A DNA stretch of 64,000 nt from Paremcibacter congregatus (GTDB taxonomy: Bacteria; Pseudomonadota; Alphaproteobacteria; Sphingomonadales; Emcibacteraceae): positions 186,001 to 250,000 of the forward strand of contig NZ_CP041025.1 of the NCBI RefSeq assembly GCF_006385135.1. Reading direction: 5' to 3'. Both the position numbers and the translations under genes were made by a program. Under the pieces are notes generated by a model that was not told the origin of the DNA, did no database searches, and saw only the letters and a program-made list of their open reading frames with translations. Positions 1-64,000 of the stretch are shown here, piece by piece. Each line of letters begins with the position of its first letter. Position 1 is the stretch's first letter.

Positions 1-61
1 CTTCCTGGTGCGGGTGAAAGAATGTCTTGAAGATCCACAGCGTCTGGTGCTCGATCTTTAA
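1..61 (+). CDS. sucB: 2-oxoglutarate dehydrogenase E2 (dihydrolipoyl succinyltransferase), 3' end only
   Basis: Only the last 19 codons are present, in the frame starting at base 2, ending at TAA 59-61. They read FLVRVKECLEDPQRLVLDL, which matches the conserved C-terminus of the succinyltransferase E2 catalytic domain (RVKE.LEDP.RLLLDL). This is followed 51 bases later by lpdA, the usual arrangement of the alphaproteobacterial 2-oxoglutarate dehydrogenase cluster. The rest of the protein lies outside the window. The identification rests on this short, distinctive tail and on the neighbour. Confidence 0.8.
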   Translation, partial: FLVRVKECLEDPQRLVLDL

Positions 62-112
62 GAACGGGCCCGATCACTAAGTTTAAGCTTGAGATAAGCA
101 AGAGGATAAAGA

Positions 113-1519
113 ATGTCTGATAATTTTGATGTCGTCATCATTGGCGGAGGCCCCGGCGGTTATGTGGCTGCCATTCGCGCGGCGCAGCTGGGGTTGAATG
201 TGGCCTGTGTGGAAATGCGCGGGGCGCCTGGCGGGACATGTCTCAATGTCGGCTGTATGCCGTCCAAGGCGTTGTTGCATGCCTCCGAGCTCTATGAAGA
301 GGCCCATCAGGGCATGGCGCAATTCGGCATCAAAACCGGCAAGGTTTCTATCGATATCAAGGAACTGATGGCCTCGAAAGACGAGACCGTCAAGGGGCTG
401 ACCGATGGTGTGGCCTTTTTGCTGAAAAAGAACAAGGTCGAGTATATTGAAGGCCGCGGCGCCATTCCGGCCAAGGGGTCGGTCAAGGTTGATCTGAATG
501 ACGGCGGCGAACGCATGCTGACCGCAAAGAATATCATTATCGCTACCGGGTCCGATGTGGCGCAGTTGCCGGGCATTGAAATTGACGAAAAACAGGTGGT
601 TTCCTCCACCGGCGCGCTCAGCCTGGCGAAAACCCCAAAACATCTGGTGGTGATTGGCGGCGGTGTGATCGGGCTGGAACTGGGCTCCGTCTGGAAGCGT
701 CTCGGCGCGGAAGTGACGGTCATCGAATATATGGACCGCATCACCCCTGAAATGGATGGGGAAGTCAGCAAGACGTTTGCCCGTATCCTGAAAAAGCAGG
801 GCTTCAAGTTCAAACTGAAATCAAAAGTCACTGCGGTCAAGAAAACCAAAACCGCGGCGATCGTAACGGTCGAGCCCGCCGCCGACGGCGACGCGGAAGA
901 GATCAAATGTGATGTGGTTCTGGTGTCTGTTGGACGCCGGCCCTATACCACGGGTCTTGGCCTGGAAGAGGCGGGGGTCAAACTCAATGACCGCGGTCAG
1001 GTGGAAATCGACGACCATTTCCGCACCAATGTGGACGGCATTTACGCTATTGGCGACGTGGTGCGCGGCGCGATGCTGGCCCATAAAGCGGAAGACGAAG
1101 GCGTGGCCGTGGCGGAGATTATCGCGGGCTTTGCCGGTCATGTGAATTACGACGCCATTCCGGGGGTGATTTACACCATGCCGGAAGTGGCGAGCGTCGG
1201 TAAAACCGAAGAACAGCTGAAAGACGCGGGCACGGCCTATGCGGTGGGGAAATTCCCCTTTACCGCCAACAGCCGCGCCAAGGCCAACCGGCAGACGGAC
1301 GGTTTCGTCAAACTGCTCAGTTGCGCCACCTCTGACAAGGTGCTTGGGGCGCATATCATTGGCGCCGATGCCGGTAATATGATCGCCGAACTGGCGCTGG
1401 CGGTGGAAAAAGGCCTGACAGCGGAAGATATCGCCTATACGTCACACGCTCATCCGACAGAAACCGAAGCCGTACGCGAAGCCGCCATGGCCACCGACGG
1501 TCGGGCGATCCATATGTAA
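113..1519 (+). CDS. lpdA: dihydrolipoyl dehydrogenase (E3)
   Basis: FAD-dependent E3 subunit that reoxidises dihydrolipoamide of 2-oxo-acid dehydrogenase complexes with NAD+. At 468 aa it has the usual family length. The N-terminal FAD fold shows [10 protein letters not shown] (residues 11-20), followed by the redox-active disulfide motif [13 protein letters not shown] with Cys43 and Cys48. The central NAD-binding fold has [10 protein letters not shown], and the C-terminal dimerisation domain carries the catalytic HAHPTETE motif. The start ATG at 113 is preceded by a purine-rich GAGGATAAAG. Lying directly behind the sucB end, it most likely serves the 2-oxoglutarate dehydrogenase complex. A strong hairpin terminator follows. 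Confidence 0.96.
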
Positions 1520-1537
1520 TCGTTTCGATTATGGAAC

Positions 1538-1571
1538 AAAAAAAAGCGGTTCACTGTGGGCCGCTTTTTTT
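1538..1571. terminator. bidirectional intrinsic terminator
   Basis: An A8 run, GCGG, a short loop, CCGC and a T8 run form an A-tract/stem/T-tract hairpin. It sits between lpdA (plus strand) and the convergent small gene ending at 1589, so it can end transcription from both sides. Confidence 0.85.
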
Positions 1572-1588
1572 ATGCGGGAGGCCTATGC

Positions 1589-2065
1589 TTATTTTAAACG
1601 CCGGGCTTTATATTGGGTGCTCTGGCCACTGGCGTTAAGGAAATAGCTGCCCATGGCGCCGCGCTCAATGGTTACGGTGAAGGGTAGCTTCCGGGGCAAC
1701 TTGACTTTTTGTGTGTCACTTTGCAGCCATACCTGACCGCTTTCGGTGGTGATCATAAACTGCTTTGCCGGGCCAAATTTTATGCCGGTGACGGTTTGTG
1801 TGATGTGTTCACCTTCTTTTTCTTTTAAGCCGAAGGTTTGGGGTATTTTTTGGCCGCTGGATTTCGCTTCCTTCCGGGCGTTGTCTGGGGAGGCGTTCAC
1901 GGCGGGGGGTGTCTTTATTTTATCGGCGACGGCATCAAAACAGGCCAGACGCGCGTCAATGGCGGTAATTGAACGGCAGGTCAGTATGTCCTGTATCGTA
2001 TCCGCCTTGGCGACGCTCGCGCCTGTAGAGAGACTAAAAATTAATCCGATTATCAAGTGACGCAT
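1589..2065 (-). CDS. hypothetical exported protein
   Basis: The longer open frame runs back into glpD. The likely start is the ATG at 2065, which gives 158 aa with a clear signal peptide (MRHLIIGLIFSLSTGASVAKA). After cleavage comes the pattern ILTCRSI.....RLACFDAV, two cysteines in a CR.I...D.RLACYD-like motif seen in several small periplasmic proteins, some of them type VI secretion accessory proteins. A lysine-rich linker and a C-terminal beta-rich segment (residues about 90-158) follow. The start overlaps the last 32 bases of glpD on the same strand, suggesting co-transcription, though the products have no obvious link. Function unknown. Confidence 0.7.
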   Translation of the reverse strand: MRHLIIGLIFSLSTGASVAKADTIQDILTCRSITAIDARLACFDAVADKIKTPPAVNASPDNARKEAKSSGQKIPQTFGLKEKEGEHITQTVTGIKFGPAKQFMITTESGQVWLQSDTQKVKLPRKLPFTVTIERGAMGSYFLNASGQSTQYKARRLK

Positions 2066-3617
2066 AATGTTGTCCTGTTCTGCTTTGTTTTTCTTTAAGC
2101 CATTTTTCAAGTCGTGTGACGTCTTCTTCCGACCAGCGCAGGCCCAGTTTGGTCCGTCGCCAGAGAATATCTTCCGCCGTTTGGGCCCATTCATGACGGC
2201 CCAGAAAGTCGGCCTCGTAATCATACAGGCCCGGCCCGATCAGATAGCCCTCTGTGGCGAGGTCTTCCACGCCTTCATCCTTCAAAGACCGGCCGGGATA
2301 GTCCTTGAACATCTGGTCCATGCGGGTGCCGTATAGACCGGCATAGCGGGCGCAGAGGTCAGGGTCGAGCCAGGGGTAGCGGTCTTGCTGGGCGGCGATG
2401 AAAGCGGTGCGGTCCTGATCCGGAAGTGCGCCGCCGGGCAAGGGGGCGCTGTCGGTCCAGGGTTCGGCCATATCGGGGAAATACGGTGCAAGTTTTTCCA
2501 TCGCCTGTTCCGCCAGAAGACGAAAAGTCGTAATCTTGCCGCCAAAAATAGACAGCAGCGGCGCCCCGCCGTCTTCCCTGAGCGCGAGTACATAATCCCG
2601 GGTTACGGCGCTGGCCTCGGCCGTGGCGTCATCATACAGGGGCCGCACCCCGGCATAATGACTGACCACATCGTCTTTCGTCAGGGGGTGGCCAAGGGTC
2701 GGAGTGAAATAAAGATTGATTTGCTGACACAGATAGTCGATTTCCGCATCTGATATATGAACGTCGTCGGGGTCGCCGTCGAAGGCTTCGTCGGTGGTGC
2801 CCACCAGGGTGAAGTCTTTTTCATAGGGAATGGCGAAAATTATCCGCCCGTCGGCGATCTGCAGGATGTATGAATCATCACCGGGGAACAGGCGCTGTAG
2901 AATGATATGGCTGCCCTTGACCAGACGCAGCCGGTTATGGGCCGGCAGGGCCAGACGGTCGCAGATCACATCAGATACCCATGGGCCGGCGGCATTGACG
3001 ATTGCCTTGGCGGAAACATCCATCAGGCTGTCGGTCTGGCGATCTTTAAGCCGGGCCTGCCACAAGCCGTCCTGCTGTCGGGCGGACTGGAAAATCGTCC
3101 GGGGACGTATTGTTGCGCCGAGATCCTGGGCATCGCGGGCATTCAGCACCACCAGACGGGCATCATCCACCCAACAGTCGTAATAACTGAAGGCGTCGCT
3201 AAAGTCGGCTTTAAGTGGACTGTCCTCGCCCAGTTTCACGGCCCGGGACTTGCCCAGTTTTTTTCGTCGGGTCAGGTGATCATAAAAAAACAAACCGATC
3301 CGGATCATCCATTTAGGTCTGAGGTGGGGGGCGTGAGGCAGAATGAATTTCATCGGCCAGATGATATGGGGTGCCAGACCAAGCAGCAGTTCGCGTTCTT
3401 TCAGAGCCTTGCGCACCAGGCGAAATTCATACTGTTCCAGATAGCGCAGACCGCCGTGAATGAGCTTGGTGCTTTTCGACGAGGTGCCGGACGCCAGGTC
3501 ATTCTGCTCCACCAGCAGAACATTCAGCCCGCGCCCCGCCGCATCGCGGGCAATGCCGACGCCGTTAATTCCGCCGCCAATAATCAGCAGATCATAAGGA
3601 GGTTCGAGTGTGGTCAT
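2034..3617 (-). CDS. glpD: aerobic glycerol-3-phosphate dehydrogenase
   Basis: Membrane-associated FAD enzyme that oxidises sn-glycerol-3-phosphate to dihydroxyacetone phosphate and passes electrons to ubiquinone. The 527 aa length is typical. The N-terminus has the FAD fold LLIIGGGINGVGIARDAAGR followed by the family hallmark SSKSTKLIHGGLRYLEQ. A further glycine motif, FGGKITTFR, lies near residue 360, and the C-terminal cap domain ends the protein. It is divergently transcribed from glpK across a 139-base gap, so the two glycerol genes likely share a control region. No glpF or glpR is visible in the window. The small exported-protein gene overlaps its 3' end. Confidence 0.95.
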   Translation of the reverse strand: MTTLEPPYDLLIIGGGINGVGIARDAAGRGLNVLLVEQNDLASGTSSKSTKLIHGGLRYLEQYEFRLVRKALKERELLLGLAPHIIWPMKFILPHAPHLRPKWMIRIGLFFYDHLTRRKKLGKSRAVKLGEDSPLKADFSDAFSYYDCWVDDARLVVLNARDAQDLGATIRPRTIFQSARQQDGLWQARLKDRQTDSLMDVSAKAIVNAAGPWVSDVICDRLALPAHNRLRLVKGSHIILQRLFPGDDSYILQIADGRIIFAIPYEKDFTLVGTTDEAFDGDPDDVHISDAEIDYLCQQINLYFTPTLGHPLTKDDVVSHYAGVRPLYDDATAEASAVTRDYVLALREDGGAPLLSIFGGKITTFRLLAEQAMEKLAPYFPDMAEPWTDSAPLPGGALPDQDRTAFIAAQQDRYPWLDPDLCARYAGLYGTRMDQMFKDYPGRSLKDEGVEDLATEGYLIGPGLYDYEADFLGRHEWAQTAEDILWRRTKLGLRWSEEDVTRLEKWLKEKQSRTGQHYASLDNRINF

Positions 3618-3625
3618 ATATTATT

Positions 3626-3655
3626 TTGATCCCAATTCATCTTATGCTGTATAAT
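3626..3655 (+). promoter_or_regulatory. possible sigma70-type promoter for glpK
   Basis: TTGATC at 3626-3631 and TATAAT at 3650-3655 are separated by 18 bases in the glpD/glpK divergent region. The -10 box is perfect and the -35 box partial. It would give a glpK leader of about 95 bases. No regulator site could be assigned by eye. Confidence 0.4.
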
Positions 3656-3756
3656 GCACATCTGTTTCAGCCTATATTAGGGCAATAGACATTTTTCGCA
3701 ATATCCAGTTGCGGTATCGCGGTGCAGTTTGGGCATGATTTCATAAGGGAGCGGTG

Positions 3757-5244
3757 ATGACAGGCTATATTCTGGCCCTTGATCAGGGTACCACCAGCAG
3801 CCGGGCCATGATCTTTGATGACACAGGCGCCGTGGTGGCCCGGGCCCAACAGGAAATTCCCCTTTCCTATCCCCGGGATGGCTGGGTCGAGCTGGCCGGG
3901 GCGGATATTCTTTCCTCGACGTTTGATTGTGCACGGCAGGCGCTGAGCCAGATGCCGGACGGGACCCGCCCGCAGGCGTTAGGCATTACCAATCAGCGGG
4001 AAACCACATTAATATGGGATCGGGCGACCGGTGAGCCAGTCTATCCGGCGATTGTCTGGCAGGACCGCAGAACGGCGGAACAATGCCGCGAGATGGTGGC
4101 GGCGGGTCAGGAGGCGGGGGTGATGGAAAAAACCGGCCTGTTGCTCGACCCCTATTTCTCGGCGACCAAGATTTCCTGGATTCTGGATCATGTGCCGGGC
4201 GCCCGGGCGCGGGCGGCGCGGGGCGAGCTCGCCTTTGGTACGGTGGACAGTTTCCTGCTCTGGCATCTGACCGGGGGAGAGGTGCATGCCACGGACGTCA
4301 CCAACGCGGCGCGTACCCTGTTGTTCAATATCCATGATCTGGCCTGGGACGAAGCGTTGCTCGACCTGTTTCGGGTGCCGGCGGAAGTGCTGCCGGAGGT
4401 TCAGGCCTGCGATCATCACTTTGGCGCTGTCAAGGCGGAACTGTTCGGTTTTACCCTGCCCATTACAGCGATGGCCGGGGACCAGCAGGCGGCCCTGGTG
4501 GGGCAGAACTGTCTGACGGCGGGGGATGTGAAATGCACCTATGGTACGGGCGGCTTTCTGATGATGAATGTCGGGTCGGAACCGGTTATGTCGCAGAACC
4601 GTCTGTTGACCACGGTGGCCTATCAGGTCAAGGGGCAGACCGCCTATGCTCTGGAAGGCAGTTTCTTTTCCGCCGGTTCCAGCATTCAATGGCTCAGGGA
4701 CGGGCTGGGGGTCATTGCCCATGCGGCGGAAACCGAAGATCTGGCGCGTTCCATTGACAGTTGCAAAGGGGTGTATCTGGTGCCGGCCTTTACCGGACTT
4801 GGCGCCCCGCATTGGAACCCGGATGCGCGGGGCAGCCTGTTTGGTCTGACCCGGGACAGTGGCCGGGCCGAGATTGCGCGGGCGGCGCTGGAATCGATCG
4901 GTTATCAGACGGCGGACCTGATTGACGCGATGCAGCAGGACGCCGGGCTAGAGGTCGGACACCTGAAAGTTGACGGGGGCATGGTGGCCAATCAATGGCT
5001 GTTGCAGTTCATTGCCGATATTATAACCGTAGATGTGCACCGGCCGCGGATTACGGAGACCACTTCTGTCGGTATTGCGATACTCGCAGGGATTGGGTCC
5101 GGTATGGTTAACGCAATTAGGGATTTGTCAATATTTTGCGAGTATGATCTTCACATCACGCCGAATCGGCATGATATTGAAAAAAATATAAAGAAAAATG
5201 GTTGGAAAAAAGCCCTGAAATCAACGTGTTATTATTCCACGTAG
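3757..5244 (+). CDS. glpK: glycerol kinase
   Basis: FGGY-family kinase that phosphorylates glycerol to glycerol-3-phosphate with ATP, feeding GlpD encoded divergently. The N-terminus ALDQGTTSSRAMIFD is the family phosphate-binding motif, with TNQRETT and VWQDRRT following. The C-terminal domain has MAGDQQAALVGQ, YGTGGF and VDGGMVANQWLLQF. The open frame begins at a GTG (3754), but the ATG three bases later is better spaced from AAGGGA (3745-3750), so that start is used; length 495 aa. The last 50 codons or so become AT-rich and the C-terminal tail diverges from the usual family ending, although the terminal GWKKA motif is still recognisable. Confidence 0.94.
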   Translation: MTGYILALDQGTTSSRAMIFDDTGAVVARAQQEIPLSYPRDGWVELAGADILSSTFDCARQALSQMPDGTRPQALGITNQRETTLIWDRATGEPVYPAIVWQDRRTAEQCREMVAAGQEAGVMEKTGLLLDPYFSATKISWILDHVPGARARAARGELAFGTVDSFLLWHLTGGEVHATDVTNAARTLLFNIHDLAWDEALLDLFRVPAEVLPEVQACDHHFGAVKAELFGFTLPITAMAGDQQAALVGQNCLTAGDVKCTYGTGGFLMMNVGSEPVMSQNRLLTTVAYQVKGQTAYALEGSFFSAGSSIQWLRDGLGVIAHAAETEDLARSIDSCKGVYLVPAFTGLGAPHWNPDARGSLFGLTRDSGRAEIARAALESIGYQTADLIDAMQQDAGLEVGHLKVDGGMVANQWLLQFIADIITVDVHRPRITETTSVGIAILAGIGSGMVNAIRDLSIFCEYDLHITPNRHDIEKNIKKNGWKKALKSTCYYST

Positions 5245-5284
5245 AAAATATATAATTTTGGGTATTCTCCAATTGGGTTAAATG

Positions 5285-5337
5285 TTATATAAGCATAATA
5301 CTATATAAAAATAATGCAAAAGTTTCATATAAGAAAC
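5285..5337. promoter_or_regulatory. AT-rich inverted repeats before the ArsR-type gene
   Basis: TTATATA (5285-5291) and TATATAA (5302-5308) form an inverted repeat, and GTTTC (5322-5326) with GAAAC (5333-5337) form a second. They lie 40-95 bases upstream of the ArsR-family gene, where such repressors usually bind their own promoter. An operator role is inferred from position and symmetry only. Confidence 0.35.
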
Positions 5338-5378
5338 ATTGTACAAAATTGGCAGATTTTAACATACGGTAGAATGGG

Positions 5379-5717
5379 ATGACCAACATCATGATAAATA
5401 TGATTGATTCGGACAGACTTCAGGAATCTTCTTCTGAAGCAGCAGACTTTCTTAAAACAATGGCAAACTCGAACCGGCTGGTGATTTTAAGCCGCCTGAT
5501 GGACGGTGAAATGTGCGTTGGGGATCTGGAGAAAAACCTTAATATTTCTCAATCCGCTTTGTCACAGCATCTGAGCCGCATGCGGTCTGAAGGCATGGTA
5601 TCAACCCGCAGAGAAAGCCAGCAGATTTTCTATCGCATCAAAGACGAACGGGTGGCGCATTTGCTGAAGCTGACCTATGACCTCTTTTGTCGCGATGAAT
5701 ATGCAGAGGCCGTTTAG
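5379..5717 (+). CDS. ArsR-family winged-helix transcriptional regulator
   Basis: 112 aa, typical of ArsR/SmtB repressors. The winged helix-turn-helix is clear: NRLVILSRLMDGEMCVGDLE, then the recognition helix SQSALSQHLSRMRSEGMV and the wing TRRESQQIFYRI. The overall pattern is closest to the BigR/SqrR/HlyU persulfide-sensing branch. In those proteins one cysteine sits in the first helix after the NRL motif and one near the C-terminus. Here the C-terminal cysteine is kept (Cys104, DLFC), but the first position is Ser38 and the other cysteine is Cys46, at the first position of the ArsR ELCVCDL metal motif. It stands alone between glpK and a peptidase gene, so the target is unclear. ATGs at codons 5 and 8 are alternative starts. 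Confidence 0.88.
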   Translation: MTNIMINMIDSDRLQESSSEAADFLKTMANSNRLVILSRLMDGEMCVGDLEKNLNISQSALSQHLSRMRSEGMVSTRRESQQIFYRIKDERVAHLLKLTYDLFCRDEYAEAV

Positions 5718-5796
5718 GCTTTCCTGAGGCTTCTTGCATCTTGAAGATGATCTTTCCCGGAATATATTCGGGGAAACGCCTTTGATGCGTTTTCTT

Positions 5797-5830
5797 ATAA
5801 AAAACCAGCCTGGACCAGGGCTGGTTTTTC
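5797..5830 (+). terminator. intrinsic terminator after the ArsR-type gene
   Basis: A strong hairpin (AAAAACCAGCC, short loop, GGCTGGTTTTTC) ends in a T-run about 80 bases after the stop codon of the ArsR-family gene and 85 bases before the S9 peptidase gene. Confidence 0.85.
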
Positions 5831-5914
5831 TTTTAAAGTACTGGTCTTGACACGTCAGGGTGTGTATCTACAGTTTGATAAACCTGATGGCTGTATTTTT
5901 CTTGGGGGGACATT

Positions 5915-7846
5915 ATGTCACGCATTTCATCTTTATTTCTTTATGTAGTCTGCCTTGGTCTGACGGTATTTGCCCTGTTGGGCAGCGCCGCTCGGGCGAC
6001 AGAGACAGGCGGGGCCATTTCGGCGGAGGCTTTTGGCGATTTGCCGAACTTCCGTTTGATCAAATTGTCTCCCACGGGCAAACGGGTGGCGTCACTGCAA
6101 AATTATCAGGGCGGTTATGTCCTGGTGACCCAGAGTTTTGACAAAGCGGAATCAGACGCCGTTTATGTTTCCGCCTATAAGGGTTATGAGATTGAATCAG
6201 TGCGGTGGGTCAATGATCACCGGTTGATTGTCACTGTCGGCTGGACAGAACGGGACGGCTTTCTGCGCTACCGGATGAGCCGCATCGTGGCGATGAATTG
6301 GGACAAATCAAATTCAATTCAGCTTTTGAAACGGGATTTGAAATCTCAGTTCCACAGTGATGTGATCAGTATGTTGCCGGATGATCCGGATCATATTCTG
6401 ATGGGGGTGGATCGCAGTAAAACAAACTATCCTGATGTGTATAAGGTCAATGTCAATACTGGCAGTATGAAACGTCAGGTGCGCAGCAGAGCGTCGGTGC
6501 GGGACTGGTGGGCCGACGGTAAGGGCGTGGTGCGCATGGGCATGGGCATGTATAAACTGCGCAACCGCCTGATTTTCCGCAATAGCGCGGACGACAGTTG
6601 GCGAACCCTGGCGAAATATGATGTCATCAAGGATGACGTCCCCTTCACCATGGCCGGTTTCACAGAAGTTCCTCATGTTATTTATGTTTCAAAACTGGAT
6701 GAGAAGGGCCGCAAGGCTTTTTATCGGTATGATACGGAACAGGAAGAATTTCTCGAGAAGATCGCGGGTCATGATACGGTTGATGTTTCGGAATTGATCA
6801 TCAATGATAAAGGCGGTCTTGACGGGTACCGGTATCTGGATGAAATGCCTCATACGGTATACAGGAACAGTCTGTATAAAGCCCTACAGAAAATGTTGAA
6901 GAAAAACTTCCCCTACAAGCAGGTCCAGATGGTCAGTAAAAGCCGGGATGAAAAGAAATTCATCATCAAGGTTATGGCGCCTGACCTGCCGGGTGACCTC
7001 TATTTCCTTAATCTGGAGACCAAAGAACTGTATAAGTTTAATGAAACCCATGCGATGCTGGCGAGCAGCAAATTGTCTCCTATGGAGATGATTAGCTATA
7101 CGGCCCGGGACGGGCTGGCTATTTCCGGGTATCTGTCCCTGCCCCGGGGTGTCGACCGGGAAACGGCGAAAAATATTCCCATGGTGATCCTGCCCCACGG
7201 CGGCCCGTTCGCCCGGGACAGTTATGGGTTTGATTATTGGGTGCAGTTTCTTACCACTCGCGGGTACGGTGTCTTGCAGATGAATTATCGTGGATCAGAA
7301 GGCTATGGCACGGTATTCGAGGCCCTCGGCCACCATGAATGGGGCCGCAAGATGCTCGAAGACATTAATGACGGCACCAAATGGGCGATTGAGCAGGGCT
7401 TCGCCGATGCGGACCGCATTTGCATTATGGGCGGCAGTTATGGTGGTTATGCGGCATTGCAGGCGGTGGTCAAGGACCCGACGCTATATAAATGCTCCGT
7501 CGCCTTTGCCGCGGTGACTGATGTGAGCCGTATGATGCAGGATGACCGGCATTTTCTTGATTATCGTCGTTGGCAGTATTATATCCGCAATGATGATCTG
7601 GGTTTTGCTGATATTTCACCGATCAATCATGTGGATAAACTGAATGTTCCGATCCTGCTGGTTCACGGCACTGAAGACGTGCGGGTGCGTTACGACCACA
7701 GTAAAGCAATGGCCCAGAAACTGAAACGGGCGCGTAAGTCCTTCAAATTTGTCACTTTGAAAGATGGTGACCATCATCTCAGCAATCAGAAAGACCGCAT
7801 CAAATTCCTGCAGGAAGTGGAAAAATTCCTCGCGAAAAACCTATGA
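5915..7846 (+). CDS. secreted S9-family (prolyl oligopeptidase-like) serine peptidase
   Basis: 643 aa with a cleavable signal peptide (about residues 1-28, ending GSAARA), so probably periplasmic or exported. Residues about 40-390 form the beta-propeller-like N-terminal region. The alpha/beta-hydrolase catalytic domain occupies roughly 400-643, with the nucleophile in MGGSYGGYAAL (Ser508), the acid in HGTEDVRV and the base in DGDHHLS. An oxyanion-region motif, ILPHGGPFARD, lies upstream. These match the S9C/acylaminoacyl-peptidase-like group. Predicted role is hydrolysis of oligopeptides; the true substrate is not visible. The start ATG follows a GGGGGG stretch. The last 6 bases overlap the convergent MAPEG gene. 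Confidence 0.92.
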   Translation: MSRISSLFLYVVCLGLTVFALLGSAARATETGGAISAEAFGDLPNFRLIKLSPTGKRVASLQNYQGGYVLVTQSFDKAESDAVYVSAYKGYEIESVRWVNDHRLIVTVGWTERDGFLRYRMSRIVAMNWDKSNSIQLLKRDLKSQFHSDVISMLPDDPDHILMGVDRSKTNYPDVYKVNVNTGSMKRQVRSRASVRDWWADGKGVVRMGMGMYKLRNRLIFRNSADDSWRTLAKYDVIKDDVPFTMAGFTEVPHVIYVSKLDEKGRKAFYRYDTEQEEFLEKIAGHDTVDVSELIINDKGGLDGYRYLDEMPHTVYRNSLYKALQKMLKKNFPYKQVQMVSKSRDEKKFIIKVMAPDLPGDLYFLNLETKELYKFNETHAMLASSKLSPMEMISYTARDGLAISGYLSLPRGVDRETAKNIPMVILPHGGPFARDSYGFDYWVQFLTTRGYGVLQMNYRGSEGYGTVFEALGHHEWGRKMLEDINDGTKWAIEQGFADADRICIMGGSYGGYAALQAVVKDPTLYKCSVAFAAVTDVSRMMQDDRHFLDYRRWQYYIRNDDLGFADISPINHVDKLNVPILLVHGTEDVRVRYDHSKAMAQKLKRARKSFKFVTLKDGDHHLSNQKDRIKFLQEVEKFLAKNL

Positions 7847-8254
7847 GGCTGGAACCATCATCAGCAGTCTCACCCACATGGCGAGGATAATCAGATGGCC
7901 GATGATAAAGGCGCCCAGACGGTGTAATACATGATTATAGGTGGTGTGGATCAGCGCATGGATCAGTCGCATGACAAAAAAGCTCCAGGCCAGATAGATG
8001 AAAACCGTATCGCTGAGGTTCAGCACCAAAATCGTCAGACAAACGGCGTAGAATAGCACCGGCAGTTCAAACAGGTTGCTCCAGTGCCGGGTCGGTTTCT
8101 GCATATAGCTCGGCGGTGTGTCGTCGGTGAATTCACGAAGGTAGCGGGCTTTGACGTCTCCCTGTCGGTAGGCCTTGATGCGGGTGGCGAGCACCAGCCC
8201 CGCATAGAGTAATGTGAAAATCGCAAGTAATCCCATGGGATAAATAAGTTGCAT
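7841..8254 (-). CDS. MAPEG-family membrane protein
   Basis: The open frame extends far upstream, but the likely start is the ATG at 8254 (MQLIYPMGLL), giving 137 aa, normal for the family. Four hydrophobic helices are visible. The family signature is present between helices 1 and 2: HWSNLFELPVLFYAVC (N..E.PvlFY pattern), followed by R.IHALIHTTYN..LHR. MAPEG proteins are glutathione- or lipid-handling integral membrane proteins; bacterial members are mostly uncharacterised. It converges on the S9 peptidase gene with a 6-base overlap and diverges from the aminotransferase gene across a 150-base gap that contains a palindrome. Confidence 0.88.
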   Translation of the reverse strand: MQLIYPMGLLAIFTLLYAGLVLATRIKAYRQGDVKARYLREFTDDTPPSYMQKPTRHWSNLFELPVLFYAVCLTILVLNLSDTVFIYLAWSFFVMRLIHALIHTTYNHVLHRLGAFIIGHLIILAMWVRLLMMVPAS

Positions 8255-8288
8255 TGACCTAACCCTTCCTGTTGAATTTTTTTTCAGT

Positions 8289-8314
8289 TTAGCAAAAAAT
8301 GCGCATTTGGCTAA
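8289..8314. promoter_or_regulatory. palindrome in the MAPEG/aminotransferase divergent region
   Basis: A perfect 12-base palindrome, AAATGCGCATTT (8297-8308), is flanked by TTAGC (8289-8293) and GCTAA (8310-8314). Together they make a nearly symmetrical 26-base site between two divergent start codons. It may be an operator; no regulator is identified. Confidence 0.4.
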
Positions 8315-8404
8315 TTTTATTTGGTAAATGACGATCGGCAAGATAGGCTCAAGACTCCTGTCTGTTTTTGACTTTAGTTCGCGATCACAAGAGGCCCGCA
8401 CCCT

Positions 8405-9544
8405 ATGACGACATTCACCTGCCAGAAACATCTGTTCGATATCCCTGTCGACGTGACCTATCTCAACGCGGCCTATATGGGCCCGATTATGACCGAGGCG
8501 GCAGAGGCCGGGCAGGCGGCGGTCGCCGTGAAACGCCGCCCCTGGGTGATGGGGGTGGATGACTTCTTTGACCCCCATGATCGGGCGTGTTCTCTCATGG
8601 CCGACATGATCGGCGCGGCGCGATCAGATATGGCGGTGGTGCCGGCGGTGTCCTACGGTATCGCCCTGGCGGCGAAAAACCTGCCGGTGGCGGCGGGGCA
8701 GAAAATTCTCGTACTGGCGGAACAGTTCCCCGCCAATGTCTATGCCTGGCAGGACGTCGCCCGCAAGGCCCAGGCCGAGCTGGTGACCATTTCCCGGCCC
8801 GCCGACGGCGACTGGACGGGGGCGCTTTGTGACGCCCTTGATGAGAAAGTGGCGATCGTCGCCTGCGCCGCGGCCCACTGGACCGATGGCGGGCGGGTTG
8901 ATCTGGTGCGGGTCGGGGCGGCCTGTCGCGCACAGGGGGCGGCGTTGGTGCTTGATCTCACTCAGTCTCTGGGCGTCGTGCCCTTTTCGGTGCAAGAGGT
9001 TGACCCTGACTTTATGGTGGCGGCCGCCTATAAATGGTTGCTGGGGCCGTACAGTTATGGCTTCGTTTATGTCGCTCCGCGGCATCACGGCGGGGTGCCG
9101 CTGGAAGAGGCCTGGATTTCCCGCAAGGGGTCGCGCAATTTTGCCCGTCTGGTGGATTATCAGCCGGCCTATGAGCCTGGCGCCGGGCGTTTTAATGTCG
9201 GAGAACGCAGCAATTTCATGCTGACACCGATTGTCATTTCGGCTTTGGAACGATTAAACGGATGGGGGGCGGCGGCAATCGCCACTTACCTGGAAGGCCT
9301 GACCGATGATATCGCCGTCGGGGCGCAGGCGCTTGGCCTGGGGGTGGCGGACAAGGCCCAGCGTTCGCCGCATCTGATCGGTCTGAATTTCAAGGGCGGG
9401 GTTCCGGCGGGCCTGGCGGAACATCTGACAGCGCAAAAGATCTACGTCAGTTTCCGCGGTGACAGCATGCGGGTCTCGCCGCATATCTATAATGACGCTT
9501 CGGATGGGGTCCGCCTGCTCGAGGCGCTGGGAGAGTTTCTGTGA
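8405..9544 (+). CDS. class V aminotransferase / cysteine desulfurase-like PLP enzyme
   Basis: 379 aa fold-type I PLP enzyme of the class V aminotransferase group. Visible motifs are TYLNAAYMGP near the N-terminus, AHWTDGGRVDL, the PLP-contacting aspartate in LVLDLTQSLG, and the Schiff-base lysine Lys210 in AAYKWLLGPYSYGF. The C-terminal domain includes GERSNFMLTP and VSFRGDSMRVSPHIYN, as in selenocysteine-lyase/kynureninase-like proteins. No catalytic cysteine loop typical of SufS is evident, so desulfurase activity should not be assumed. Its stop overlaps the GTG start of the CYTH gene, so the two are co-transcribed. Confidence 0.85.
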   Translation: MTTFTCQKHLFDIPVDVTYLNAAYMGPIMTEAAEAGQAAVAVKRRPWVMGVDDFFDPHDRACSLMADMIGAARSDMAVVPAVSYGIALAAKNLPVAAGQKILVLAEQFPANVYAWQDVARKAQAELVTISRPADGDWTGALCDALDEKVAIVACAAAHWTDGGRVDLVRVGAACRAQGAALVLDLTQSLGVVPFSVQEVDPDFMVAAAYKWLLGPYSYGFVYVAPRHHGGVPLEEAWISRKGSRNFARLVDYQPAYEPGAGRFNVGERSNFMLTPIVISALERLNGWGAAAIATYLEGLTDDIAVGAQALGLGVADKAQRSPHLIGLNFKGGVPAGLAEHLTAQKIYVSFRGDSMRVSPHIYNDASDGVRLLEALGEFL

Positions 9545-10077
9545 TCAAAGGGTTGTTTGGCGGGAAGAAGAACAGCACCTCGGTGGAAATCGAGCGGAAG
9601 TTTCTCCTGACCCGTTTGCCGGAGGCCAAGCCTGAGCGCCGCCATCATATTCGTCAGGGTTATATCGCCCGCAACGGCGGCACGGTGGTCCGGGTGCGGC
9701 AAAAGGATGACAGCTATATTCTATCGGTGAAAACCCCGAGCAAAGGCATAGGTCGTTACGAGATCGAAAAGACTTTGACCGCTGATGAAGCCGAGGTTCT
9801 GTTTGCCGCCTGCAGTGAGCCGCAGATCGAAAAAACCCGAGAAATTTACCACCACGGGGGGCATATCTGGGAAGTGGATATTTTTGACGGGGCCAATAAA
9901 GGCCTAATCGTTGCGGAAGTGGAACTAAAGTCAGAGACGGAAGACATCACCCTGCCGCCGTGGATCGGGCCGGAAGTCACGGGACTTCAGAAATTCTATA
10001 ACGCCCATATCGCCCAGAACCCCTTCAAGAGCTGGGGTGTGAGCTACGCCGATCTGGTGCAACGGCTGCAGGGCTAG
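9541..10077 (+). CDS. CYTH-domain protein (triphosphate tunnel metalloenzyme family)
   Basis: 178 aa. The CYTH hallmark ExExK appears as VEIERKFLL near residue 20, followed by the basic/acidic strand pattern RQGYIAR, VVRVRQKDDSYILSVKT, RYEIEKTL and IVAEVELKSE that lines the tunnel. Family members hydrolyse inorganic triphosphate or act as adenylate cyclases or thiamine triphosphatases; bacterial stand-alone CYTH proteins are most often triphosphatases. The start is GTG at 9541, overlapping the TGA of the aminotransferase gene. An AT-rich repeat region follows the stop. Confidence 0.88.
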   Translation: MIKGLFGGKKNSTSVEIERKFLLTRLPEAKPERRHHIRQGYIARNGGTVVRVRQKDDSYILSVKTPSKGIGRYEIEKTLTADEAEVLFAACSEPQIEKTREIYHHGGHIWEVDIFDGANKGLIVAEVELKSETEDITLPPWIGPEVTGLQKFYNAHIAQNPFKSWGVSYADLVQRLQG

Positions 10078-10096
10078 AAGGGTATCGGATATATAT

Positions 10097-10176
10097 AGTA
10101 TATGTATAGAACCTGTATAACTATACATATACTTGCTATTTTTCAATATGTATAGTATAAGTATATTTTATACATA
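10097..10176. repeat. two inverted repeats of TATGTATA-type half-sites before fic
   Basis: AGTATATGTATAG (10097-10109) and its exact reverse complement CTATACATATACT (10121-10133) form a perfect 13-base inverted repeat with an 11-base spacer. A second, shorter pair follows: TATGTATAG (10147-10155) and TTATACATA (10168-10176). The four half-sites fill an AT-rich 120-base gap between the CYTH gene and fic. This looks like a double operator. The Fic protein's C-terminal region is helix-turn-helix-like, so autoregulation is possible but unproven. Confidence 0.6.
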
Positions 10177-10202
10177 AGTATATATATTGGATTTATAACT
10201 AT

Positions 10203-11558
10203 ATGGAAAAATTCATAAAAATAGAAAAGCCAAATCATACAGAGTATGATTTTTCAACTTTGGTCGACAATTTATATCAGTCAAAAGGTTTTTCAGGGCT
10301 TATGGAGAAGGTTCATTCTCCGGAATATCTTTATTGGTCCAAAATCAAACGAAAAGACTGGCTACCGGAGGAGATGGAGGCAGAAGAATTTTGGGCGCAT
10401 GTGAAAGCTTACCGACAGATAAATTTCAACGATACGCCAATTTTGGATGATGGTGATTTAATCTTCCGCTGGTTTCACCTGTCCCGTTACGCGCCATTCC
10501 TGCATGAAATTGACCTTCATATGGGCGGGCATTTGATGGGGCAAAATCATATTACAGATAATGAGAAACTGGAATATGTATCGCGGGGGCTGATGGAGGA
10601 AGCGATAGCCTCATCGCAACTGGAGGGGGCGCATACCACCCGGGTTGTGGCCAAAAAAATGCTGATTGAAGGCCGGGCGCCGCAGGATAAAGCGGAACAT
10701 ATGATCCTGAACAACTACAAGACAATGAAAGCCATCGAGCAGGAATTTTGCAAAAAAGACTTAAGTCTGGATATGCTTAATGAATTGCATGTCATGATCA
10801 CACAGAATACTTTACCCAAAGATGCGCAAGGGGTTTTTCGGACGGATGAGGATAAGATTGTCATCAGCCCAAAGGGGGATGATCAGATCACGTATATTTG
10901 CCCCAAAATTGCTTTTGTGGAACAGGAACTGCCCAGACTGATCGCATTCGCCAATGACCAGGACCTGTCTGATTTTATACATCCGGTGATCAAGGCCATT
11001 ATGCTGCATTTCTGGTTGGCGATCCTGCATCCCTATATGGATGGTAATGGCCGGTTGGCGCGGGTGCTTTTTTATTGGTATCTGTTAAAGCATGACTATT
11101 GGGCTTTTGCCTATCTGCCAATTTCGGAAATGATCAAGAAATCGCCAGGGCAATATTCACAGGCCTATGTCTATAGCGAGCAGGATGATAACGACCTGAC
11201 CTATTTCATTGATTATAATATCCGCAAGATCAAGCAGGCCAGAGACACTTTCTCCCAATATATCGCGCGCAAGAAAAAGGACAAAGAGGTCGAAAACCAG
11301 ATTGTCCGGTCGCACCATGATTTTAATAAACGCCAGTTGAAACTTCTGGTGCATTTTTATCAAAATCCCGGTGAAAGAACCAATGTTTCCGCCCAGAGTA
11401 AAATACATCAGGTGACCAGAGTGCCAGCGGCTCAGGATTTGAAAAAATTGCAGACATCAGGGTATTTGACGTCGCAGAAACAGGGAAAGCTAGTTTATTA
11501 TTATCCGACAGCTAAAGTGAAAGACCTGTTTCGAGAGGATACGGCCTTAAAGACTTAG
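10203..11558 (+). CDS. Fic-domain protein AMPylase with N-terminal inhibitory motif
   Basis: 451 aa. The Fic active-site motif is complete: HPYMDGNGRLAR with catalytic His276. An inhibitory helix motif SSQLEG (Ser137-Gly142) lies N-terminal to the Fic fold, marking a class II, self-inhibited Fic protein in which the glutamate blocks productive ATP binding. An N-terminal DUF4172-like region precedes it. The last 90 residues (NKRQLKLLVHFY... TRVPAAQDLKKLQTSGYL) look like a winged helix. Such proteins transfer AMP to hydroxyl groups of target proteins. Base composition is lower in GC than its neighbours and the leader is very AT-rich, suggesting acquisition by transfer. No partner antitoxin is seen. 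Confidence 0.92.
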   Translation: MEKFIKIEKPNHTEYDFSTLVDNLYQSKGFSGLMEKVHSPEYLYWSKIKRKDWLPEEMEAEEFWAHVKAYRQINFNDTPILDDGDLIFRWFHLSRYAPFLHEIDLHMGGHLMGQNHITDNEKLEYVSRGLMEEAIASSQLEGAHTTRVVAKKMLIEGRAPQDKAEHMILNNYKTMKAIEQEFCKKDLSLDMLNELHVMITQNTLPKDAQGVFRTDEDKIVISPKGDDQITYICPKIAFVEQELPRLIAFANDQDLSDFIHPVIKAIMLHFWLAILHPYMDGNGRLARVLFYWYLLKHDYWAFAYLPISEMIKKSPGQYSQAYVYSEQDDNDLTYFIDYNIRKIKQARDTFSQYIARKKKDKEVENQIVRSHHDFNKRQLKLLVHFYQNPGERTNVSAQSKIHQVTRVPAAQDLKKLQTSGYLTSQKQGKLVYYYPTAKVKDLFREDTALKT

Positions 11559-12026
11559 AAAGGCCTGCTGGAATGTGGGATCCTGACCCGTCTCTGCGGC
11601 TGATCTGGCGGCCTGCTCACTCATCTCTTCTTCCAGGCGCTCCTTGACCTTTTGTTCGATGATGTCGCTGATGCGTTTCTGGACTTCCGCCTCCAGACTT
11701 GCATAATCATCCTCGGTCAGTCCCATGGAACTCAATACCTGCGCCCGGACCTCGGCTTCGATCTTCTCGCGGTATTTTTCCTGGGCCCATTCACGGATGC
11801 CTTTGGTCATGATTTCATCAACCAGCTTGTTCTGCGCGTCTTTTTCCGCTTGTCGATGTTCCTCCAGGCTTTGGGCACCAGCCGCGGACAAGGTGATCTG
11901 ATCGCGAATGATCCGTCCGCCATCGTGGCCCGGAATGCTGTCCGATGTTTTGTCGCGGTGGGCTGGTTGGCTGGAAATCTGGCCGAGAATAGTGGCCGCG
12001 CCGGCCCGAATGGAGTCACTGATCAT
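11547..12026 (-). CDS. hypothetical coiled-coil protein
   Basis: 159 aa, not recognised. The N-terminal third is Gly/Ala/Ser-rich and low in structure. From about residue 50 to 140 it is strongly helical and charged (EEHRQAEKDAQNKLVDEI, KYREKIEAEVRAQVL, AEVQKRISDIIEQKVKERLEEE), consistent with a long coiled coil. There is no signal peptide or membrane segment. Its 3' end overlaps that of fic by 12 bases on the opposite strand. No function can be inferred. Confidence 0.65.
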   Translation of the reverse strand: MISDSIRAGAATILGQISSQPAHRDKTSDSIPGHDGGRIIRDQITLSAAGAQSLEEHRQAEKDAQNKLVDEIMTKGIREWAQEKYREKIEAEVRAQVLSSMGLTEDDYASLEAEVQKRISDIIEQKVKERLEEEMSEQAARSAAETGQDPTFQQAFLSL

Positions 12027-12234
12027 GTCCCGCTCCTTTTGCAGAAAGAAAATATAGTTTTCTTAGAGCAAGGAGCATGCCAATTGGCACAGCACGCGAG
12101 GTGGAGGGTTTTTGCGTTGGTTCTTAAAAGGCTCGGCAGAAAGTTCGCGCAAAAATTGCCGGGGGGAATTTTTCTCAACATCATCCTGTCTATCAATGGT
12201 ATGTTGTGAAAAAGAACATAACAAGGGTGAGATG

Positions 12235-13638
12235 ATGACGAAATTATTCCTCGTGATAACATTATGTATGACGTTTGGCGCGACAGGGGTTGTCGCCGCA
12301 GACCGGGACAGCGCGCACGGCAAAAAGGCGCTGGAGATATACCGCAAGGTGATTTCCATCCCGACGGTCGCAGGGCGGGGCAAGGTGCCGGAGATGGTCG
12401 ACTATCTGGTTAGTGAATTGCACCAGGCGGGCTTTACCGATCAGGATATTGAAATTCTGCCAAAAGGAGAGACCGCGGCCCTCGTGGTGCGCTACCGCGG
12501 CGACGGCTCTTCCGGCAAGGACCCTATTTTACTGCTTGCGCATATGGATGTGGTCGAAGCCGATCCAAAGGATTGGCAGCGGCCGCCGTTTGAGCTGACC
12601 CAGGATGAAACCTACTTTTATGGCCGCGGCACGGTGGATAACAAGCTTGGGGTGACCCAGCTGATTTCAACCTTCATTCGCCTGAAAAAAGCAGGCTTCA
12701 CCCCGAACCGGGATCTGGTGATTGCTTTGACCGGGGACGAGGAAACCGGCATGACGACGACCCGGATGCTGGCCTATGAACGCGCCGATCTGACCCGGGC
12801 GGAATTCGCCCTCAATACAGACGCGGGTGGCGGGGAACTGCGCGCCGACGGAAAACCGGTGGTCTATCTTGTGCAAGTGGCGGAAAAAACCTATGCGACG
12901 TTCGAACTGACGGTGACGAATCCGGGCGGGCACAGCTCGCGGCCAAGGCCGGACAATGCGATTTATGATCTGGCGGAGGCGATCCGTAAAGTTCAGGCGG
13001 TGCATTTTCCCGTGAGGTATACAGACATGACCCGTGACTATTTCCGCACCACAGGCGGGAAACTCGGCGGCGAGCTCGGCGCGGCGATGATCAGATTCGC
13101 GGATCATCCGGAAGACAAGACAGCGACAGATCGGCTGGAGGTCGAATCCTCTTATGTGGGCACGACCCGCACCACTTGTGTGCCGACGATGCTGCACGGG
13201 GGACACGCGGAAAATGCCCTGCCTCAGTCGGCGACGGTGACGGTCAATTGCCGGATCTTCCCCGGCGTGTCGGTGGCGGCGGTGCAAAAGACCCTGCAGG
13301 ACGCCATTGCCAATGACGCGGTGACGTTCAAGGTGTTGGATAATCCGACCGTGAGTCCGATTTCAGAATTGCGCCCCGATGTCCTGGCGGCGCTTGAAAC
13401 TGTAGTCCAGGACCGCTATCCCGGGATCGATATTATAGCCTTCATGGAATCCGGCGGCACCGACGGCATGCATTACCGGGCGGCGGGCATTCCGACGGTG
13501 GCGATTTCCAGCGCCTTCATGAATCCGGACGAGATGTTCGCGCATGGTCTGAATGAACGCCTGCCGATCAAGACTTTTTATGACGGGCTGGATCACTGGA
13601 CAGACATTCTGAAAGCCTTGTCCATGTCACAGCAGTAA
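12235..13638 (+). CDS. M20-family metallopeptidase, exported
   Basis: A start at ATG 12235 (12232 is the alternative) is supported by AAGGGTGAG upstream and yields 467 aa with a signal peptide (TKLFLVITLCMTFGATGVVAA). Metal-ligand motifs of the M20 family are all visible: LLAHMDVV (His and the following Asp), GRGTVDNKLG (bridging Asp), ALTGDEETGM (catalytic Glu pair), and a final His in MFAHGLNE. The inserted dimerisation domain contains GGHSSRP. M20 enzymes hydrolyse small peptides or acylated amino acids; an exported form suggests periplasmic peptide scavenging. A longer frame reaches back to 12112 but would destroy the signal peptide. Confidence 0.9.
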   Translation: MTKLFLVITLCMTFGATGVVAADRDSAHGKKALEIYRKVISIPTVAGRGKVPEMVDYLVSELHQAGFTDQDIEILPKGETAALVVRYRGDGSSGKDPILLLAHMDVVEADPKDWQRPPFELTQDETYFYGRGTVDNKLGVTQLISTFIRLKKAGFTPNRDLVIALTGDEETGMTTTRMLAYERADLTRAEFALNTDAGGGELRADGKPVVYLVQVAEKTYATFELTVTNPGGHSSRPRPDNAIYDLAEAIRKVQAVHFPVRYTDMTRDYFRTTGGKLGGELGAAMIRFADHPEDKTATDRLEVESSYVGTTRTTCVPTMLHGGHAENALPQSATVTVNCRIFPGVSVAAVQKTLQDAIANDAVTFKVLDNPTVSPISELRPDVLAALETVVQDRYPGIDIIAFMESGGTDGMHYRAAGIPTVAISSAFMNPDEMFAHGLNERLPIKTFYDGLDHWTDILKALSMSQQ

Positions 13639-13660
13639 ATCACCTGAATTTTGGATATTT

Positions 13661-13690
13661 GGCCGGGCGGGCATTCTGCCCGGCCTTTAT
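13661..13690. terminator. intrinsic terminator between convergent genes
   Basis: GGCCGGGC (13661-13668) and GCCCGGCC (13678-13685) form a GC-rich 8-base stem followed by TTTATTTT. It lies just after the M20 peptidase stop and abuts the stop of the convergent DnaJ-domain gene. Confidence 0.75.
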
Positions 13691-14199
13691 TTTACCTTGA
13701 GAACTTCATAGGCGGCGCTGACCTGCTGAAATTTGATTGCCGCATCGCTGTCCCCGAGATTGGTGTCGGGATGATAGAGCTTGGCCATACGGCGATAGGC
13801 GGTTTTAACCTCGGCGGCCGTGGCGTCCTCCTCCAGATCAAGAATATCAAGTGCGTCGCTGCGCCGCCGGTCTTTGCCGTAGGTTTCTTCCCCCATGTCA
13901 TAGGCGCCACTGGAGGCATAACCCCGGGCGGTGCGCATGTCTTCCTGGGCGCGTTTGAAGGCCTCATCTTTGCTCAGGCCTTCGAAATAGTTCCAGTTCT
14001 TGTTGAATTCGGTGATGTGAAATTCGCAGAATTGCCATTTGTCGCGGCTGTCAGGGGATTTGGGGGCGGGAAATTCACCTTTGTTGTCGCAGCCATCATG
14101 ATCACACATCCTGACCTGAATAGGGTCCCGCTCGGATTCATAGCCGTTCCAGCGGGGAAAGGTGGATGCTTTTGATCTTCTCATAGGGTACAACTTCAT
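13687..14199 (-). CDS. DnaJ (J-domain) protein
   Basis: 170 aa. The J domain is at the C-terminus (about residues 112-170): DALDILDLEEDATAAEVKTA followed by the HPD tripeptide in KLYHPDTN, which stimulates DnaK ATPase. The N-terminal half contains four cysteines (CDHDGC near residue 32, then QFCEFH), a small zinc-finger-like knuckle, and a conserved FNKNWNYFEGLS segment. This domain order is that of a small alphaproteobacterial J-protein family, not the full DnaJ with its own zinc and C-terminal domains. The start at 14199 lacks an obvious ribosome site; ATG 14184 is an alternative. Confidence 0.85.
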   Translation of the reverse strand: MKLYPMRRSKASTFPRWNGYESERDPIQVRMCDHDGCDNKGEFPAPKSPDSRDKWQFCEFHITEFNKNWNYFEGLSKDEAFKRAQEDMRTARGYASSGAYDMGEETYGKDRRRSDALDILDLEEDATAAEVKTAYRRMAKLYHPDTNLGDSDAAIKFQQVSAAYEVLKVK

Positions 14200-14282
14200 T
14201 TACAAATGGAATTTAAATTGGGCGATAGTATAACGAATAGCCGGGATGATATCCAAGGGAATTCACAGAAAAACCACGGAAA

Positions 14283-14906
14283 ATGCCTCAGATGTCGACA
14301 CATAGGTCAGAAAATATTCTCCTGAGAGGGGGAGAGGCAGCGGATGCCCGCCAAATTGCAGAATTGATCAACATCGCGTCGCGTGGCATTGAATTGCATG
14401 ACTGGCAGGCGGAACTGACCCTGGCGATGGTGGCCGACGGCCAGAACGGAATTGATGTGGGCGCGGCCAAAGTTTTGGCGTCAGAGGGCTATAATCATTA
14501 CAGTCGGGTGCGGGTCGCGGACTGCGACGGGCGGGTGGCGGCCATGTGTCTCAATCATATTCTGGTGAAAAAAACCGCCGCCGAACTGGACAGTTTGGCG
14601 CCGATGCGCCGGGTTTATGCCGATCTCAAGCAACATGAGCCGGGCAGTTTTTATATCGACAGTCTGGCGTGTTTTCCGGCGTATCGCGGTCGGGGACTGG
14701 GGAAGCTTTTGATCGAAGATGCTTTCGAGGAGGCGCAGGCCGTGGCCTGTGACCGGATCAGTCTGTTGGCTTTTGAACAGAATGCCGGTGCCATGCGGTT
14801 ATACCAGCACATGGGGTTTGAGGTTTTATATAGATTGCCGGCGGTTGAGAGTGAAGAAATCCCTTACGGGGGCGATGTGGTTCTGATGAGCCGGGACGTG
14901 CCTTAA
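14283..14906 (+). CDS. GNAT-family N-acetyltransferase
   Basis: 207 aa with the GNAT acetyl-CoA site: YIDSLACFPAYRGRGLGKLL (motif A, R-x-x-G-x-G/A) and QNAGAMRLYQHMGFEVLYR (motif B). The N-terminal residues form the substrate region; MSTHRS at codon 4 is an alternative start. The substrate is unknown. It is divergent from the J-domain gene and is followed by a 143-base leader of chvI that contains a hairpin. Confidence 0.82.
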   Translation: MPQMSTHRSENILLRGGEAADARQIAELINIASRGIELHDWQAELTLAMVADGQNGIDVGAAKVLASEGYNHYSRVRVADCDGRVAAMCLNHILVKKTAAELDSLAPMRRVYADLKQHEPGSFYIDSLACFPAYRGRGLGKLLIEDAFEEAQAVACDRISLLAFEQNAGAMRLYQHMGFEVLYRLPAVESEEIPYGGDVVLMSRDVP

Positions 14907-14962
14907 GCAGCTGTGAAATATAAATTTTGCCTTCTCAATTTGGCCTTAGTTGGTGCCTAATA

Positions 14963-14991
14963 AATGATAAGAGGGGGAAAAACTTATCATT
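14963..14991. promoter_or_regulatory. inverted repeat in the chvI leader
   Basis: AATGATAAG (14963-14971) and its exact complement CTTATCATT (14983-14991) are separated by the 11-base AGGGGGAAAAA. No T-run follows on the plus strand, so a terminator is unlikely. The position about 60 bases before chvI fits an operator or leader hairpin. Confidence 0.45.
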
Positions 14992-15049
14992 AAGAAAAAA
15001 TCATGCTAATCTTGCCGCGCAAGATTTGGAACAGAGGATAAGAGACTAA

Positions 15050-15754
15050 ATGGCTTCAAAAATTATGCTTGTGGATGACGATCAGAACATTCTGACGTCG
15101 GTCAGTATGGCGGTGGAATCCGAAGGGTTTGACGTGGTCACTTATAATGACGGTGCGGCGGCCCTGGAAGGTTTGGCTAAGGATTTACCGGATCTGGCGG
15201 TATTTGACATCAAGATGCCGCGCATGGACGGTATGGAGCTGTTGCGCCGGGTGCGGGAAAAACACGATTTTCCCGTTATCTTCCTGACCTCCAAAGATGA
15301 TGAAATTGATGAAATGCTCGGGTTGAAGATGGGGGCGGATGATTACATCAAGAAGCCTTTTTCCCAGCGGTTGCTGATCGAGCGCATTAAAACCATCCTG
15401 CGTCGGGTGGATGCGGTGCAGAAAAGCAAAACCGACGGTGAAGATGAAGACGGCGTGTTGATCCGGGGACGTCTGAAACTGGACCCGGTGCGGCATGTTT
15501 GTGAATGGGGCGGGCAGGATGTGAAGCTGACGGTGACGGAATTTCTGATTCTTGAAGCCCTGAGCCACCGGCCCGGCCATGTGAAAAGTCGCGATCAACT
15601 GATGGATATTGCCTATAATGACGATGTTTATGTCGATGATCGCACCATAGACAGCCACATCAAACGGCTGCGCAAGAAGTTTCGTAATGTGGACCCGGAT
15701 TTTGACGGCATTGAAACCCTGTATGGCGTCGGTTATCGCTATACGGAAAGTTAA
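15050..15754 (+). CDS. chvI: response regulator, OmpR family (ChvI-type)
   Basis: 234 aa with an N-terminal receiver domain (acidic pair at VDDDQ, phospho-acceptor Asp53 in VFDIKMP, Lys in YIKKPFS) and a C-terminal winged-helix DNA-binding domain ([39 protein letters not shown]). The order chvI-chvG-hprK-rapZ-EIIA-ptsH identifies it as ChvI, the alphaproteobacterial regulator answering acid and envelope stress. It starts at ATG 15050 after AGGATAAGAG and is 15 bases from chvG, hence one operon. Confidence 0.93.
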
Positions 15755-15769
15755 GCCGCAGGCGGTTCC

Positions 15770-17449
15770 ATGGTAGAAACGGCGTCTCCCGCTGCAGAAA
15801 ATGATGTGCGCAATGTGAAACTGTTGCGCAACCCGCGGCGGATGTCGCCCCTGACGTTTCGCATTCTGATGGTTAATCTGATTGCGCTGGGATTTCTGGC
15901 GGGTGGCATTCTCTATATTGACCAATATCAGACCACCATGGTTCAGTCGCGCATTTCATCGATGATCAAGGATGCGGAGGTAATGGCCGGGGCATTGGGT
16001 GAGGCGGCGACGGTGACCAACGAAGAAACCGAACTGCGGCTTGAGCCCGCCCGGCAAATCATGGTTCGTATTGTCGGCGTTACCAATACCCGCACCCGGT
16101 TGTTCGGGCTTGACGGCCGCCGTCTGCTCGACAGTCGCGATCTGGAAATTGGCCAGTCCGTGGTGATTGACGAATTGCCCCTTAATGAAGGCTGGAGCGC
16201 CTTTTGGGACGGGGTCTCGAACCGCATAAGCCAGCTGCTCGACAATTTACACCGTCGCGATGATCTGGAACAATATCACGAAGTCAAGGGCGAGGTCGCG
16301 GATCATTACCCCGAAGTGGTCAGCGCCCTGGAAGGCCAGATTGGGTATCGCATGCGGCACCTGTCCGACCAGGCGGAAGTCATTACGGTCGCGGTGCCGG
16401 TGCAACGGTTTCGCCGGGTCCTGGGCGCCTTGATGTTGTCGGCCGATACCCGTGATATTATCGAATCGGTTCAGCAAACCAGGCTTACGTTTCTCAAGTT
16501 TTTCGGGGTGGTGCTGCTGGTGACCCTGCTGCTGTCTTTCTTCCTCGCCCGGACCATTGTGCGGCCCATTTTGCGGCTGGCGCGGTCGGCGGACAGAATC
16601 AGCGCCGGCACTCATACCGGGGCGGATATTCCCGACTATTCCGGCCGTAATGACGAGGTGGGTGATCTGTCCCGTTCGCTAAAAGACATGACCCTGACTC
16701 TGGCGCGACAGATTGACGCCGTCGCCAATTTCGCCGCCGATGTGTCCCATGAACTGAAGAATCCCCTGACCTCCCTGCGCAGTGCGGTGGAGACCTTTTC
16801 CTATGCCAAGGATGATGCGGCCAAAGAAAAACTTCTGGGCATCATCGCCCATGATGTGGAACGTCTTGATCGTCTGATCACAGATATCGCCAATGTATCC
16901 CGTCTTGATGCGGAAATGTCGCGCAGCCAAATGAAGCCGGTCAATCTGAGCCATCTGTTGACCACGATTATCGATCTGTATGATTCGTCACAAAGCGACC
17001 AGATTCCGGACCTGCATCTGGAGGTGGCCTCCCCTAAAGGAGGCGATAAGACGGACCGGGCCTATGAGGTCAGCGGTCTTGAAGGGCAGCTGGGCCAGGT
17101 GTTCCGTAACCTGATCGATAACGCGATTTCTTTTTCGAAACCCGATGGCCATATCTGGGTCCGGTTGAGCCATCAGCGCAATATGGTGCAGTTGGTGGTC
17201 GAGGATGAAGGTCGCGGCATTCCTGAAGACAAGCTTGAAGATATCTTTGAACGGTTCTATTCCGAGCGACCCAAGGCGGAAGCCTTTGGACGTCATTCTG
17301 GCCTGGGGCTGAGCATCTGCAAACAGATCGTCGAAGCCCACGGCGGGGCGATTATCGCCGAAAACCGCCGCAAGGTGAAAGGCGCCCGCTTTATCGTTCA
17401 GCTCCGTCCCTGGGCGCAGGGCAACGGCGCATCGGAGAGAGGATCATGA
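15770..17449 (+). CDS. chvG: sensor histidine kinase (ChvG-type)
   Basis: 559 aa membrane kinase, cognate to ChvI. A first membrane helix lies at about residues 28-50 (FRILMVNLIALGFLAGGILY), then a periplasmic sensor domain to about 240, a second helix (FFGVVLLVTLLLSFFLA), and HAMP. The HisKA box is VSHELKNPL with phospho-acceptor His327. The ATPase domain shows NLIDNAISF, DEGRGIPEDKLEDIFERFY and HSGLGLSI. In other alphaproteobacteria the periplasmic inhibitor ExoR acts on ChvG; no exoR is seen here. The stop overlaps the start of hprK by ATGA. Confidence 0.93.
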   Translation: MVETASPAAENDVRNVKLLRNPRRMSPLTFRILMVNLIALGFLAGGILYIDQYQTTMVQSRISSMIKDAEVMAGALGEAATVTNEETELRLEPARQIMVRIVGVTNTRTRLFGLDGRRLLDSRDLEIGQSVVIDELPLNEGWSAFWDGVSNRISQLLDNLHRRDDLEQYHEVKGEVADHYPEVVSALEGQIGYRMRHLSDQAEVITVAVPVQRFRRVLGALMLSADTRDIIESVQQTRLTFLKFFGVVLLVTLLLSFFLARTIVRPILRLARSADRISAGTHTGADIPDYSGRNDEVGDLSRSLKDMTLTLARQIDAVANFAADVSHELKNPLTSLRSAVETFSYAKDDAAKEKLLGIIAHDVERLDRLITDIANVSRLDAEMSRSQMKPVNLSHLLTTIIDLYDSSQSDQIPDLHLEVASPKGGDKTDRAYEVSGLEGQLGQVFRNLIDNAISFSKPDGHIWVRLSHQRNMVQLVVEDEGRGIPEDKLEDIFERFYSERPKAEAFGRHSGLGLSICKQIVEAHGGAIIAENRRKVKGARFIVQLRPWAQGNGASERGS

Positions 17450-17883
17450 CCCTGCTGCATGCCACCGGAGTGGTCTTTGAAGGTAAAGGCGTGATCCTGA
17501 GAGGACCGTCGGGGGTCGGCAAATCTGATCTGGCCCTGCGTCTGATGGCGCGCGGTGGCGAACTGGTCGGGGATGACTATCTCGAGATCAGCTGCCCGGA
17601 CCGGGGGGCTTATGCGGGACGGCCGGTGATGCGGGGTCCGCAGACTATTGCCGGAAAAATTGAAGTCCGGGCCGTGGGTGTTCTGTCGGTACCGATTCGT
17701 CTTGAAGCGCCGGTAGATATGGTGTTCAACCTGACGCCGCCGACGACGGCGTCGGCCCTTGAGCGATTGCCGGAAGAGGAGAGCTATCTCCTTGAAGGAA
17801 TTGAGGTTCCCTGCCTCGATTTTAACGGTCTGGAGGCGTCGGCACCGGAAAAACTGTCGGCGGCCCTGAAGATTTTCACGTAA
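17446..17883 (+). CDS. hprK: HPr kinase/phosphorylase, short alphaproteobacterial form
   Basis: 145 aa, about half the length of Firmicutes HprK because the N-terminal domain is absent, as is usual in alphaproteobacteria. The P-loop GPSGVGKSDLALRLM, the GDDYLEI segment and EAPVDMVFNL are those of the catalytic domain. It would phosphorylate and dephosphorylate the conserved serine of HPr, encoded three genes downstream. The start overlaps the chvG stop, so it is translated with the two-component system. Confidence 0.9.
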   Translation: MTLLHATGVVFEGKGVILRGPSGVGKSDLALRLMARGGELVGDDYLEISCPDRGAYAGRPVMRGPQTIAGKIEVRAVGVLSVPIRLEAPVDMVFNLTPPTTASALERLPEEESYLLEGIEVPCLDFNGLEASAPEKLSAALKIFT

Positions 17884-18038
17884 AAATAAAATCCCCCATA
17901 AACAGGACGTTCGATGTCTTCGTCGCAGACACGGAGAATTTATCGCAGAGCGGTTGACTCCAGAGTGTTTTTAGATTTAGCTGATCAGGCTCATTTTTGG
18001 ACATATGCTGGGGGTGAGCCAGGATCAGGGAGCACAAT

Positions 18039-18941
18039 ATGACGCAGACCGCAGCCTCAGAGAAAAAAAGGCTGAAATTATATCTGATTACCGGCTTGTC
18101 CGGGGCGGGGAAATCCTCGGCCCTGAAGGTGTTGGAAGACCTGGGGTATGAGGCGATTGATAATCTGCCGGTGACCCTTCTGCCCAATGTGGTTGATCTG
18201 GTGCTGTCGGATGGCAAGCAAGATAGCCGTCCGGCACTGGCCATCGGTATCGACGCCCGCACCCGCAATTTTCAACCGGATAAAATCCTGGAAAGCCTGG
18301 CGACCTTGCGCGCCCGTGATGACATCACCGTCAAGATTCTGTTCTTTGACAGCAGCAACGAGACGCTGGCCAAACGATTTACCGAAACCCGCCGCAAACA
18401 TCCCATGGCCCAGGACCGGCAGGTGACGGACGGCATTATCCGCGAACGCCGGATGATGGATATCATTCGCGCCGAAGCCGATTTCCTCTTTGATACCAGC
18501 GGTGTCGGCATTCAAGAGCTGCGCCAGACCCTGAGCCATCAGTTTGAACGGGAACATGGGGGGGAACTGAGCATCATGATAAGCTCTTTCGCCTACCCCA
18601 AGGGGTTGCCGCGGGATGCGGATCTGGTGTTTGATGTGCGGTTCTTGCAGAACCCGCATTATGTAGCGGATCTGAAGGCCCTGACTGGTCTGGATCCGGC
18701 GGTGCAGGACTATGTGGCGGCCGATCCCCGGTTCGAGACTTTCTGGACGAAAATAAGTGACTTGATCTTTTTCTTGTTGCCTGAGTATAAGGAAGAAGGA
18801 AAATCTTATTTAAAGATTGCCTTTGGCTGCACGGGAGGGCGTCATCGTTCCGTTACGCTGGCGGAGAAAATGGCGCAGTCGCTGAATAAAAATGGGTATA
18901 AAGCGAATCTCTATCATCGCGAATTAATGATAAAAGAGTAA
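18039..18941 (+). CDS. rapZ: RapZ-family RNA-binding/nucleotide-binding protein
   Basis: 300 aa, of usual length. The N-terminal P-loop GLSGAGKSSALKVLEDLGYE is followed by AIDNLP, and the C-terminal domain has FGCTGGRHRSVTLAEKMA, both family hallmarks. In Escherichia coli RapZ senses glucosamine-6-phosphate and steers RNase E to GlmZ sRNA; the alphaproteobacterial role is less clear, but its place between hprK and PTS genes is conserved. The start ATG 18039 has GGGAG seven bases upstream. A 155-base gap after hprK shows no gene. Confidence 0.93.
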   Translation: MTQTAASEKKRLKLYLITGLSGAGKSSALKVLEDLGYEAIDNLPVTLLPNVVDLVLSDGKQDSRPALAIGIDARTRNFQPDKILESLATLRARDDITVKILFFDSSNETLAKRFTETRRKHPMAQDRQVTDGIIRERRMMDIIRAEADFLFDTSGVGIQELRQTLSHQFEREHGGELSIMISSFAYPKGLPRDADLVFDVRFLQNPHYVADLKALTGLDPAVQDYVAADPRFETFWTKISDLIFFLLPEYKEEGKSYLKIAFGCTGGRHRSVTLAEKMAQSLNKNGYKANLYHRELMIKE

Positions 18942-18980
18942 CGTCGGGATTCGGCGTATGGATAGGAAGAGAGATACAAT

Positions 18981-19388
18981 ATGATTGGTATGGTCGTGGT
19001 AACACATGGACGTCTGGCCGAAGAGTTTGTTTCTGCAATGGAACATGTGGTCGGTCCGCAAAAAGCAGTGCGCTCGGTTTGTATTGGCCCCGACGATGAC
19101 ATGGAACAACGGCGCCAGGATATTCTGAATGCGGTCAAGGAGGTCGATCAGGGGGCGGGGGTGATCCTGCTGACCGATATGTTTGGTGGTACGCCGTCCA
19201 ATCTCGCCATATCCATTATGGAAAATGCCAATGTCGAGGTTATCGCAGGCATAAATCTGCCGATGCTGATCAAACTCGCCAGTGTCAGAATGGTCTGCAG
19301 CATGGAAGAGGCAATCAATGCGGCGCAGGATTCAGGCCGTAAATATATCAATGTCGCGTCTCATGTCCTGTCTGGAGATAATCCATGA
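18981..19388 (+). CDS. PTS EIIA component, mannose/sorbose (Man) family
   Basis: 135 aa EIIA domain with phosphorylatable His9 in VVTHGRLAEEF and the conserved LLTDMFGGTPSN and IAGINLPML segments. No EIIB, EIIC or EIID gene is present, so this is one of the regulatory rather than transport EIIA proteins found in many proteobacteria. It would accept phosphate from HPr encoded immediately downstream. The ptsH start codon overlaps its stop codon. Confidence 0.92.
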   Translation: MIGMVVVTHGRLAEEFVSAMEHVVGPQKAVRSVCIGPDDDMEQRRQDILNAVKEVDQGAGVILLTDMFGGTPSNLAISIMENANVEVIAGINLPMLIKLASVRMVCSMEEAINAAQDSGRKYINVASHVLSGDNP

Positions 19389-19708
19389 CAGGATCGGGCG
19401 CGGGCCCGAGCCCGAGTACACGATCGCCAGACGCTGATTTCCTGGAAACCCGTGATGTCGTAATCCGCAACAAACGGGGTCTGCATGCCCGGGCGTCGGC
19501 CAAGTTTGTCGGCGTTGCCGGACAATATGATACGGAAGTTCTTGTTTCCAAGGACGGTACGGAAGTTGTGGGAACCTCTATCATGGGATTGATGATGCTG
19601 GCTGCGGCAACCGGCGATACGGTGACCCTGAAAGCCGAAGGACCGTTGGCCCATTCGGTCCTTGATGCTCTGGAAAAACTGATCACGGATAAATTCGGTG
19701 AAGACTAG
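19385..19708 (+). CDS. ptsH: HPr phosphocarrier protein
   Basis: 107 aa. The histidine site GLHARAS gives His34, and the regulatory serine TSIMGLMML gives Ser65. The 31-residue spacing matches His15/Ser46 of classical HPr, so both EI phosphorylation and HprK regulation are possible. About 20 extra residues, Gly/Ser/Pro-rich, precede the fold. The ATG overlaps the EIIA stop. The EI gene is not in the window. Confidence 0.92.
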   Translation: MTGSGAGPSPSTRSPDADFLETRDVVIRNKRGLHARASAKFVGVAGQYDTEVLVSKDGTEVVGTSIMGLMMLAAATGDTVTLKAEGPLAHSVLDALEKLITDKFGED

Positions 19709-19784
19709 GTTCCTGAACTGATTGTGCGGCGCGTTAAATTATAACTATTAATATCAATATAACAATATAAAGATTTCTTTATGC

Positions 19785-19813
19785 TTGTGCGGAGGGGATT
19801 CTGCTGTTATAAG
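19785..19813 (+). promoter_or_regulatory. sigma70-type promoter for ahcY
   Basis: TTGTGC (19785-19790) and TATAAG (19808-19813) with an exact 17-base spacer lie about 40 bases before the ahcY start. The AT-rich stretch upstream resembles an UP element. No SAH or SAM riboswitch fold could be recognised in the 146-base gap. Confidence 0.5.
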
Positions 19814-19854
19814 CGGGCCGTAATATTATTCTTCTTGAGACAGGAACCTTGTTC

Positions 19855-21150
<1,296 letters not shown>

Positions 21151-21185
21151 AATTTGACGTCTGTATCCCAGACCCGAAATATTCC

Positions 21186-21217
21186 AAGGCCCGGCCGTCA
21201 TCCGACGTTCGGGCCTT
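21186..21217 (+). terminator. intrinsic terminator after ahcY
   Basis: AAGGCCCG (21186-21193) pairs with CGGGCCTT (21210-21217), and a T-rich stretch (TTTTGCTTTTT) follows. Confidence 0.75.
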
Positions 21218-21265
21218 TTGCTTTTTCGCAGAGAGAACGGGCTTCCTTTTTTGGTGTGATCGGTT

Positions 21266-23806
21266 ATGATTGGCGCTATAAAAAAATTTGTGGAAGGGTT
21301 TATGGCGAGGCGCGCTTTGACATCACCGAAAGGCACTTTGGTGGCGATACTTCTGTGGGGCATTCTGTTGTCGGGGACAAGCCGGAAGGCTGCTGCTGCG
21401 CCGACGTCATCGGCACCGCTGACGCAGGACCCTGTGCTGCTGATGGCGATGTTCAGTGGCCTGACCCTGTGCCTGGTTCTGTGGATGCTGTGGGACCGGA
21501 TGCGGGTGAAGCGGCGGCTGGATGAGGCGGAAAAACAAAACGCGCTGCAGGCCCTGTCGCTGAAATCCCGCCGCGGGGTTTCCCTGGTCTGGGATGAACA
21601 GGGGCATCTGACATCCTTCACCGAAGTGAAGCGCTGGTTTGGCGTGACCGATGAAAACGCCGGTCTGGACTGTCTGCGTTCAGAGACCGTCGGGTTGTCG
21701 GATCAACAATATGACGCGCTGATGGGGCATATCACCCGGTTGCTGGATTATGGGGAAAGCTTTCGCAAGCTGCTTTATCTGGCGGCGACAAAGCGCCACA
21801 TCGTCGTCAAGGGGGAAACCCTGACCGTGGGAGCGGCGCTTGAGGGGTCTATCGTCTGGTTTCGTGACGCAACCCTGGAAGAAAATATCGCCAATCAGAA
21901 AGAAAAAGAAACCAAACGTATCCGCAGCCGTCTGGCCTTTCTGGAAAGCACCAGCGATCTGGTGCGTTTTCCCATGTGGATGCGCGATCCGGACCTGAAT
22001 CTGTCGTGGGTTAATGCCGCCTATGTCGATGCGGTGGACGGGGAAACAGTTGATCAGGTGATTGCCGAGGGTCTGGAACTGGCGACGAGTTCCATTGGCA
22101 AAACGGTGCGCGACATTGCGATGATTTCCCGGGATGTCAACAAGAACTATAATGAGAAGCATTTTGTGGTTATTCGCGGTGAACGCCGGGCGGTGGATAT
22201 CCATAACATTCCGGTGCGGCGGGAAGGCCGCCTGATGGGCAGTCTGGGGTATGCGCTTGATATAACCGAACTGGAAAAGGCCAAGGGAGAACTGATCCAT
22301 CATACGGAATCCCATTCGGAAACCCTGAACAAGCTGTCGACGGCGGTGGCGATTTTCACCTCGGGCAAACGTCTGGAATATTACAACAGCGCCTTCAGTC
22401 GGTTGTGGCAGTTGCCGGAAAACCTGTTGTTCAGTCATCCGCATCATGGCGAGGTTCTGGAAGCCATGCGTGATGCGCGCCGTCTGCCGGAACAGGCCAA
22501 TTTTCCGGCATGGAAAGCGGCGCAGATGGAAGCCTATACCCAGCTTCTTGAACCGGTTGAGGAAATGTGGCATTTGCCGGACAATACCTCTCTCCGGGTG
22601 GTGACGCAGCCACACCCCTTGGGCGGGTTGCTGATTTTTTATGAAGATGTGACCGACCATTTTGCGCTGGAACGGTCCTATAACACCCTGTTCGCGGTTC
22701 AGCGGGAAAGCCTGAACAACCTTCATGAAGGCGTGGCGGTGTTTGGCGTTGACGGATGTTTGCAGCTCTATAACCAGGCCTTTGCCGATATTTGGAAATT
22801 GCCGCGTAAATTGCTGGATGACAATCCTCATACCATGGATGTGATGGATGCCTGCGCCCGTAATTTTGGCAATACGCCGCAGATTGACGAGCTAAACAAC
22901 CTGATTGTCGGCGGTGAGGTGAAGAAGGAAATTTCTTCTGGTCAAATCCGCCGGCGCGACAGCAGTGTATTGGACTATTCGGCGGTGCCATTGCCGGACG
23001 GGGCCATGTTGACGACCTTCATTGATGTGTCGGACAGCATCGCCATCGAAACGGCGCTTCGGGAACGCAACCAGGCGCTGGAGGAAACCGACAAGATCAA
23101 GACAGACTTCTTGGCCCATATGTCCTACGAATTGCGCACGCCGCTGAACAGTATTATCGGTTTCTCGGAATTGCTCGGCAAGGAATATCAGGGCCCGCTG
23201 AATGATGTGCAGCATGAATATATGAATAATATCCTGTCGGCGTCCGGGCAGTTGCTTGAACTGATCAATGATATTCTTGACCTGTCAGTGATTGAGGCTG
23301 GGGGCCTGACCCTGGATGTGGGCGAGTTTACTCTGCCTTCCGTTATGGATCAGATTGTCGGCCAGATGCAGGAGCGCATCAAGGCCAAGGACATTGAAAT
23401 GGTGGTCGATTGTGAAGGCGATCTCAAGCCGGTCTGGGGGGATGCCAAACGAATTCATCATGTGATTTATAACCTGTTGAGTAATGCGGTAAAATTCACC
23501 CCGTCCCTGGGAACCGTAACGGTCAAAGTGGAACAGATGGACGAAAATTACAGAATTATGGTCCGGGATACCGGTGTCGGCATCAAACCGGACGAGGTGA
23601 ATAAGATATTTGAGAAATTCTACACGGGTTCCAATGTCCCCAATGAGCAGGGGGCCGGGCTGGGGCTGTCGCTGGTGAAGAGTTTTGTTGAATTGCATGG
23701 TGGCACGGTGGGGGTCGAATCGAGCCTGAATGTCGGCACCACGATCACGCTGGAATTGCCCCGGCGGATCGGCATGACCGCCCAGGTGAGCCTGGTTGGT
23801 GAATGA
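21266..23806 (+). CDS. divL: DivL-type atypical kinase (tyrosine in place of phospho-histidine)
   Basis: 846 aa. Hydrophobic segments at about residues 24-40 and 56-74 anchor it, followed by several PAS-like domains (about 90-600) and a kinase core. The H-box reads FLAHMSYELRTPLNSI: the residue that should be the phospho-acceptor histidine of SHELRTPL is Tyr621, as in Caulobacter DivL. The ATPase domain looks complete (NLLSNAVKFTP, DTGVGIKPDEV, GAGLGLSLVKSF). In Caulobacter, DivL binds DivK and CckA and sets CtrA activity. Its place before tsaE and the amgK/murU genes fits the alphaproteobacterial divL neighbourhood as I know it. There is no receiver domain. Confidence 0.85.
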   Translation: MIGAIKKFVEGFMARRALTSPKGTLVAILLWGILLSGTSRKAAAAPTSSAPLTQDPVLLMAMFSGLTLCLVLWMLWDRMRVKRRLDEAEKQNALQALSLKSRRGVSLVWDEQGHLTSFTEVKRWFGVTDENAGLDCLRSETVGLSDQQYDALMGHITRLLDYGESFRKLLYLAATKRHIVVKGETLTVGAALEGSIVWFRDATLEENIANQKEKETKRIRSRLAFLESTSDLVRFPMWMRDPDLNLSWVNAAYVDAVDGETVDQVIAEGLELATSSIGKTVRDIAMISRDVNKNYNEKHFVVIRGERRAVDIHNIPVRREGRLMGSLGYALDITELEKAKGELIHHTESHSETLNKLSTAVAIFTSGKRLEYYNSAFSRLWQLPENLLFSHPHHGEVLEAMRDARRLPEQANFPAWKAAQMEAYTQLLEPVEEMWHLPDNTSLRVVTQPHPLGGLLIFYEDVTDHFALERSYNTLFAVQRESLNNLHEGVAVFGVDGCLQLYNQAFADIWKLPRKLLDDNPHTMDVMDACARNFGNTPQIDELNNLIVGGEVKKEISSGQIRRRDSSVLDYSAVPLPDGAMLTTFIDVSDSIAIETALRERNQALEETDKIKTDFLAHMSYELRTPLNSIIGFSELLGKEYQGPLNDVQHEYMNNILSASGQLLELINDILDLSVIEAGGLTLDVGEFTLPSVMDQIVGQMQERIKAKDIEMVVDCEGDLKPVWGDAKRIHHVIYNLLSNAVKFTPSLGTVTVKVEQMDENYRIMVRDTGVGIKPDEVNKIFEKFYTGSNVPNEQGAGLGLSLVKSFVELHGGTVGVESSLNVGTTITLELPRRIGMTAQVSLVGE

Positions 23807-23813
23807 AGGGAAT

Positions 23814-24293
23814 ATGATTATTTTAGCTGAAATAGACCTGCCGGATCTGGCGGAAACACAGGCCGTGGCCGCCCGTCTGGCGCCATTATTGCGCCCGGGC
23901 GATATTTTGGCCTTTGACGGCACGCTCGGGGCCGGGAAGACGGAATTCTGCCGGGCGATGATTCATGCGCTGGGTTTTGCGGATGACGTGCCGAGCCCGA
24001 CGTTCAATCTGGTGCAGGTTTATGAGCCATCCCCGGAGGATATGACAACGCCTGCCATCTGGCATATGGACCTTTACCGTCTGGAAAGCCCGGAAGAGGC
24101 CTTCGAGTTGGGCATCGAGGAGGCCTTCGATACCGCCGTCAGCCTGATCGAGTGGCCGGCGAAACTGGGGCCTTATTTGCCGGAAGGTTTTCTCACCTGC
24201 CGGCTGGAGATCATGGCCGATCAGGGGGCACGAAAACTGACGCTGATTGGCGATGAACAGTGGCGTAATCGCCTCGGGAGTATTTTATCGTGA
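23814..24293 (+). CDS. tsaE: tRNA threonylcarbamoyladenosine biosynthesis ATPase
   Basis: P-loop ATPase that works with TsaB and TsaD to make the t6A37 modification of ANN-decoding tRNAs. The Walker A motif GTLGAGKTEFCRA, SPTFNLV and the Walker B-like HMDLYRL are all present. ATG 23814 (MIILAEID) gives 159 aa, normal for the family. The frame is open to a TTG at 23796 and a GTG at 23799 overlapping the divL end. GAAGGGA lies very close to the chosen ATG, so the exact start is uncertain. The stop overlaps the GTG start of the next gene. Confidence 0.92.
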   Translation: MIILAEIDLPDLAETQAVAARLAPLLRPGDILAFDGTLGAGKTEFCRAMIHALGFADDVPSPTFNLVQVYEPSPEDMTTPAIWHMDLYRLESPEEAFELGIEEAFDTAVSLIEWPAKLGPYLPEGFLTCRLEIMADQGARKLTLIGDEQWRNRLGSILS

Positions 24294-26053
24294 CCGACGA
24301 GCGTTTTGCCTGCAGCCAGGCCTTTCTTGCCGCAGAAGGGTGGGGAGATGCCCGCCGCCGGCCTTTGGCTGACGATGCCTCTTTCCGTCGTTATGAACGG
24401 TTGGACCGGGGGACGGAAAGCGCCGTTCTCATGGATGCGCCGCCGGCGTTTGAGAACGTCCGGCCCTTTGTCGCAGTCGCCCGTTATCTGAGAGGCCGGG
24501 GTTTGGCGGCGCCAGAGGTGCTGGCCCATGATTTGAAAAATGGCTTTCTGCTGCTGGAAGACCTTGGCGACGATTTATTTTCCCGGTTGATTAAGGCGCA
24601 GCCGGATCAGGAACAGGCGCTTTATGAGATGGCCATTGATGGCCTTGTTTTGGTTCAAAGCCAGGCCGCGCCTTCTGTTCTGGATGTGGACGGAACGGTG
24701 ACACATACCCTGCCACGTTACGACAGAACATTGCTCACGCGGGAAGTCGGTCTGTTTTGTGACTGGTATATGCCGGGGGTGACAGGACAGCCGTTATCGG
24801 ATCAGGCGCGGGCTGAATTTATAGAGCTTTGGCAGGCGCCCTTGGCGGAAGCCGCAGAGAATTTGGATTGCTTGACATTGCGGGATTATCACGCCGATAA
24901 TCTGATGTTGCGAGCAGATAAAACCGGTCTGGAGCGTTTGGGGTTGCTGGACTTCCAGGATGCTGTGGTCGGTCATAAGGCCTACGATCTGGTGTCGGTG
25001 TTGCAGGATGCACGCCGGGATGTGTCGCCTGAACTGGAAGCGGCCATGCTGGAACGCTATCTAAGAACTTACTCAGGAGATGAAGAGTCTTTCCGACGGG
25101 TGTATGCCATTCTTGGCGCACAACGCAATGCCAAGATTATCGGCATTTTCTCGCGCCTGTATCTGCGCGATGGCAAGGATTCCTATCTCAAACTTATTCC
25201 CCGGGTATGGGGCCTGCTTGCCCGCGATCTGGCGAAGCCGGCTCTCAAACCGGTGAAGGATTGGCTGGAGGCTCATATTGCGCCGGAAAACCGCGGAACC
25301 GCCTCTAGCGCCCAAGGGGTGAAACCGATATCTTTTTTGCCGCACAAGGCGATGATTTTGGCGGCAGGCCTTGGTCTCCGCATGAAGCCCCTGACGGAAA
25401 ATCGCCCCAAGCCCCTGGTCACCGTGGCGAACAAGCCTTTGCTCAGCTATAGCCTCGAAGGACTGGTCGCCGCCGGAGTGAGCGATGTGGTGCTGAATTG
25501 TCATTATCTTGCAGGTCAGGTTGAGGATTTTGTCAGTCGATATCATGATCACCGCCTGACGCTGACCCTGTCTGATGAGCGGGCGGAACTTATGGACAGC
25601 GGCGGGGGTGTGAAACAGGCGTTGCCTATTCTGGGAGATCAGCCTTTTTATGTCCTCAACAGCGATATGATCTGGCGGGATGCGCCGGAACGGCAGGCGA
25701 TGCTGCACCGGTTGCAGGCCTTCTGGCAGGCGCCAGACATGGATATTCTGCTGCTGCTGGTGGAAAAAGACCGCGCTTACGGTTATGATGGCGCAGGGGA
25801 TTACCACCTGGGGCCGCGCGGGCGGCTCACTCATCGCGGTAATGATGCGACAGCGGATCACGTATATGGCGGGGTGCTGATCATGAAGCCGGATTGTTTT
25901 ACCGCCACCCCGGATACGCCTTTCTCGTTGCGATTGCTCTTCGATCGGGCCGCCGCCGCCGGACGATTATACGGCGTGGTGCATGAGGGCGACTGGTATC
26001 ATGTGGGCACCGCCGCCGCGAAACGGGAAATGGATGAAATTTTAGGAGACTGA
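24290..26053 (+). CDS. amgK-murU: fused N-acetylmuramate/N-acetylglucosamine kinase and MurNAc-1-P uridylyltransferase
   Basis: 587 aa in one uninterrupted frame. Residues about 1-340 form an aminoglycoside-phosphotransferase-like kinase (FLLLEDLGDDLFS, catalytic LRDYHADNLML, metal-binding LLDFQDAVVG), matching AmgK. From Met355 a nucleotidyltransferase begins: KAMILAAGLGLRMKPLTENR, PKPLVTVANKPLL, LNSDMIW, and the C-terminal DWYHVGT, matching MurU. Together these would convert MurNAc to MurNAc-1-P and then UDP-MurNAc, the anhydro-sugar recycling route that bypasses fosfomycin-sensitive MurA. In better-known bacteria these are two adjacent genes. The GTG start overlaps the tsaE stop; addB follows after 5 bases. 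Confidence 0.85.
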   Translation: MTDERFACSQAFLAAEGWGDARRRPLADDASFRRYERLDRGTESAVLMDAPPAFENVRPFVAVARYLRGRGLAAPEVLAHDLKNGFLLLEDLGDDLFSRLIKAQPDQEQALYEMAIDGLVLVQSQAAPSVLDVDGTVTHTLPRYDRTLLTREVGLFCDWYMPGVTGQPLSDQARAEFIELWQAPLAEAAENLDCLTLRDYHADNLMLRADKTGLERLGLLDFQDAVVGHKAYDLVSVLQDARRDVSPELEAAMLERYLRTYSGDEESFRRVYAILGAQRNAKIIGIFSRLYLRDGKDSYLKLIPRVWGLLARDLAKPALKPVKDWLEAHIAPENRGTASSAQGVKPISFLPHKAMILAAGLGLRMKPLTENRPKPLVTVANKPLLSYSLEGLVAAGVSDVVLNCHYLAGQVEDFVSRYHDHRLTLTLSDERAELMDSGGGVKQALPILGDQPFYVLNSDMIWRDAPERQAMLHRLQAFWQAPDMDILLLLVEKDRAYGYDGAGDYHLGPRGRLTHRGNDATADHVYGGVLIMKPDCFTATPDTPFSLRLLFDRAAAAGRLYGVVHEGDWYHVGTAAAKREMDEILGD

Positions 26054-26058
26054 CCTGA

Positions 26059-29000
26059 ATGCCGCGTCGTCTGAAAAAAGCGCCTGAGCTTTATAACCTG
26101 CCCGCCCATACCTCCTTTGTCGATGGACTGGTGGCGGGAATCCGGGCGCGGTTTGGCGACGATCCCTTGACCCTTAGTGATGTGCTGATCCTGCTGCCCA
26201 ACCGTCGGGCGGTGCGCTCCCTGCGCGACGCCTTCCTGCGTCAGGCCGGGGGCAAGTCTCTGCTGTTGCCGCGCATCGAGCCGATCGGCGATGTGGATGA
26301 GGATGACCTGTTTCTGTCGGGCAATCTGCCTCAGGCCACCTGGGACAGCGCCCTCGCCCCGGCGATTTCGCCTTTTACGCGCCAGATGCTGCTGATGGAC
26401 ATCATCGCCCGCTGGTACCGGCGGCGGCAGGCGGTGACGGGAGAGCCCGTGCCGGAGGTGGCGCAATGCGCGATCCTGGCGCAGGCTCTGGGTCAGTTCC
26501 TCGATCAGGTCCAGACCGAGCAGCTGACCTTTCGCGATCTGGAAAATCTGGTGCCGGAGGAATATGCCGGGCATTGGCAACAGACCCTGGAATTTCTCAA
26601 GATCCTCACCGAACATTGGCCGGATATTCTGGGCCCGACCGGTTTTTCCGACGTGGCGGCCCGGCGTAATATTCTGCTGGAGGGCTTGCGGGAAAAATGG
26701 CTCGAAAATCCGCCCGCTCATCCGATCATCGCCGCCGGCTCCACCGGCTCGATCCCGGCGACGGCGGGCCTGCTCGAAGTGGTGGCGCGTCTGCCCCAGG
26801 GCATTGTGCTGCTGCCGGGGCTGGACGCGGAAATGGATGCGGCGAGCTGGGACGTGCTGGACGATACCCACCCGCAGGCGACCATGAAGCATCTGCTGGA
26901 GGCGATCGGCGCCAACCGCGACGAGGTGCGGCCGTGGCTCGACCAGACGCCGTCGGCGGCAAAGCTCGCCCGCCACAGATTGCTGCAGGAGGTAATGCGT
27001 CCGGCGGAAACCACCGACCAGTGGCGCACACTCACGCTTGATATCACCGCCGCGACCGAGGGCTTCCTGCGCCTGGACGCGCCGGGGCAGCGGGAAGAGG
27101 CGGGCATGATCGCCCTGATGCTGCGCGAGGTGTTGGAAACCGACGGCAAGACCGCGGCGCTGGTTACCCCGGACCGGCAGCTGGCGCGCCGGGTCGCGGG
27201 CGAGATGCAGCGCTGGGACATTCTGATTGATGACAGTGCGGGCACGCCTTTGTTCAATACCGCCGCCGGGCTTTATCTGCGGCTGACGGCCGAGATGGTC
27301 GGCGACGGTCTTGCGCCGGTGGGGTTGCTGTCGGTGTTGAAGCATCCGCTAAGTGCGGGCGGTGAGGTGGTCGGCGATTTTCGCCAGAAAGTCCGCCTGC
27401 TGGAAAGCCATATTCTGCGCGGGCCGCGCCCCGGGGCGGGCACAGGCGGCATTGCCCGGGCAATCGCATCGGCGCTGGCGGTTCAGAAAAAAGCCTCTAA
27501 AGAGCGCGTTGTGGCGGAACTGATGGCGCTCGCTGAGTGGTGGGCCGGTCTCGCCGGGGTCATCGCCCCCTTTGAACAGATGATGGCCAGGCCCGACGCT
27601 TCCTTCGAGGATCTGCTGATCGCTCATATCGAGATGGCGGAGGGGCTGGCGGCCTCGCACGATCGGACCGGGGCCGAGCGGGTGTGGCGCGGTGACGCGG
27701 GGGAGGCGGCGGCGCAACTGATTGAAGACCTGCATCTGGCGGCGCCGCATCTGCCGAGCCTCGCGTGTGAGACCTACCCGTCGTTGCTCGAGGTCTTTAT
27801 GGGCGGGGTGACGGTGCGGCCGAAATATGGCCAGCACCCCCGGCTCAATATCTGGGGCCCGCTGGAGGCGCGGCTGCAACAGGCGGATCTGGTGATCCTC
27901 GCCGGCCTGAATGAAGGCAGCTGGCCGCCGGAACCGGCCCCGGACCCCTGGATGAGCCGCCCGATGCGCCGGGCGTTCGGTCTGCCGTCCCTCGAACAGA
28001 AAATCGGTCTCAGCGCCCATGATTTCATTCAGGCGGCCTCCGCGCCCCAGGTGGTGATCAGCCGGGCGGAGAAGGTCGATGGCACCCCGACGGTGAAATC
28101 CCGCTGGCTCAGCCGTCTTGACGCCATTGCCGCCGACGCAGATTTCGCGATCCCCAAGGCGACGACGACCGCCCAGTGGCTCGACTGGTACCGGGCGTTG
28201 GACAAGCCGGAACAAGTGCGCTCGATCGCGCCGCCGCGTCCGACGCCACCGCTTACCGCCCGGCCCCGCAGCCTGTCGGTGACGCGCATTCAGAAATGGA
28301 TGCAGGACCCCTATAGTATTTACGCGCACTATATCCTCGGGCTCCGTGTGCTTGATCCGCTGGATGCGGACCCAGGGGCGGCGGATAAAGGCACCATCAT
28401 CCATGATGCGCTCGATGCTTTCCTGAAACAATATCCCGATCATCTGCCTGACGACGCAGTGGACAGGCTGGCGGAGATCGGGCGGGAGAAATTCGACGCC
28501 TATCTTGACCGGCCAACGGTGCGCGCCTTCTGGTGGCCGCGTTTCCTGCAGGTCGCCGACTGGTTTGTCGCAGAGGAACGCATCCGGCGTGCGACATCCG
28601 CCACCGTGGCGACGGAAATTTCCGGTGAAAAGATCTTCAGCCTGCCGGGTGGCGACTTCACCCTGACCGCCAAGGCCGACCGCATCGACCGGCTGGGCGA
28701 CGGCACATACAGCATCATCGATTATAAAACCGGCGCCAGCCCTACGGTGCGGCAGATTTACGCCGGTTACGCGCCGCAATTGCCCCTCGAGGGCCTGATG
28801 GTTGAGGGCGGAAACTTCTCTGGCATCGCGGCCGGCGGCGTGGTCAGCGATCTGTCCTACTGGCAGCTTAAAGGCGGGGAAGAGGTGGCGAAAATCAGCA
28901 GCTTCAATATGAACGTGCGGGCCAAGGTTGATGTGGGCGAGGTGATCAAGGCGTCTTACGACGGGCTGGTCAGGCTGGTGACCACCTTCGATCTGGAGGC

Positions 29001-29127
29001 GACCCCTTACCTCAACAACCCGCGCCCGGATAATCTCGGTTACGGCGAATATGACCATCTGGCCCGCACCCGCGAATGGCGGGGCAATGATCTCGAGCAG
29101 GATGAGGAAGGGGAGGTGACGTTATGA
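26059..29127 (+). CDS. addB: double-strand break repair nuclease AddB, alphaproteobacterial type
   Basis: 1022 aa partner of AddA in the AddAB helicase-nuclease, which resects double-strand breaks for recombination. The N-terminal region has LILLPNRRAVRSLRDAF, with the inactivated-helicase fold through the middle (ILAGLNEGSWPPEPAPDPWMSRPMRR). The C-terminal nuclease begins near residue 745 (LSVTRIQKWMQDPYSIYAHY) and carries the catalytic IIDYKTG with Asp888 and a following Gln-containing QLPLEGLM. The cysteines that bind the iron-sulfur cluster in Bacillus AddB are absent here (QDPYSIY where CP is expected, and no terminal cysteine group). The end overlaps the addA start by ATGA. Confidence 0.92.
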   Translation: MPRRLKKAPELYNLPAHTSFVDGLVAGIRARFGDDPLTLSDVLILLPNRRAVRSLRDAFLRQAGGKSLLLPRIEPIGDVDEDDLFLSGNLPQATWDSALAPAISPFTRQMLLMDIIARWYRRRQAVTGEPVPEVAQCAILAQALGQFLDQVQTEQLTFRDLENLVPEEYAGHWQQTLEFLKILTEHWPDILGPTGFSDVAARRNILLEGLREKWLENPPAHPIIAAGSTGSIPATAGLLEVVARLPQGIVLLPGLDAEMDAASWDVLDDTHPQATMKHLLEAIGANRDEVRPWLDQTPSAAKLARHRLLQEVMRPAETTDQWRTLTLDITAATEGFLRLDAPGQREEAGMIALMLREVLETDGKTAALVTPDRQLARRVAGEMQRWDILIDDSAGTPLFNTAAGLYLRLTAEMVGDGLAPVGLLSVLKHPLSAGGEVVGDFRQKVRLLESHILRGPRPGAGTGGIARAIASALAVQKKASKERVVAELMALAEWWAGLAGVIAPFEQMMARPDASFEDLLIAHIEMAEGLAASHDRTGAERVWRGDAGEAAAQLIEDLHLAAPHLPSLACETYPSLLEVFMGGVTVRPKYGQHPRLNIWGPLEARLQQADLVILAGLNEGSWPPEPAPDPWMSRPMRRAFGLPSLEQKIGLSAHDFIQAASAPQVVISRAEKVDGTPTVKSRWLSRLDAIAADADFAIPKATTTAQWLDWYRALDKPEQVRSIAPPRPTPPLTARPRSLSVTRIQKWMQDPYSIYAHYILGLRVLDPLDADPGAADKGTIIHDALDAFLKQYPDHLPDDAVDRLAEIGREKFDAYLDRPTVRAFWWPRFLQVADWFVAEERIRRATSATVATEISGEKIFSLPGGDFTLTAKADRIDRLGDGTYSIIDYKTGASPTVRQIYAGYAPQLPLEGLMVEGGNFSGIAAGGVVSDLSYWQLKGGEEVAKISSFNMNVRAKVDVGEVIKASYDGLVRLVTTFDLEATPYLNNPRPDNLGYGEYDHLARTREWRGNDLEQDEEGEVTL

Positions 29128-32100
29128 CCGCCCAGACCCCTGATCAGAAACGTGCTTCCGATCCCACCGCCTCCGTCTGGGTGGCGGCGTCTGCGGGCAC
29201 GGGCAAGACTTTCGTGCTGACCAACCGGGTGCTGCGCATTCTGTTGAACGGCACACGCCCGGAACGCATTCTCTGCCTGACTTTCACCAAGGCGGCGGCG
29301 GCGGAGATGGCCAACCGGCTCAACAAACGGCTCGGTCAATGGGTGACCTGTTCGGACGCGGACCTGCGGCGGGATATCACCGACCTGACCGGCCACGCCC
29401 CGCGCCCCGACGAACAGGATCAGGCCCGGAAGCTTTTCGCCCAGGTGCTGGAAGTGCCGGGCGGGTTGAAAATTCAGACCATTCACGCCTTCTGTCAGTC
29501 GCTGCTCGGGCGCTTCCCTCTGGAAGCCGGAATTGCCCCCCACTTTCAGGTGATGGATGAACGCACCGCCCTGGATCATCTGGCCCGCGCCCGTGATGCG
29601 GTCCTGACCGAGGCGCAGGCGGCAATCAATCCGGCGCTGGCGGAGGCGCTGGCCTATATTTCCCGAAAAGTAACGGAAACGACCTTTGGTGAGTTGATCC
29701 GCGAGCTGATAGGGCAACGCAGCGGGCTGGAACAGATGCTGGGCCGCGTCCGGCTGGTGGCGCAAGCGATATCCGCCATGGAGAATTTGTTGGGCCTGTC
29801 CCGCGGCGACACGCGGGAGTCGCTTATTGCGGCCGCCTGCGAGGAAGAAAATTTTTCCGGTGCGGGCTTGCGGCAGGCGGTGGAGACCCTGCTCGGCGGT
29901 AGCGCGGCCAATCAGAAAACCGCGGCGCTGATGGCGGGCTGGCTCGGCGCACCCGACGACCGCCGAGAGAGATTTGAGGGGTACAAAAGCGCGTATCTCA
30001 CCACCAAGGGCGAGATTCGCAAGAGCCTGATGCCGAAAAAGCTGGCGGAAAGCTGCCCGGGCGGCCTGGCGGCGATGGAGGCGGAGGCGGACCGTCTGCA
30101 GGCGCTTGATGGGAAGCTTAAATTGGTCACCCTGCTGGACAACAGCCGGGCGTTGCTCAGTCTCGGGGCGGCGATGATGACGGCGTTTCGCGACAGCAAA
30201 AAACGCCATGCGGTGATGGATTATGACGATCTGATCCTCAAGGTGACCGATCTGATCAGCCGCGAGGGCATTGCCGACTGGATTCTCTATAAGCTCGACG
30301 GCGGCATCGACCATATCCTGATCGACGAAGCCCAGGACACCAACCCGGAACAATGGCGGGTGGTCAAGGCGCTGGCCGAGGAGTTTTTCACCGGCGAGGG
30401 CCAGGGAGAGGCGGTGCGCACCCTGTTCGCCGTCGGTGACGTCAAGCAGTCGATCTATAGTTTTCAGCGCGCCGATCCGAAGGAATTCGTCGATAACCGC
30501 CTGACGTTCGAAGAAAAATCGGCGGCGGTGGACCACAGCTTCCACAATGTCAATCTCGCCCTGTCCTTCCGCTCGACGGCGGCGGTGCTGTCGCTGGTCG
30601 ATCAGGTGTTTATTGCCGCCGACAGCCGCATCGCCCTGTCCTTTAGCCCGGATGAGATCCGTCATCTGCCGTCGCGGGTCGGCCATGCGGGGCTGGTGGA
30701 AGTGTGGGATACTTCAGCGCCGGATGTGTTGCCCGACCCGGACGACTGGCAGCCGCCGGTGATCCAGCAACCGTCCCATGCACCGGAAATGAAAGTGGCG
30801 CTGCGCATTGCCGACCGCATTAAATTGTGGCTCGACACGGGGGAGATTCTGGAAGCCCAGGGTCGTCCGATCCGGGCCGGGGACATCATGATTCTGGTGC
30901 GCCGTCGCACCGCCTTTGACGATTATATGATCCGGGCCCTGAAGGCGCGCGATATCCCGGTGGCGGGGCAGGACAAGATGCTGCTGAGTGAGCAGATCGC
31001 GGTGATGGACCTGATGGCGGTGGGGCAGTTGGTGCTGCTGCCCGATGATGATCTGACGCTGGCGGTGGTGTTGAAAAGCCCGCTGGTCGGTTTTTCGGAA
31101 GAGGATCTTTATGATCTGGCGTATGGCCGTCGCGGCAGCCTGTGGGCGGCCCTGCTCACCCGCAAGGACGAGCGGGACAGCTTCCGCCGCGCCCATGAGT
31201 TCCTGACCAACCTGACCAATTTCGCCGATCAGGCCCCGCCGTTTGAATTTTACAGTCATCTGCTGACCAGCCTGCGCGGGCGCGAGAAGCTTCTGGCGCG
31301 GCTCGGCGAAGAGGCCAACGATCCGATTGATGAATTCCTTCAGCTCGCCATGGGCTATGAGGCCAATAATATCTCCTCCCTACAGGGATTTTTGAGCTGG
31401 GTCGAGCAGGGCAATGTGGAGATCAAACGCGATATGGAGCAGGGCCAGGATCAGGTGCGCATCATGACCGTGCACGGGGCCAAGGGCCTGCAGGCGCCGA
31501 TCGTCTTCCTGCCCGATACATGTCAGGTGCCGAGCAAGGGGTCGCGCCTCTTGTGGGCGGACGGTCTGTTGTTCTGGCCCCAGAAAAGCGACTATGAACT
31601 TGGCCCCTGCGCCGAAGCGCGGGCGGCGATCAACCTCAACCGGGATCAGGAATACCTCCGGCTGCTTTATGTGGCCCTGACCCGGGCGGAAGACCGGCTC
31701 TATATCACCGGCTGGGACGGCAAGCGCGAGCGCAGTGAAAACTGCTGGTATGACCGCATCAAGGCGGCCTTGTCCGACATGGACGGGGTGCGTGCCGGCG
31801 ACGACAGTGATGATTACCTGCTGCGCTATCATTGCCCTCAGGAGGCGGTGCTGCCGGGTGAAGAAGCCCGGACGACCGAGATGCGGGCGACACAGCCCTT
31901 GCCCCCTTGGGCGAAATCCCTGCCGCCGGCGGAGCCTTCCCCGGTGCGGCCCTTAAGCCCGTCGCGGCCCGAGGAGGAAGAACCGGCGGTGCAAAGCCCG
32001 TTGCTGGCCAGCGCCGTGAAAGCGAGGGATCAGAGCCGCTTCCATCGCGGGCGACTGATCCACAGACTGTTGGAAATTCTGCCGGATATGGCGGTGGTGC

Positions 32101-32528
32101 GACAGGCACAGGCAGCGGAAGAGTTTCTCTCGCAACCGGCCTATGATTTGGCGGCGGAGGATATCGCGGGAATCACCAAGCAGATCATGGGCATTCTCAG
32201 CGATCCGGCCTTTGCCGCGGTCTTTGGTCCCGGCAGCCGCGCCGAGGTGCCGATTGTCGGGCTGGTGGGGGCGACCCCGGTGTCGGGTCAGGTGGACCGG
32301 CTGGTGGTGACGGAGGACAGCATTCTGGTGGTCGATTATAAAACCAATCGTCCGCCGCCCTTTGACGTGGCTGATGTCTCACGGCTCTATCTGCGCCAGA
32401 TGGCGGCCTACCGGGCGGTGCTGCGGGATATATATCCGGACAAAGAGATCACTTGTATGCTGCTATGGACCGATGTGGCTGATCTGATGGCATTGCCGAA
32501 TCCCTTGCTGGATCAGGTAATTTTTTGA
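29124..32528 (+). CDS. addA: double-strand break repair helicase-nuclease AddA
   Basis: 1134 aa UvrD-like superfamily 1 helicase with a C-terminal RecB-type nuclease. The Walker A motif is AASAGTGKTFVLTNR (residues 21-35). Further motifs are LCLTFTKAAAAEM, ILIDEAQDTNPEQW (Walker B), GDVKQSIYSFQRADP, LSFRST, IMTVHGAKGLQAPIVFLPD and LLYVALTRAEDRLYI. The nuclease motif VVDYKTNRPP with downstream RQMAAYRAVL is intact, so both AddA and AddB nucleases look active. It is translationally coupled to addB. Confidence 0.94.
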   Translation: MTAQTPDQKRASDPTASVWVAASAGTGKTFVLTNRVLRILLNGTRPERILCLTFTKAAAAEMANRLNKRLGQWVTCSDADLRRDITDLTGHAPRPDEQDQARKLFAQVLEVPGGLKIQTIHAFCQSLLGRFPLEAGIAPHFQVMDERTALDHLARARDAVLTEAQAAINPALAEALAYISRKVTETTFGELIRELIGQRSGLEQMLGRVRLVAQAISAMENLLGLSRGDTRESLIAAACEEENFSGAGLRQAVETLLGGSAANQKTAALMAGWLGAPDDRRERFEGYKSAYLTTKGEIRKSLMPKKLAESCPGGLAAMEAEADRLQALDGKLKLVTLLDNSRALLSLGAAMMTAFRDSKKRHAVMDYDDLILKVTDLISREGIADWILYKLDGGIDHILIDEAQDTNPEQWRVVKALAEEFFTGEGQGEAVRTLFAVGDVKQSIYSFQRADPKEFVDNRLTFEEKSAAVDHSFHNVNLALSFRSTAAVLSLVDQVFIAADSRIALSFSPDEIRHLPSRVGHAGLVEVWDTSAPDVLPDPDDWQPPVIQQPSHAPEMKVALRIADRIKLWLDTGEILEAQGRPIRAGDIMILVRRRTAFDDYMIRALKARDIPVAGQDKMLLSEQIAVMDLMAVGQLVLLPDDDLTLAVVLKSPLVGFSEEDLYDLAYGRRGSLWAALLTRKDERDSFRRAHEFLTNLTNFADQAPPFEFYSHLLTSLRGREKLLARLGEEANDPIDEFLQLAMGYEANNISSLQGFLSWVEQGNVEIKRDMEQGQDQVRIMTVHGAKGLQAPIVFLPDTCQVPSKGSRLLWADGLLFWPQKSDYELGPCAEARAAINLNRDQEYLRLLYVALTRAEDRLYITGWDGKRERSENCWYDRIKAALSDMDGVRAGDDSDDYLLRYHCPQEAVLPGEEARTTEMRATQPLPPWAKSLPPAEPSPVRPLSPSRPEEEEPAVQSPLLASAVKARDQSRFHRGRLIHRLLEILPDMAVVRQAQAAEEFLSQPAYDLAAEDIAGITKQIMGILSDPAFAAVFGPGSRAEVPIVGLVGATPVSGQVDRLVVTEDSILVVDYKTNRPPPFDVADVSRLYLRQMAAYRAVLRDIYPDKEITCMLLWTDVADLMALPNPLLDQVIF

Positions 32529-32555
32529 TCACGGTTAATTGTTCTGTGCTTTTAC

Positions 32556-32584
32556 TTGACGGAATGCCACCTGCTTCCTACATT
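32556..32584 (+). promoter_or_regulatory. sigma70-type promoter for trxA
   Basis: TTGACG (32556-32561) and TACATT (32579-32584) have an exact 17-base spacer and lie 40 bases upstream of the trxA start. Confidence 0.5.
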
Positions 32585-32624
32585 TGGTCTATAGTTTTAC
32601 TTTGATATAAGGAATGATAGAATA

Positions 32625-32945
32625 ATGAGCATTATTGCCGTCACGGATAGTGAATTTGAAGCAAAAGTCATGAACGCCAGCGGACCGGTACTGGTCGATT
32701 TCTGGGCGGAATGGTGCGGCCCCTGTAAACAGCTGGGCCCTATTCTCGATCAGATGTCTGGTGAAATGGGCGACGCTTTGACCATCGCCAAGGTCAATAT
32801 TGATGAAAACCCGGAAGCCCCGACCCGATATGGCGTGCGCAGCATTCCAACCATGCTTCTGTTCAAGGACGGTGAAGTGGCGGCGATGAAAGTCGGCCTC
32901 TGTTCCAAATCTGACCTGGAATCCTGGGTCAAAGAAAACAGCTGA
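32625..32945 (+). CDS. trxA: thioredoxin
   Basis: 106 aa cytoplasmic disulfide reductase. The active site is FWAEWCGPCKQLGP, and the cis-proline region reads VRSIPTMLLF. It is preceded by its own promoter and RBS (AAGGAATGATAG) and followed by a hairpin terminator, so it is likely monocistronic. Its position between addA and folC is common in alphaproteobacteria. Confidence 0.96.
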   Translation: MSIIAVTDSEFEAKVMNASGPVLVDFWAEWCGPCKQLGPILDQMSGEMGDALTIAKVNIDENPEAPTRYGVRSIPTMLLFKDGEVAAMKVGLCSKSDLESWVKENS

Positions 32946-32966
32946 TCCTTCACGGAGCAGCGGTCT

Positions 32967-32995
32967 AAAAGCGCGGCAATGCCGCGCTTTTTTTA
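32967..32995 (+). terminator. intrinsic terminator after trxA
   Basis: AAAAGCGCGGC, AAT loop, GCCGCGCTTTTTTT: a perfect GC stem with a T7 tail. Confidence 0.9.
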
Positions 32996-33017
32996 TGCCG
33001 GCTCCATCAGCAGGGGG

Positions 33018-33032
33018 TTAACGGCTTCTTAA
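33018..33032. promoter_or_regulatory. CtrA-type box (TTAA-N7-TTAA)
   Basis: TTAA (33018-33021), CGGCTTC, TTAA (33029-33032) is an exact match to the alphaproteobacterial CtrA recognition pattern, and it is followed by a gene for a diguanylate cyclase starting at 33099. It was the only exact N7 pair I found in the intergenic regions by eye. Confidence 0.55.
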
Positions 33033-33098
33033 GCGGTGTGCTTTACTGATATATAAGGAAATTCTATTAAACGTTGTCAGCTTGGAAAAAACCCGCCT

Positions 33099-34376
33099 AT
33101 GTCAGAAAGTAAATTGAAGGTTCTGGTTGTTGAAGACAGCAAATTCTTCATAAAAGCGTTACGGCATAAACTCAGAGTTTTCAAGGAAGTCGAACCTGTC
33201 TTTGTTGAGAATTATAAAAACGCCCAGGCGGCGATCAGCGCAGCCGGAGACGGGGCGTTCTTTATTGCATTGCTGGATTTGTGTCTGCCCGATGCTGGGA
33301 ATGGCGAAATCATCGAACTTACCCATGCTCAGCAAATCCCTTCCATTATACTCAGCAGCAGCAGCACGCGGGAACGGCTTGATTATTATTACAGCCGGGG
33401 CGCCATTGACTGTATTTCAAAGGACAACACCGCCAGCCTGGATTATCTGATTTCTTTGTTGCGGCGACTTCTGCTGAACCGCCATCTGACGGTAATGGTG
33501 GTCGAAGATACATTGATCAGCCGGAAAATTCTGGTGGCGCATTTAAGTCGGCAGTTCCTGACGGTGATTGAGGCCGAAGATGGCCGTGAAGCCCTCGAGA
33601 TGCTGGATCAGCAGGGGGATATTAATATGATCCTGACAGATTATAACATGCCGCATATTGACGGTTTTGAACTGACCCGCCGGGTGCGAAAGTCTTATCC
33701 AAAAAATAAGCTGCCGATCATCGGGGTAACCGGGTTAGGGCGGGATGATTTCGCGGTGCAGTTTCTTAAACTGGGGGCGAATGACTTCATTCACAAACCG
33801 TTCAGCTATGAAGAATTGCTTTGCCGGGTATCACAAAACCTTGAAATTACTGTCCTGATCAACGAGTTGCGGCAAAGCGCATATCGCGACGCCCTGACGG
33901 GTCTTTATAATCGTCGCCATCTGTTTGAATTTGGTGAAGCGCTATATCAGGATTCCCCGGCGAAAAAAGCCGCGACAATCCTGGCGATGATCGACATTGA
34001 TTATTTCAAGAAGATTAATGACAATTATGGCCACCAGGTCGGGGATGAAATACTTATTGAAATTTCCAACGCCTTTACGGGTTATGTCACCAAGCAGGAT
34101 ATGGTGGCGCGTTTTGGGGGCGAGGAATTTTGTATCATTCTGAAAAACACTGATGTGGAAAAGGCAATTGAACGTTTAGAAACCCTGCGTCTGTCCATTG
34201 CCGATCAGGCCTTTCTGGTCGATGGGGAGAAGGTCCATGTCAGCATCAGCATCGGCATGTGCCGGGCGTTGCACGATAGTTTTGATGATACCATGCAGGC
34301 GGCCGATCAGGCCCTGTATGAAGCCAAACGTCAAGGCCGCAATTGTCTGAGGCTGGATCAGGAAACACAAGACTAG
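33099..34376 (+). CDS. PleD-like diguanylate cyclase response regulator (REC-REC-GGDEF)
   Basis: 425 aa. The first receiver domain (about 1-125) has VVEDSKF and acceptor Asp60; the second (about 130-250) has VVEDTLISR, Asp181 in LTDYNMP and a Lys in IHKPFS. The GGDEF domain starts at DALTGLYNRRHLF, with active site RFGGEEF (340-344), so synthesis of cyclic di-GMP from two GTP is expected. The product-inhibition site RxxD is degenerate: residues 331-334 read TKQD. The domain order equals Caulobacter PleD, but synteny with divK is lacking, so orthology is not claimed. A CtrA-type box lies 67 bases upstream. Confidence 0.9.
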   Translation: MSESKLKVLVVEDSKFFIKALRHKLRVFKEVEPVFVENYKNAQAAISAAGDGAFFIALLDLCLPDAGNGEIIELTHAQQIPSIILSSSSTRERLDYYYSRGAIDCISKDNTASLDYLISLLRRLLLNRHLTVMVVEDTLISRKILVAHLSRQFLTVIEAEDGREALEMLDQQGDINMILTDYNMPHIDGFELTRRVRKSYPKNKLPIIGVTGLGRDDFAVQFLKLGANDFIHKPFSYEELLCRVSQNLEITVLINELRQSAYRDALTGLYNRRHLFEFGEALYQDSPAKKAATILAMIDIDYFKKINDNYGHQVGDEILIEISNAFTGYVTKQDMVARFGGEEFCIILKNTDVEKAIERLETLRLSIADQAFLVDGEKVHVSISIGMCRALHDSFDDTMQAADQALYEAKRQGRNCLRLDQETQD

Positions 34377-34388
34377 AAATCGTTTTGT

Positions 34389-35684
34389 CTAGTCCGGCAA
34401 CAGATCATTTTGATCCAGAATCTGTCCTGCTAGATAAAGTGACCCGCAAATCAGCACCCGTACGGCATGGCCTTTGCTGTGCCCGGCGATATGCTGCAGC
34501 GCCTGTTGAGGCGTTGTGCTGGGCTCTGCGGCGAGAGAGAGCCCCTGGGCGAAGGCCGTGATGTCTTCTGCCGCATGACTGTCTTCCCCCACCACCGTAA
34601 CACCATAGAGCGCCGTGACATGAGGACGGAGAGGTGCGAGAAAGCCCGCGGCATCCTTGTTGGCCATCATACCGCAGATAAGATACAGGGGCAGGTCATG
34701 CTGTTGGGCGAAATGGTCCGCCAGAATTTGTCCCGCCGCCGGGTTATGTCCGCCGTCAAGCCACAGTTCACTGCCCTCGGGCAACAGATGGCCAAAGGCG
34801 CTGTCCGTGATATTCTGCAGTCGCGCCGGCCAGCGGGCGGACATCACGCCAGACCGGATCGCGGCATCTGAAACCGGCAGGCGGTTCTGATGCCGCAGGC
34901 AGGCAATCGCCAGCCCGGCGTTATGGATCTGGTGGGGGCCTTTCAGGTTGGGGAGCGGCAAGGCCAGTGCTCCGTAATCGTCGCGATAAAGAAAGCCGTC
35001 ATCAGTGGCGCTGACTGTCCATGCGCCGTAGGCAATGGTCGGGGCGCCCACCTGGTCGGCGCAGGCCAGAATGGCTTCCTGTGCGACCGGGGTCTGCCGG
35101 GCAAGGACCAGGGGCGCGCCCGTCTTGGCGATGCCGGCCTTTTCCCGGGCAATGCCGGCAAGATCGGACCCGAGAAACTGTTCATGGTCGACCGAAACCG
35201 GGGTGATGACGGTGGACAGGGGCTGATCAATGACATTGGTCGCGTCCAGCCTGCCCCCAAGCCCCACTTCCAGCAGCAACACATCCGCCGGATGATCGGC
35301 AAAGGCTTTCAGGGCAATGGCGGTGGTGATCTCGAAATAGGTGATCGGGGTGCTGCCGTTGATCTCTTCACACTCAACAAGGTGGCGATACAGGATATCT
35401 TCGTCGATGATTTTACCGGCGAGCCGGATGCGTTCGGCGAAGCGCACCAGATGCGGTGAACTGTAGACATGCACGCGCAGACCCTGAGCTTCCAAAATGG
35501 CGCGGAGGTAAGCTGTGGTCGATCCCTTGCCATTGGTGCCGGCGACATGGATGACCGGCGGCAGGCGCCGTTCGGGGTTGCCCAACCGGTCGAGTAGGGC
35601 CGTCATGCGGTCCAGGCTCAGGTCTATTTTTTTGGGATGCAGGCGGAACAGTCTTTCCAGCACCTGATCGGAAGGCCGTGTCAT
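34389..35684 (-). CDS. folC: bifunctional dihydrofolate/folylpolyglutamate synthase
   Basis: 431 aa Mur-ligase-family enzyme adding glutamate to dihydropteroate and to folates. The ATP site HVAGTNGKGSTTAYLRAILE, the SSPHLVRFAERI motif, EVGLGGRLDATN and the C-terminal WLDGGHNPAAG are typical. It begins the minus-strand block next to accD, 7 bases downstream of it, as in many proteobacteria. It converges on the diguanylate cyclase gene with a 12-base gap and no terminator. Confidence 0.95.
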   Translation of the reverse strand: MTRPSDQVLERLFRLHPKKIDLSLDRMTALLDRLGNPERRLPPVIHVAGTNGKGSTTAYLRAILEAQGLRVHVYSSPHLVRFAERIRLAGKIIDEDILYRHLVECEEINGSTPITYFEITTAIALKAFADHPADVLLLEVGLGGRLDATNVIDQPLSTVITPVSVDHEQFLGSDLAGIAREKAGIAKTGAPLVLARQTPVAQEAILACADQVGAPTIAYGAWTVSATDDGFLYRDDYGALALPLPNLKGPHQIHNAGLAIACLRHQNRLPVSDAAIRSGVMSARWPARLQNITDSAFGHLLPEGSELWLDGGHNPAAGQILADHFAQQHDLPLYLICGMMANKDAAGFLAPLRPHVTALYGVTVVGEDSHAAEDITAFAQGLSLAAEPSTTPQQALQHIAGHSKGHAVRVLICGSLYLAGQILDQNDLLPD

Positions 35685-35691
35685 GGCTGCA

Positions 35692-36555
35692 TTACGCCGC
35701 TTTGGGCTGCTTCATCAGAAGGCTCAGCAGATTGATCAGGTTATCCCGCATTTCATGGCGATGAACGATCATGTCGACCATACCATGTTCAAACAGATAT
35801 TCTGATTTCTGGAATCCTTCCGGCAGTTCTTCGCGGATGGTGTCCTTGATCACCCGGGGACCGGCAAAGCAGATCAGGGCGTTGGGTTCGGCAATCTGGA
35901 CATCGCCGAGCATGGCGTAGGAGGCCGTGACCCCGCCCGTGGTCGGGTCAGTCAGCACCACGATATAGGGCAGTCCGGCGTCTTTGACCATTTCAACCGC
36001 CACGGTGGTGCGGGGCATCTGCATCAGGGACAGAATACCTTCCTGCATGCGGGCCCCGCCGGCGGCGGCAAACAACACCAATGGCGCTTTTTTCGCGACG
36101 GCGGTTTCGGCGGCGGCGACAATGCCATTGCCGACGGCCATGCCCATGGAACCGCCCATGAACAGAAAGCTTTGCACGGCGAGAACCGCATTGACTGTGC
36201 CGACCTTACCGTAGGCAACCGCCATGGCGTCATCAAAATCGCTTTTGGCGCGGGCGGCCTTCAGGCGATCGGTGTAACGTTTCTGGTCGCGGAATTTCAG
36301 GGGATCCTCAACGGGCTTTGGAACATCAATCAAGGTGTATTCGCCGTCATTGAAGGTGGTCTTGAAACGGGTGACCGGATCAATGCGGCCATGAAAACCG
36401 CAATGGCTACAGACGGACTGAACCTCGAGATAATCCTTCAAATACAGCAGTTGCCCACAGCCTTTACATTTATGCCACAGGTTATCGGGCGTCTCTTTTT
36501 TATTTTCGAGAACCGCTCTGATTTTCGGACGCACGAAATTGGTAATCCAGTTCAT
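35692..36555 (-). CDS. accD: acetyl-CoA carboxylase carboxyltransferase subunit beta
   Basis: 287 aa beta subunit of the carboxyltransferase making malonyl-CoA. The N-terminal zinc ribbon has CKGCGQLL and CSHCGFH (four cysteines). The carboxyltransferase core shows ALICFAGPRVI, the glycine-rich GGARMQEG and VLTDPTTGGVTAS. Location between trpA and folC is a conserved proteobacterial arrangement. Confidence 0.96.
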   Translation of the reverse strand: MNWITNFVRPKIRAVLENKKETPDNLWHKCKGCGQLLYLKDYLEVQSVCSHCGFHGRIDPVTRFKTTFNDGEYTLIDVPKPVEDPLKFRDQKRYTDRLKAARAKSDFDDAMAVAYGKVGTVNAVLAVQSFLFMGGSMGMAVGNGIVAAAETAVAKKAPLVLFAAAGGARMQEGILSLMQMPRTTVAVEMVKDAGLPYIVVLTDPTTGGVTASYAMLGDVQIAEPNALICFAGPRVIKDTIREELPEGFQKSEYLFEHGMVDMIVHRHEMRDNLINLLSLLMKQPKAA

Positions 36556-36598
36556 ACTACACCCTTGTTGTTATCTTGTTGCCTGAATTTTTCTGCCC

Positions 36599-37429
36599 TT
36601 AAAACCGCGCTTTATGGACGCCGTCAGCAAGGGATTTAACAAAGTCAAGGACTCTACTCTCTAGCGCAGAATTTGCAAGTCCTTCTTGTGTAATATTCTC
36701 TGCGACGATAGAGACGATGGCCGAGCCCACTACGACGGCATCGGCAAATTTGGCGAAGCCCGCGGCATTTTCCGGCGTCTTGATGCCGAAGCCGACGGCG
36801 ACCGGCAACTCTGTCTGCTTACGGATCATCTCTACGGCGGCCTGGACCGGTTTCAGATCCGGCACCCGCGTGCCGGTAATTCCGGCAATGGAGACATAAT
36901 ACAGGAAACCGGAGGCCTGCGCCAGAATCTTGTCGAGACGGGCGCTGTCCGTGGTCGGGGTGGCCAGATGGATGCAGCCCATGCCGGCGGCCTTGCAGGG
37001 AATCGCCAGTTCGCGGTCTTCTTCCGGCGGCAGATCGACGATGATCAGGCCGTCCACCCCGGCTTCCAGCGCGTCCTTAAGGAAGCGATCGACGCCGTAA
37101 ATATAGACCGGGTTATAATAGCCCATCAGGATGATCGGCGTCGTCTGATCCTCTTCGCGGAACTCCTGCACCATATCCAGGGTGCGCCGCGTGGTCATGC
37201 CCCCTTTCAGGGCGCGGATGCTGCTGGCCTGAATCGCCGGGCCGTCGGCCATCGGATCGGAAAAAGGCATGCCAAGCTCGATGATATCGGCGCCGGCCCC
37301 GGGCAGGCCTTTCAGAACCCTCAGGGCGGTGGCGTAATCGGGATCTCCGGCGGTGGTGAAGGTCACCAGACCGGCGCGGCCTTCCTGTTTCAGGGCGGCG
37401 AATTTTTTCTCTATCCGGGATACAGTCAT
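36599..37429 (-). CDS. trpA: tryptophan synthase alpha chain
   Basis: 276 aa TIM barrel that cleaves indole-3-glycerol phosphate. Catalytic residues sit in IIELGMPFSDPMADGP (Glu) and VDGLIIVDLPPEE (Asp). SIAGITGTR and VGFGIKTPE form the phosphate-binding loops. It follows trpB by 4 bases on the minus strand, so the two are made together for the alpha2-beta2 complex. Confidence 0.96.
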   Translation of the reverse strand: MTVSRIEKKFAALKQEGRAGLVTFTTAGDPDYATALRVLKGLPGAGADIIELGMPFSDPMADGPAIQASSIRALKGGMTTRRTLDMVQEFREEDQTTPIILMGYYNPVYIYGVDRFLKDALEAGVDGLIIVDLPPEEDRELAIPCKAAGMGCIHLATPTTDSARLDKILAQASGFLYYVSIAGITGTRVPDLKPVQAAVEMIRKQTELPVAVGFGIKTPENAAGFAKFADAVVVGSAIVSIVAENITQEGLANSALESRVLDFVKSLADGVHKARF

Positions 37430-37433
37430 GGTC

Positions 37434-38641
<1,208 letters not shown>

Positions 38642-38645
<4 letters not shown>

Positions 38646-39319
38646 GAACAATTCCTTGTGGCTTTGGCTTTATGGCTCTGCACCGCCTTGAGAAAGGTGG
38701 AAATTTTGTCGAGGCTTTTTACGCCCGGGTGGTCTTCGACCCCGCTAGACACGTCAACCATATGAGCGCCGCTCTGGCGCAAAGCATCATTGACATTTTC
38801 CGGCGTGAGACCACCGGACAGCATCCAGGGTACCGACCAGTCGTGATCCTTGATCAGGCGCCAGTCAAAACTGAGACCGTTGCCGCCGGGCAGGGCGTCG
38901 GTCATATTTTCCGGGGCCTTGGCATCAAAGAGCAGCATATCGGCGATGGTGGCATATTGGTCGGCGCGGGTGATATCGTCTTTACCCCGCACGGCGAAGG
39001 CTTTCATCACCGGCAGCTGGAAACGGTCCTTGACCTCGCGCACACGTTCGGGAGATTCAGAGCCGTGTAGCTGAATAAGCCCCAACGGCACCCGATCAAG
39101 GGTGGCGGCGAGATCAGCGTCAGCGGGATTGACAAAGACCCCGCACAGGGTGACATGGTCCGGGACATGGGCCGCCAGCGCTCGGGCCTCGGCAAGGCTG
39201 ATATTGCGGGGTGAACGGTCAAAAAATACAAAGCCGATATAACGGGCCCCGTTCCGCACGGCAACCTCCAGGCTGTCGCGGGTGGTGATGCCACATATTT
39301 TGGCCTGGACGGATGTCAT
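38642..39319 (-). CDS. trpF: phosphoribosylanthranilate isomerase
   Basis: 225 aa beta/alpha barrel for the third step of tryptophan biosynthesis. The N-terminal [16 protein letters not shown] carries the catalytic cysteine, the conserved aspartate lies in LLFDAKAP, and the phosphate sites are SGGLTPENV and VDVSSGVE. It overlaps both its neighbours, pyrF and trpB, by ATGA junctions. Confidence 0.96.
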
Positions 39320-40041
39320 GCCTTGTTCACTTCCCCGGCGATTTGACGGGCGGCGGCAACCGGGTCCGCGGCTTGCGTGATAGGACGACCGATCACAATA
39401 TAATCGGCGCCGAGGGAGACCGCCTGATCAGGTGTCATAATGCGTTTCTGGTCGCCCTTGGCGCTGCCCTGGGGACGAATGCCGGGCACGACCAGTTTAA
39501 AGTCGGGACCGCAGGCTGCGCGAATGGCGCTGATTTCAAAGGGGGAACAGACCACACCGTCGAGACCGCTGTCCTGGGCGAGGCGGGCCATGCGCACCAC
39601 CTGGGCTTCCACCGGGGTGGTCAGACCGACAGCGGCAATATCCTGCTCGTCAAGGCTGGTGAGAATGGTGACGCCGACAATGATCGGGCGCGGGCAGCCG
39701 ATTTTCTCGGCGGCTTGGGTGGCGGCTTCTGCAGCGGCTTTCATCATCGGGGCGCCGCCGCCGCTGTGGATGGTCATGATCATGGGCCGCAAGGGCATCA
39801 GGGCGTGAATCGCCTGGGCCACCGTATGGGGAATATCATGCAGTTTCAGATCAAGGAAGATCGGCATGCCGGCCTTGGCGACCTCGGCAAAGCCTTGCGG
39901 GCCACAGGCGCCGAAGAATTCAAGGCCGAGCTTAACCCCGCCGACCGCGCCCCGTAATTGTGTGGCGAGGGAGGTGGCCTTGTCCGGATCGGTGGTGTCC
40001 AGGGCGCATAAAATACGGTCAGAAGCGGTCAGTTCAGCCAT
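39316..40041 (-). CDS. pyrF: orotidine-5'-phosphate decarboxylase
   Basis: Final step to UMP. Motifs: ILCALDTTD, VKLGLEFF, the catalytic FLDLKLHDIPHTV (D-x-K-x-x-D) and VVPGIRPQG, YIVIGRPIT. The frame allows an ATG at 40074, but ATG 40041 (MAELTASD) has AAGGAT seven bases upstream; length 241 aa. Its stop overlaps the trpF start. The pyrF-trpF linkage is common in alphaproteobacteria. Confidence 0.95.
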   Translation of the reverse strand: MAELTASDRILCALDTTDPDKATSLATQLRGAVGGVKLGLEFFGACGPQGFAEVAKAGMPIFLDLKLHDIPHTVAQAIHALMPLRPMIMTIHSGGGAPMMKAAAEAATQAAEKIGCPRPIIVGVTILTSLDEQDIAAVGLTTPVEAQVVRMARLAQDSGLDGVVCSPFEISAIRAACGPDFKLVVPGIRPQGSAKGDQKRIMTPDQAVSLGADYIVIGRPITQAADPVAAARQIAGEVNKA

Positions 40042-40211
40042 GAAATCATCCTTGGGTGTCAGCTGCGCCGTCATCGGGCCCGTGAGTCGGTCAGTTCTTC
40101 GGGCGATCAGGCGGCGCGTTTGGCTGCTTTTTTCTCATGAACGGCCCCGGATGACAAGGGTTTTATGATGTGCCGGGTAATAAACCGATCGCCTGTGGCG
40201 AAAGGAGACAA

Positions 40212-40517
40212 TCAAGCCTCGGGAAGTGTTTCCGGTTTTTCGGCGGGGGTCAGGTTTTTCACCTGCTGTTCCAGGTCGCGGATCTTTTTATTTTGCTGCC
40301 GGGTGAGGCGGGCCTGTTTGATCGATTTCAGCAGAACCACGCCAAATCCGGCGCCAAGGCCGATGAAAATACCGATGAACAACAAGGCGAACAACGGCAG
40401 GTCCCATTGAAAAGGTAACGGATACAGGCTGAAGGACACGGCGGTCCGGTTGGCGACGGCGACAATGATGCAGAAGAGGGTGAAGAGAGTGAAGAGGGCG
40501 AGGGTCAAATAGCGCAT
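40212..40517 (-). CDS. lapA: LapA-domain (DUF1049) inner-membrane protein
   Basis: 101 aa from ATG 40517 (MRYLTLALFT); a GTG two codons earlier is possible. Two transmembrane helices, about residues 3-22 and 42-64, are followed by a charged coiled coil (RQQNKKIRDLEQQVKNL), the LapA layout. In Escherichia coli LapA works with LapB in LPS assembly and LpxC turnover. No lapB is seen. It sits downstream of ihfB and upstream of pyrF, a usual proteobacterial order. Confidence 0.82.
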   Translation of the reverse strand: MRYLTLALFTLFTLFCIIVAVANRTAVSFSLYPLPFQWDLPLFALLFIGIFIGLGAGFGVVLLKSIKQARLTRQQNKKIRDLEQQVKNLTPAEKPETLPEA

Positions 40518-40599
40518 GATCACGGGTCCGGTTGAAAAGCTGCCACGAGGGCGAATGGTTCGGGGGGTGACAGCATATCAGCAAATATCATGTATGTAG

Positions 40600-40626
40600 A
40601 GAGCATTGACGTAAAATCAATGCTCT
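40600..40626. repeat. perfect hairpin between ihfB and lapA
   Basis: AGAGCATTGA (40600-40609) and TCAATGCTCT (40617-40626) are exact complements with a 7-base loop. No T-run follows on the minus strand, so it is more likely an mRNA stability or processing hairpin than a terminator. Confidence 0.55.
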
Positions 40627-40662
40627 GCAGAGGACGGGATCTTCTAGACGAGGCGGGTGGTC

Positions 40663-40944
40663 TTATTTACCGTTCAGCCGTTCCCGCAGATCCTTGCCGG
40701 TTTTGAAATAGGGCACATGTTTTTCCGGCACATTAACGGTTTCCCCGGTGCGCGGGTTGCGGCCTACGCGGCTTGGACGATGCTTGACAGAAAAAGCGCC
40801 AAACCCGCGAAGCTCCACCCGGTTGCCATCGGCAAGCGCGGTTGTGATTTCTTCGAAGATGGTGTTGACGATCCGTTCCACGTCACGCTGATAAAGATGA
40901 GGGTTGGCTTCTACCAAACGTGCAATCAGCTCCGACTTTATCAT
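40663..40944 (-). CDS. ihfB: integration host factor subunit beta
   Basis: 93 aa HU/IHF-family DNA-bending protein. [10 protein letters not shown] at the start, [20 protein letters not shown], the family signature [18 protein letters not shown] and the beta-arm with RNPRTGE are clear, and the position downstream of rpsA identifies the beta subunit. IHF bends DNA at many promoters and recombination sites. Confidence 0.93.
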
Positions 40945-41250
40945 CAGCTATTCCCTTATTGAGTTATTCTTATTGTGCATTATTGCAAATACTGGCCTAC
41001 AGGGTGCCAGAGAGTTTTCATCTCGTCAAGGTTAAGTCCCTAAAAAAGCGGCATTATTTCACCTTTTAGGGAAAAATCATATGGAAAATAGATCATTTTG
41101 CAGCTTTTCCATGGGAGAAAGGCCGCGGGGAGAGGAAATTCAGAGAATCATTATACAGGCGAATATGTTAGCCCGGGGCGCGTAAAAAAGGCCCGCCTGG
41201 AAAACCAGACGGACCTTTTGAATGTCTTGGACGTAAAGCGTTAGATGTGC
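40945..41250. other. rpsA-ihfB intergenic region
   Basis: These 306 bases hold no gene. They contain the rpsA terminator hairpin at 41183-41218 and an AT-rich stretch (41030-41110) where the ihfB promoter should lie; no convincing -35/-10 pair could be picked by eye. Confidence 0.6.
41183..41218 (-). terminator. intrinsic terminator after rpsA
   Basis: On the minus strand GGTCCGTCTGG and CCAGGCGGGCC form an 11-base stem with two mismatches around a TTTT loop, followed by a T6 run. Confidence 0.75.
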
Positions 41251-42960
41251 TTATTCGTCGTCTTTCTTAGCGGCCAGAGCGGCGCCGAGGATGTCGCCGA
41301 GGCTCGCGCCACTGTCGGAAGAACCGTACTGTTCCACAGCTTCTTTCTCTTCTGCAAATTCAAGAGCTTTGATGCTGAGGCCAATTTTGCGGCTTTTCTT
41401 GTCGAAAGCTGTAACCATCGCGTCGACTTTATCGCCAACGGAGAAACGCTCAGGGCGTTGCTCGGACCGGTCACGGCTGAGGTCAGCGCGACGGATGAAG
41501 GCTTCCATGATCTGGTCGTCTTCACCGAGGGTGACGTCAAGGCCGTTTTCAGTGACTTTGGTAATTGTACAGGTCACGGTACCACCTTTTTTCAGGCCGT
41601 CGACATTGCCCATTGGGTCTTTTGTCAACTGCTTGATGCCAAGGGAGATACGTTCTTTTTCAACGTCAACGTCAAGAATAACAGCTTTGGTAACATCGCC
41701 TTTTTTGTATTCGGCCAGGGCCTGCTCGCCGGATTTATTCCAATCCAGGTCAGACAGATGAACCATGCCGTCGACGTCGCCGCCGTCAAGACCGATGAAC
41801 ATACCGAATTCAGTGATGTTCTTGATGTCGCCTTCGATTTCAGAACCAACCGGGAAGCGTTCCGCGAATGTTTCCCAAGGATTGTCAAGACACTGCTTCA
41901 GACCAAGGCTGATGCGACGTTTTTCCGGATCGATTTCCAGAACCTTGACTTCGACTTCCTGACTTGTGGAAACGATTTTACCAGGGTGTACGTTTTTCTT
42001 GACCCAGCTCATTTCAGAGACGTGAACCAGACCTTCGATGCCTTCTTCCAGCTCAACAAAAGCACCGTAATCGGTGATGTTGGTGATGCGGCCTTTGAGC
42101 TTGCTGTCGATCGGGAAGCGTTGCTCAACAGAGGACCATGGATCTTCCTGCAGCTGTTTCATGCCGAGGGAGATACGCTGTGTGTCCGGGTTCAGGCGAA
42201 TGATCTGAACTTTGATGGTGTCGCCGATGTTCAGGACTTCGGAAGGGTGGTTGATCCGCTTCCAGGAAATGTCGGTAACATGCAGCAGGCCGTCAATACC
42301 GCCGAGATCGACAAAGGCGCCGTAATCGGTGATGTTTTTGACGATGCCTTCAACAACCTGACCGTCGACCAGGGTTGTGATCAGTTCAGCACGCTGTTCG
42401 GCGCGTGTTTCTTCCAGAATAGCACGACGGGAAACAACGATGTTGCCCCGCTTGCGGTCCATTTTCAGGATCTGGAAAGGCTGTGAAATATTCATCAGCG
42501 GTGTCACGTCGCGGATCGGACGGACATCAACCTGGGATCCTGGCAGGAAGGCCACGGCGCCGTTAAGGTCAACGGTGAAGCCGCCTTTAACACGGCCGAA
42601 GATAACGCCGTTAACGCGTTCTTCTGATTCGTAGGATTTTTCCAGTTGAGTCCAGGACTCTTCTCTGCGGGCTTTTTCGCGGGACAGGATAGCTTCGCCT
42701 GTGGCATTCTCGATGCGCTCAACGAAGATGTCAACTTTGTCGCCGACGGCCAGTTCAGCCGGTTGTCCGGGGCTGGCGAATTCTTTTAACTGGACACGGC
42801 CTTCTGCTTTCAGGCCGATGTCGATTACCGCTGCTTCTTTATCAAGGGCGATAATGGTGCCGGTAACTACTTTACCGTCAAATCTTTCGTTTTCGCCGAA
42901 AACTTCGTCAAGCATTGCTGCAAAGTCATCGGTACTTGGTGTCATTTGTTCAGTCGTCAT
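41251..42960 (-). CDS. rpsA: 30S ribosomal protein S1
   Basis: 569 aa with six S1 OB-fold repeats. Repeat phrases are visible, for example GIVKNITDYGAFVDLGGIDG, GRITNITDYGAFVELEEGIE and GDIKNITEFGMFIGLDGGDV. It binds mRNA leaders and promotes initiation on structured messages. The upstream order aroA-cmk-rpsA and downstream ihfB is classical for proteobacteria. The 142-base gap after cmk probably contains its own promoter. Confidence 0.97.
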   Translation of the reverse strand: MTTEQMTPSTDDFAAMLDEVFGENERFDGKVVTGTIIALDKEAAVIDIGLKAEGRVQLKEFASPGQPAELAVGDKVDIFVERIENATGEAILSREKARREESWTQLEKSYESEERVNGVIFGRVKGGFTVDLNGAVAFLPGSQVDVRPIRDVTPLMNISQPFQILKMDRKRGNIVVSRRAILEETRAEQRAELITTLVDGQVVEGIVKNITDYGAFVDLGGIDGLLHVTDISWKRINHPSEVLNIGDTIKVQIIRLNPDTQRISLGMKQLQEDPWSSVEQRFPIDSKLKGRITNITDYGAFVELEEGIEGLVHVSEMSWVKKNVHPGKIVSTSQEVEVKVLEIDPEKRRISLGLKQCLDNPWETFAERFPVGSEIEGDIKNITEFGMFIGLDGGDVDGMVHLSDLDWNKSGEQALAEYKKGDVTKAVILDVDVEKERISLGIKQLTKDPMGNVDGLKKGGTVTCTITKVTENGLDVTLGEDDQIMEAFIRRADLSRDRSEQRPERFSVGDKVDAMVTAFDKKSRKIGLSIKALEFAEEKEAVEQYGSSDSGASLGDILGAALAAKKDDE

Positions 42961-43102
42961 GTAAAAATTTCTCTTTCAATAATCATATTTTGTCAGGCCT
43001 GCCGGTTGTCTCCGGCGGTCTTGGAAACCATAGTCAATACGGCGTATGAATACGTCGCATGAACATATAAACACCCTTCCCTTTAAATCACTTTTTAAAA
43101 GG

Positions 43103-43765
43103 TCAGACGTTTGCTTGTTCTTTCGAAATCAGCCCGAGGGCCGCTTCGAACACGGCTTCTATATCCGAATTTGTTGTGTCAAGCAAGTGCGCGTTTTTGG
43201 CGGGTTTCAGCGGGGCTGTGCTGCGATTCATATCGCGGGCGTCGCGCTGGACGAGGTCGGCGAGAATGGCCTCGTACTGGGCCTCGGTGCCGTTTGGGCC
43301 ATATTGCTCCAGAAACCGCCGTTTTGCGCGGGTTTCAACGTCGGCGATGATGTATATTTTTACATCCGCATCGGGGCATACCACGGTGCCGATGTCGCGG
43401 CCATCAAGGATGGCGCCGGTTTTGCCACCGGGGGGACTCTCGGCGAAATCCCTCTGGAAGGCCAGTAAAATGTCTCTTACCGCCGGAATCGCCGCCACTT
43501 TTGAGGCCAGGGCGCCGGTCGATTCGCCGCGGATGGCCGGGTCGGAAAGATCCATGTCGCCCAGCGCCCGGGCTGCGGCGACCGCGTCGGCTTCTTTTTC
43601 CGGGTCTCCGCCGTGGCGGGCGACATTCAGGCCAACCGCCCGATAAAGGGCGCCGGTATCAAGCAGCGCATAGTCAAAATGTGCGGCGAGTTTCCGGGCG
43701 AGGGTTCCCTTGCCGGACGCCGCCGGGCCATCAATGGCGATCACGAAAGTTTTGTCATCGGTCAT
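43103..43765 (-). CDS. cmk: cytidylate kinase
   Basis: 220 aa kinase phosphorylating CMP and dCMP. The P-loop is AIDGPAASGKGTLARKLAAH; other motifs are LDTGALYRAVG, ILDGRDIGTVVCPDAD and the lid RDARDMNRSTAPL. The ATG overlaps the aroA stop, so the two are coupled. Confidence 0.96.
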   Translation of the reverse strand: MTDDKTFVIAIDGPAASGKGTLARKLAAHFDYALLDTGALYRAVGLNVARHGGDPEKEADAVAAARALGDMDLSDPAIRGESTGALASKVAAIPAVRDILLAFQRDFAESPPGGKTGAILDGRDIGTVVCPDADVKIYIIADVETRAKRRFLEQYGPNGTEAQYEAILADLVQRDARDMNRSTAPLKPAKNAHLLDTTNSDIEAVFEAALGLISKEQANV

Positions 43766-45096
43766 GCGGGATCCTTGATCTGGTCTGTGATATGGGCGCC
43801 GAGGCCATTCATCAGGTCCCGGAAGCCGGGAAAACTGGTTTCAATCACCCGGCCATCGTCGACGGTGACCGGCTGGTCACTGGCCATGCCGAGCGTCAGG
43901 AACGACATAGCGATGCGGTGATCAAGGTGGGTTTTGACCAGCGCGCCGCCGGGGATGCTGGTCTGGCCGGTGATGGTCATGCCGTCGTCATGCTCAACAA
44001 CCTGAACGCCGGCGGCCTGAAGCCCTGCCACCATCACGGAAATCCGGTCGCTTTCCTTGACGCGCAATTCTTCCAGGCCACGCATGACGGTCTCGCCTGT
44101 GGCAAAGCTCGCCGCGATGCAGAGGATGGGGTATTCATCAATCATGCTGGGGGCGCGGTCTTGGGGTACGGTAACGCCGTTGAGCGGGCTGTAGCGCACC
44201 CGGATGTCGGCTACTGATTCGCCGCACTCAAGACGTTCGTTGACGAAACTGACATCGCCGCCCATTTCCTGCAGGGTGGTGTATATGCCGGTGCGCGACG
44301 GATTCATGCCGACATTTTCGATCAGGATATCGGAGCCGGGGGTGATCAGGGCGGCGATCGTCGGGAAGGCGGCCGAGGAAGGATCGGTCGGCACCACCAT
44401 GTCGCGGGCGGTGAGTTCTGGCTGACCGGTGACGGTGATCGCCGTGTTTTTGCCGTGCGGTGTAATGGCTATTTCGACACCGAAATGTTCAAACATACGC
44501 TCTGTATGGTCGCGGGTCGGGGTCTTTTCAATCACGGTGGTTTTGCCAGGGGTGTTGAGGGCGGCGAGCAGAATCGCAGATTTTACCTGGGCCGAGGCCA
44601 CAGGGACTTCATATTCTATCGGCAGCGGGTCTTCGATGCCGCTGACGGTCAGCGGCAGGGTCATGTCTTTTGCGCCGTGGAAGCTTGCGCCGAATTTTGT
44701 CAGAGGGTCGGTCACCCGTTTCATGGGGCGGGATGACAGGGACGCATCGCCGGTGAAGGTGACACTATGGGGGGTGGTGGCGACCAGGCCCATCACCAGC
44801 CGTGCGCCGGTGCCGCTGTTGCCCATATCAAGCGCCGTGTCCGGTTGACACAGGCCACCGACGCCGACGCCGATCACCCGCCAGTCGCCGGCCTCGTCCC
44901 GTCTGATATCCGCGCCCAGCGCCCGCATGGCTTTGGCGGTGTCCAGCACGTCTTCACCTTCCAGCAGGCCGGAAATGCGGCTTTCGCCAAGGGCGAGGGT
45001 GCCCATGATCAGGGAACGATGGGAAATGGATTTGTCGCCGGGCACCCGCAGGCGGCCGGTGAGGGCATTGGCTTTATGTGAGGAGAGCTGTGTCAT
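43762..45096 (-). CDS. aroA: 3-phosphoshikimate 1-carboxyvinyltransferase (EPSP synthase)
   Basis: Shikimate-pathway enzyme joining PEP and shikimate-3-phosphate. The long open frame starts far upstream, but the conserved N-terminus begins near ATG 45096 (MTQLSSHKANALTGRLRVPG), giving 444 aa. Motifs: VPGDKSISHRSLIMG, DMGNSGTGARL, KSAILLAALNTPG, TRDHTERMF and ESDRISV. The LGNSGT-type loop reads MGNSGTGARLVMG, with Ala after Gly as in class II enzymes, which are often glyphosate-tolerant; this class call is by eye. Confidence 0.95.
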   Translation of the reverse strand: MTQLSSHKANALTGRLRVPGDKSISHRSLIMGTLALGESRISGLLEGEDVLDTAKAMRALGADIRRDEAGDWRVIGVGVGGLCQPDTALDMGNSGTGARLVMGLVATTPHSVTFTGDASLSSRPMKRVTDPLTKFGASFHGAKDMTLPLTVSGIEDPLPIEYEVPVASAQVKSAILLAALNTPGKTTVIEKTPTRDHTERMFEHFGVEIAITPHGKNTAITVTGQPELTARDMVVPTDPSSAAFPTIAALITPGSDILIENVGMNPSRTGIYTTLQEMGGDVSFVNERLECGESVADIRVRYSPLNGVTVPQDRAPSMIDEYPILCIAASFATGETVMRGLEELRVKESDRISVMVAGLQAAGVQVVEHDDGMTITGQTSIPGGALVKTHLDHRIAMSFLTLGMASDQPVTVDDGRVIETSFPGFRDLMNGLGAHITDQIKDPA

Positions 45097-45335
45097 AGAA
45101 TTTGCGTACTTTTTAAGTCTGTTGGCTTTTCGGTTGTGGCATCTGGCGGGTCCGAGATAGCATGTTTTACCGGCTTTAGACCAGAAAATATGTGGTTTGG
45201 CATGTATTTTTTGCCAGAAAAGAAAGCTCATCTGCGAATAAGCTTTGACAGAAAGGATGATCCGTGGCAAACGATTGCCTTTCAAGAAATACACGCCCTC
45301 TTATTATTCGTAATCAAGGGTGTTGAATTTGCTTT

Positions 45336-45341
45336 AAGGAG
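45336..45341 (+). promoter_or_regulatory. strong ribosome binding site supporting a TTG start
   Basis: AAGGAG is followed by a 7-base spacer and TTG at 45349. It fixes the start of the FYDLN-acid gene, whose frame otherwise extends 71 codons upstream to 45136 without conserved content. Confidence 0.7.
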
Positions 45342-45348
45342 ATTTACG

Positions 45349-45675
45349 TTGGCTAATCCGGAATGGGGTACCAAACGACAGTGCCCGAAATGTGGCACAA
45401 GATTTTACGATTTGGGTAATTTTGAGCCGATCGTCTGCATTGACTGTGACCATAAATTTAAACCGGAAATCATTCTGAAGAGTAAAATGACTCCGTTGGA
45501 AATGGTGTCAGATGATCAGGAAGATGACAAAGAAGACGATGATCTCGACGTGCTCGAGGATGATGATGATGTGGAAATCGACGCCGATGACAACACCGTT
45601 GTCCTGAGCGATGATGACGACACCAATGTCGCGGACGTGGTTGTAAAACCGACGCCGAAGAGCGGCGACGAATAA
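45349..45675 (+). CDS. FYDLN-acid family protein (TIGR02300)
   Basis: 108 aa from a TTG start. The N-terminal half is a small zinc ribbon: TKRQCPKCGTRFYDLGNFEP followed by IVCIDCDHKF, four cysteines plus the name-giving RFYDL motif. The C-terminal half is a long acidic tail (runs such as DDQEDDKEDDDLDVLEDDDD). The family is confined to alphaproteobacteria as far as I know, and its function is unknown. It is divergent from aroA and followed by a tRNA-Ala gene. Confidence 0.9.
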   Translation: MANPEWGTKRQCPKCGTRFYDLGNFEPIVCIDCDHKFKPEIILKSKMTPLEMVSDDQEDDKEDDDLDVLEDDDDVEIDADDNTVVLSDDDDTNVADVVVKPTPKSGDE

Positions 45676-45760
45676 ATTTATTTTTCTGCTTGATAATTGC
45701 AGAAAGGATGAATAAGTTCTGCCCAGCCGATGAATAGATTCGGCACCCGAAATGGAAATG

Positions 45761-45836
45761 GGGGCTATAGCTCAGTTGGGAGAGCGCTTCGCTGGCAGCG
45801 AAGAGGTCAGCGGTTCGAACCCGCTTAGCTCCACCA
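45761..45836 (+). tRNA. tRNA-Ala (anticodon GGC)
   Basis: 76 bases with encoded CCA. Acceptor stem GGGGCTA pairs with TAGCTCC (one G-T), D-arm GCTCAGTTGGGAGAGC, anticodon stem CTTCG/CGAAG enclosing CTGGCAG (anticodon GGC), and T-arm GCGG/CCGC around TTCGAAC. It reads GCC and GCU alanine codons. Confidence 0.95.
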
Positions 45837-46010
45837 TTTCGCTCAAGATATAGAGCATGCAGGAAATCCGCGAATATATTAAGTACTTTATATTCCATTT
45901 GTTAGGCAAAGATGCTAAACACAGGTAATGCTGCAACCTCCTAGAGCACAGAAAAAAATATCACAAAAAATAAAAAGTTCTATGCAATACATAATAGGAA
46001 TCTGATTTTA

Positions 46011-46676
46011 ATGAACCTAAAGTTATCACACCTATTAACAATGACTTTTATGTCGTTTTTTGTATATCAGGCAGCCCTTGCGAGCGAGAACGATGCGGTA
46101 GATATTATTCGGACTATTCAGATAGGTGGCCTTTCCTTAAACAGTACACCTGACGATATTGAAGCATTTATCGAAACAAAGCCGTCACTTGAGTGCAAGC
46201 GAATTGACGTGCCGGAACGAAAAAGTAAAATCCCCTCAAGACGATCATCACCACGACAGCAAAGCTGGAATTGTTCGTACTCACATAAAACTTTATCCGA
46301 AGTTTTAAATATCCGTATGTCCGATGGTGTTATCTCTTACCTTAACTATGAGACTGGATATGATAAAACTCAGCTTTTTGAAAAAACCAGATTGTATATT
46401 AGAGGGATACATAAAAAGCTTGAAGCGGCAGGGCTTACTTCTCATCAAAAACATTTAAAAAATTTCATGACGTACGAAGAAAAGGATATACAAGGAGGCT
46501 CTGCGCCTGTTTTTATGCAACACCTTAATGCAAAAAAAACAGTGTCGTGCGACAACATTCCTATTTACTTTCTTATGTCTATGAATGCCAATACGCTGCC
46601 TTCACAAAATATATACAGAGCGGGAATGAAGATAGAACGCAGCCGTAAACCAATACACTGCAAGAATATCGAGTAA
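46011..46676 (+). CDS. hypothetical exported protein, AT-rich
   Basis: 221 aa, not recognised. A signal peptide is visible (MNLKLSHLLTMTFMSFFVYQ then AALA-S). The mature part has a region GGLSLNSTPDDIEAFI similar in style to small secreted proteins with an allosteric-like helix, and three cysteines in the mature chain (near 61, 87 and about 180), plus one near the C-terminus. Base composition is much poorer in GC than adjoining genes, and the gene stands alone between tRNA-Ala and the radical SAM gene, which suggests a transferred or fast-evolving gene. Confidence 0.6.
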   Translation: MNLKLSHLLTMTFMSFFVYQAALASENDAVDIIRTIQIGGLSLNSTPDDIEAFIETKPSLECKRIDVPERKSKIPSRRSSPRQQSWNCSYSHKTLSEVLNIRMSDGVISYLNYETGYDKTQLFEKTRLYIRGIHKKLEAAGLTSHQKHLKNFMTYEEKDIQGGSAPVFMQHLNAKKTVSCDNIPIYFLMSMNANTLPSQNIYRAGMKIERSRKPIHCKNIE

Positions 46677-46889
46677 GATTAAGAATGCGTAAAGCGAACT
46701 CTGAAGCAATTCTGAATTTCTGAGATCGCCCAGATTTTCTGGCCGGGTTTTTGATGTTTGCCCCCGTAAGGGCGCAGATATCATGGCGTCGTGGCACTGT
46801 CGGACAAGCCCTTTTCCTGGATATCCGCTATTCTCGTTCTCTGACGCCAGCCAATATGGTATGACGGCATGTAAAGGGAGTACGACGAG

Positions 46890-48377
46890 ATGACCAGCGG
46901 CCTCAAATTTATCGCCCATAACGCCCATGATGTGACGGTGGGGGATCAGCGGATATTGTTTCATATCCCGACGACGTCGCTGTTTGATCTGGACGGGGTG
47001 TCGGGCGACGTGCTCGACCTGTTCAAGGAACTGGGCGAGGTCAGCCGCGCCGATGTCGAGGCCCGCTTTGAAGGCCGTCACAGCCCGGATGACATCCTCG
47101 CCGTGGTCGAGGACTTCCTCGAGATGGACATCATCACGGGTGACGGCCCGGATTTCGACAAAAACCTGCGGCCGGATTTTCCGCCGGTCAAGATCGAGAA
47201 TTACCCCTTGAGCACCATCATCCTCAATGTCAACACCGGCTGCAATCTCGGTTGCACCTATTGCTACAAGGAAGACCTCACCACCCCGGCCAAGGGCGAG
47301 CTGATGGGCCTCGATACCGCGAAGAAATCCATCGACCTTTTGCTCAAGGAAGGTGCGAGCCGCGACCGGGTCAATGTGGTCTTTTTCGGCGGCGAGCCGT
47401 TAAGCAACATGCCGCTGATCAAGGGCGCGGTCGCCTATGCCGAGGAACGTTGCGCGGCGCTGGGCAAGAAGGTGGATTTCTCCCTGACCACCAACGCGAC
47501 GCTGCTCACGGAAGACATCATCGATTATCTCAACGCCCATAAATTCGGCATCGCCATCAGCATGGACGGGCCGAAGGCGGTGCATGACAAGAACCGCAAG
47601 ACCATCGGCGGCAAGGGCACCTATGATGTGGTGGCGAAGAAGGCCCGGATGCTGCTGGACCGCTATAGCGCCCGGCCGGTGGGGGCGCGGGTGACGCTGA
47701 CCGCGGGGGTCACGGATGTGGAGGCGATCCACGCCCATCTCAAATATGATCTGGGCTTTGCCGAGGTGGGCTTCGCACCGGTGACCTCGGGTGATATTTC
47801 GCTGTTTAACCTCAGCAATACAGAATTGCACGAGGTGTTCGAGAATATGAAAAGCCTTGGCCTTGCTTACCGCGATGCGGCGCTGCGCGGCGAGAATACC
47901 GGTTTTTCCAACATGCATCAGCTGATGACGGATCTGTATGAGGGCACCAAGAAGGCGCTGCCCTGTGGCGCGGGTATTGGCCTGCTGGCGGTGGATCACG
48001 CGGGCGATCTCAATCTCTGTCACCGTTTCACCGGCTCGGATATTGACACCTATGGCTCGGTGGACACGGGCATCAAGAAGAAGGAGCTCGGCGCCTTTCT
48101 CGAGGGTCGGGCCGACCGGGAGGGCACCTGGTGCGACACCTGCCGGATCCGGAACCTGTGTTCCGGCGGCTGTTATCACGAATCTTACGCGACCTATGAC
48201 GACATCAACAAGCCGACCTACCATTATTGCGACCTGATGCGCGACTGGATCGATTTCGGGATCAGGGTTTACAGTGAGATTCTGCGCGAAAATCCCGGTT
48301 ATTTCGAACGCCATGTCAGCCCGAGAACTTTGCTCAACACCAACCGGACGGTGGGTGCGGCGCAACAGCTGATGTGA
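46890..48377 (+). CDS. QhpD-like radical SAM/SPASM maturase
   Basis: 495 aa. Residues 1-85 resemble a PqqD/RRE-like winged helix for leader-peptide binding. The radical SAM core has the 4Fe-4S motif GCNLGCTYCYKED (Cys118, Cys122, Cys125) and FFGGEP. The C-terminal SPASM domain is complete: Cys359-x12-Gly-x4-Cys377, Cys415-x2-Cys418-x5-Cys424-x3-Cys428 and Cys447, enough for two auxiliary clusters. Phrases CGAGIGLLAV, LCHRFTGSD and LCSGGCYHESY match the quinohemoprotein amine dehydrogenase maturation protein QhpD, which makes intramolecular Cys-to-Asp/Glu thioether bonds. No qhpA, B, C, E or G is in the window, so the substrate here is unknown. Confidence 0.72.
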   Translation: MTSGLKFIAHNAHDVTVGDQRILFHIPTTSLFDLDGVSGDVLDLFKELGEVSRADVEARFEGRHSPDDILAVVEDFLEMDIITGDGPDFDKNLRPDFPPVKIENYPLSTIILNVNTGCNLGCTYCYKEDLTTPAKGELMGLDTAKKSIDLLLKEGASRDRVNVVFFGGEPLSNMPLIKGAVAYAEERCAALGKKVDFSLTTNATLLTEDIIDYLNAHKFGIAISMDGPKAVHDKNRKTIGGKGTYDVVAKKARMLLDRYSARPVGARVTLTAGVTDVEAIHAHLKYDLGFAEVGFAPVTSGDISLFNLSNTELHEVFENMKSLGLAYRDAALRGENTGFSNMHQLMTDLYEGTKKALPCGAGIGLLAVDHAGDLNLCHRFTGSDIDTYGSVDTGIKKKELGAFLEGRADREGTWCDTCRIRNLCSGGCYHESYATYDDINKPTYHYCDLMRDWIDFGIRVYSEILRENPGYFERHVSPRTLLNTNRTVGAAQQLM

Positions 48378-48390
48378 GGAAGGGGCGGCG

Positions 48391-50607
48391 ATGGTGACCG
48401 GATGGGGCGGTAAATTACGCGACATGATCCTGTCTTCGGGCATTGTCTCGCTGGCCATAGTGTTGTTCGTGTTACTTGCCCCGCCGGAAGGGGAGATCGC
48501 GGCGCTTTATCTGGCGCTCCTCACGCTCCTCACCGCGTTCTTGCTGCCGGCCCGCCGGGCGCTTCTGTTGCGCCTGACCTTTTTGATCCTGATGGTGCTC
48601 AGCTTTTGTCTGCTTTATCATCTGGGCCGGGATCATTTCCATTATGCCTATGTCTGGCTCTATAGCGCCCCGGACCTGCCGCTTTATCTCAAGCTCGCCA
48701 ATCTGTGGGGCGGGGAAGAGGGGACGTTGCTGTTTTTGGCTCTGCTGCTGGCGTTCTTTGCGGTGCGGATGGATCGTCAGCCGGGCTGGGCCGGGCCGGG
48801 GGTGATGCTTTTGCTGCTGCCGTTTTTGTTCGGGCTGCTGATCTGGCATCCTTTTCAGGAGACCAGCGCCGCACAACTGGCGACGGTGCCCTATCAGGGC
48901 ATGAACGCCCATCTGACCAAATTCTGGATGGCGATCCATCCGCCACTGATCTTCCTCACCTATCTGTTGCTGCTGGTGCCGTCGGGCGCAGCAGTGGAGG
49001 CTTTGGTGCGCGGCACGGGACCCTGGAAGGTGCTGGCGATCAGTTATGGCCGTAAGGCCTGGGTGGTGATGAGCGCCGGATTGATCAGCGGCATGTGGTG
49101 GGCCTATGAGGATTATTTTTACGGCCAGTTCTGGCACTGGGACCCCGTGCAGACGGCGGCCTTCGTGGTCTGGTGCTTTCTCACCGCCTATCTGCATGGG
49201 CTGCGCAGTTATCATCCGGACAGGGCCCATGCCCGCAGTCTGCCCTTCCTCGGTCTGGTCACGGCGGCGGCGGCGATCGGGTCGATGCTGGTGACCCGCA
49301 ACGGCGAACTGGTCAGTTCCCATCGCTATCTGGGGGAGACGTCAGTTGCGTTGCTGCTGTTCATTTCGGGGGCGTTATTATCTGTCGCGATCGTGGCTTT
49401 GCTTCTGTCCATCCGGCGGCGCTTGGCGCGGGCGGCCCGCCCGGTCCTGATCAGCGAATCCCGCCTGATGATCCATCTGGCGATCTGGGGCTTTGTCGGA
49501 CTTGGCCTGATGGGCTGTTATGTGCTGGGCGAGGCCTATCTGCGGGCGCTGCTTGAGGTGCCCAAGGACAAGCCGCCGATCTTCTTCGCCCTGATTGCCA
49601 ATGTCAGCCCGGCGGATTTTGTTGCCCTTCTTAAAGAACAGCATAGCCGCTGGTCGGTGGATAATTTTACCATGAACCAGATTCTGGTGCCGCTGGTGAT
49701 CGCCGTGGCCCTGATCGGCGGGCATCGCTTTTTGCCGGTGAACCGTCGGGGGATGAAGTGGGGGATCACCCTTGGCGCGGCGGTGGTGAGCGTAGGGCTG
49801 GCATCCTATCTGCAGCCGTTGCAGCATTTTTACGACGGTACGGGGGTGACTTCGGGCGCGACCCGGCGCAATTTCTATCAGCTGAATATGTTGCTTGGTG
49901 CGGTGGTTTATTTTTGCGGCGCGAGCTTGCTGTATGCTTCGCCGATTGGCCTGCGGCGTGGCAAGGAAAAGGCCTATATCACCTATATTGCGCCGGTGGG
50001 ACTGATCCATATGGGGGTGATGATCGGGTTGTTCGCCGCGCTTTGTGCGATGATTCTTGACACTCAGCGGGTGGTGAAAGTGAGTTTCCCGGCGGCGTAT
50101 GACCGGCCCTTGACGATTTCCGACCGATATCAGATTGAACTGCGCCGCCCGAGTGCTCCGACCGCAGCGGCGGGGGCCTATTCGGCCAGCGGCACCGGGG
50201 CGCTAAAAACCGTTACGGATGTGAAATTATATCTGAAAGGCGAAGGCGGCGCGACCATGGTTCGGCAGGGCCAGACCCTGTATCAGGATGACCGGCAGGC
50301 GGTCTCGGGGGTTAGTGGCGCGATCCGGCAATATTGTGAGGCGGCGGACTATCGTTTTGCCCGCGCTTCCCGCGCTGACGACGGCAAGTCGCATATGCTG
50401 AATCCGTTTATCTATCGCGGGCTGGGTTATGACCTGCAGGTCTGGTTGCCGGCGATTGATTACCTGGCGCTGGACGCAGAAAAGACCTCCTCGGCGGAAT
50501 ATAATATTCTGGTCAAGAGATTTCCCTTGATGATCTGGCTGTGGATTGGCCTCGGCTTGTCCCTGCTGGCCGGAATATATTACGCCTGGGTCGTTCCGCG
50601 GCGTTAG
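48391..50607 (+). CDS. CcmF-like haem-handling membrane protein
   Basis: 738 aa with about 14 membrane helices. The CcmF/CcsA family motifs are present in altered form: NLWGGEEGTLLF (106-115), MAIHPPLIFLTY (180-191), a WWD-like haem-binding segment WWAYEDYFYGQFWHWDP (236-252) and RNGELVSSHRY (303-313). The four family histidines align with His183, His269, His311 and His540. Residues about 560-710 form a large soluble domain before a last helix, as in CcmF. CcmF transfers haem to apocytochrome c. Here no ccmA-E, G or H gene is near. It starts 13 bases after the radical SAM gene with its own AAGGGG, so both are likely one operon. Confidence 0.8.
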   Translation: MVTGWGGKLRDMILSSGIVSLAIVLFVLLAPPEGEIAALYLALLTLLTAFLLPARRALLLRLTFLILMVLSFCLLYHLGRDHFHYAYVWLYSAPDLPLYLKLANLWGGEEGTLLFLALLLAFFAVRMDRQPGWAGPGVMLLLLPFLFGLLIWHPFQETSAAQLATVPYQGMNAHLTKFWMAIHPPLIFLTYLLLLVPSGAAVEALVRGTGPWKVLAISYGRKAWVVMSAGLISGMWWAYEDYFYGQFWHWDPVQTAAFVVWCFLTAYLHGLRSYHPDRAHARSLPFLGLVTAAAAIGSMLVTRNGELVSSHRYLGETSVALLLFISGALLSVAIVALLLSIRRRLARAARPVLISESRLMIHLAIWGFVGLGLMGCYVLGEAYLRALLEVPKDKPPIFFALIANVSPADFVALLKEQHSRWSVDNFTMNQILVPLVIAVALIGGHRFLPVNRRGMKWGITLGAAVVSVGLASYLQPLQHFYDGTGVTSGATRRNFYQLNMLLGAVVYFCGASLLYASPIGLRRGKEKAYITYIAPVGLIHMGVMIGLFAALCAMILDTQRVVKVSFPAAYDRPLTISDRYQIELRRPSAPTAAAGAYSASGTGALKTVTDVKLYLKGEGGATMVRQGQTLYQDDRQAVSGVSGAIRQYCEAADYRFARASRADDGKSHMLNPFIYRGLGYDLQVWLPAIDYLALDAEKTSSAEYNILVKRFPLMIWLWIGLGLSLLAGIYYAWVVPRR

Positions 50608-51203
50608 GTCTGTCGCGGATCGGTTTTGATCATGATGTCCATTTTCTGGACCGTCTGATACCATTTATAGGTCAGGGGATGATCCGTCATCCAGTTAAGA
50701 TCCGGGTGACGGAACCGGATGTAATCAAGGGCGCAGGCCATGCTCATGCTGCCGATATGCCAGTCGCCGGCATCGTGAATCATATTATGTTCAAATTCCT
50801 GCAGGCCGCGCAGGATAGCGGCTTCCCAGCGTTCGAGCCACATCGGTGACTGCTGCGCCGCGTCGCGACATTTTTCCTGCTGGGCGAGGACGGCCGCATC
50901 CATGATGCCGTCGGCCAGTGCCTGCATTTTTTGTTGTTTGAGATGCTCTTCAAACGACAATTCCGGGGTTTCAGCCATCTGGAACAGGGCGTCGGCGATC
51001 ACCGGGCTGTCATAGACCGTATAACCGCGCCCCAGCACCAATGTGGGAATCTTGCCGAGCGGGTTGGCCTCGATCAGGCGTCCGCTCTGGTCTTCAAATG
51101 GATGCAGGAAGGTCAGTGTCACCTGATCGGTGAGTTTGAGATGATCAAGCACAAGGAGGATTTTGCGGCTATAGGGCGACGTCAGCGTATAAAAAAGTTC
51201 CAT
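50604..51203 (-). CDS. glutathione S-transferase family protein
   Basis: 199 aa. N-terminal thioredoxin-like domain: LFYTLTSPYSRKILLVLDHL, with Ser in the active-site region, the cis-proline GKIPTLVL and the glutathione-binding YDSPVIADAL. The C-terminal domain is all-helical with the conserved hydrophobic/Asp pattern SMACALDYIRFRHPDL. Its 3' end overlaps the CcmF-like gene by 4 bases on the opposite strand. Forty bases separate it from selO on the same strand. Confidence 0.88.
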   Translation of the reverse strand: MELFYTLTSPYSRKILLVLDHLKLTDQVTLTFLHPFEDQSGRLIEANPLGKIPTLVLGRGYTVYDSPVIADALFQMAETPELSFEEHLKQQKMQALADGIMDAAVLAQQEKCRDAAQQSPMWLERWEAAILRGLQEFEHNMIHDAGDWHIGSMSMACALDYIRFRHPDLNWMTDHPLTYKWYQTVQKMDIMIKTDPRQT

Positions 51204-51243
51204 AGATGTTTCTCTTCTGCGTGGTCTTCAGGGCAGGCGATCA

Positions 51244-52671
51244 TCAAGAGGAACAGCTGATATCCAGATGACGACCCCAGTCGGGTGGTTCACTGGCATA
51301 ATGATCCCATTCTATTTGATCGTCAAAGGGAAATTGCAGCAGGCTGTGCAGACGGGCGATTTCGCTGTAATCGCCTTGCTCGGCTTTCTCGATCGCGGTC
51401 TGGGCCAGGTAATTGCGCAGGATATATTTAGGGTTTATCGCCCGCATGGCGCTGCGCCGCGCCTCCGGCGTTTGACTGTCCTGGGCCAGACGGGCGTCAT
51501 AGGCGGCGAACCAGGCGGTGAACTGCGGCGCATTGTCCTTGAGGACCGGCAGCGGCTGATCTGTCCGGTCACTGAGCTGGCGGAAAAACAGGGTGTAATC
51601 CACCTGGTTTTCGGCCATCAGGTCGAACAGGTCATGGACCAGAAGCTCATCGCCCTCGGCAATGGTCTGCAGGCCGAGCTTGTCGGCCATAAGACGGTTA
51701 TATCTTTTGAAGAAGCGGATCTGATAATGTTCACGCATCTGTTCAATGCTGGACTCGTCGGCGAGCAGCGGCTTCAGGGCATGGGCCAGCGCCAGACAAT
51801 TCCACAGACCCACATTGGGCTGCTGGTCAAAGGCGTAGCGTCCGCCATCATCGGAATGGTTGCAGATATAGTGGGGGTCGAAGGCCTCCATAAAGCCGTA
51901 GGGACCATAATCAAAGGTCTGGCCGAGGATTGACATATTGTCGGTATTCATCACCCCGTGGGCGAAGCCGAAGGCCTGCCAGGCGGCGATCATCTCGGCG
52001 GTGCGCCCGGCGATTTCCTGCAGCATGTGATCGACATCGACCACTTCGGGATAATGGATGCGGCGGGTATAGTCGCAGAGCGCCTGCAATTCGTCATGCT
52101 GGTTGGTGTAGCTGAAATATTCGAAGCTGCCGAAGCGCACATGGGTTTCGCTCAGGCGGATGACACCGGCGGCCGTCTCCAGCCGTTCGCGCTGCACCGG
52201 CTCGTCGCTGTGGATCAGGCAGAGGGCACGGCTGGTGGGGATGCCGAGATGATGCAGGGCTTCACTGGCGAGATATTCCCGGATGCTGGAGCGCAAGACC
52301 GCCCGCCCGTCGGCCCCGCGGCAGAAGGGACTGGGCCCCGCGCCTTTCAGGTGGATGTCCCATAGTTCATTTTTCTGATTGCGCACCTGCCCGAGCAACA
52401 GCCCACGTCCGTCGCCGAGCCGCGGGCTATAGCCGCCGAACTGATGCCCGGCATACACCATGGCCAGCGGATCAGCACCGTCGATCATCTTGGCGCCGCT
52501 GAAAAACTGCAGCGCGTCTTTGCTCTGCAGGTCATCGGGGTCAAGGTCGAGCAGGGCAGCGCCGTTGGGGTTGGTCGCCACCATGCGCGGGTTGGGCAGG
52601 GGGCGGGCCGGGATCGCGGCATAGAATTTCTCACCCAAAGCGGCGAACTGATTGTCAAAATTCAGTTTCAT
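51244..52671 (-). CDS. selO: protein adenylyltransferase SelO
   Basis: 475 aa pseudokinase-fold AMPylase (YdiU family). Recognised by [58 protein letters not shown] and [13 protein letters not shown]. SelO flips ATP in its active site and transfers AMP to metabolic and redox proteins under oxidative stress. The C-terminus ISCSS has Cys where animal SelO has selenocysteine. The start overlaps the trhO stop by ATGA. Confidence 0.95.
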
Positions 52672-53672
52672 GCGCGGTCACTGACGTCAGAGATATCCTG
52701 CTGACGTTGCTGGTTTTTCTGCTGCCGTTTGGCGGCCCGGCGTTGTTCGATGGTCTGGGCGACCACGCCGCCGATATGGCTCTGGCCTTTTTGAGCGGCG
52801 AGTTCGACCTGGCGTTCCCGCTCCTGATGGCGCTTTTTCTGGGCCGTGTCATGGATGTCATGGCAATGGGGGCAGCTGACGCCTTTTTGATAACGCGCAT
52901 CCTGCTTCTCGGCTTCGGTAATCGGCATGCGGCAGGCGAAACACTGGTCATAACTGCCCTGTTCGAGATTATGTTTGACCGCCACCCGGCTGTCGAAGAC
53001 AAAACATTCGCCTTGCCACAAGGATTGGTCTTCCGGCACTTCCTCAAGATATTTCAGGATGCCGCCTTCGAGGTGATAGACCTCGTCGAAGCCCTTTTGC
53101 TTGAGGTAGGCGGTGGATTTTTCGCAGCGGATGCCGCCGGTGCAGAACATGGCGACTTTCTTGTTTTTGGCGTCGGCGAGCTTCTCATCCACATAGGCGG
53201 GGAATTCCCGGAAAGTGGCGGTCTTGGGATCCCGCGCGCCTTTAAAGGTGCCGATGCCGACCTCGTAATCATTGCGGGTGTCAACGACGACTACATCCGG
53301 ATCACTGATCAGGGCGTTCCAGTCCTGCGGCTTGACGTAACTGCCGACGATATGATTTGGGTCGATATCCTCGACCCCCATGGTGACGATCTCCTTTTTC
53401 AGACGCACCTTGGTGCGGTGAAAGGGCATGTCGTCGGCGAAGGATTCCTTGGTGACGATATCTTTGAAGCGGGGATCGGCGCGCAGGAAATCATGCAAGG
53501 CGGCAATGGCCTCCGCCGAGCCGGCGACGGTGCCGTTGATGCCTTCATGGGCCAGCAGCAGGGTGCCGTGAATGCCATGATCGGTGAGGAAGGCGTGTAA
53601 CTTCGGTTGCAGGTCCTGATAATCAGGCAGGGCGACAAAATGATAGAGCGCCGATACAGTATAGGTCGTCAT
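52668..53672 (-). CDS. trhO: tRNA uridine(34) hydroxylase (rhodanese family)
   Basis: 334 aa from ATG 53672 ([15 protein letters not shown]), with AAAGGA upstream; the frame extends 17 codons further without homology. An N-terminal acylphosphatase-like domain ([17 protein letters not shown]) is followed by a rhodanese domain with catalytic loop [10 protein letters not shown], and a C-terminal CXXC pair region ([14 protein letters not shown]) likely binding zinc. TrhO installs 5-hydroxyuridine at the wobble position with oxygen. The basic tail ([15 protein letters not shown]) may help tRNA binding. It is coupled to selO. Confidence 0.94.
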
Positions 53673-53795
53673 AAAAATCCTTTCAGCGGGCCGGAACGTA
53701 AATCCGGAGCCGGGGTGGTACATAAGCCATATATATGAAAGATCGCGCGGTGACGCAAGGGATGGCGACGGTTTTTCGGCGAACGCGCCGCCGGG

Positions 53796-54728
53796 TCACC
53801 TTTCCCGCCGGATCACTTCGATCATTTCGGCGACATCGCGCAGGCGTTTGATCTTCTCGAACAGGGGCGGGGCTTCGGGATATTGGCGTTTCAGATAACT
53901 GAACCATTGTTTGATGCGGCTCGGCAGATAGCCGCGCTGATATTTATCCCGGTTAAAGACGGCATAGCGGATCAGAAGATCACAGGTCTTGGCCCAGGAT
54001 TGCGGCGCCTTGTCCCGACGAATGGTCGCGGCAAGGTTCGGCAGGCTGAGCCCGCCACGCCCGATCATAATATCATCACAGCCGGAAATACGACGGCAGG
54101 CTTCCGCATCGGCGCGCGACCAGATGTCACCATTGGCGATCACCGGGATGGCGACCTGCTGGCGGATGTCGTCAATCACATGCCAATGGGCCGGGGGGCG
54201 GTAGCCTTCGACCTTGGTCCGGGCATGAACGGTGAGCATATCGGCGCCGGCGGCCTCGATCGCCCGGGCGCAGTCATTGGCGAGATCGGCGGTTTCATAC
54301 CCGAGCCGCATCTTGGCGCTGACCGATACGGCGGCGGGCACGGCGGCGCGCACGGCGCGCACGATCTGATAGAGGGATTCGGGTTCTTTCAACAGTACCG
54401 CGCCGCCCTTGTGGCGGTTGACGGTCTTGGCCGGGCAGCCGAAATTCAGATCGACGCCGGGGGAGCCCAAGGCCGCGGCGGTGACGGCGTTTTCCGCCAT
54501 CCACTGCGGGTGTTGGCCGAGCAGCTGGATGCGCACCGGCGTGCCGGCGCGGGTGGTGCCGCCCTGGCGCAATTCCGGACTGATTTTATGGAAATAGGCG
54601 GGTTTATAGGCCTGATCGACCACCCGGACAAATTCGGTGATGCAAAGGTCATAATCACCGCCCGCGGTCAGCAGTTCCCGCATGGCGTGATCCACCACCC
54701 CCTCCATCGGTGCCAAGATAATTTTCAT
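53796..54728 (-). CDS. dusC: tRNA-dihydrouridine synthase, DusC type
   Basis: 310 aa FMN enzyme reducing uridine in the tRNA D-loop. MKIILAPMEGVVDHAMRELL, the catalytic VDLNFGCPAKTVNRHKGGA with Cys98, VSAKMRLGYE, TVHARTK and MIGRGGL are all in place. The PAKTVNRHKGGA variant and the Cys position match DusC rather than DusA or DusB. It lies 124 bases upstream of trhO on the same strand. Confidence 0.92.
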   Translation of the reverse strand: MKIILAPMEGVVDHAMRELLTAGGDYDLCITEFVRVVDQAYKPAYFHKISPELRQGGTTRAGTPVRIQLLGQHPQWMAENAVTAAALGSPGVDLNFGCPAKTVNRHKGGAVLLKEPESLYQIVRAVRAAVPAAVSVSAKMRLGYETADLANDCARAIEAAGADMLTVHARTKVEGYRPPAHWHVIDDIRQQVAIPVIANGDIWSRADAEACRRISGCDDIMIGRGGLSLPNLAATIRRDKAPQSWAKTCDLLIRYAVFNRDKYQRGYLPSRIKQWFSYLKRQYPEAPPLFEKIKRLRDVAEMIEVIRRER

Positions 54729-54824
54729 GGGGTCAGGATCGTTTCAACGGTCATACTATTTTCTGGATGGGATGGCGTTTTCAAGAAGCCGTTCATATTC
54801 TTTAAAATCCGTAGCGGATATCAA

Positions 54825-54932
54825 CTAAAGGTCATTACCCTCATCGTAAGTGGTTTGCATTGCTTCATATATGACTTTCGCCTCATAAAGGTCAACATTC
54901 TTTAAAAACTCTGTTTCGCTGACAATTGTCAT
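54825..54932 (-). CDS. possible small protein, antitoxin-like N-terminus
   Basis: A 35-aa frame from ATG 54932, preceded by CAGGA nine bases upstream; the same frame is open to 55046. The first residues MTIVSETEFLKN resemble the start of Phd/YefM antitoxins, but the remainder is too short for a functional antitoxin and no toxin gene adjoins. It may be a remnant or a spurious frame. Confidence 0.3.
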   Translation of the reverse strand: MTIVSETEFLKNVDLYEAKVIYEAMQTTYDEGNDL

Positions 54933-55069
54933 GAGGCGTTTCCTGTGCCATGGATTTTCGGCTATTCTATCGGAATTCCCGAAAATCCGCAATATAGGGG
55001 TTTTGACAAATGTCATGAGATCAGAGACACTGAAATGATCAGCCAATAACCAAAAAGAGTGGGGGATGT

Positions 55070-55999
55070 GTGGAAACTCAAAAACTGGAAAAATTAAATC
55101 CCCATTGGCGAATTAAACTCTGGTTTCTTTTGAGGGCGCTGGAATTATCCTTTGCGTTCACTTTTATCATAATCTTTCAGGATAAAATTGCCGTAGGTAT
55201 GATATCTGCATGGACCTTGATCGTTTTCTATTACGCTAACCCCCTTTATGGAATATTTACAGTTCTGATCCGGCTGCCTTTTCGAGGTACCAAATTTTAC
55301 GATTTGCGGTTATTTAAAGCTGCGATTAATACCGCGGTGTATGGCGTTTATGGGGCTTATCTATTTTGGCAACATATGGACGGATTGCCATTTACTGGAT
55401 CCTTTGAAGATACTTTACTGCCTCTCGAAAAAGTAAATCATCTGGTTTTCCTGTGGCTTGGGGGGATGATTTTTAACTTTTGTACTGCTTATTGGCTTTA
55501 TGGAAATGCCGCACGAGTTCTCGAAGTATCCAGTTACTTTAACGCAAAGGATGCCATTCATCATTCAGATCCAGGTTTTATTCAGCCAGGAAAGTGGTTT
55601 CTTCTGCGTCTCCTTGAGTTTGCGGCTTTCGTCGTTTGGATGGTTATTTTCTCGGTGTCACTGGAATCCGGGGTATTGGGGGGAGTGGCCTTTTATGCAG
55701 TTTATTTTCTCAACCCGATATATGCTCTGGCTGTATTGCTGAGTGCTATTTTGTTTTCCCATATTGAGTTTTGGAGTGTTCGTTTCAAGATGGCGTTGAA
55801 AAATGCTGTTACGCATGGGGTTTATGGGTATTTTTTATTATATGCTTTTCAGGTGTTTGAGCATGGTTCTTGGATTGGGTTTCCTAGATCTAACTCTTCG
55901 ATACTCACTTGGGCGTGGATTTTCGGTATCTGCTTTAATTTCGCAACAGCGTGGTATGTCTATCGACCGGAGATGGTGAAAAAACCCAACGTGACCTGA
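55070..55999 (+). CDS. unknown integral membrane protein with internal duplication
   Basis: 309 aa from GTG 55070, after GGGGGATGT. Two halves are clearly related: WFLLRALEL (18-26) and WFLLRLLEF (176-184); ANPLYGI (56-62) and LNPIYAL (214-220); FKAAINTAVYGVYG (82-95) and FKMALKNAVTHGVYG (239-253); FNFCTAYWLY (135-144) and FNFATAWYVY (289-298). The constant offset of about 155-158 residues shows tandem duplication of a unit with four helices. Family unknown; codon use is AT-richer than the surroundings. Confidence 0.75.
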   Translation: METQKLEKLNPHWRIKLWFLLRALELSFAFTFIIIFQDKIAVGMISAWTLIVFYYANPLYGIFTVLIRLPFRGTKFYDLRLFKAAINTAVYGVYGAYLFWQHMDGLPFTGSFEDTLLPLEKVNHLVFLWLGGMIFNFCTAYWLYGNAARVLEVSSYFNAKDAIHHSDPGFIQPGKWFLLRLLEFAAFVVWMVIFSVSLESGVLGGVAFYAVYFLNPIYALAVLLSAILFSHIEFWSVRFKMALKNAVTHGVYGYFLLYAFQVFEHGSWIGFPRSNSSILTWAWIFGICFNFATAWYVYRPEMVKKPNVT

Positions 56000-56080
56000 G
56001 GACATCGTTTGCGTGAAATCAATTTGATGGTTCTGCTTTGGCGTAATATACGTATTTTTAGGCAAGAGAGGAGCTGAAAG

Positions 56081-56515
56081 ATGCTTGATCATCCTTCTTT
56101 ACTGACGCGGTTTATGATTGGCACCGGCATCGGGTTTCTGCTGGGGGTCGTCGGATTTTTCTGGATGCCCTATGTCATGCCGGCGGCGGACATGATGGTG
56201 CAGTTCGGGGTGTTGTTCTGGTACACAACCCTGGGGTTTGTCATCGCCTTGGTCGGGGTCTTCAACTGGAAGGCCGTGGTGAAATTCTCCGTGCCCTGGT
56301 GGTTGCGGGCGCCGGTGACCGGGGCGTGGCTGAATTTTGTTCTGACGCTGCTGACCTATAACACCATGCAAAATCTGCTGATGTCCACCTATGCCCTTGG
56401 CGATACGTTTACGTCGCCCTTGTGGTTTGTGGTGGAAGGGGCGGTTGTTGGGCTGATTATCGGCTTTTTCGCCACCCGCTATGGCGGGGAAAAGCGTATT
56501 CCGGTAGAGCAGTAG
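56081..56515 (+). CDS. unknown four-helix membrane protein
   Basis: 144 aa with four predicted membrane helices (about 10-30, 41-59, 78-96 and 115-133). No conserved catalytic motif is visible; charged residues are confined to short loops and the C-terminal RYGGEKRIPVEQ. GAGAGGAGCTGAAAG before the ATG gives a good ribosome site. Its GC content is higher than that of the duplicated membrane protein upstream, so the two need not share an origin. It converges on hslU. Confidence 0.65.
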   Translation: MLDHPSLLTRFMIGTGIGFLLGVVGFFWMPYVMPAADMMVQFGVLFWYTTLGFVIALVGVFNWKAVVKFSVPWWLRAPVTGAWLNFVLTLLTYNTMQNLLMSTYALGDTFTSPLWFVVEGAVVGLIIGFFATRYGGEKRIPVEQ

Positions 56516-56521
56516 CAAACG

Positions 56522-56551
56522 CCCTTAAGATCTGGAACCAGACCCCAAGGG
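56522..56551. terminator. imperfect hairpin between convergent genes
   Basis: CCCTTAAGATCTGG (56522-56535) pairs with CCAGACCCCAAGGG (56538-56551) with internal mismatches. It lies between the stop codons of the membrane protein gene and hslU; no clear T-run, so a terminator is only probable. Confidence 0.3.
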
Positions 56552-56562
56552 CTTGTGAAATG

Positions 56563-57873
56563 CTACAAAATAAACTTCGACAGATCTGAGGTATCGGCGA
56601 GGTTGCCGATATGTTCGGTGACATAGGACTCGTCGATGATGACTTCTATGCCGGACTGGTCGGTGGCGTCGAAGCTGATATTGTCGAGCACCCGCTCCAG
56701 CACCGTATGCAGGCGGCGGGCGCCGATGTTTTCGACGCTGCGGTTAATTTCGGCCGACAGTTTGGCGATGGCGGCGATGCCATCCTCGGTGAAGGTCAGG
56801 GTCACCTCCTCTGTGGCGAGCAGGGCGGTATATTGCTTGATCAGGCTGAAATCAGGCTCTGTCAGGATATGCTTGAAATCCTCTTCGGTCAGGGCCTGAA
56901 GCTCAACCCGGATCGGCAGACGCCCCTGTAATTCCGGCAGCAGATCCGAGGGTTTTGCCAGGCTAAAGGCGCCGGAGGCGATAAACAGGATATGGTCGGT
57001 CTTCACCGGGCCATATTTGGTCGAAACCGTACAGCCTTCGATCAGCGGCAGCAGGTCGCGCTGCACGCCTTCACGGCTGACTTCTCCGCCGCTTTTGCCT
57101 TCGCGGCCAGCGATCTTGTCAATCTCGTCAAGAAAGACGATGCCCGATTGCTCAACCGTTTGCAGAGCTTCCTTGATCAGGCTGTCTTCATCGACCAGCT
57201 TGTCGCTTTCGTCGGCTTCAAGCACGCCCCGGGCGTCTTTCACCGTCATTTTTTTCTTTTCGGTTTTGGGCCCCATGGCCTTGCCCATGATGTCATTGAG
57301 ATTGATCATGCCCATGCTGGCCCCCGGCATACCGGGAATGTCGATGGACGGCATGCCGGCGCCGGTGTTTTCGACCACGTCGACTTCAATTTCCTTGTCT
57401 TCCAGCTGTCCGTCGCGCAGCATTTTGCGGAACTTCTGGCGCGTGTCAACCCCGGCGGTTTCGCCGACCAGGGCGTCAAGAATGCGTTCCTCGGCGCTCA
57501 GTTCCGCCTTGGCGGTGACCTGGGTACGTTTCTTTTCCCGTACGATGCCGATGGCGAGTTCGACCAGATCGCGGACGATCTGTTCCACATCACGGCCGAC
57601 ATAACCAACTTCGGTAAATTTGGTGGCCTCTACTTTGACGAAGGGGGCATTGGCGAGTTTGGCCAGACGGCGGGAAATTTCAGTCTTGCCGACGCCGGTG
57701 GGGCCGATCATCAGAATGTTCTTGGGCAGGACTTCCTCTTTCATCTCGTCGTCGAGCTGATGACGCCGCCAGCGGTTGCGCAGGGCAATGGCGACAGCGC
57801 GCTTGGCGTCCTTCTGTCCGATGATGTAACGATCCAGTTCGGACACGATCTCGCGGGGGGAAAATGTGGTCAT
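56563..57873 (-). CDS. hslU: ATP-dependent protease ATPase subunit HslU
   Basis: 436 aa AAA+ unfoldase pairing with HslV. N-terminal [20 protein letters not shown], Walker [18 protein letters not shown], the pore motif [12 protein letters not shown], Walker [13 protein letters not shown] and the C-terminal LSKFIL tail that docks into HslV. The inserted I-domain spans about residues 110-240 and is rich in charged residues and Met/Gly. The start codon overlaps the hslV stop. Confidence 0.97.
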
Positions 57874-58436
57874 TTGGCTTCCAGTATTTCAACAGTCAGA
57901 TTGTTATTGGTATAGACACAGATGTCGGATGCGATGCCCATGGCCTTGCGCGCCACCTGTTCCGCATCCAGATCCTGATCCAGCAGGGCCCGGGCGGCGG
58001 CCAGCGCATAATTGCCGCCGGAGCCGATGGCGAGAATACCGTCGGCGCTTTCGAGAACATCGCCGTTGCCGGTCAGCACCAGACTGACCTCCTTGTCGAC
58101 GACGATCATCATCGCTTCCAGTCGCCGCAGATAGCGGTCGGTGCGCCAGTCCTTGGCCATTTCAACACAGGCGCGCAGCAGCTGACCGTTATAGCGTTCG
58201 AGCTTGCCTTCGAGCCGTTCAAACAGGGCGAAGGCGTCGGCGGTGGACCCGGCGAAACCGGCCACTACGCTGCCGTCACCAAGAGCGCGGACTTTACGGG
58301 CGTTGGCCTTGATCACCGTATCGCCGAGAGAGACCTGCCCGTCGCCGGCAATAACCACTTTGTCGCCTTTACGCACACTGATGATGGTGGTGCCGCGCCA
58401 GCTTGAACCGTTTTCGGCCTTGCGTTGTTCTGTCAT
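57870..58436 (-). CDS. hslV: ATP-dependent protease peptidase subunit HslV
   Basis: 188 aa from ATG 58436 ([17 protein letters not shown]); the longer open frame upstream crosses the promoter. Cleavage before Thr16 would expose the catalytic threonine of [20 protein letters not shown], giving the proteasome-like peptidase. [17 protein letters not shown] and GNGDVLE are conserved. Upstream is a heat-shock-like promoter. Confidence 0.96.
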
Positions 58437-58470
58437 AAGACGAATGCCTTTCTTAATTGTGATGATCCAC

Positions 58471-58499
58471 ATTTGGGGGATCGGGCGGGTACGGTCAAG
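58471..58499 (-). promoter_or_regulatory. RpoH (sigma32)-like promoter for hslVU
   Basis: On the minus strand CTTGAC (58499-58494), a 14-base spacer and CCCCCAAAT (58479-58471) resemble the CTTGAA / CCCCATNT heat-shock pattern, 35 bases upstream of hslV. HslVU is under heat-shock control in many proteobacteria. Confidence 0.5.
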
Positions 58500-58616
58500 G
58501 GTAAAGGTCAAATATATTCTTTTTGTAAGGCCTTTCAGGATGGCATGTCCATAATTTCGGCAAAGTTTTTTTGTAAGACTTTTTAAGGGGAGGGTTAACT
58601 TCCGAAAGGTGGAAAG

Positions 58617-59690
58617 ATGAGATATTTACTAGGGGTTTTTATCGCGTTGGGAATGGGAAGTATGGCGCCGCATCTGGCGACGGCGAAAGCCAAACTGACG
58701 GTCGGGGTGGCGCCGGCGGTGCACAAGATGAGCAAATACAAAAACAGCGGGGACCTTTATCCCCTGCAAGGGCCGCTCATCCGGGTCTATAGTTCCGATG
58801 GCAAGACCTATGACAGGATTGCCAACGATAACCGGAATATGAATTTCCTTGTCGATGTCTGGGCGGTGTGCAACCGTAAAATCAGGGACCTGACATTGAA
58901 CATCAATGGGGAAAGCAGGAATGTCAAATATACCAGTAACAAGGGCAAACAGGTCAAACGGCGCACAGAACATCTCAAGACGCCTTTTACCCTGCCGAAG
59001 ATTGGCCTGAAACCGGCCCAGGCCTGCCGCAAGGAACTGGATAAACGGGTGGCGTTGGGGCATAAATCCCGCAACATCTGGATGAAAACCGGCTTTGTGG
59101 TGAAATATGACAATGCGTATGAGGCGAAAGTCACGGGAAGCTGTTCCGCCACGCTCGGCAGGGGCGACATAGAGGTGGAGAAAACAGCACTGCCGGTATG
59201 GATCATCTGCGAGGCGGTCAAGGGCGGGCAACAGCCCAAACAGGACAAGGGACAACCGGCGCGCCCAAAATTTCCCGCCAAACCTGTCAAGCCGGTCAAG
59301 CTGGATCTGAGCCTGAAGGTCATCCCGGCAGTGGTGCAGAAGTGCCCGGCGTCCTTGAAATTTACCGGAAAAATAAAGTCAACTGGCGCGGGGGTGGTGC
59401 GCTACCGTATCGTGGGCAGAGACGGCGTGAAGGCCTGGCAGACACCGGTCAAGACCGTGAAGTTTGATCGGGCGGGCATCCGGAACCTGTCGAGCTGGAC
59501 CCATCATTATCATCCTCCCGGGCCGGCGGGAAATCTGACCGTTCAGCCCCCCGGAAGAGAGAATATGGTGAAAGGCAGCGCCCGGATCGTGATGGTGGAA
59601 AAACCTGACGGGGCCAGTGTGATCGGGGGGGCAACCACATACAGGATATGGTGCAATGTCCCGCCGGATCGGTTGCGTATGAATCGCTGA
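58617..59690 (+). CDS. hypothetical exported protein
   Basis: 357 aa, not recognised. A signal peptide (about 1-24, ending PHLATAKA) is followed by a domain with four cysteines (about 30-205) and a proline/lysine-rich linker ([20 protein letters not shown]). A second domain (about 232-357) starts [20 protein letters not shown] and looks like an Ig-like beta fold. The design of two beta domains joined by a basic linker suggests periplasmic or surface location. A good ribosome site (AAAGGTGGAAAG) precedes the ATG. It is divergent from hslV and 132 bases upstream of hisB. Confidence 0.68.
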
Positions 59691-59822
59691 CGGTCAGATG
59701 AGGTAAGCAGCACTGTGGGGATTTCCGCCGGGGGAGGGGGAATGTTTTGTTGGTTTTTTTCTGGACTGCTGCTATATGTTGGCCACAGCCAGATAAATGC
59801 CAACAAAAATGTGGAGATTGTG

Positions 59823-60434
59823 ATGCGTATAGCCACGCGTGAACGCAATACCAAGGAAACCGAGATCAGTGTTTCGGTGAATTTGGACGGACAGGGAATT
59901 TATGATGTGGAAACCGGAATCGGCTTCCTTGATCATATGATGGAACAGTTGAGCCGTCATAGCCTGATCGACATTACCCTGCGCGCCAAGGGCGATCTGC
60001 ATATTGACTATCACCATACGGTGGAAGATGTCGGTATCATCCTGGGTCAGGCCATGAAGGACGCCATGGGTGATCTGCGCGGCATTACCCGTTACGGCAA
60101 TGCCATCATTCCCATGGATGAATGTTCGACCCGGGCGTCGATCGATATTTCCGGTCGCCCGTTTCTGGTCTGGAAAGTAAATTTCACCCGTGACAAGCTT
60201 GGCGAAATGGATACGGAACTGTTCCAGGAATGGTTCCGGGCATTTGCCTTTGGCGCCGGGGTTACCCTGCATGTGGAAAATATGTACGGCGAGAATAATC
60301 ACCATATCATCGAATCCAGTTACAAGGCTCTGGCGCGCGCATTGCGTCAGGCGCTGGACGTGGACCCGCGCAAGGCCGACGCTCTGCCGTCGACCAAAGG
60401 CGTGATCGGCGATAAGTCAGATTTGGCGAAATAG
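59823..60434 (+). CDS. hisB: imidazoleglycerol-phosphate dehydratase
   Basis: 203 aa, the monofunctional form. The start at ATG 59823 ([20 protein letters not shown]) has GGAG about 8 bases upstream; the frame is open further but without homology. Metal-binding histidine motifs are [24 protein letters not shown] and [21 protein letters not shown] possible promoter (TTGGTT 59750-59755, 17-base spacer, TATATG 59773-59778) lies upstream. First gene of the his cluster. Confidence 0.96.
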
Positions 60435-60443
60435 GCGCATAAC

Positions 60444-61097
60444 ATGACGATTGCGATCATTGATTACGGTTCGGGCAACTTGCGTTCGGCGGAAAAAGCC
60501 GTGCTGCGGACGGTGCAGGACCTGGGGCTCGACCGGGAAGTTCTGGTGACCTCCGACGCGGATCGGGTGGCCGGCGCGGATCATATTCTTTTGCCGGGTG
60601 TCGGGGCCTTTGGCGATTGCATTCGCGGGCTTCGGGCCGTGGACGGCATGGTGGATTGTCTGAACCAGCGGGTGATTCAGGGCGGCGTTCCCTTTCTGGG
60701 AATTTGTGTCGGTATGCAGTTGATGGCGGAAGAGGGACATGAACATGGCATTTTCCAGGGGTTGGGATGGATCACGGGCCAAATCAAGCCGATTACCGTT
60801 TCGCAAGACCTCAACCTGAAAGTCCCCCATATGGGCTGGAATGAAATCAGAATTTCCCCCGGGCAGGCGGGGCACCCCCTGCTTGACGGTTTGACGACGG
60901 GTGACCATATGTATTTCGTGCACAGCTACCAATATGATAATATTGACGAGTCTCAGGTGATGGCCACCACGGATTACGGCGGGAATATTCCGGCCGTAGT
61001 GGGACGGGACAATCTGTTTGGCACCCAGTTTCACCCGGAAAAAAGCCAGCAGGCGGGTCTGCGCCTGATCGGTAATTTTCTGAAGTGGCGGCCATGA
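60444..61097 (+). CDS. hisH: imidazole glycerol phosphate synthase, glutamine amidotransferase subunit
   Basis: 217 aa class I amidotransferase delivering ammonia to HisF. IIDYGSGNLRS, the oxyanion PGVGAFGDC, the nucleophile in FLGICVGMQLM, and the catalytic His/Glu in TQFHPEKSQ are present. It follows hisB by 9 bases. Confidence 0.96.
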   Translation: MTIAIIDYGSGNLRSAEKAVLRTVQDLGLDREVLVTSDADRVAGADHILLPGVGAFGDCIRGLRAVDGMVDCLNQRVIQGGVPFLGICVGMQLMAEEGHEHGIFQGLGWITGQIKPITVSQDLNLKVPHMGWNEIRISPGQAGHPLLDGLTTGDHMYFVHSYQYDNIDESQVMATTDYGGNIPAVVGRDNLFGTQFHPEKSQQAGLRLIGNFLKWRP

Positions 61098-61135
61098 TGT
61101 GAGGCCTGCATGCTGGTCCCCAGTTGAAAGGTAAA

Positions 61136-61732
61136 ATGATGTCGAAAAATAACATAGAGCAAGCGGAACTCCCGTTAGGCGGAGAATTTTCTGAAGCGGT
61201 GGTACAGCCGCCCGGTCCCCGGCTTGATGTGCAATTCGTTGAATATCTCGACAATGTTGAACTGATGCAGCTTTGTGAAGTGACCCGGGAATCGATTTCT
61301 GTCGGGGAAAGCTTTAACTGGATTAATATGCCGGAAGAAAAGACGTTGGAAAATTACTGGAAAGGTGTCGTGCTGATGCGCGAAAGAAGCCTGTTTTTGC
61401 CGCGTCTTGACGGCCAGATCGCCGGGTCCTGTCAGTTGGTGCGTCCGCCGGCCAGCAATGAAGTGAGCGCCTTCCGGGGAGAGGTGGTTAATTTCTTTCT
61501 TGCCCCCTGGGCGCGGGGCCACGGGCTTGCCAAGGAAATGATCAGCCGGGTACAGGACTACGCGGTGGTACATGGGTGCCGGTCACTGGAATTTTCCGTG
61601 CGCAGTGATCAACTGGCGGCGATCTCAGTCTGTGAATGGCTGGGCATGGAACGCTGGGGCACGAAAAAGCGCTTTGCCTTCGTTAATAATCAATTTATCT
61701 CCGGATATTTCTATACCAAGGATCTGGATTAA
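61136..61732 (+). CDS. GNAT-family acetyltransferase inside the his operon
   Basis: 198 aa (ATG 61136; ATG 61139 is equally possible after GAAAGG). The acetyl-CoA-binding part reads [20 protein letters not shown], followed by [20 protein letters not shown] and [15 protein letters not shown]. It sits between hisH and hisA with short gaps (38 and 14 bases), so it is co-transcribed with histidine genes. The substrate is unknown. Confidence 0.85.
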
Positions 61733-61746
61733 GGGTTTTAAGTTCT

Positions 61747-62493
61747 ATGTTGTTATATCCTGCAATCGATCTGAAAGATGGTCAGTGTGTACGTCTGTTC
61801 AAAGGCGAAATGGATCAGGCCACGGTGTTTAATGACAGTCCGGCCGACCAGGCGGTCCAGTTTCAGAATGCCGGGTGTGAATGGCTGCATCTCGTCGATC
61901 TTAACGGCGCCTTTGCCGGCAAGCCGGTCAATGGCGATGCGGTTGAGGCGATCCTGAAGAATACGACGGTTCCGGCGCAACTGGGCGGCGGCATCCGGGA
62001 TTTGAAAACCATTGAAACCTGGCTCGACAAGGGCCTGCAACGGGTCATTCTCGGCACAATTGCGTTGCGTGATCCGGCGCTGGTGGTGCAGGCGGCGAAG
62101 GAGTTTGCCGGTCATGTGGCGGTGGGCATTGATGCCCGCGGCGGCATGGTAGCCGTGGAAGGCTGGGCGGAAACGTCTGATATGAGCGCGATTGATCTGG
62201 GACGTAAATTCGAGGACGCCGGCATCTCGGCGATCATTTACACCGATATTGACCGGGACGGCACCATGCAGGGTGTCAATGTCCAGGGCACCGTTGATCT
62301 GGCGCAGGCGCTGAGCATTCCGGTGATCGCGTCGGGCGGGGTATCCTGTATTGAAGATCTCGAAAAGCTGAAGACGGCGGCCGATCAGGCCGGGGTGGCG
62401 CTTGACGGGGCGATTTCCGGGCGGGCGCTTTATGATGGCCGGCTTGATATCGCGGCGGCTATCGCGTTGTTGAAAGGCAATAGCCATGCTTAA
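61747..62493 (+). CDS. hisA: 1-(5-phosphoribosyl)-5-[(5-phosphoribosylamino)methylideneamino]imidazole-4-carboxamide isomerase
   Basis: 248 aa beta/alpha barrel. [19 protein letters not shown] carries the catalytic Asp; [21 protein letters not shown] with the second Asp, and VIASGGVS follow. The end overlaps hisF by 8 bases. Confidence 0.96.
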
Positions 62494-63244
62494 AGCCCGC
62501 ATTATTCCCTGTCTTGACGTCAAGGACGGCCGGGTGGTCAAAGGGGTTAATTTTATTGGCCTGAAAGATGCGGGTGATCCGGTGGAACAGGCGGTGCTGT
62601 ATGATCAGGCCGGGGCGGATGAACTCTGCTTTCTCGATATTACGGCATCAAGCGATAACCGCGGCACGATTCTTGATGTTGTGCGGGCGACGGCGGACAA
62701 ATGTTTCATGCCATTGACCGTCGGGGGCGGGGTACGCACGGCAGAAGATGTTCGTAATCTTCTGCTGGCCGGGGCGGACAAGGTGTCGGTGATGACGGCG
62801 GCGGTCAAGCGACCGGAACTGGTGCGCGAACTGGCGGAAAAATTTGGATCACAATGCATTGTGGTCGCCATTGATGCGAAGTCGGTGGGGCCGGATAAAT
62901 ATGAGGTCTTCACCCACGGCGGCCGCACCGCGACAGGGATCGATGCGGTGGCCTATGCCCAACAGGTGGCGGCGTATGGTGCGGGTGAAATTTTACTGAC
63001 CTCCATGGACCGGGACGGGACAAAGGCGGGTTTTAATCTTGAACTGACCCGCGCCATCGCCGATAGTGTTGCGATACCGGTGATTGCCTCCGGCGGGGTG
63101 GGTACGTTGGAGCATCTGGTGGAAGGGGTGCGGGACGGTCATGCCAGTGCGGTCCTGGCGGCGTCTATTTTTCACTTCGGTGAATATACCATTGCGCAGG
63201 CGAAACAATATATGGATCAGGCTGGTATTCCGGTCAGATTATAG
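62486..63244 (+). CDS. hisF: imidazole glycerol phosphate synthase, cyclase subunit
   Basis: 252 aa barrel, paralogous to His[56 protein letters not shown] and PVIASGGVG mark the active face. It forms the complex with HisH that makes IGP and AICAR. Confidence 0.97.
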
Positions 63245-63254
63245 GAAGAACACG

Positions 63255-63578
63255 ATGAATAACGCGGAAATACTGGACAGCCTGGCACAGGTGATCGCAG
63301 CGCGCAAAGGCGGGGATACCAGCCGCAGTTATGTGGCGAAGCTGTTTGCCAAGGGCACCAAGAAAATCGCCCAGAAGGTCGGCGAAGAAGGGGTTGAAAC
63401 CGCCCTGGCCGCCGTGGCCGGGGATCGGGACGAGGTGATTTCCGAGTCCGCCGACCTGCTGTTTCATCTGATGGTACTGTGGTCCCAGATGGATGTTGCG
63501 CCGGAAGAGGTGTTGCAGGAACTGGCCCGCCGGGAAGGCGTTTCCGGCATCGACGAAAAGAATTCACGAAAGGACTGA
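63255..63578 (+). CDS. hisE: phosphoribosyl-ATP diphosphatase
   Basis: 107 aa from ATG 63255 (MNNAEILDSLAQVI), preceded by AGGAAGA; the open frame starts inside hisF but has no homology there. Helical MazG-like metal sites are KLFAKGTKKIAQKVGEEGVE and ESADLLFHLMVLW. It is the monofunctional form; hisI is not in the window. Confidence 0.95.
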   Translation: MNNAEILDSLAQVIAARKGGDTSRSYVAKLFAKGTKKIAQKVGEEGVETALAAVAGDRDEVISESADLLFHLMVLWSQMDVAPEEVLQELARREGVSGIDEKNSRKD

Positions 63579-63580
63579 TC

Positions 63581-63958
63581 ATGATCCCGAATTATACCAC
63601 TTATGATTCCGAGAATATTTTTGCCAAAATCCTGCGCGGGGAAATTCCCTGTAACAAGGTCTATGAGGATGACCACGCGCTGGCCTTTCATGATATCAAC
63701 CCCCAGGCGCCGGTTCATGTGCTGGTGATCCCCAAAGGGGCCTATATCAGTATGATGGATTTCACCGCCGAGGCGCCAGCAGAACTGATCACCGGTTTTT
63801 TCCGCGCCGTCGGTCATGTGGCCCGCGACCTCGGGCTGGAAGATGCGGGCTATCGCATGCTGGCCAATGCCGGGGCTGACGCGCATCAGGAAGTACCGCA
63901 TTTGCATATTCATCTGTTTGGGGGGCGTAAGCTCGGTCCGATGTTGATGCCGCAATAG
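63581..63958 (+). CDS. HIT-family nucleotide-binding protein
   Basis: 125 aa from ATG 63581, two bases after hisE. The HIT motif HLHIHLFGG near the C-terminus and the N-terminal IFAKILRGEIPCNKVYEDD are those of the HINT-like branch, which hydrolyses adenosine phosphoramidates. HIT genes commonly follow hisE in alphaproteobacteria. The remaining 42 bases of the window contain no feature. Confidence 0.93.
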   Translation: MIPNYTTYDSENIFAKILRGEIPCNKVYEDDHALAFHDINPQAPVHVLVIPKGAYISMMDFTAEAPAELITGFFRAVGHVARDLGLEDAGYRMLANAGADAHQEVPHLHIHLFGGRKLGPMLMPQ

Positions 63959-64000
63959 GCCTTATCCCGGGATTTTAAGGGCCGGGGGGCGGAAAAACGC

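Follow-up and report, generated by a model that had tools for sequence, protein, structure and literature searches.

CcmF is the subunit of CcmFH that attaches haem in System I cytochrome c maturation. Paralogues of CcmF can be encoded in a gene cluster and serve a single enzyme, as reported for NrfE with NrfA and SirE with SirA (PMC6976685), and in E. coli CcmF itself the residues W229, A230 and D243 position haem for attachment (PMC10746174). The qhp operon builds quinohemoprotein amine dehydrogenase (QHNDH), an enzyme with which bacteria degrade amines. As described, it is qhpABCDEFGR, eight genes comprising A to G plus the regulator R, and holds no CcmF-like gene (PMC7876137). In the 64-kb stretch of DNA analysed here (the window), a qhpD gene and a ccmF-like gene stand side by side, very probably as part of a dispersed qhp system and not of an intact operon. 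The QhpD is of a known, ordinary kind in an unusual place, while the CcmF-like component, optional for qhp systems, is apparently undescribed; no paper mentioning both CcmF and amine dehydrogenase was found in the searchable literature, which excludes most subscription papers and all preprints.

As the first-pass annotation had stated, a QhpD-like radical SAM ORF lies 13 nt before an ORF for a CcmF-like membrane protein (Table 1). Both ORFs are intact and on the plus strand, and GGAAGGGG precedes the ATG of the latter (48391). Given the spacing and the shared strand, we infer that qhpD2 and the CcmF-like gene are co-transcribed. The absence of the other qhp genes (A, B, C, E, F and G) from around the pair, also noted at first pass, was confirmed for the entire window. 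There were no convincing remnants of qhpA, B or C flanking the pair, nor was there a candidate substrate gene near it. Just upstream, at 45761-46676, are a tRNA-Ala(ggc) gene and then a 221-aa ORF with a signal-like start, for which we found no family match and no counterpart at the loci of relatives.

QhpD2 matched the QhpD equivalog model TIGR03906 with 745.6 bits, over profile positions 1-466 of 467, where the curated equivalog cut-off is 453 bits. Conservation of the SPASM cysteines among the QhpD proteins compared is complete apart from one ambiguous base. The reaction of the QhpD family is the formation of three Cys-Asp/Glu thioethers in QhpC, and on its sequence QhpD2 is predicted to carry out the same reaction.

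Table 1. Features of the qhpD2-ccmF pair (positions within the window)
Feature	Position	Strand	Basis
qhpD2, radical SAM/SPASM quinohemoprotein amine dehydrogenase maturase, 495 aa	46890..48377	+	TIGR03906; 98.9% nt identity to 3.20-Mb qhpD
Stretch common to both qhpD copies, 98.9% nt identity	46890..48334	+	Tail beyond differs
CX3CX2C motif for radical SAM [4Fe-4S] cluster (C118, C122, C125)	47241..47264	+	Sequence; kept in relatives' QhpD
SPASM-type auxiliary cluster cysteines (C359, C377, C415, C418, C424, C428, C447)	47964..48230	+	Conserved in all QhpD compared
CcmF-like integral membrane haem-handling protein, qhp-associated clade, 738 aa	48391..50607	+	PF01578, 6zmq, tree
P-His1 counterpart H183	48937..48939	+	Invariant, 13 CcmF-like + 8 canonical
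WWD domain, residues 236-254, WWAYEDYFYGQFWHWDPVQ	49096..49152	+	Alignment with canonical CcmF
TM-His1 counterpart H269	49195..49197	+	Invariant
P-His2 counterpart H311	49321..49323	+	Invariant
TM-His2 counterpart H540	50008..50010	+	Invariant

Other qhp loci and the second qhpD copy

The window genome is a single contig of 4,189,011 bp with two qhpC and two qhpD genes. A whole-genome search for qhpA, B and C, suggested in the first-pass annotation, returned counterparts at two loci. Locus 1, at 3.20 Mb, has the order TonB-qhpA-D-C-B, and its QhpA, B and C pass the curated models. Locus 2, at 3.617 Mb, has AraC, TonB, qhpA, C and B and an aldehyde dehydrogenase gene, lacks qhpD, and runs on through LuxR, qhpE, qhpF and qhpG to 3.631 Mb. 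Its order is G-F-E-LuxR-...-AraC-TonB-A-C-B; LuxR and AraC are separated by two extra genes, which encode a metallo-beta-lactamase-type protein and a flavin monooxygenase. Since counterparts of qhpA, B, C, E, F and G, none of them next to qhpD2, are all present at 3.20 and 3.62-3.63 Mb, a complete maturation set exists. The label of orphan given to this QhpD thus fits the window but not the genome. Compared with the described operon, the likeness lies in this full set of counterparts and in a QhpD that passes the curated model; the difference is that the genes are spread over three sites and make up two QHNDH sets. A radical SAM maturase that seems orphaned can therefore belong to a complete system from which it has been displaced, which calls for caution in genome mining.

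These loci also bear on the proposal that the pair is a dedicated module standing alone, for a new cytochrome with no relation to QHNDH, which it would both cross-link and load with haem. A peptide cross-linker adjoining a haem protein with no qhpA, B or C nearby would fit such a module. Against it stand the two QhpC substrates encoded in the genome (both qhpC genes score over the cut-off, neither is beside qhpD2, and both proteins carry the standard core). QhpD2 is moreover the sister of QhpD1, a near-identical copy inside the canonical qhpA-D-C-B cluster of locus 1, the same pair heads a qhp operon in a relative, OB4 (below), and a candidate substrate gene is absent nearby. We consider this reading very improbable.

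The window gene and the qhpD of locus 1 are 98.9% identical over 1445 nt (L005:10196-11640 in the second copy). The match starts exactly at the ATG and ends 43 nt short of the end of the window gene, and the flanks are unrelated. In the tree, QhpD1 and QhpD2 are sisters (support 100/98). Elsewhere in the genome there is indeed a full qhp cluster that includes a QhpD, a finding that the first-pass annotation would have taken against its reading had the window copy proved unrelated; that QhpD2 is unrelated to authentic QhpD was rejected on the nucleotide identity and the sister position. Both recent duplication and gene conversion between older copies fit the similarity, with conversion the likelier because the C-terminal tails of the two proteins differ yet remain alignable. 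Nine of the 16 codon differences fall in the last fifth of qhpD, which looks like a gene-conversion tract. As 15 of the 16 are synonymous (P ~4e-5 for so few amino-acid changes if one copy had drifted neutrally), both copies look functional. Constraint on both is likely, though ongoing conversion could be another way for them to stay similar.

The pair and the CcmF-like gene in other genomes

The Emcibacteraceae bacterium OB4 (L067) carries a single gene run of qhpD, the ccmF-like gene, qhpG, qhpF, qhpE, LuxR, AraC, TonB and qhpA. From G onward, and leaving aside the two extra genes, the order of locus 2 is that of OB4, and what is absent at its head is exactly D and ccmF. The window pair is thus most simply the detached qhpD-ccmF head of the second qhp operon, a relocation that we infer from these gene orders. 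In genus mates the CcmF-like gene occupies the same site, close to FYDLN/aroA and GST/selO and in most cases with no qhpD, which suggests that the move is old in the genus. In two of them (G005 and G013) an A-D-C-B operon lies directly before the CcmF-like gene, and a lone qhpD at this site was seen only in the window genome among the genomes read. Strict adjacency of the two genes, which the first-pass annotation had wanted compared among relatives, is accordingly lost in most genus mates but kept in OB4. Four members of the genus (G006, G008, G010 and G011) have QhpD without the CcmF-like gene, and in three others of the genus, G012 (99% complete) and the incomplete G003 and G014, the CcmF-like gene was present and QhpD was not detected. 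In G017 (L043:4989-10610), qhpD is accompanied by qhpG-F-E in divergent orientation, and none of qhpA, B and C occurs in the 20 kb read there, another separation of maturation from structural qhp genes.

Genomes with one gene and not the other, the majority of genus mates, which have the CcmF-like gene but no qhpD at this site, and the presence of another full qhpD would also agree with a neutral leftover, in which gene conversion has kept QhpD2, a spare copy, similar to its sister, and the CcmF-like gene at this site is tied to QHNDH in some other way or not at all. The excess of synonymous differences between the qhpD copies speaks against this, with the proviso that conversion could mimic it, as do the intact state of both ORFs, the lack of a qhpD in locus 2 itself and the linkage of the CcmF-like gene to qhp genes in other lineages, and we regard a leftover as quite unlikely.

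That linkage was seen across three lineages in which the CcmF-like family was found. Besides the Emcibacteraceae, these are a distant alphaproteobacterium (G137), with A-D-C-B-F-E-ccmF together and G convergent, and, in another class, the congeners G491 and G564, whose order is ccmF-A-D-C-B. The CcmF-like gene therefore touches qhp genes in four arrangements and in two classes of Pseudomonadota. In evenly drawn samples, the CcmF-like carriers all had QhpD, both in the class (2/2, against QhpD in 7/385 overall) and in the phylum (3/3, against 7/398). Few carriers underlie these counts, the window genome is one of them and two of the others belong to one genus, so more weight rests on the adjacency in four arrangements. 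A search for the gene order of G137 elsewhere returned only G137 itself. QhpD was found in 33 plasmid records; the CcmF-like protein had no match in plasmid records or in viral contigs, and none is listed in one annotated Pseudomonas plasmid qhp cluster. The majority of the qhp clusters seen lack the CcmF-like gene, including that of G487, which is of the same genus as G491 and has the same qhp neighbourhood. The gene is thus optional for qhp systems, a further member beyond the eight-gene operon in two classes of Pseudomonadota. We hold it highly probable that both window genes belong to a qhp system.

The CcmF-like protein and its possible role

The CcmF-like protein matched Pfam Cytochrom_C_asm PF01578 with 60 bits (cut-off 29.9) and Thermus CcmF 6zmq with E=8.8e-22, and fell short of the cut-offs of TIGR00353 (91 vs 569 bits) and TIGR03145 (91 vs 927 bits). 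Profile comparison with canonical CcmF gave 99.4% probability over 262 columns, in the N-terminal half only, and the AlphaFold model was weak (mean pLDDT 50). Canonical CcmF was present in 8/8 genomes tested, five of which also have the CcmF-like gene. The two kinds form separate clades (support 100/100), and the window protein is ~21% identical to the canonical CcmF of its own genome.

In an alignment of 13 CcmF-like and eight canonical sequences, the four haem-ligand histidines have counterparts (Table 1), and those of E. coli W229, A230 and D243 are kept throughout the 13 CcmF-like sequences; apart from a single ambiguous residue, this conservation of haem ligands and WWD positions is complete (E. 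coli numbers were transferred through the genome's own canonical CcmF, with an offset of one). The core of the WWD domain is altered family-wide, with GGW replaced by Q/S/T plus F/I/V/L, F/G/Y by H and E by Q, giving the signature WHWDPVQT where the canonical counterpart is W-x-WDPVEN. The protein thus resembles CcmF in its histidines, its W, A and D haem-positioning residues and its many membrane helices, and differs in its low identity, separate clade and signature and in having no ccm genes beside it. Like NrfE and SirE, it is a second CcmF-type protein encoded with the cytochrome enzyme that it presumably serves, but it lies far below the NrfE model cut-offs (91-94 vs 394-927 bits), no NrfF/SirF-like partner was seen with it, and QhpA, the presumed client, has only ordinary CXXCH motifs.

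By analogy with the cluster-encoded NrfE and SirE, we propose that the CcmF-like protein serves QhpA. It would hold haem at its WWD/P-His site, together with a transmembrane haem b, and would help to attach haem covalently to QhpA, the dihaem subunit, with partners (CcmE and CcmH) probably borrowed from the genome's ordinary Ccm system. The explanation that we favour on balance is that the pair is the detached qhpD-ccmF head of a QHNDH operon, with the CcmF-like paralogue assisting haem attachment to QhpA. The earlier suggestion that a distant qhp locus has a haem lyase of its own came close to this; the pair does appear to be a displaced qhp part, and CcmF-like genes turn up repeatedly within qhp operons. 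That the protein is the haem lyase for QhpA, a claim in which both client and catalysis are drawn from its relatives, seems to us evenly balanced. Unusual haem motifs in QhpA were considered as a reason for a dedicated lyase and rejected, as none was found in any genome looked at, all being CXXCH; with ordinary CXXCH and the canonical CcmF kept, such a lyase is not obviously needed. The many qhp systems without a CcmF-like gene and the genus mates with one gene alone also count against it. If the protein is a lyase, the NrfE/SirE pattern would extend to an enzyme whose motifs are plain CXXCH and for which no dedicated lyase would be expected. More tentatively, although we think it rather unlikely, a CcmF-derived membrane haem protein with the WHWDPVQT site could be a ninth QHNDH-biogenesis gene in some lineages, so that haem handling on QhpA would be coupled to the finishing of QhpC's cross-linked quinone cofactor.

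The main rival to a haem lyase for QhpA is a redox role. The CcmF-like protein would then be a qhp component of another kind, a membrane haem-b protein that either hands electrons on from QHNDH in the direction of the quinone pool or takes part in the last oxidation of the CTQ precursor. Such a role would agree with the conserved TM-His1 and TM-His2 counterparts, the family-wide departure of the WWD core from canonical CcmF, a QhpA in need of no special lyase, the lack of a CcmH-like partner beside the CcmF-like gene in the qhp-ccmF loci read, and the fact that donors and acceptors of some CTQ steps are unidentified in the literature (PMC7876137). The residues that position haem for attachment are nevertheless kept, and a purely redox function would have no need of them. 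Further, we know of no described CcmF relative that acts in such a way, and a redox role appears unlikely to us.

Other features of the qhp loci were noted. The loci of G487 (L110:7131-7843) and G491 (L102:8148-11000) have an MFS transporter and qhpA-D-C-B in common and form a natural presence/absence pair for the CcmF-like gene, which in G491 stands between the transporter gene and qhpA. Throughout the genus of the window genome, genes for an aldehyde dehydrogenase and a presumed FIST-type sensory protein are divergent to TonB-qhpA-D-C-B (L005:16056-18842; also L032, L035, L037, L039, L041, L047, L050 and L051), possibly for regulation or downstream metabolism linked to locus 1. Finally, the QhpA signal is of the ordinary Sec type at locus 1 but lipoprotein-like in the QhpA proteins of locus 2 (L006:11079-12704, 3.618 Mb) and OB4 (L067:12769-14340), which begin with LASC|S and LFSC|S, respectively, so that one QHNDH may be membrane-anchored.
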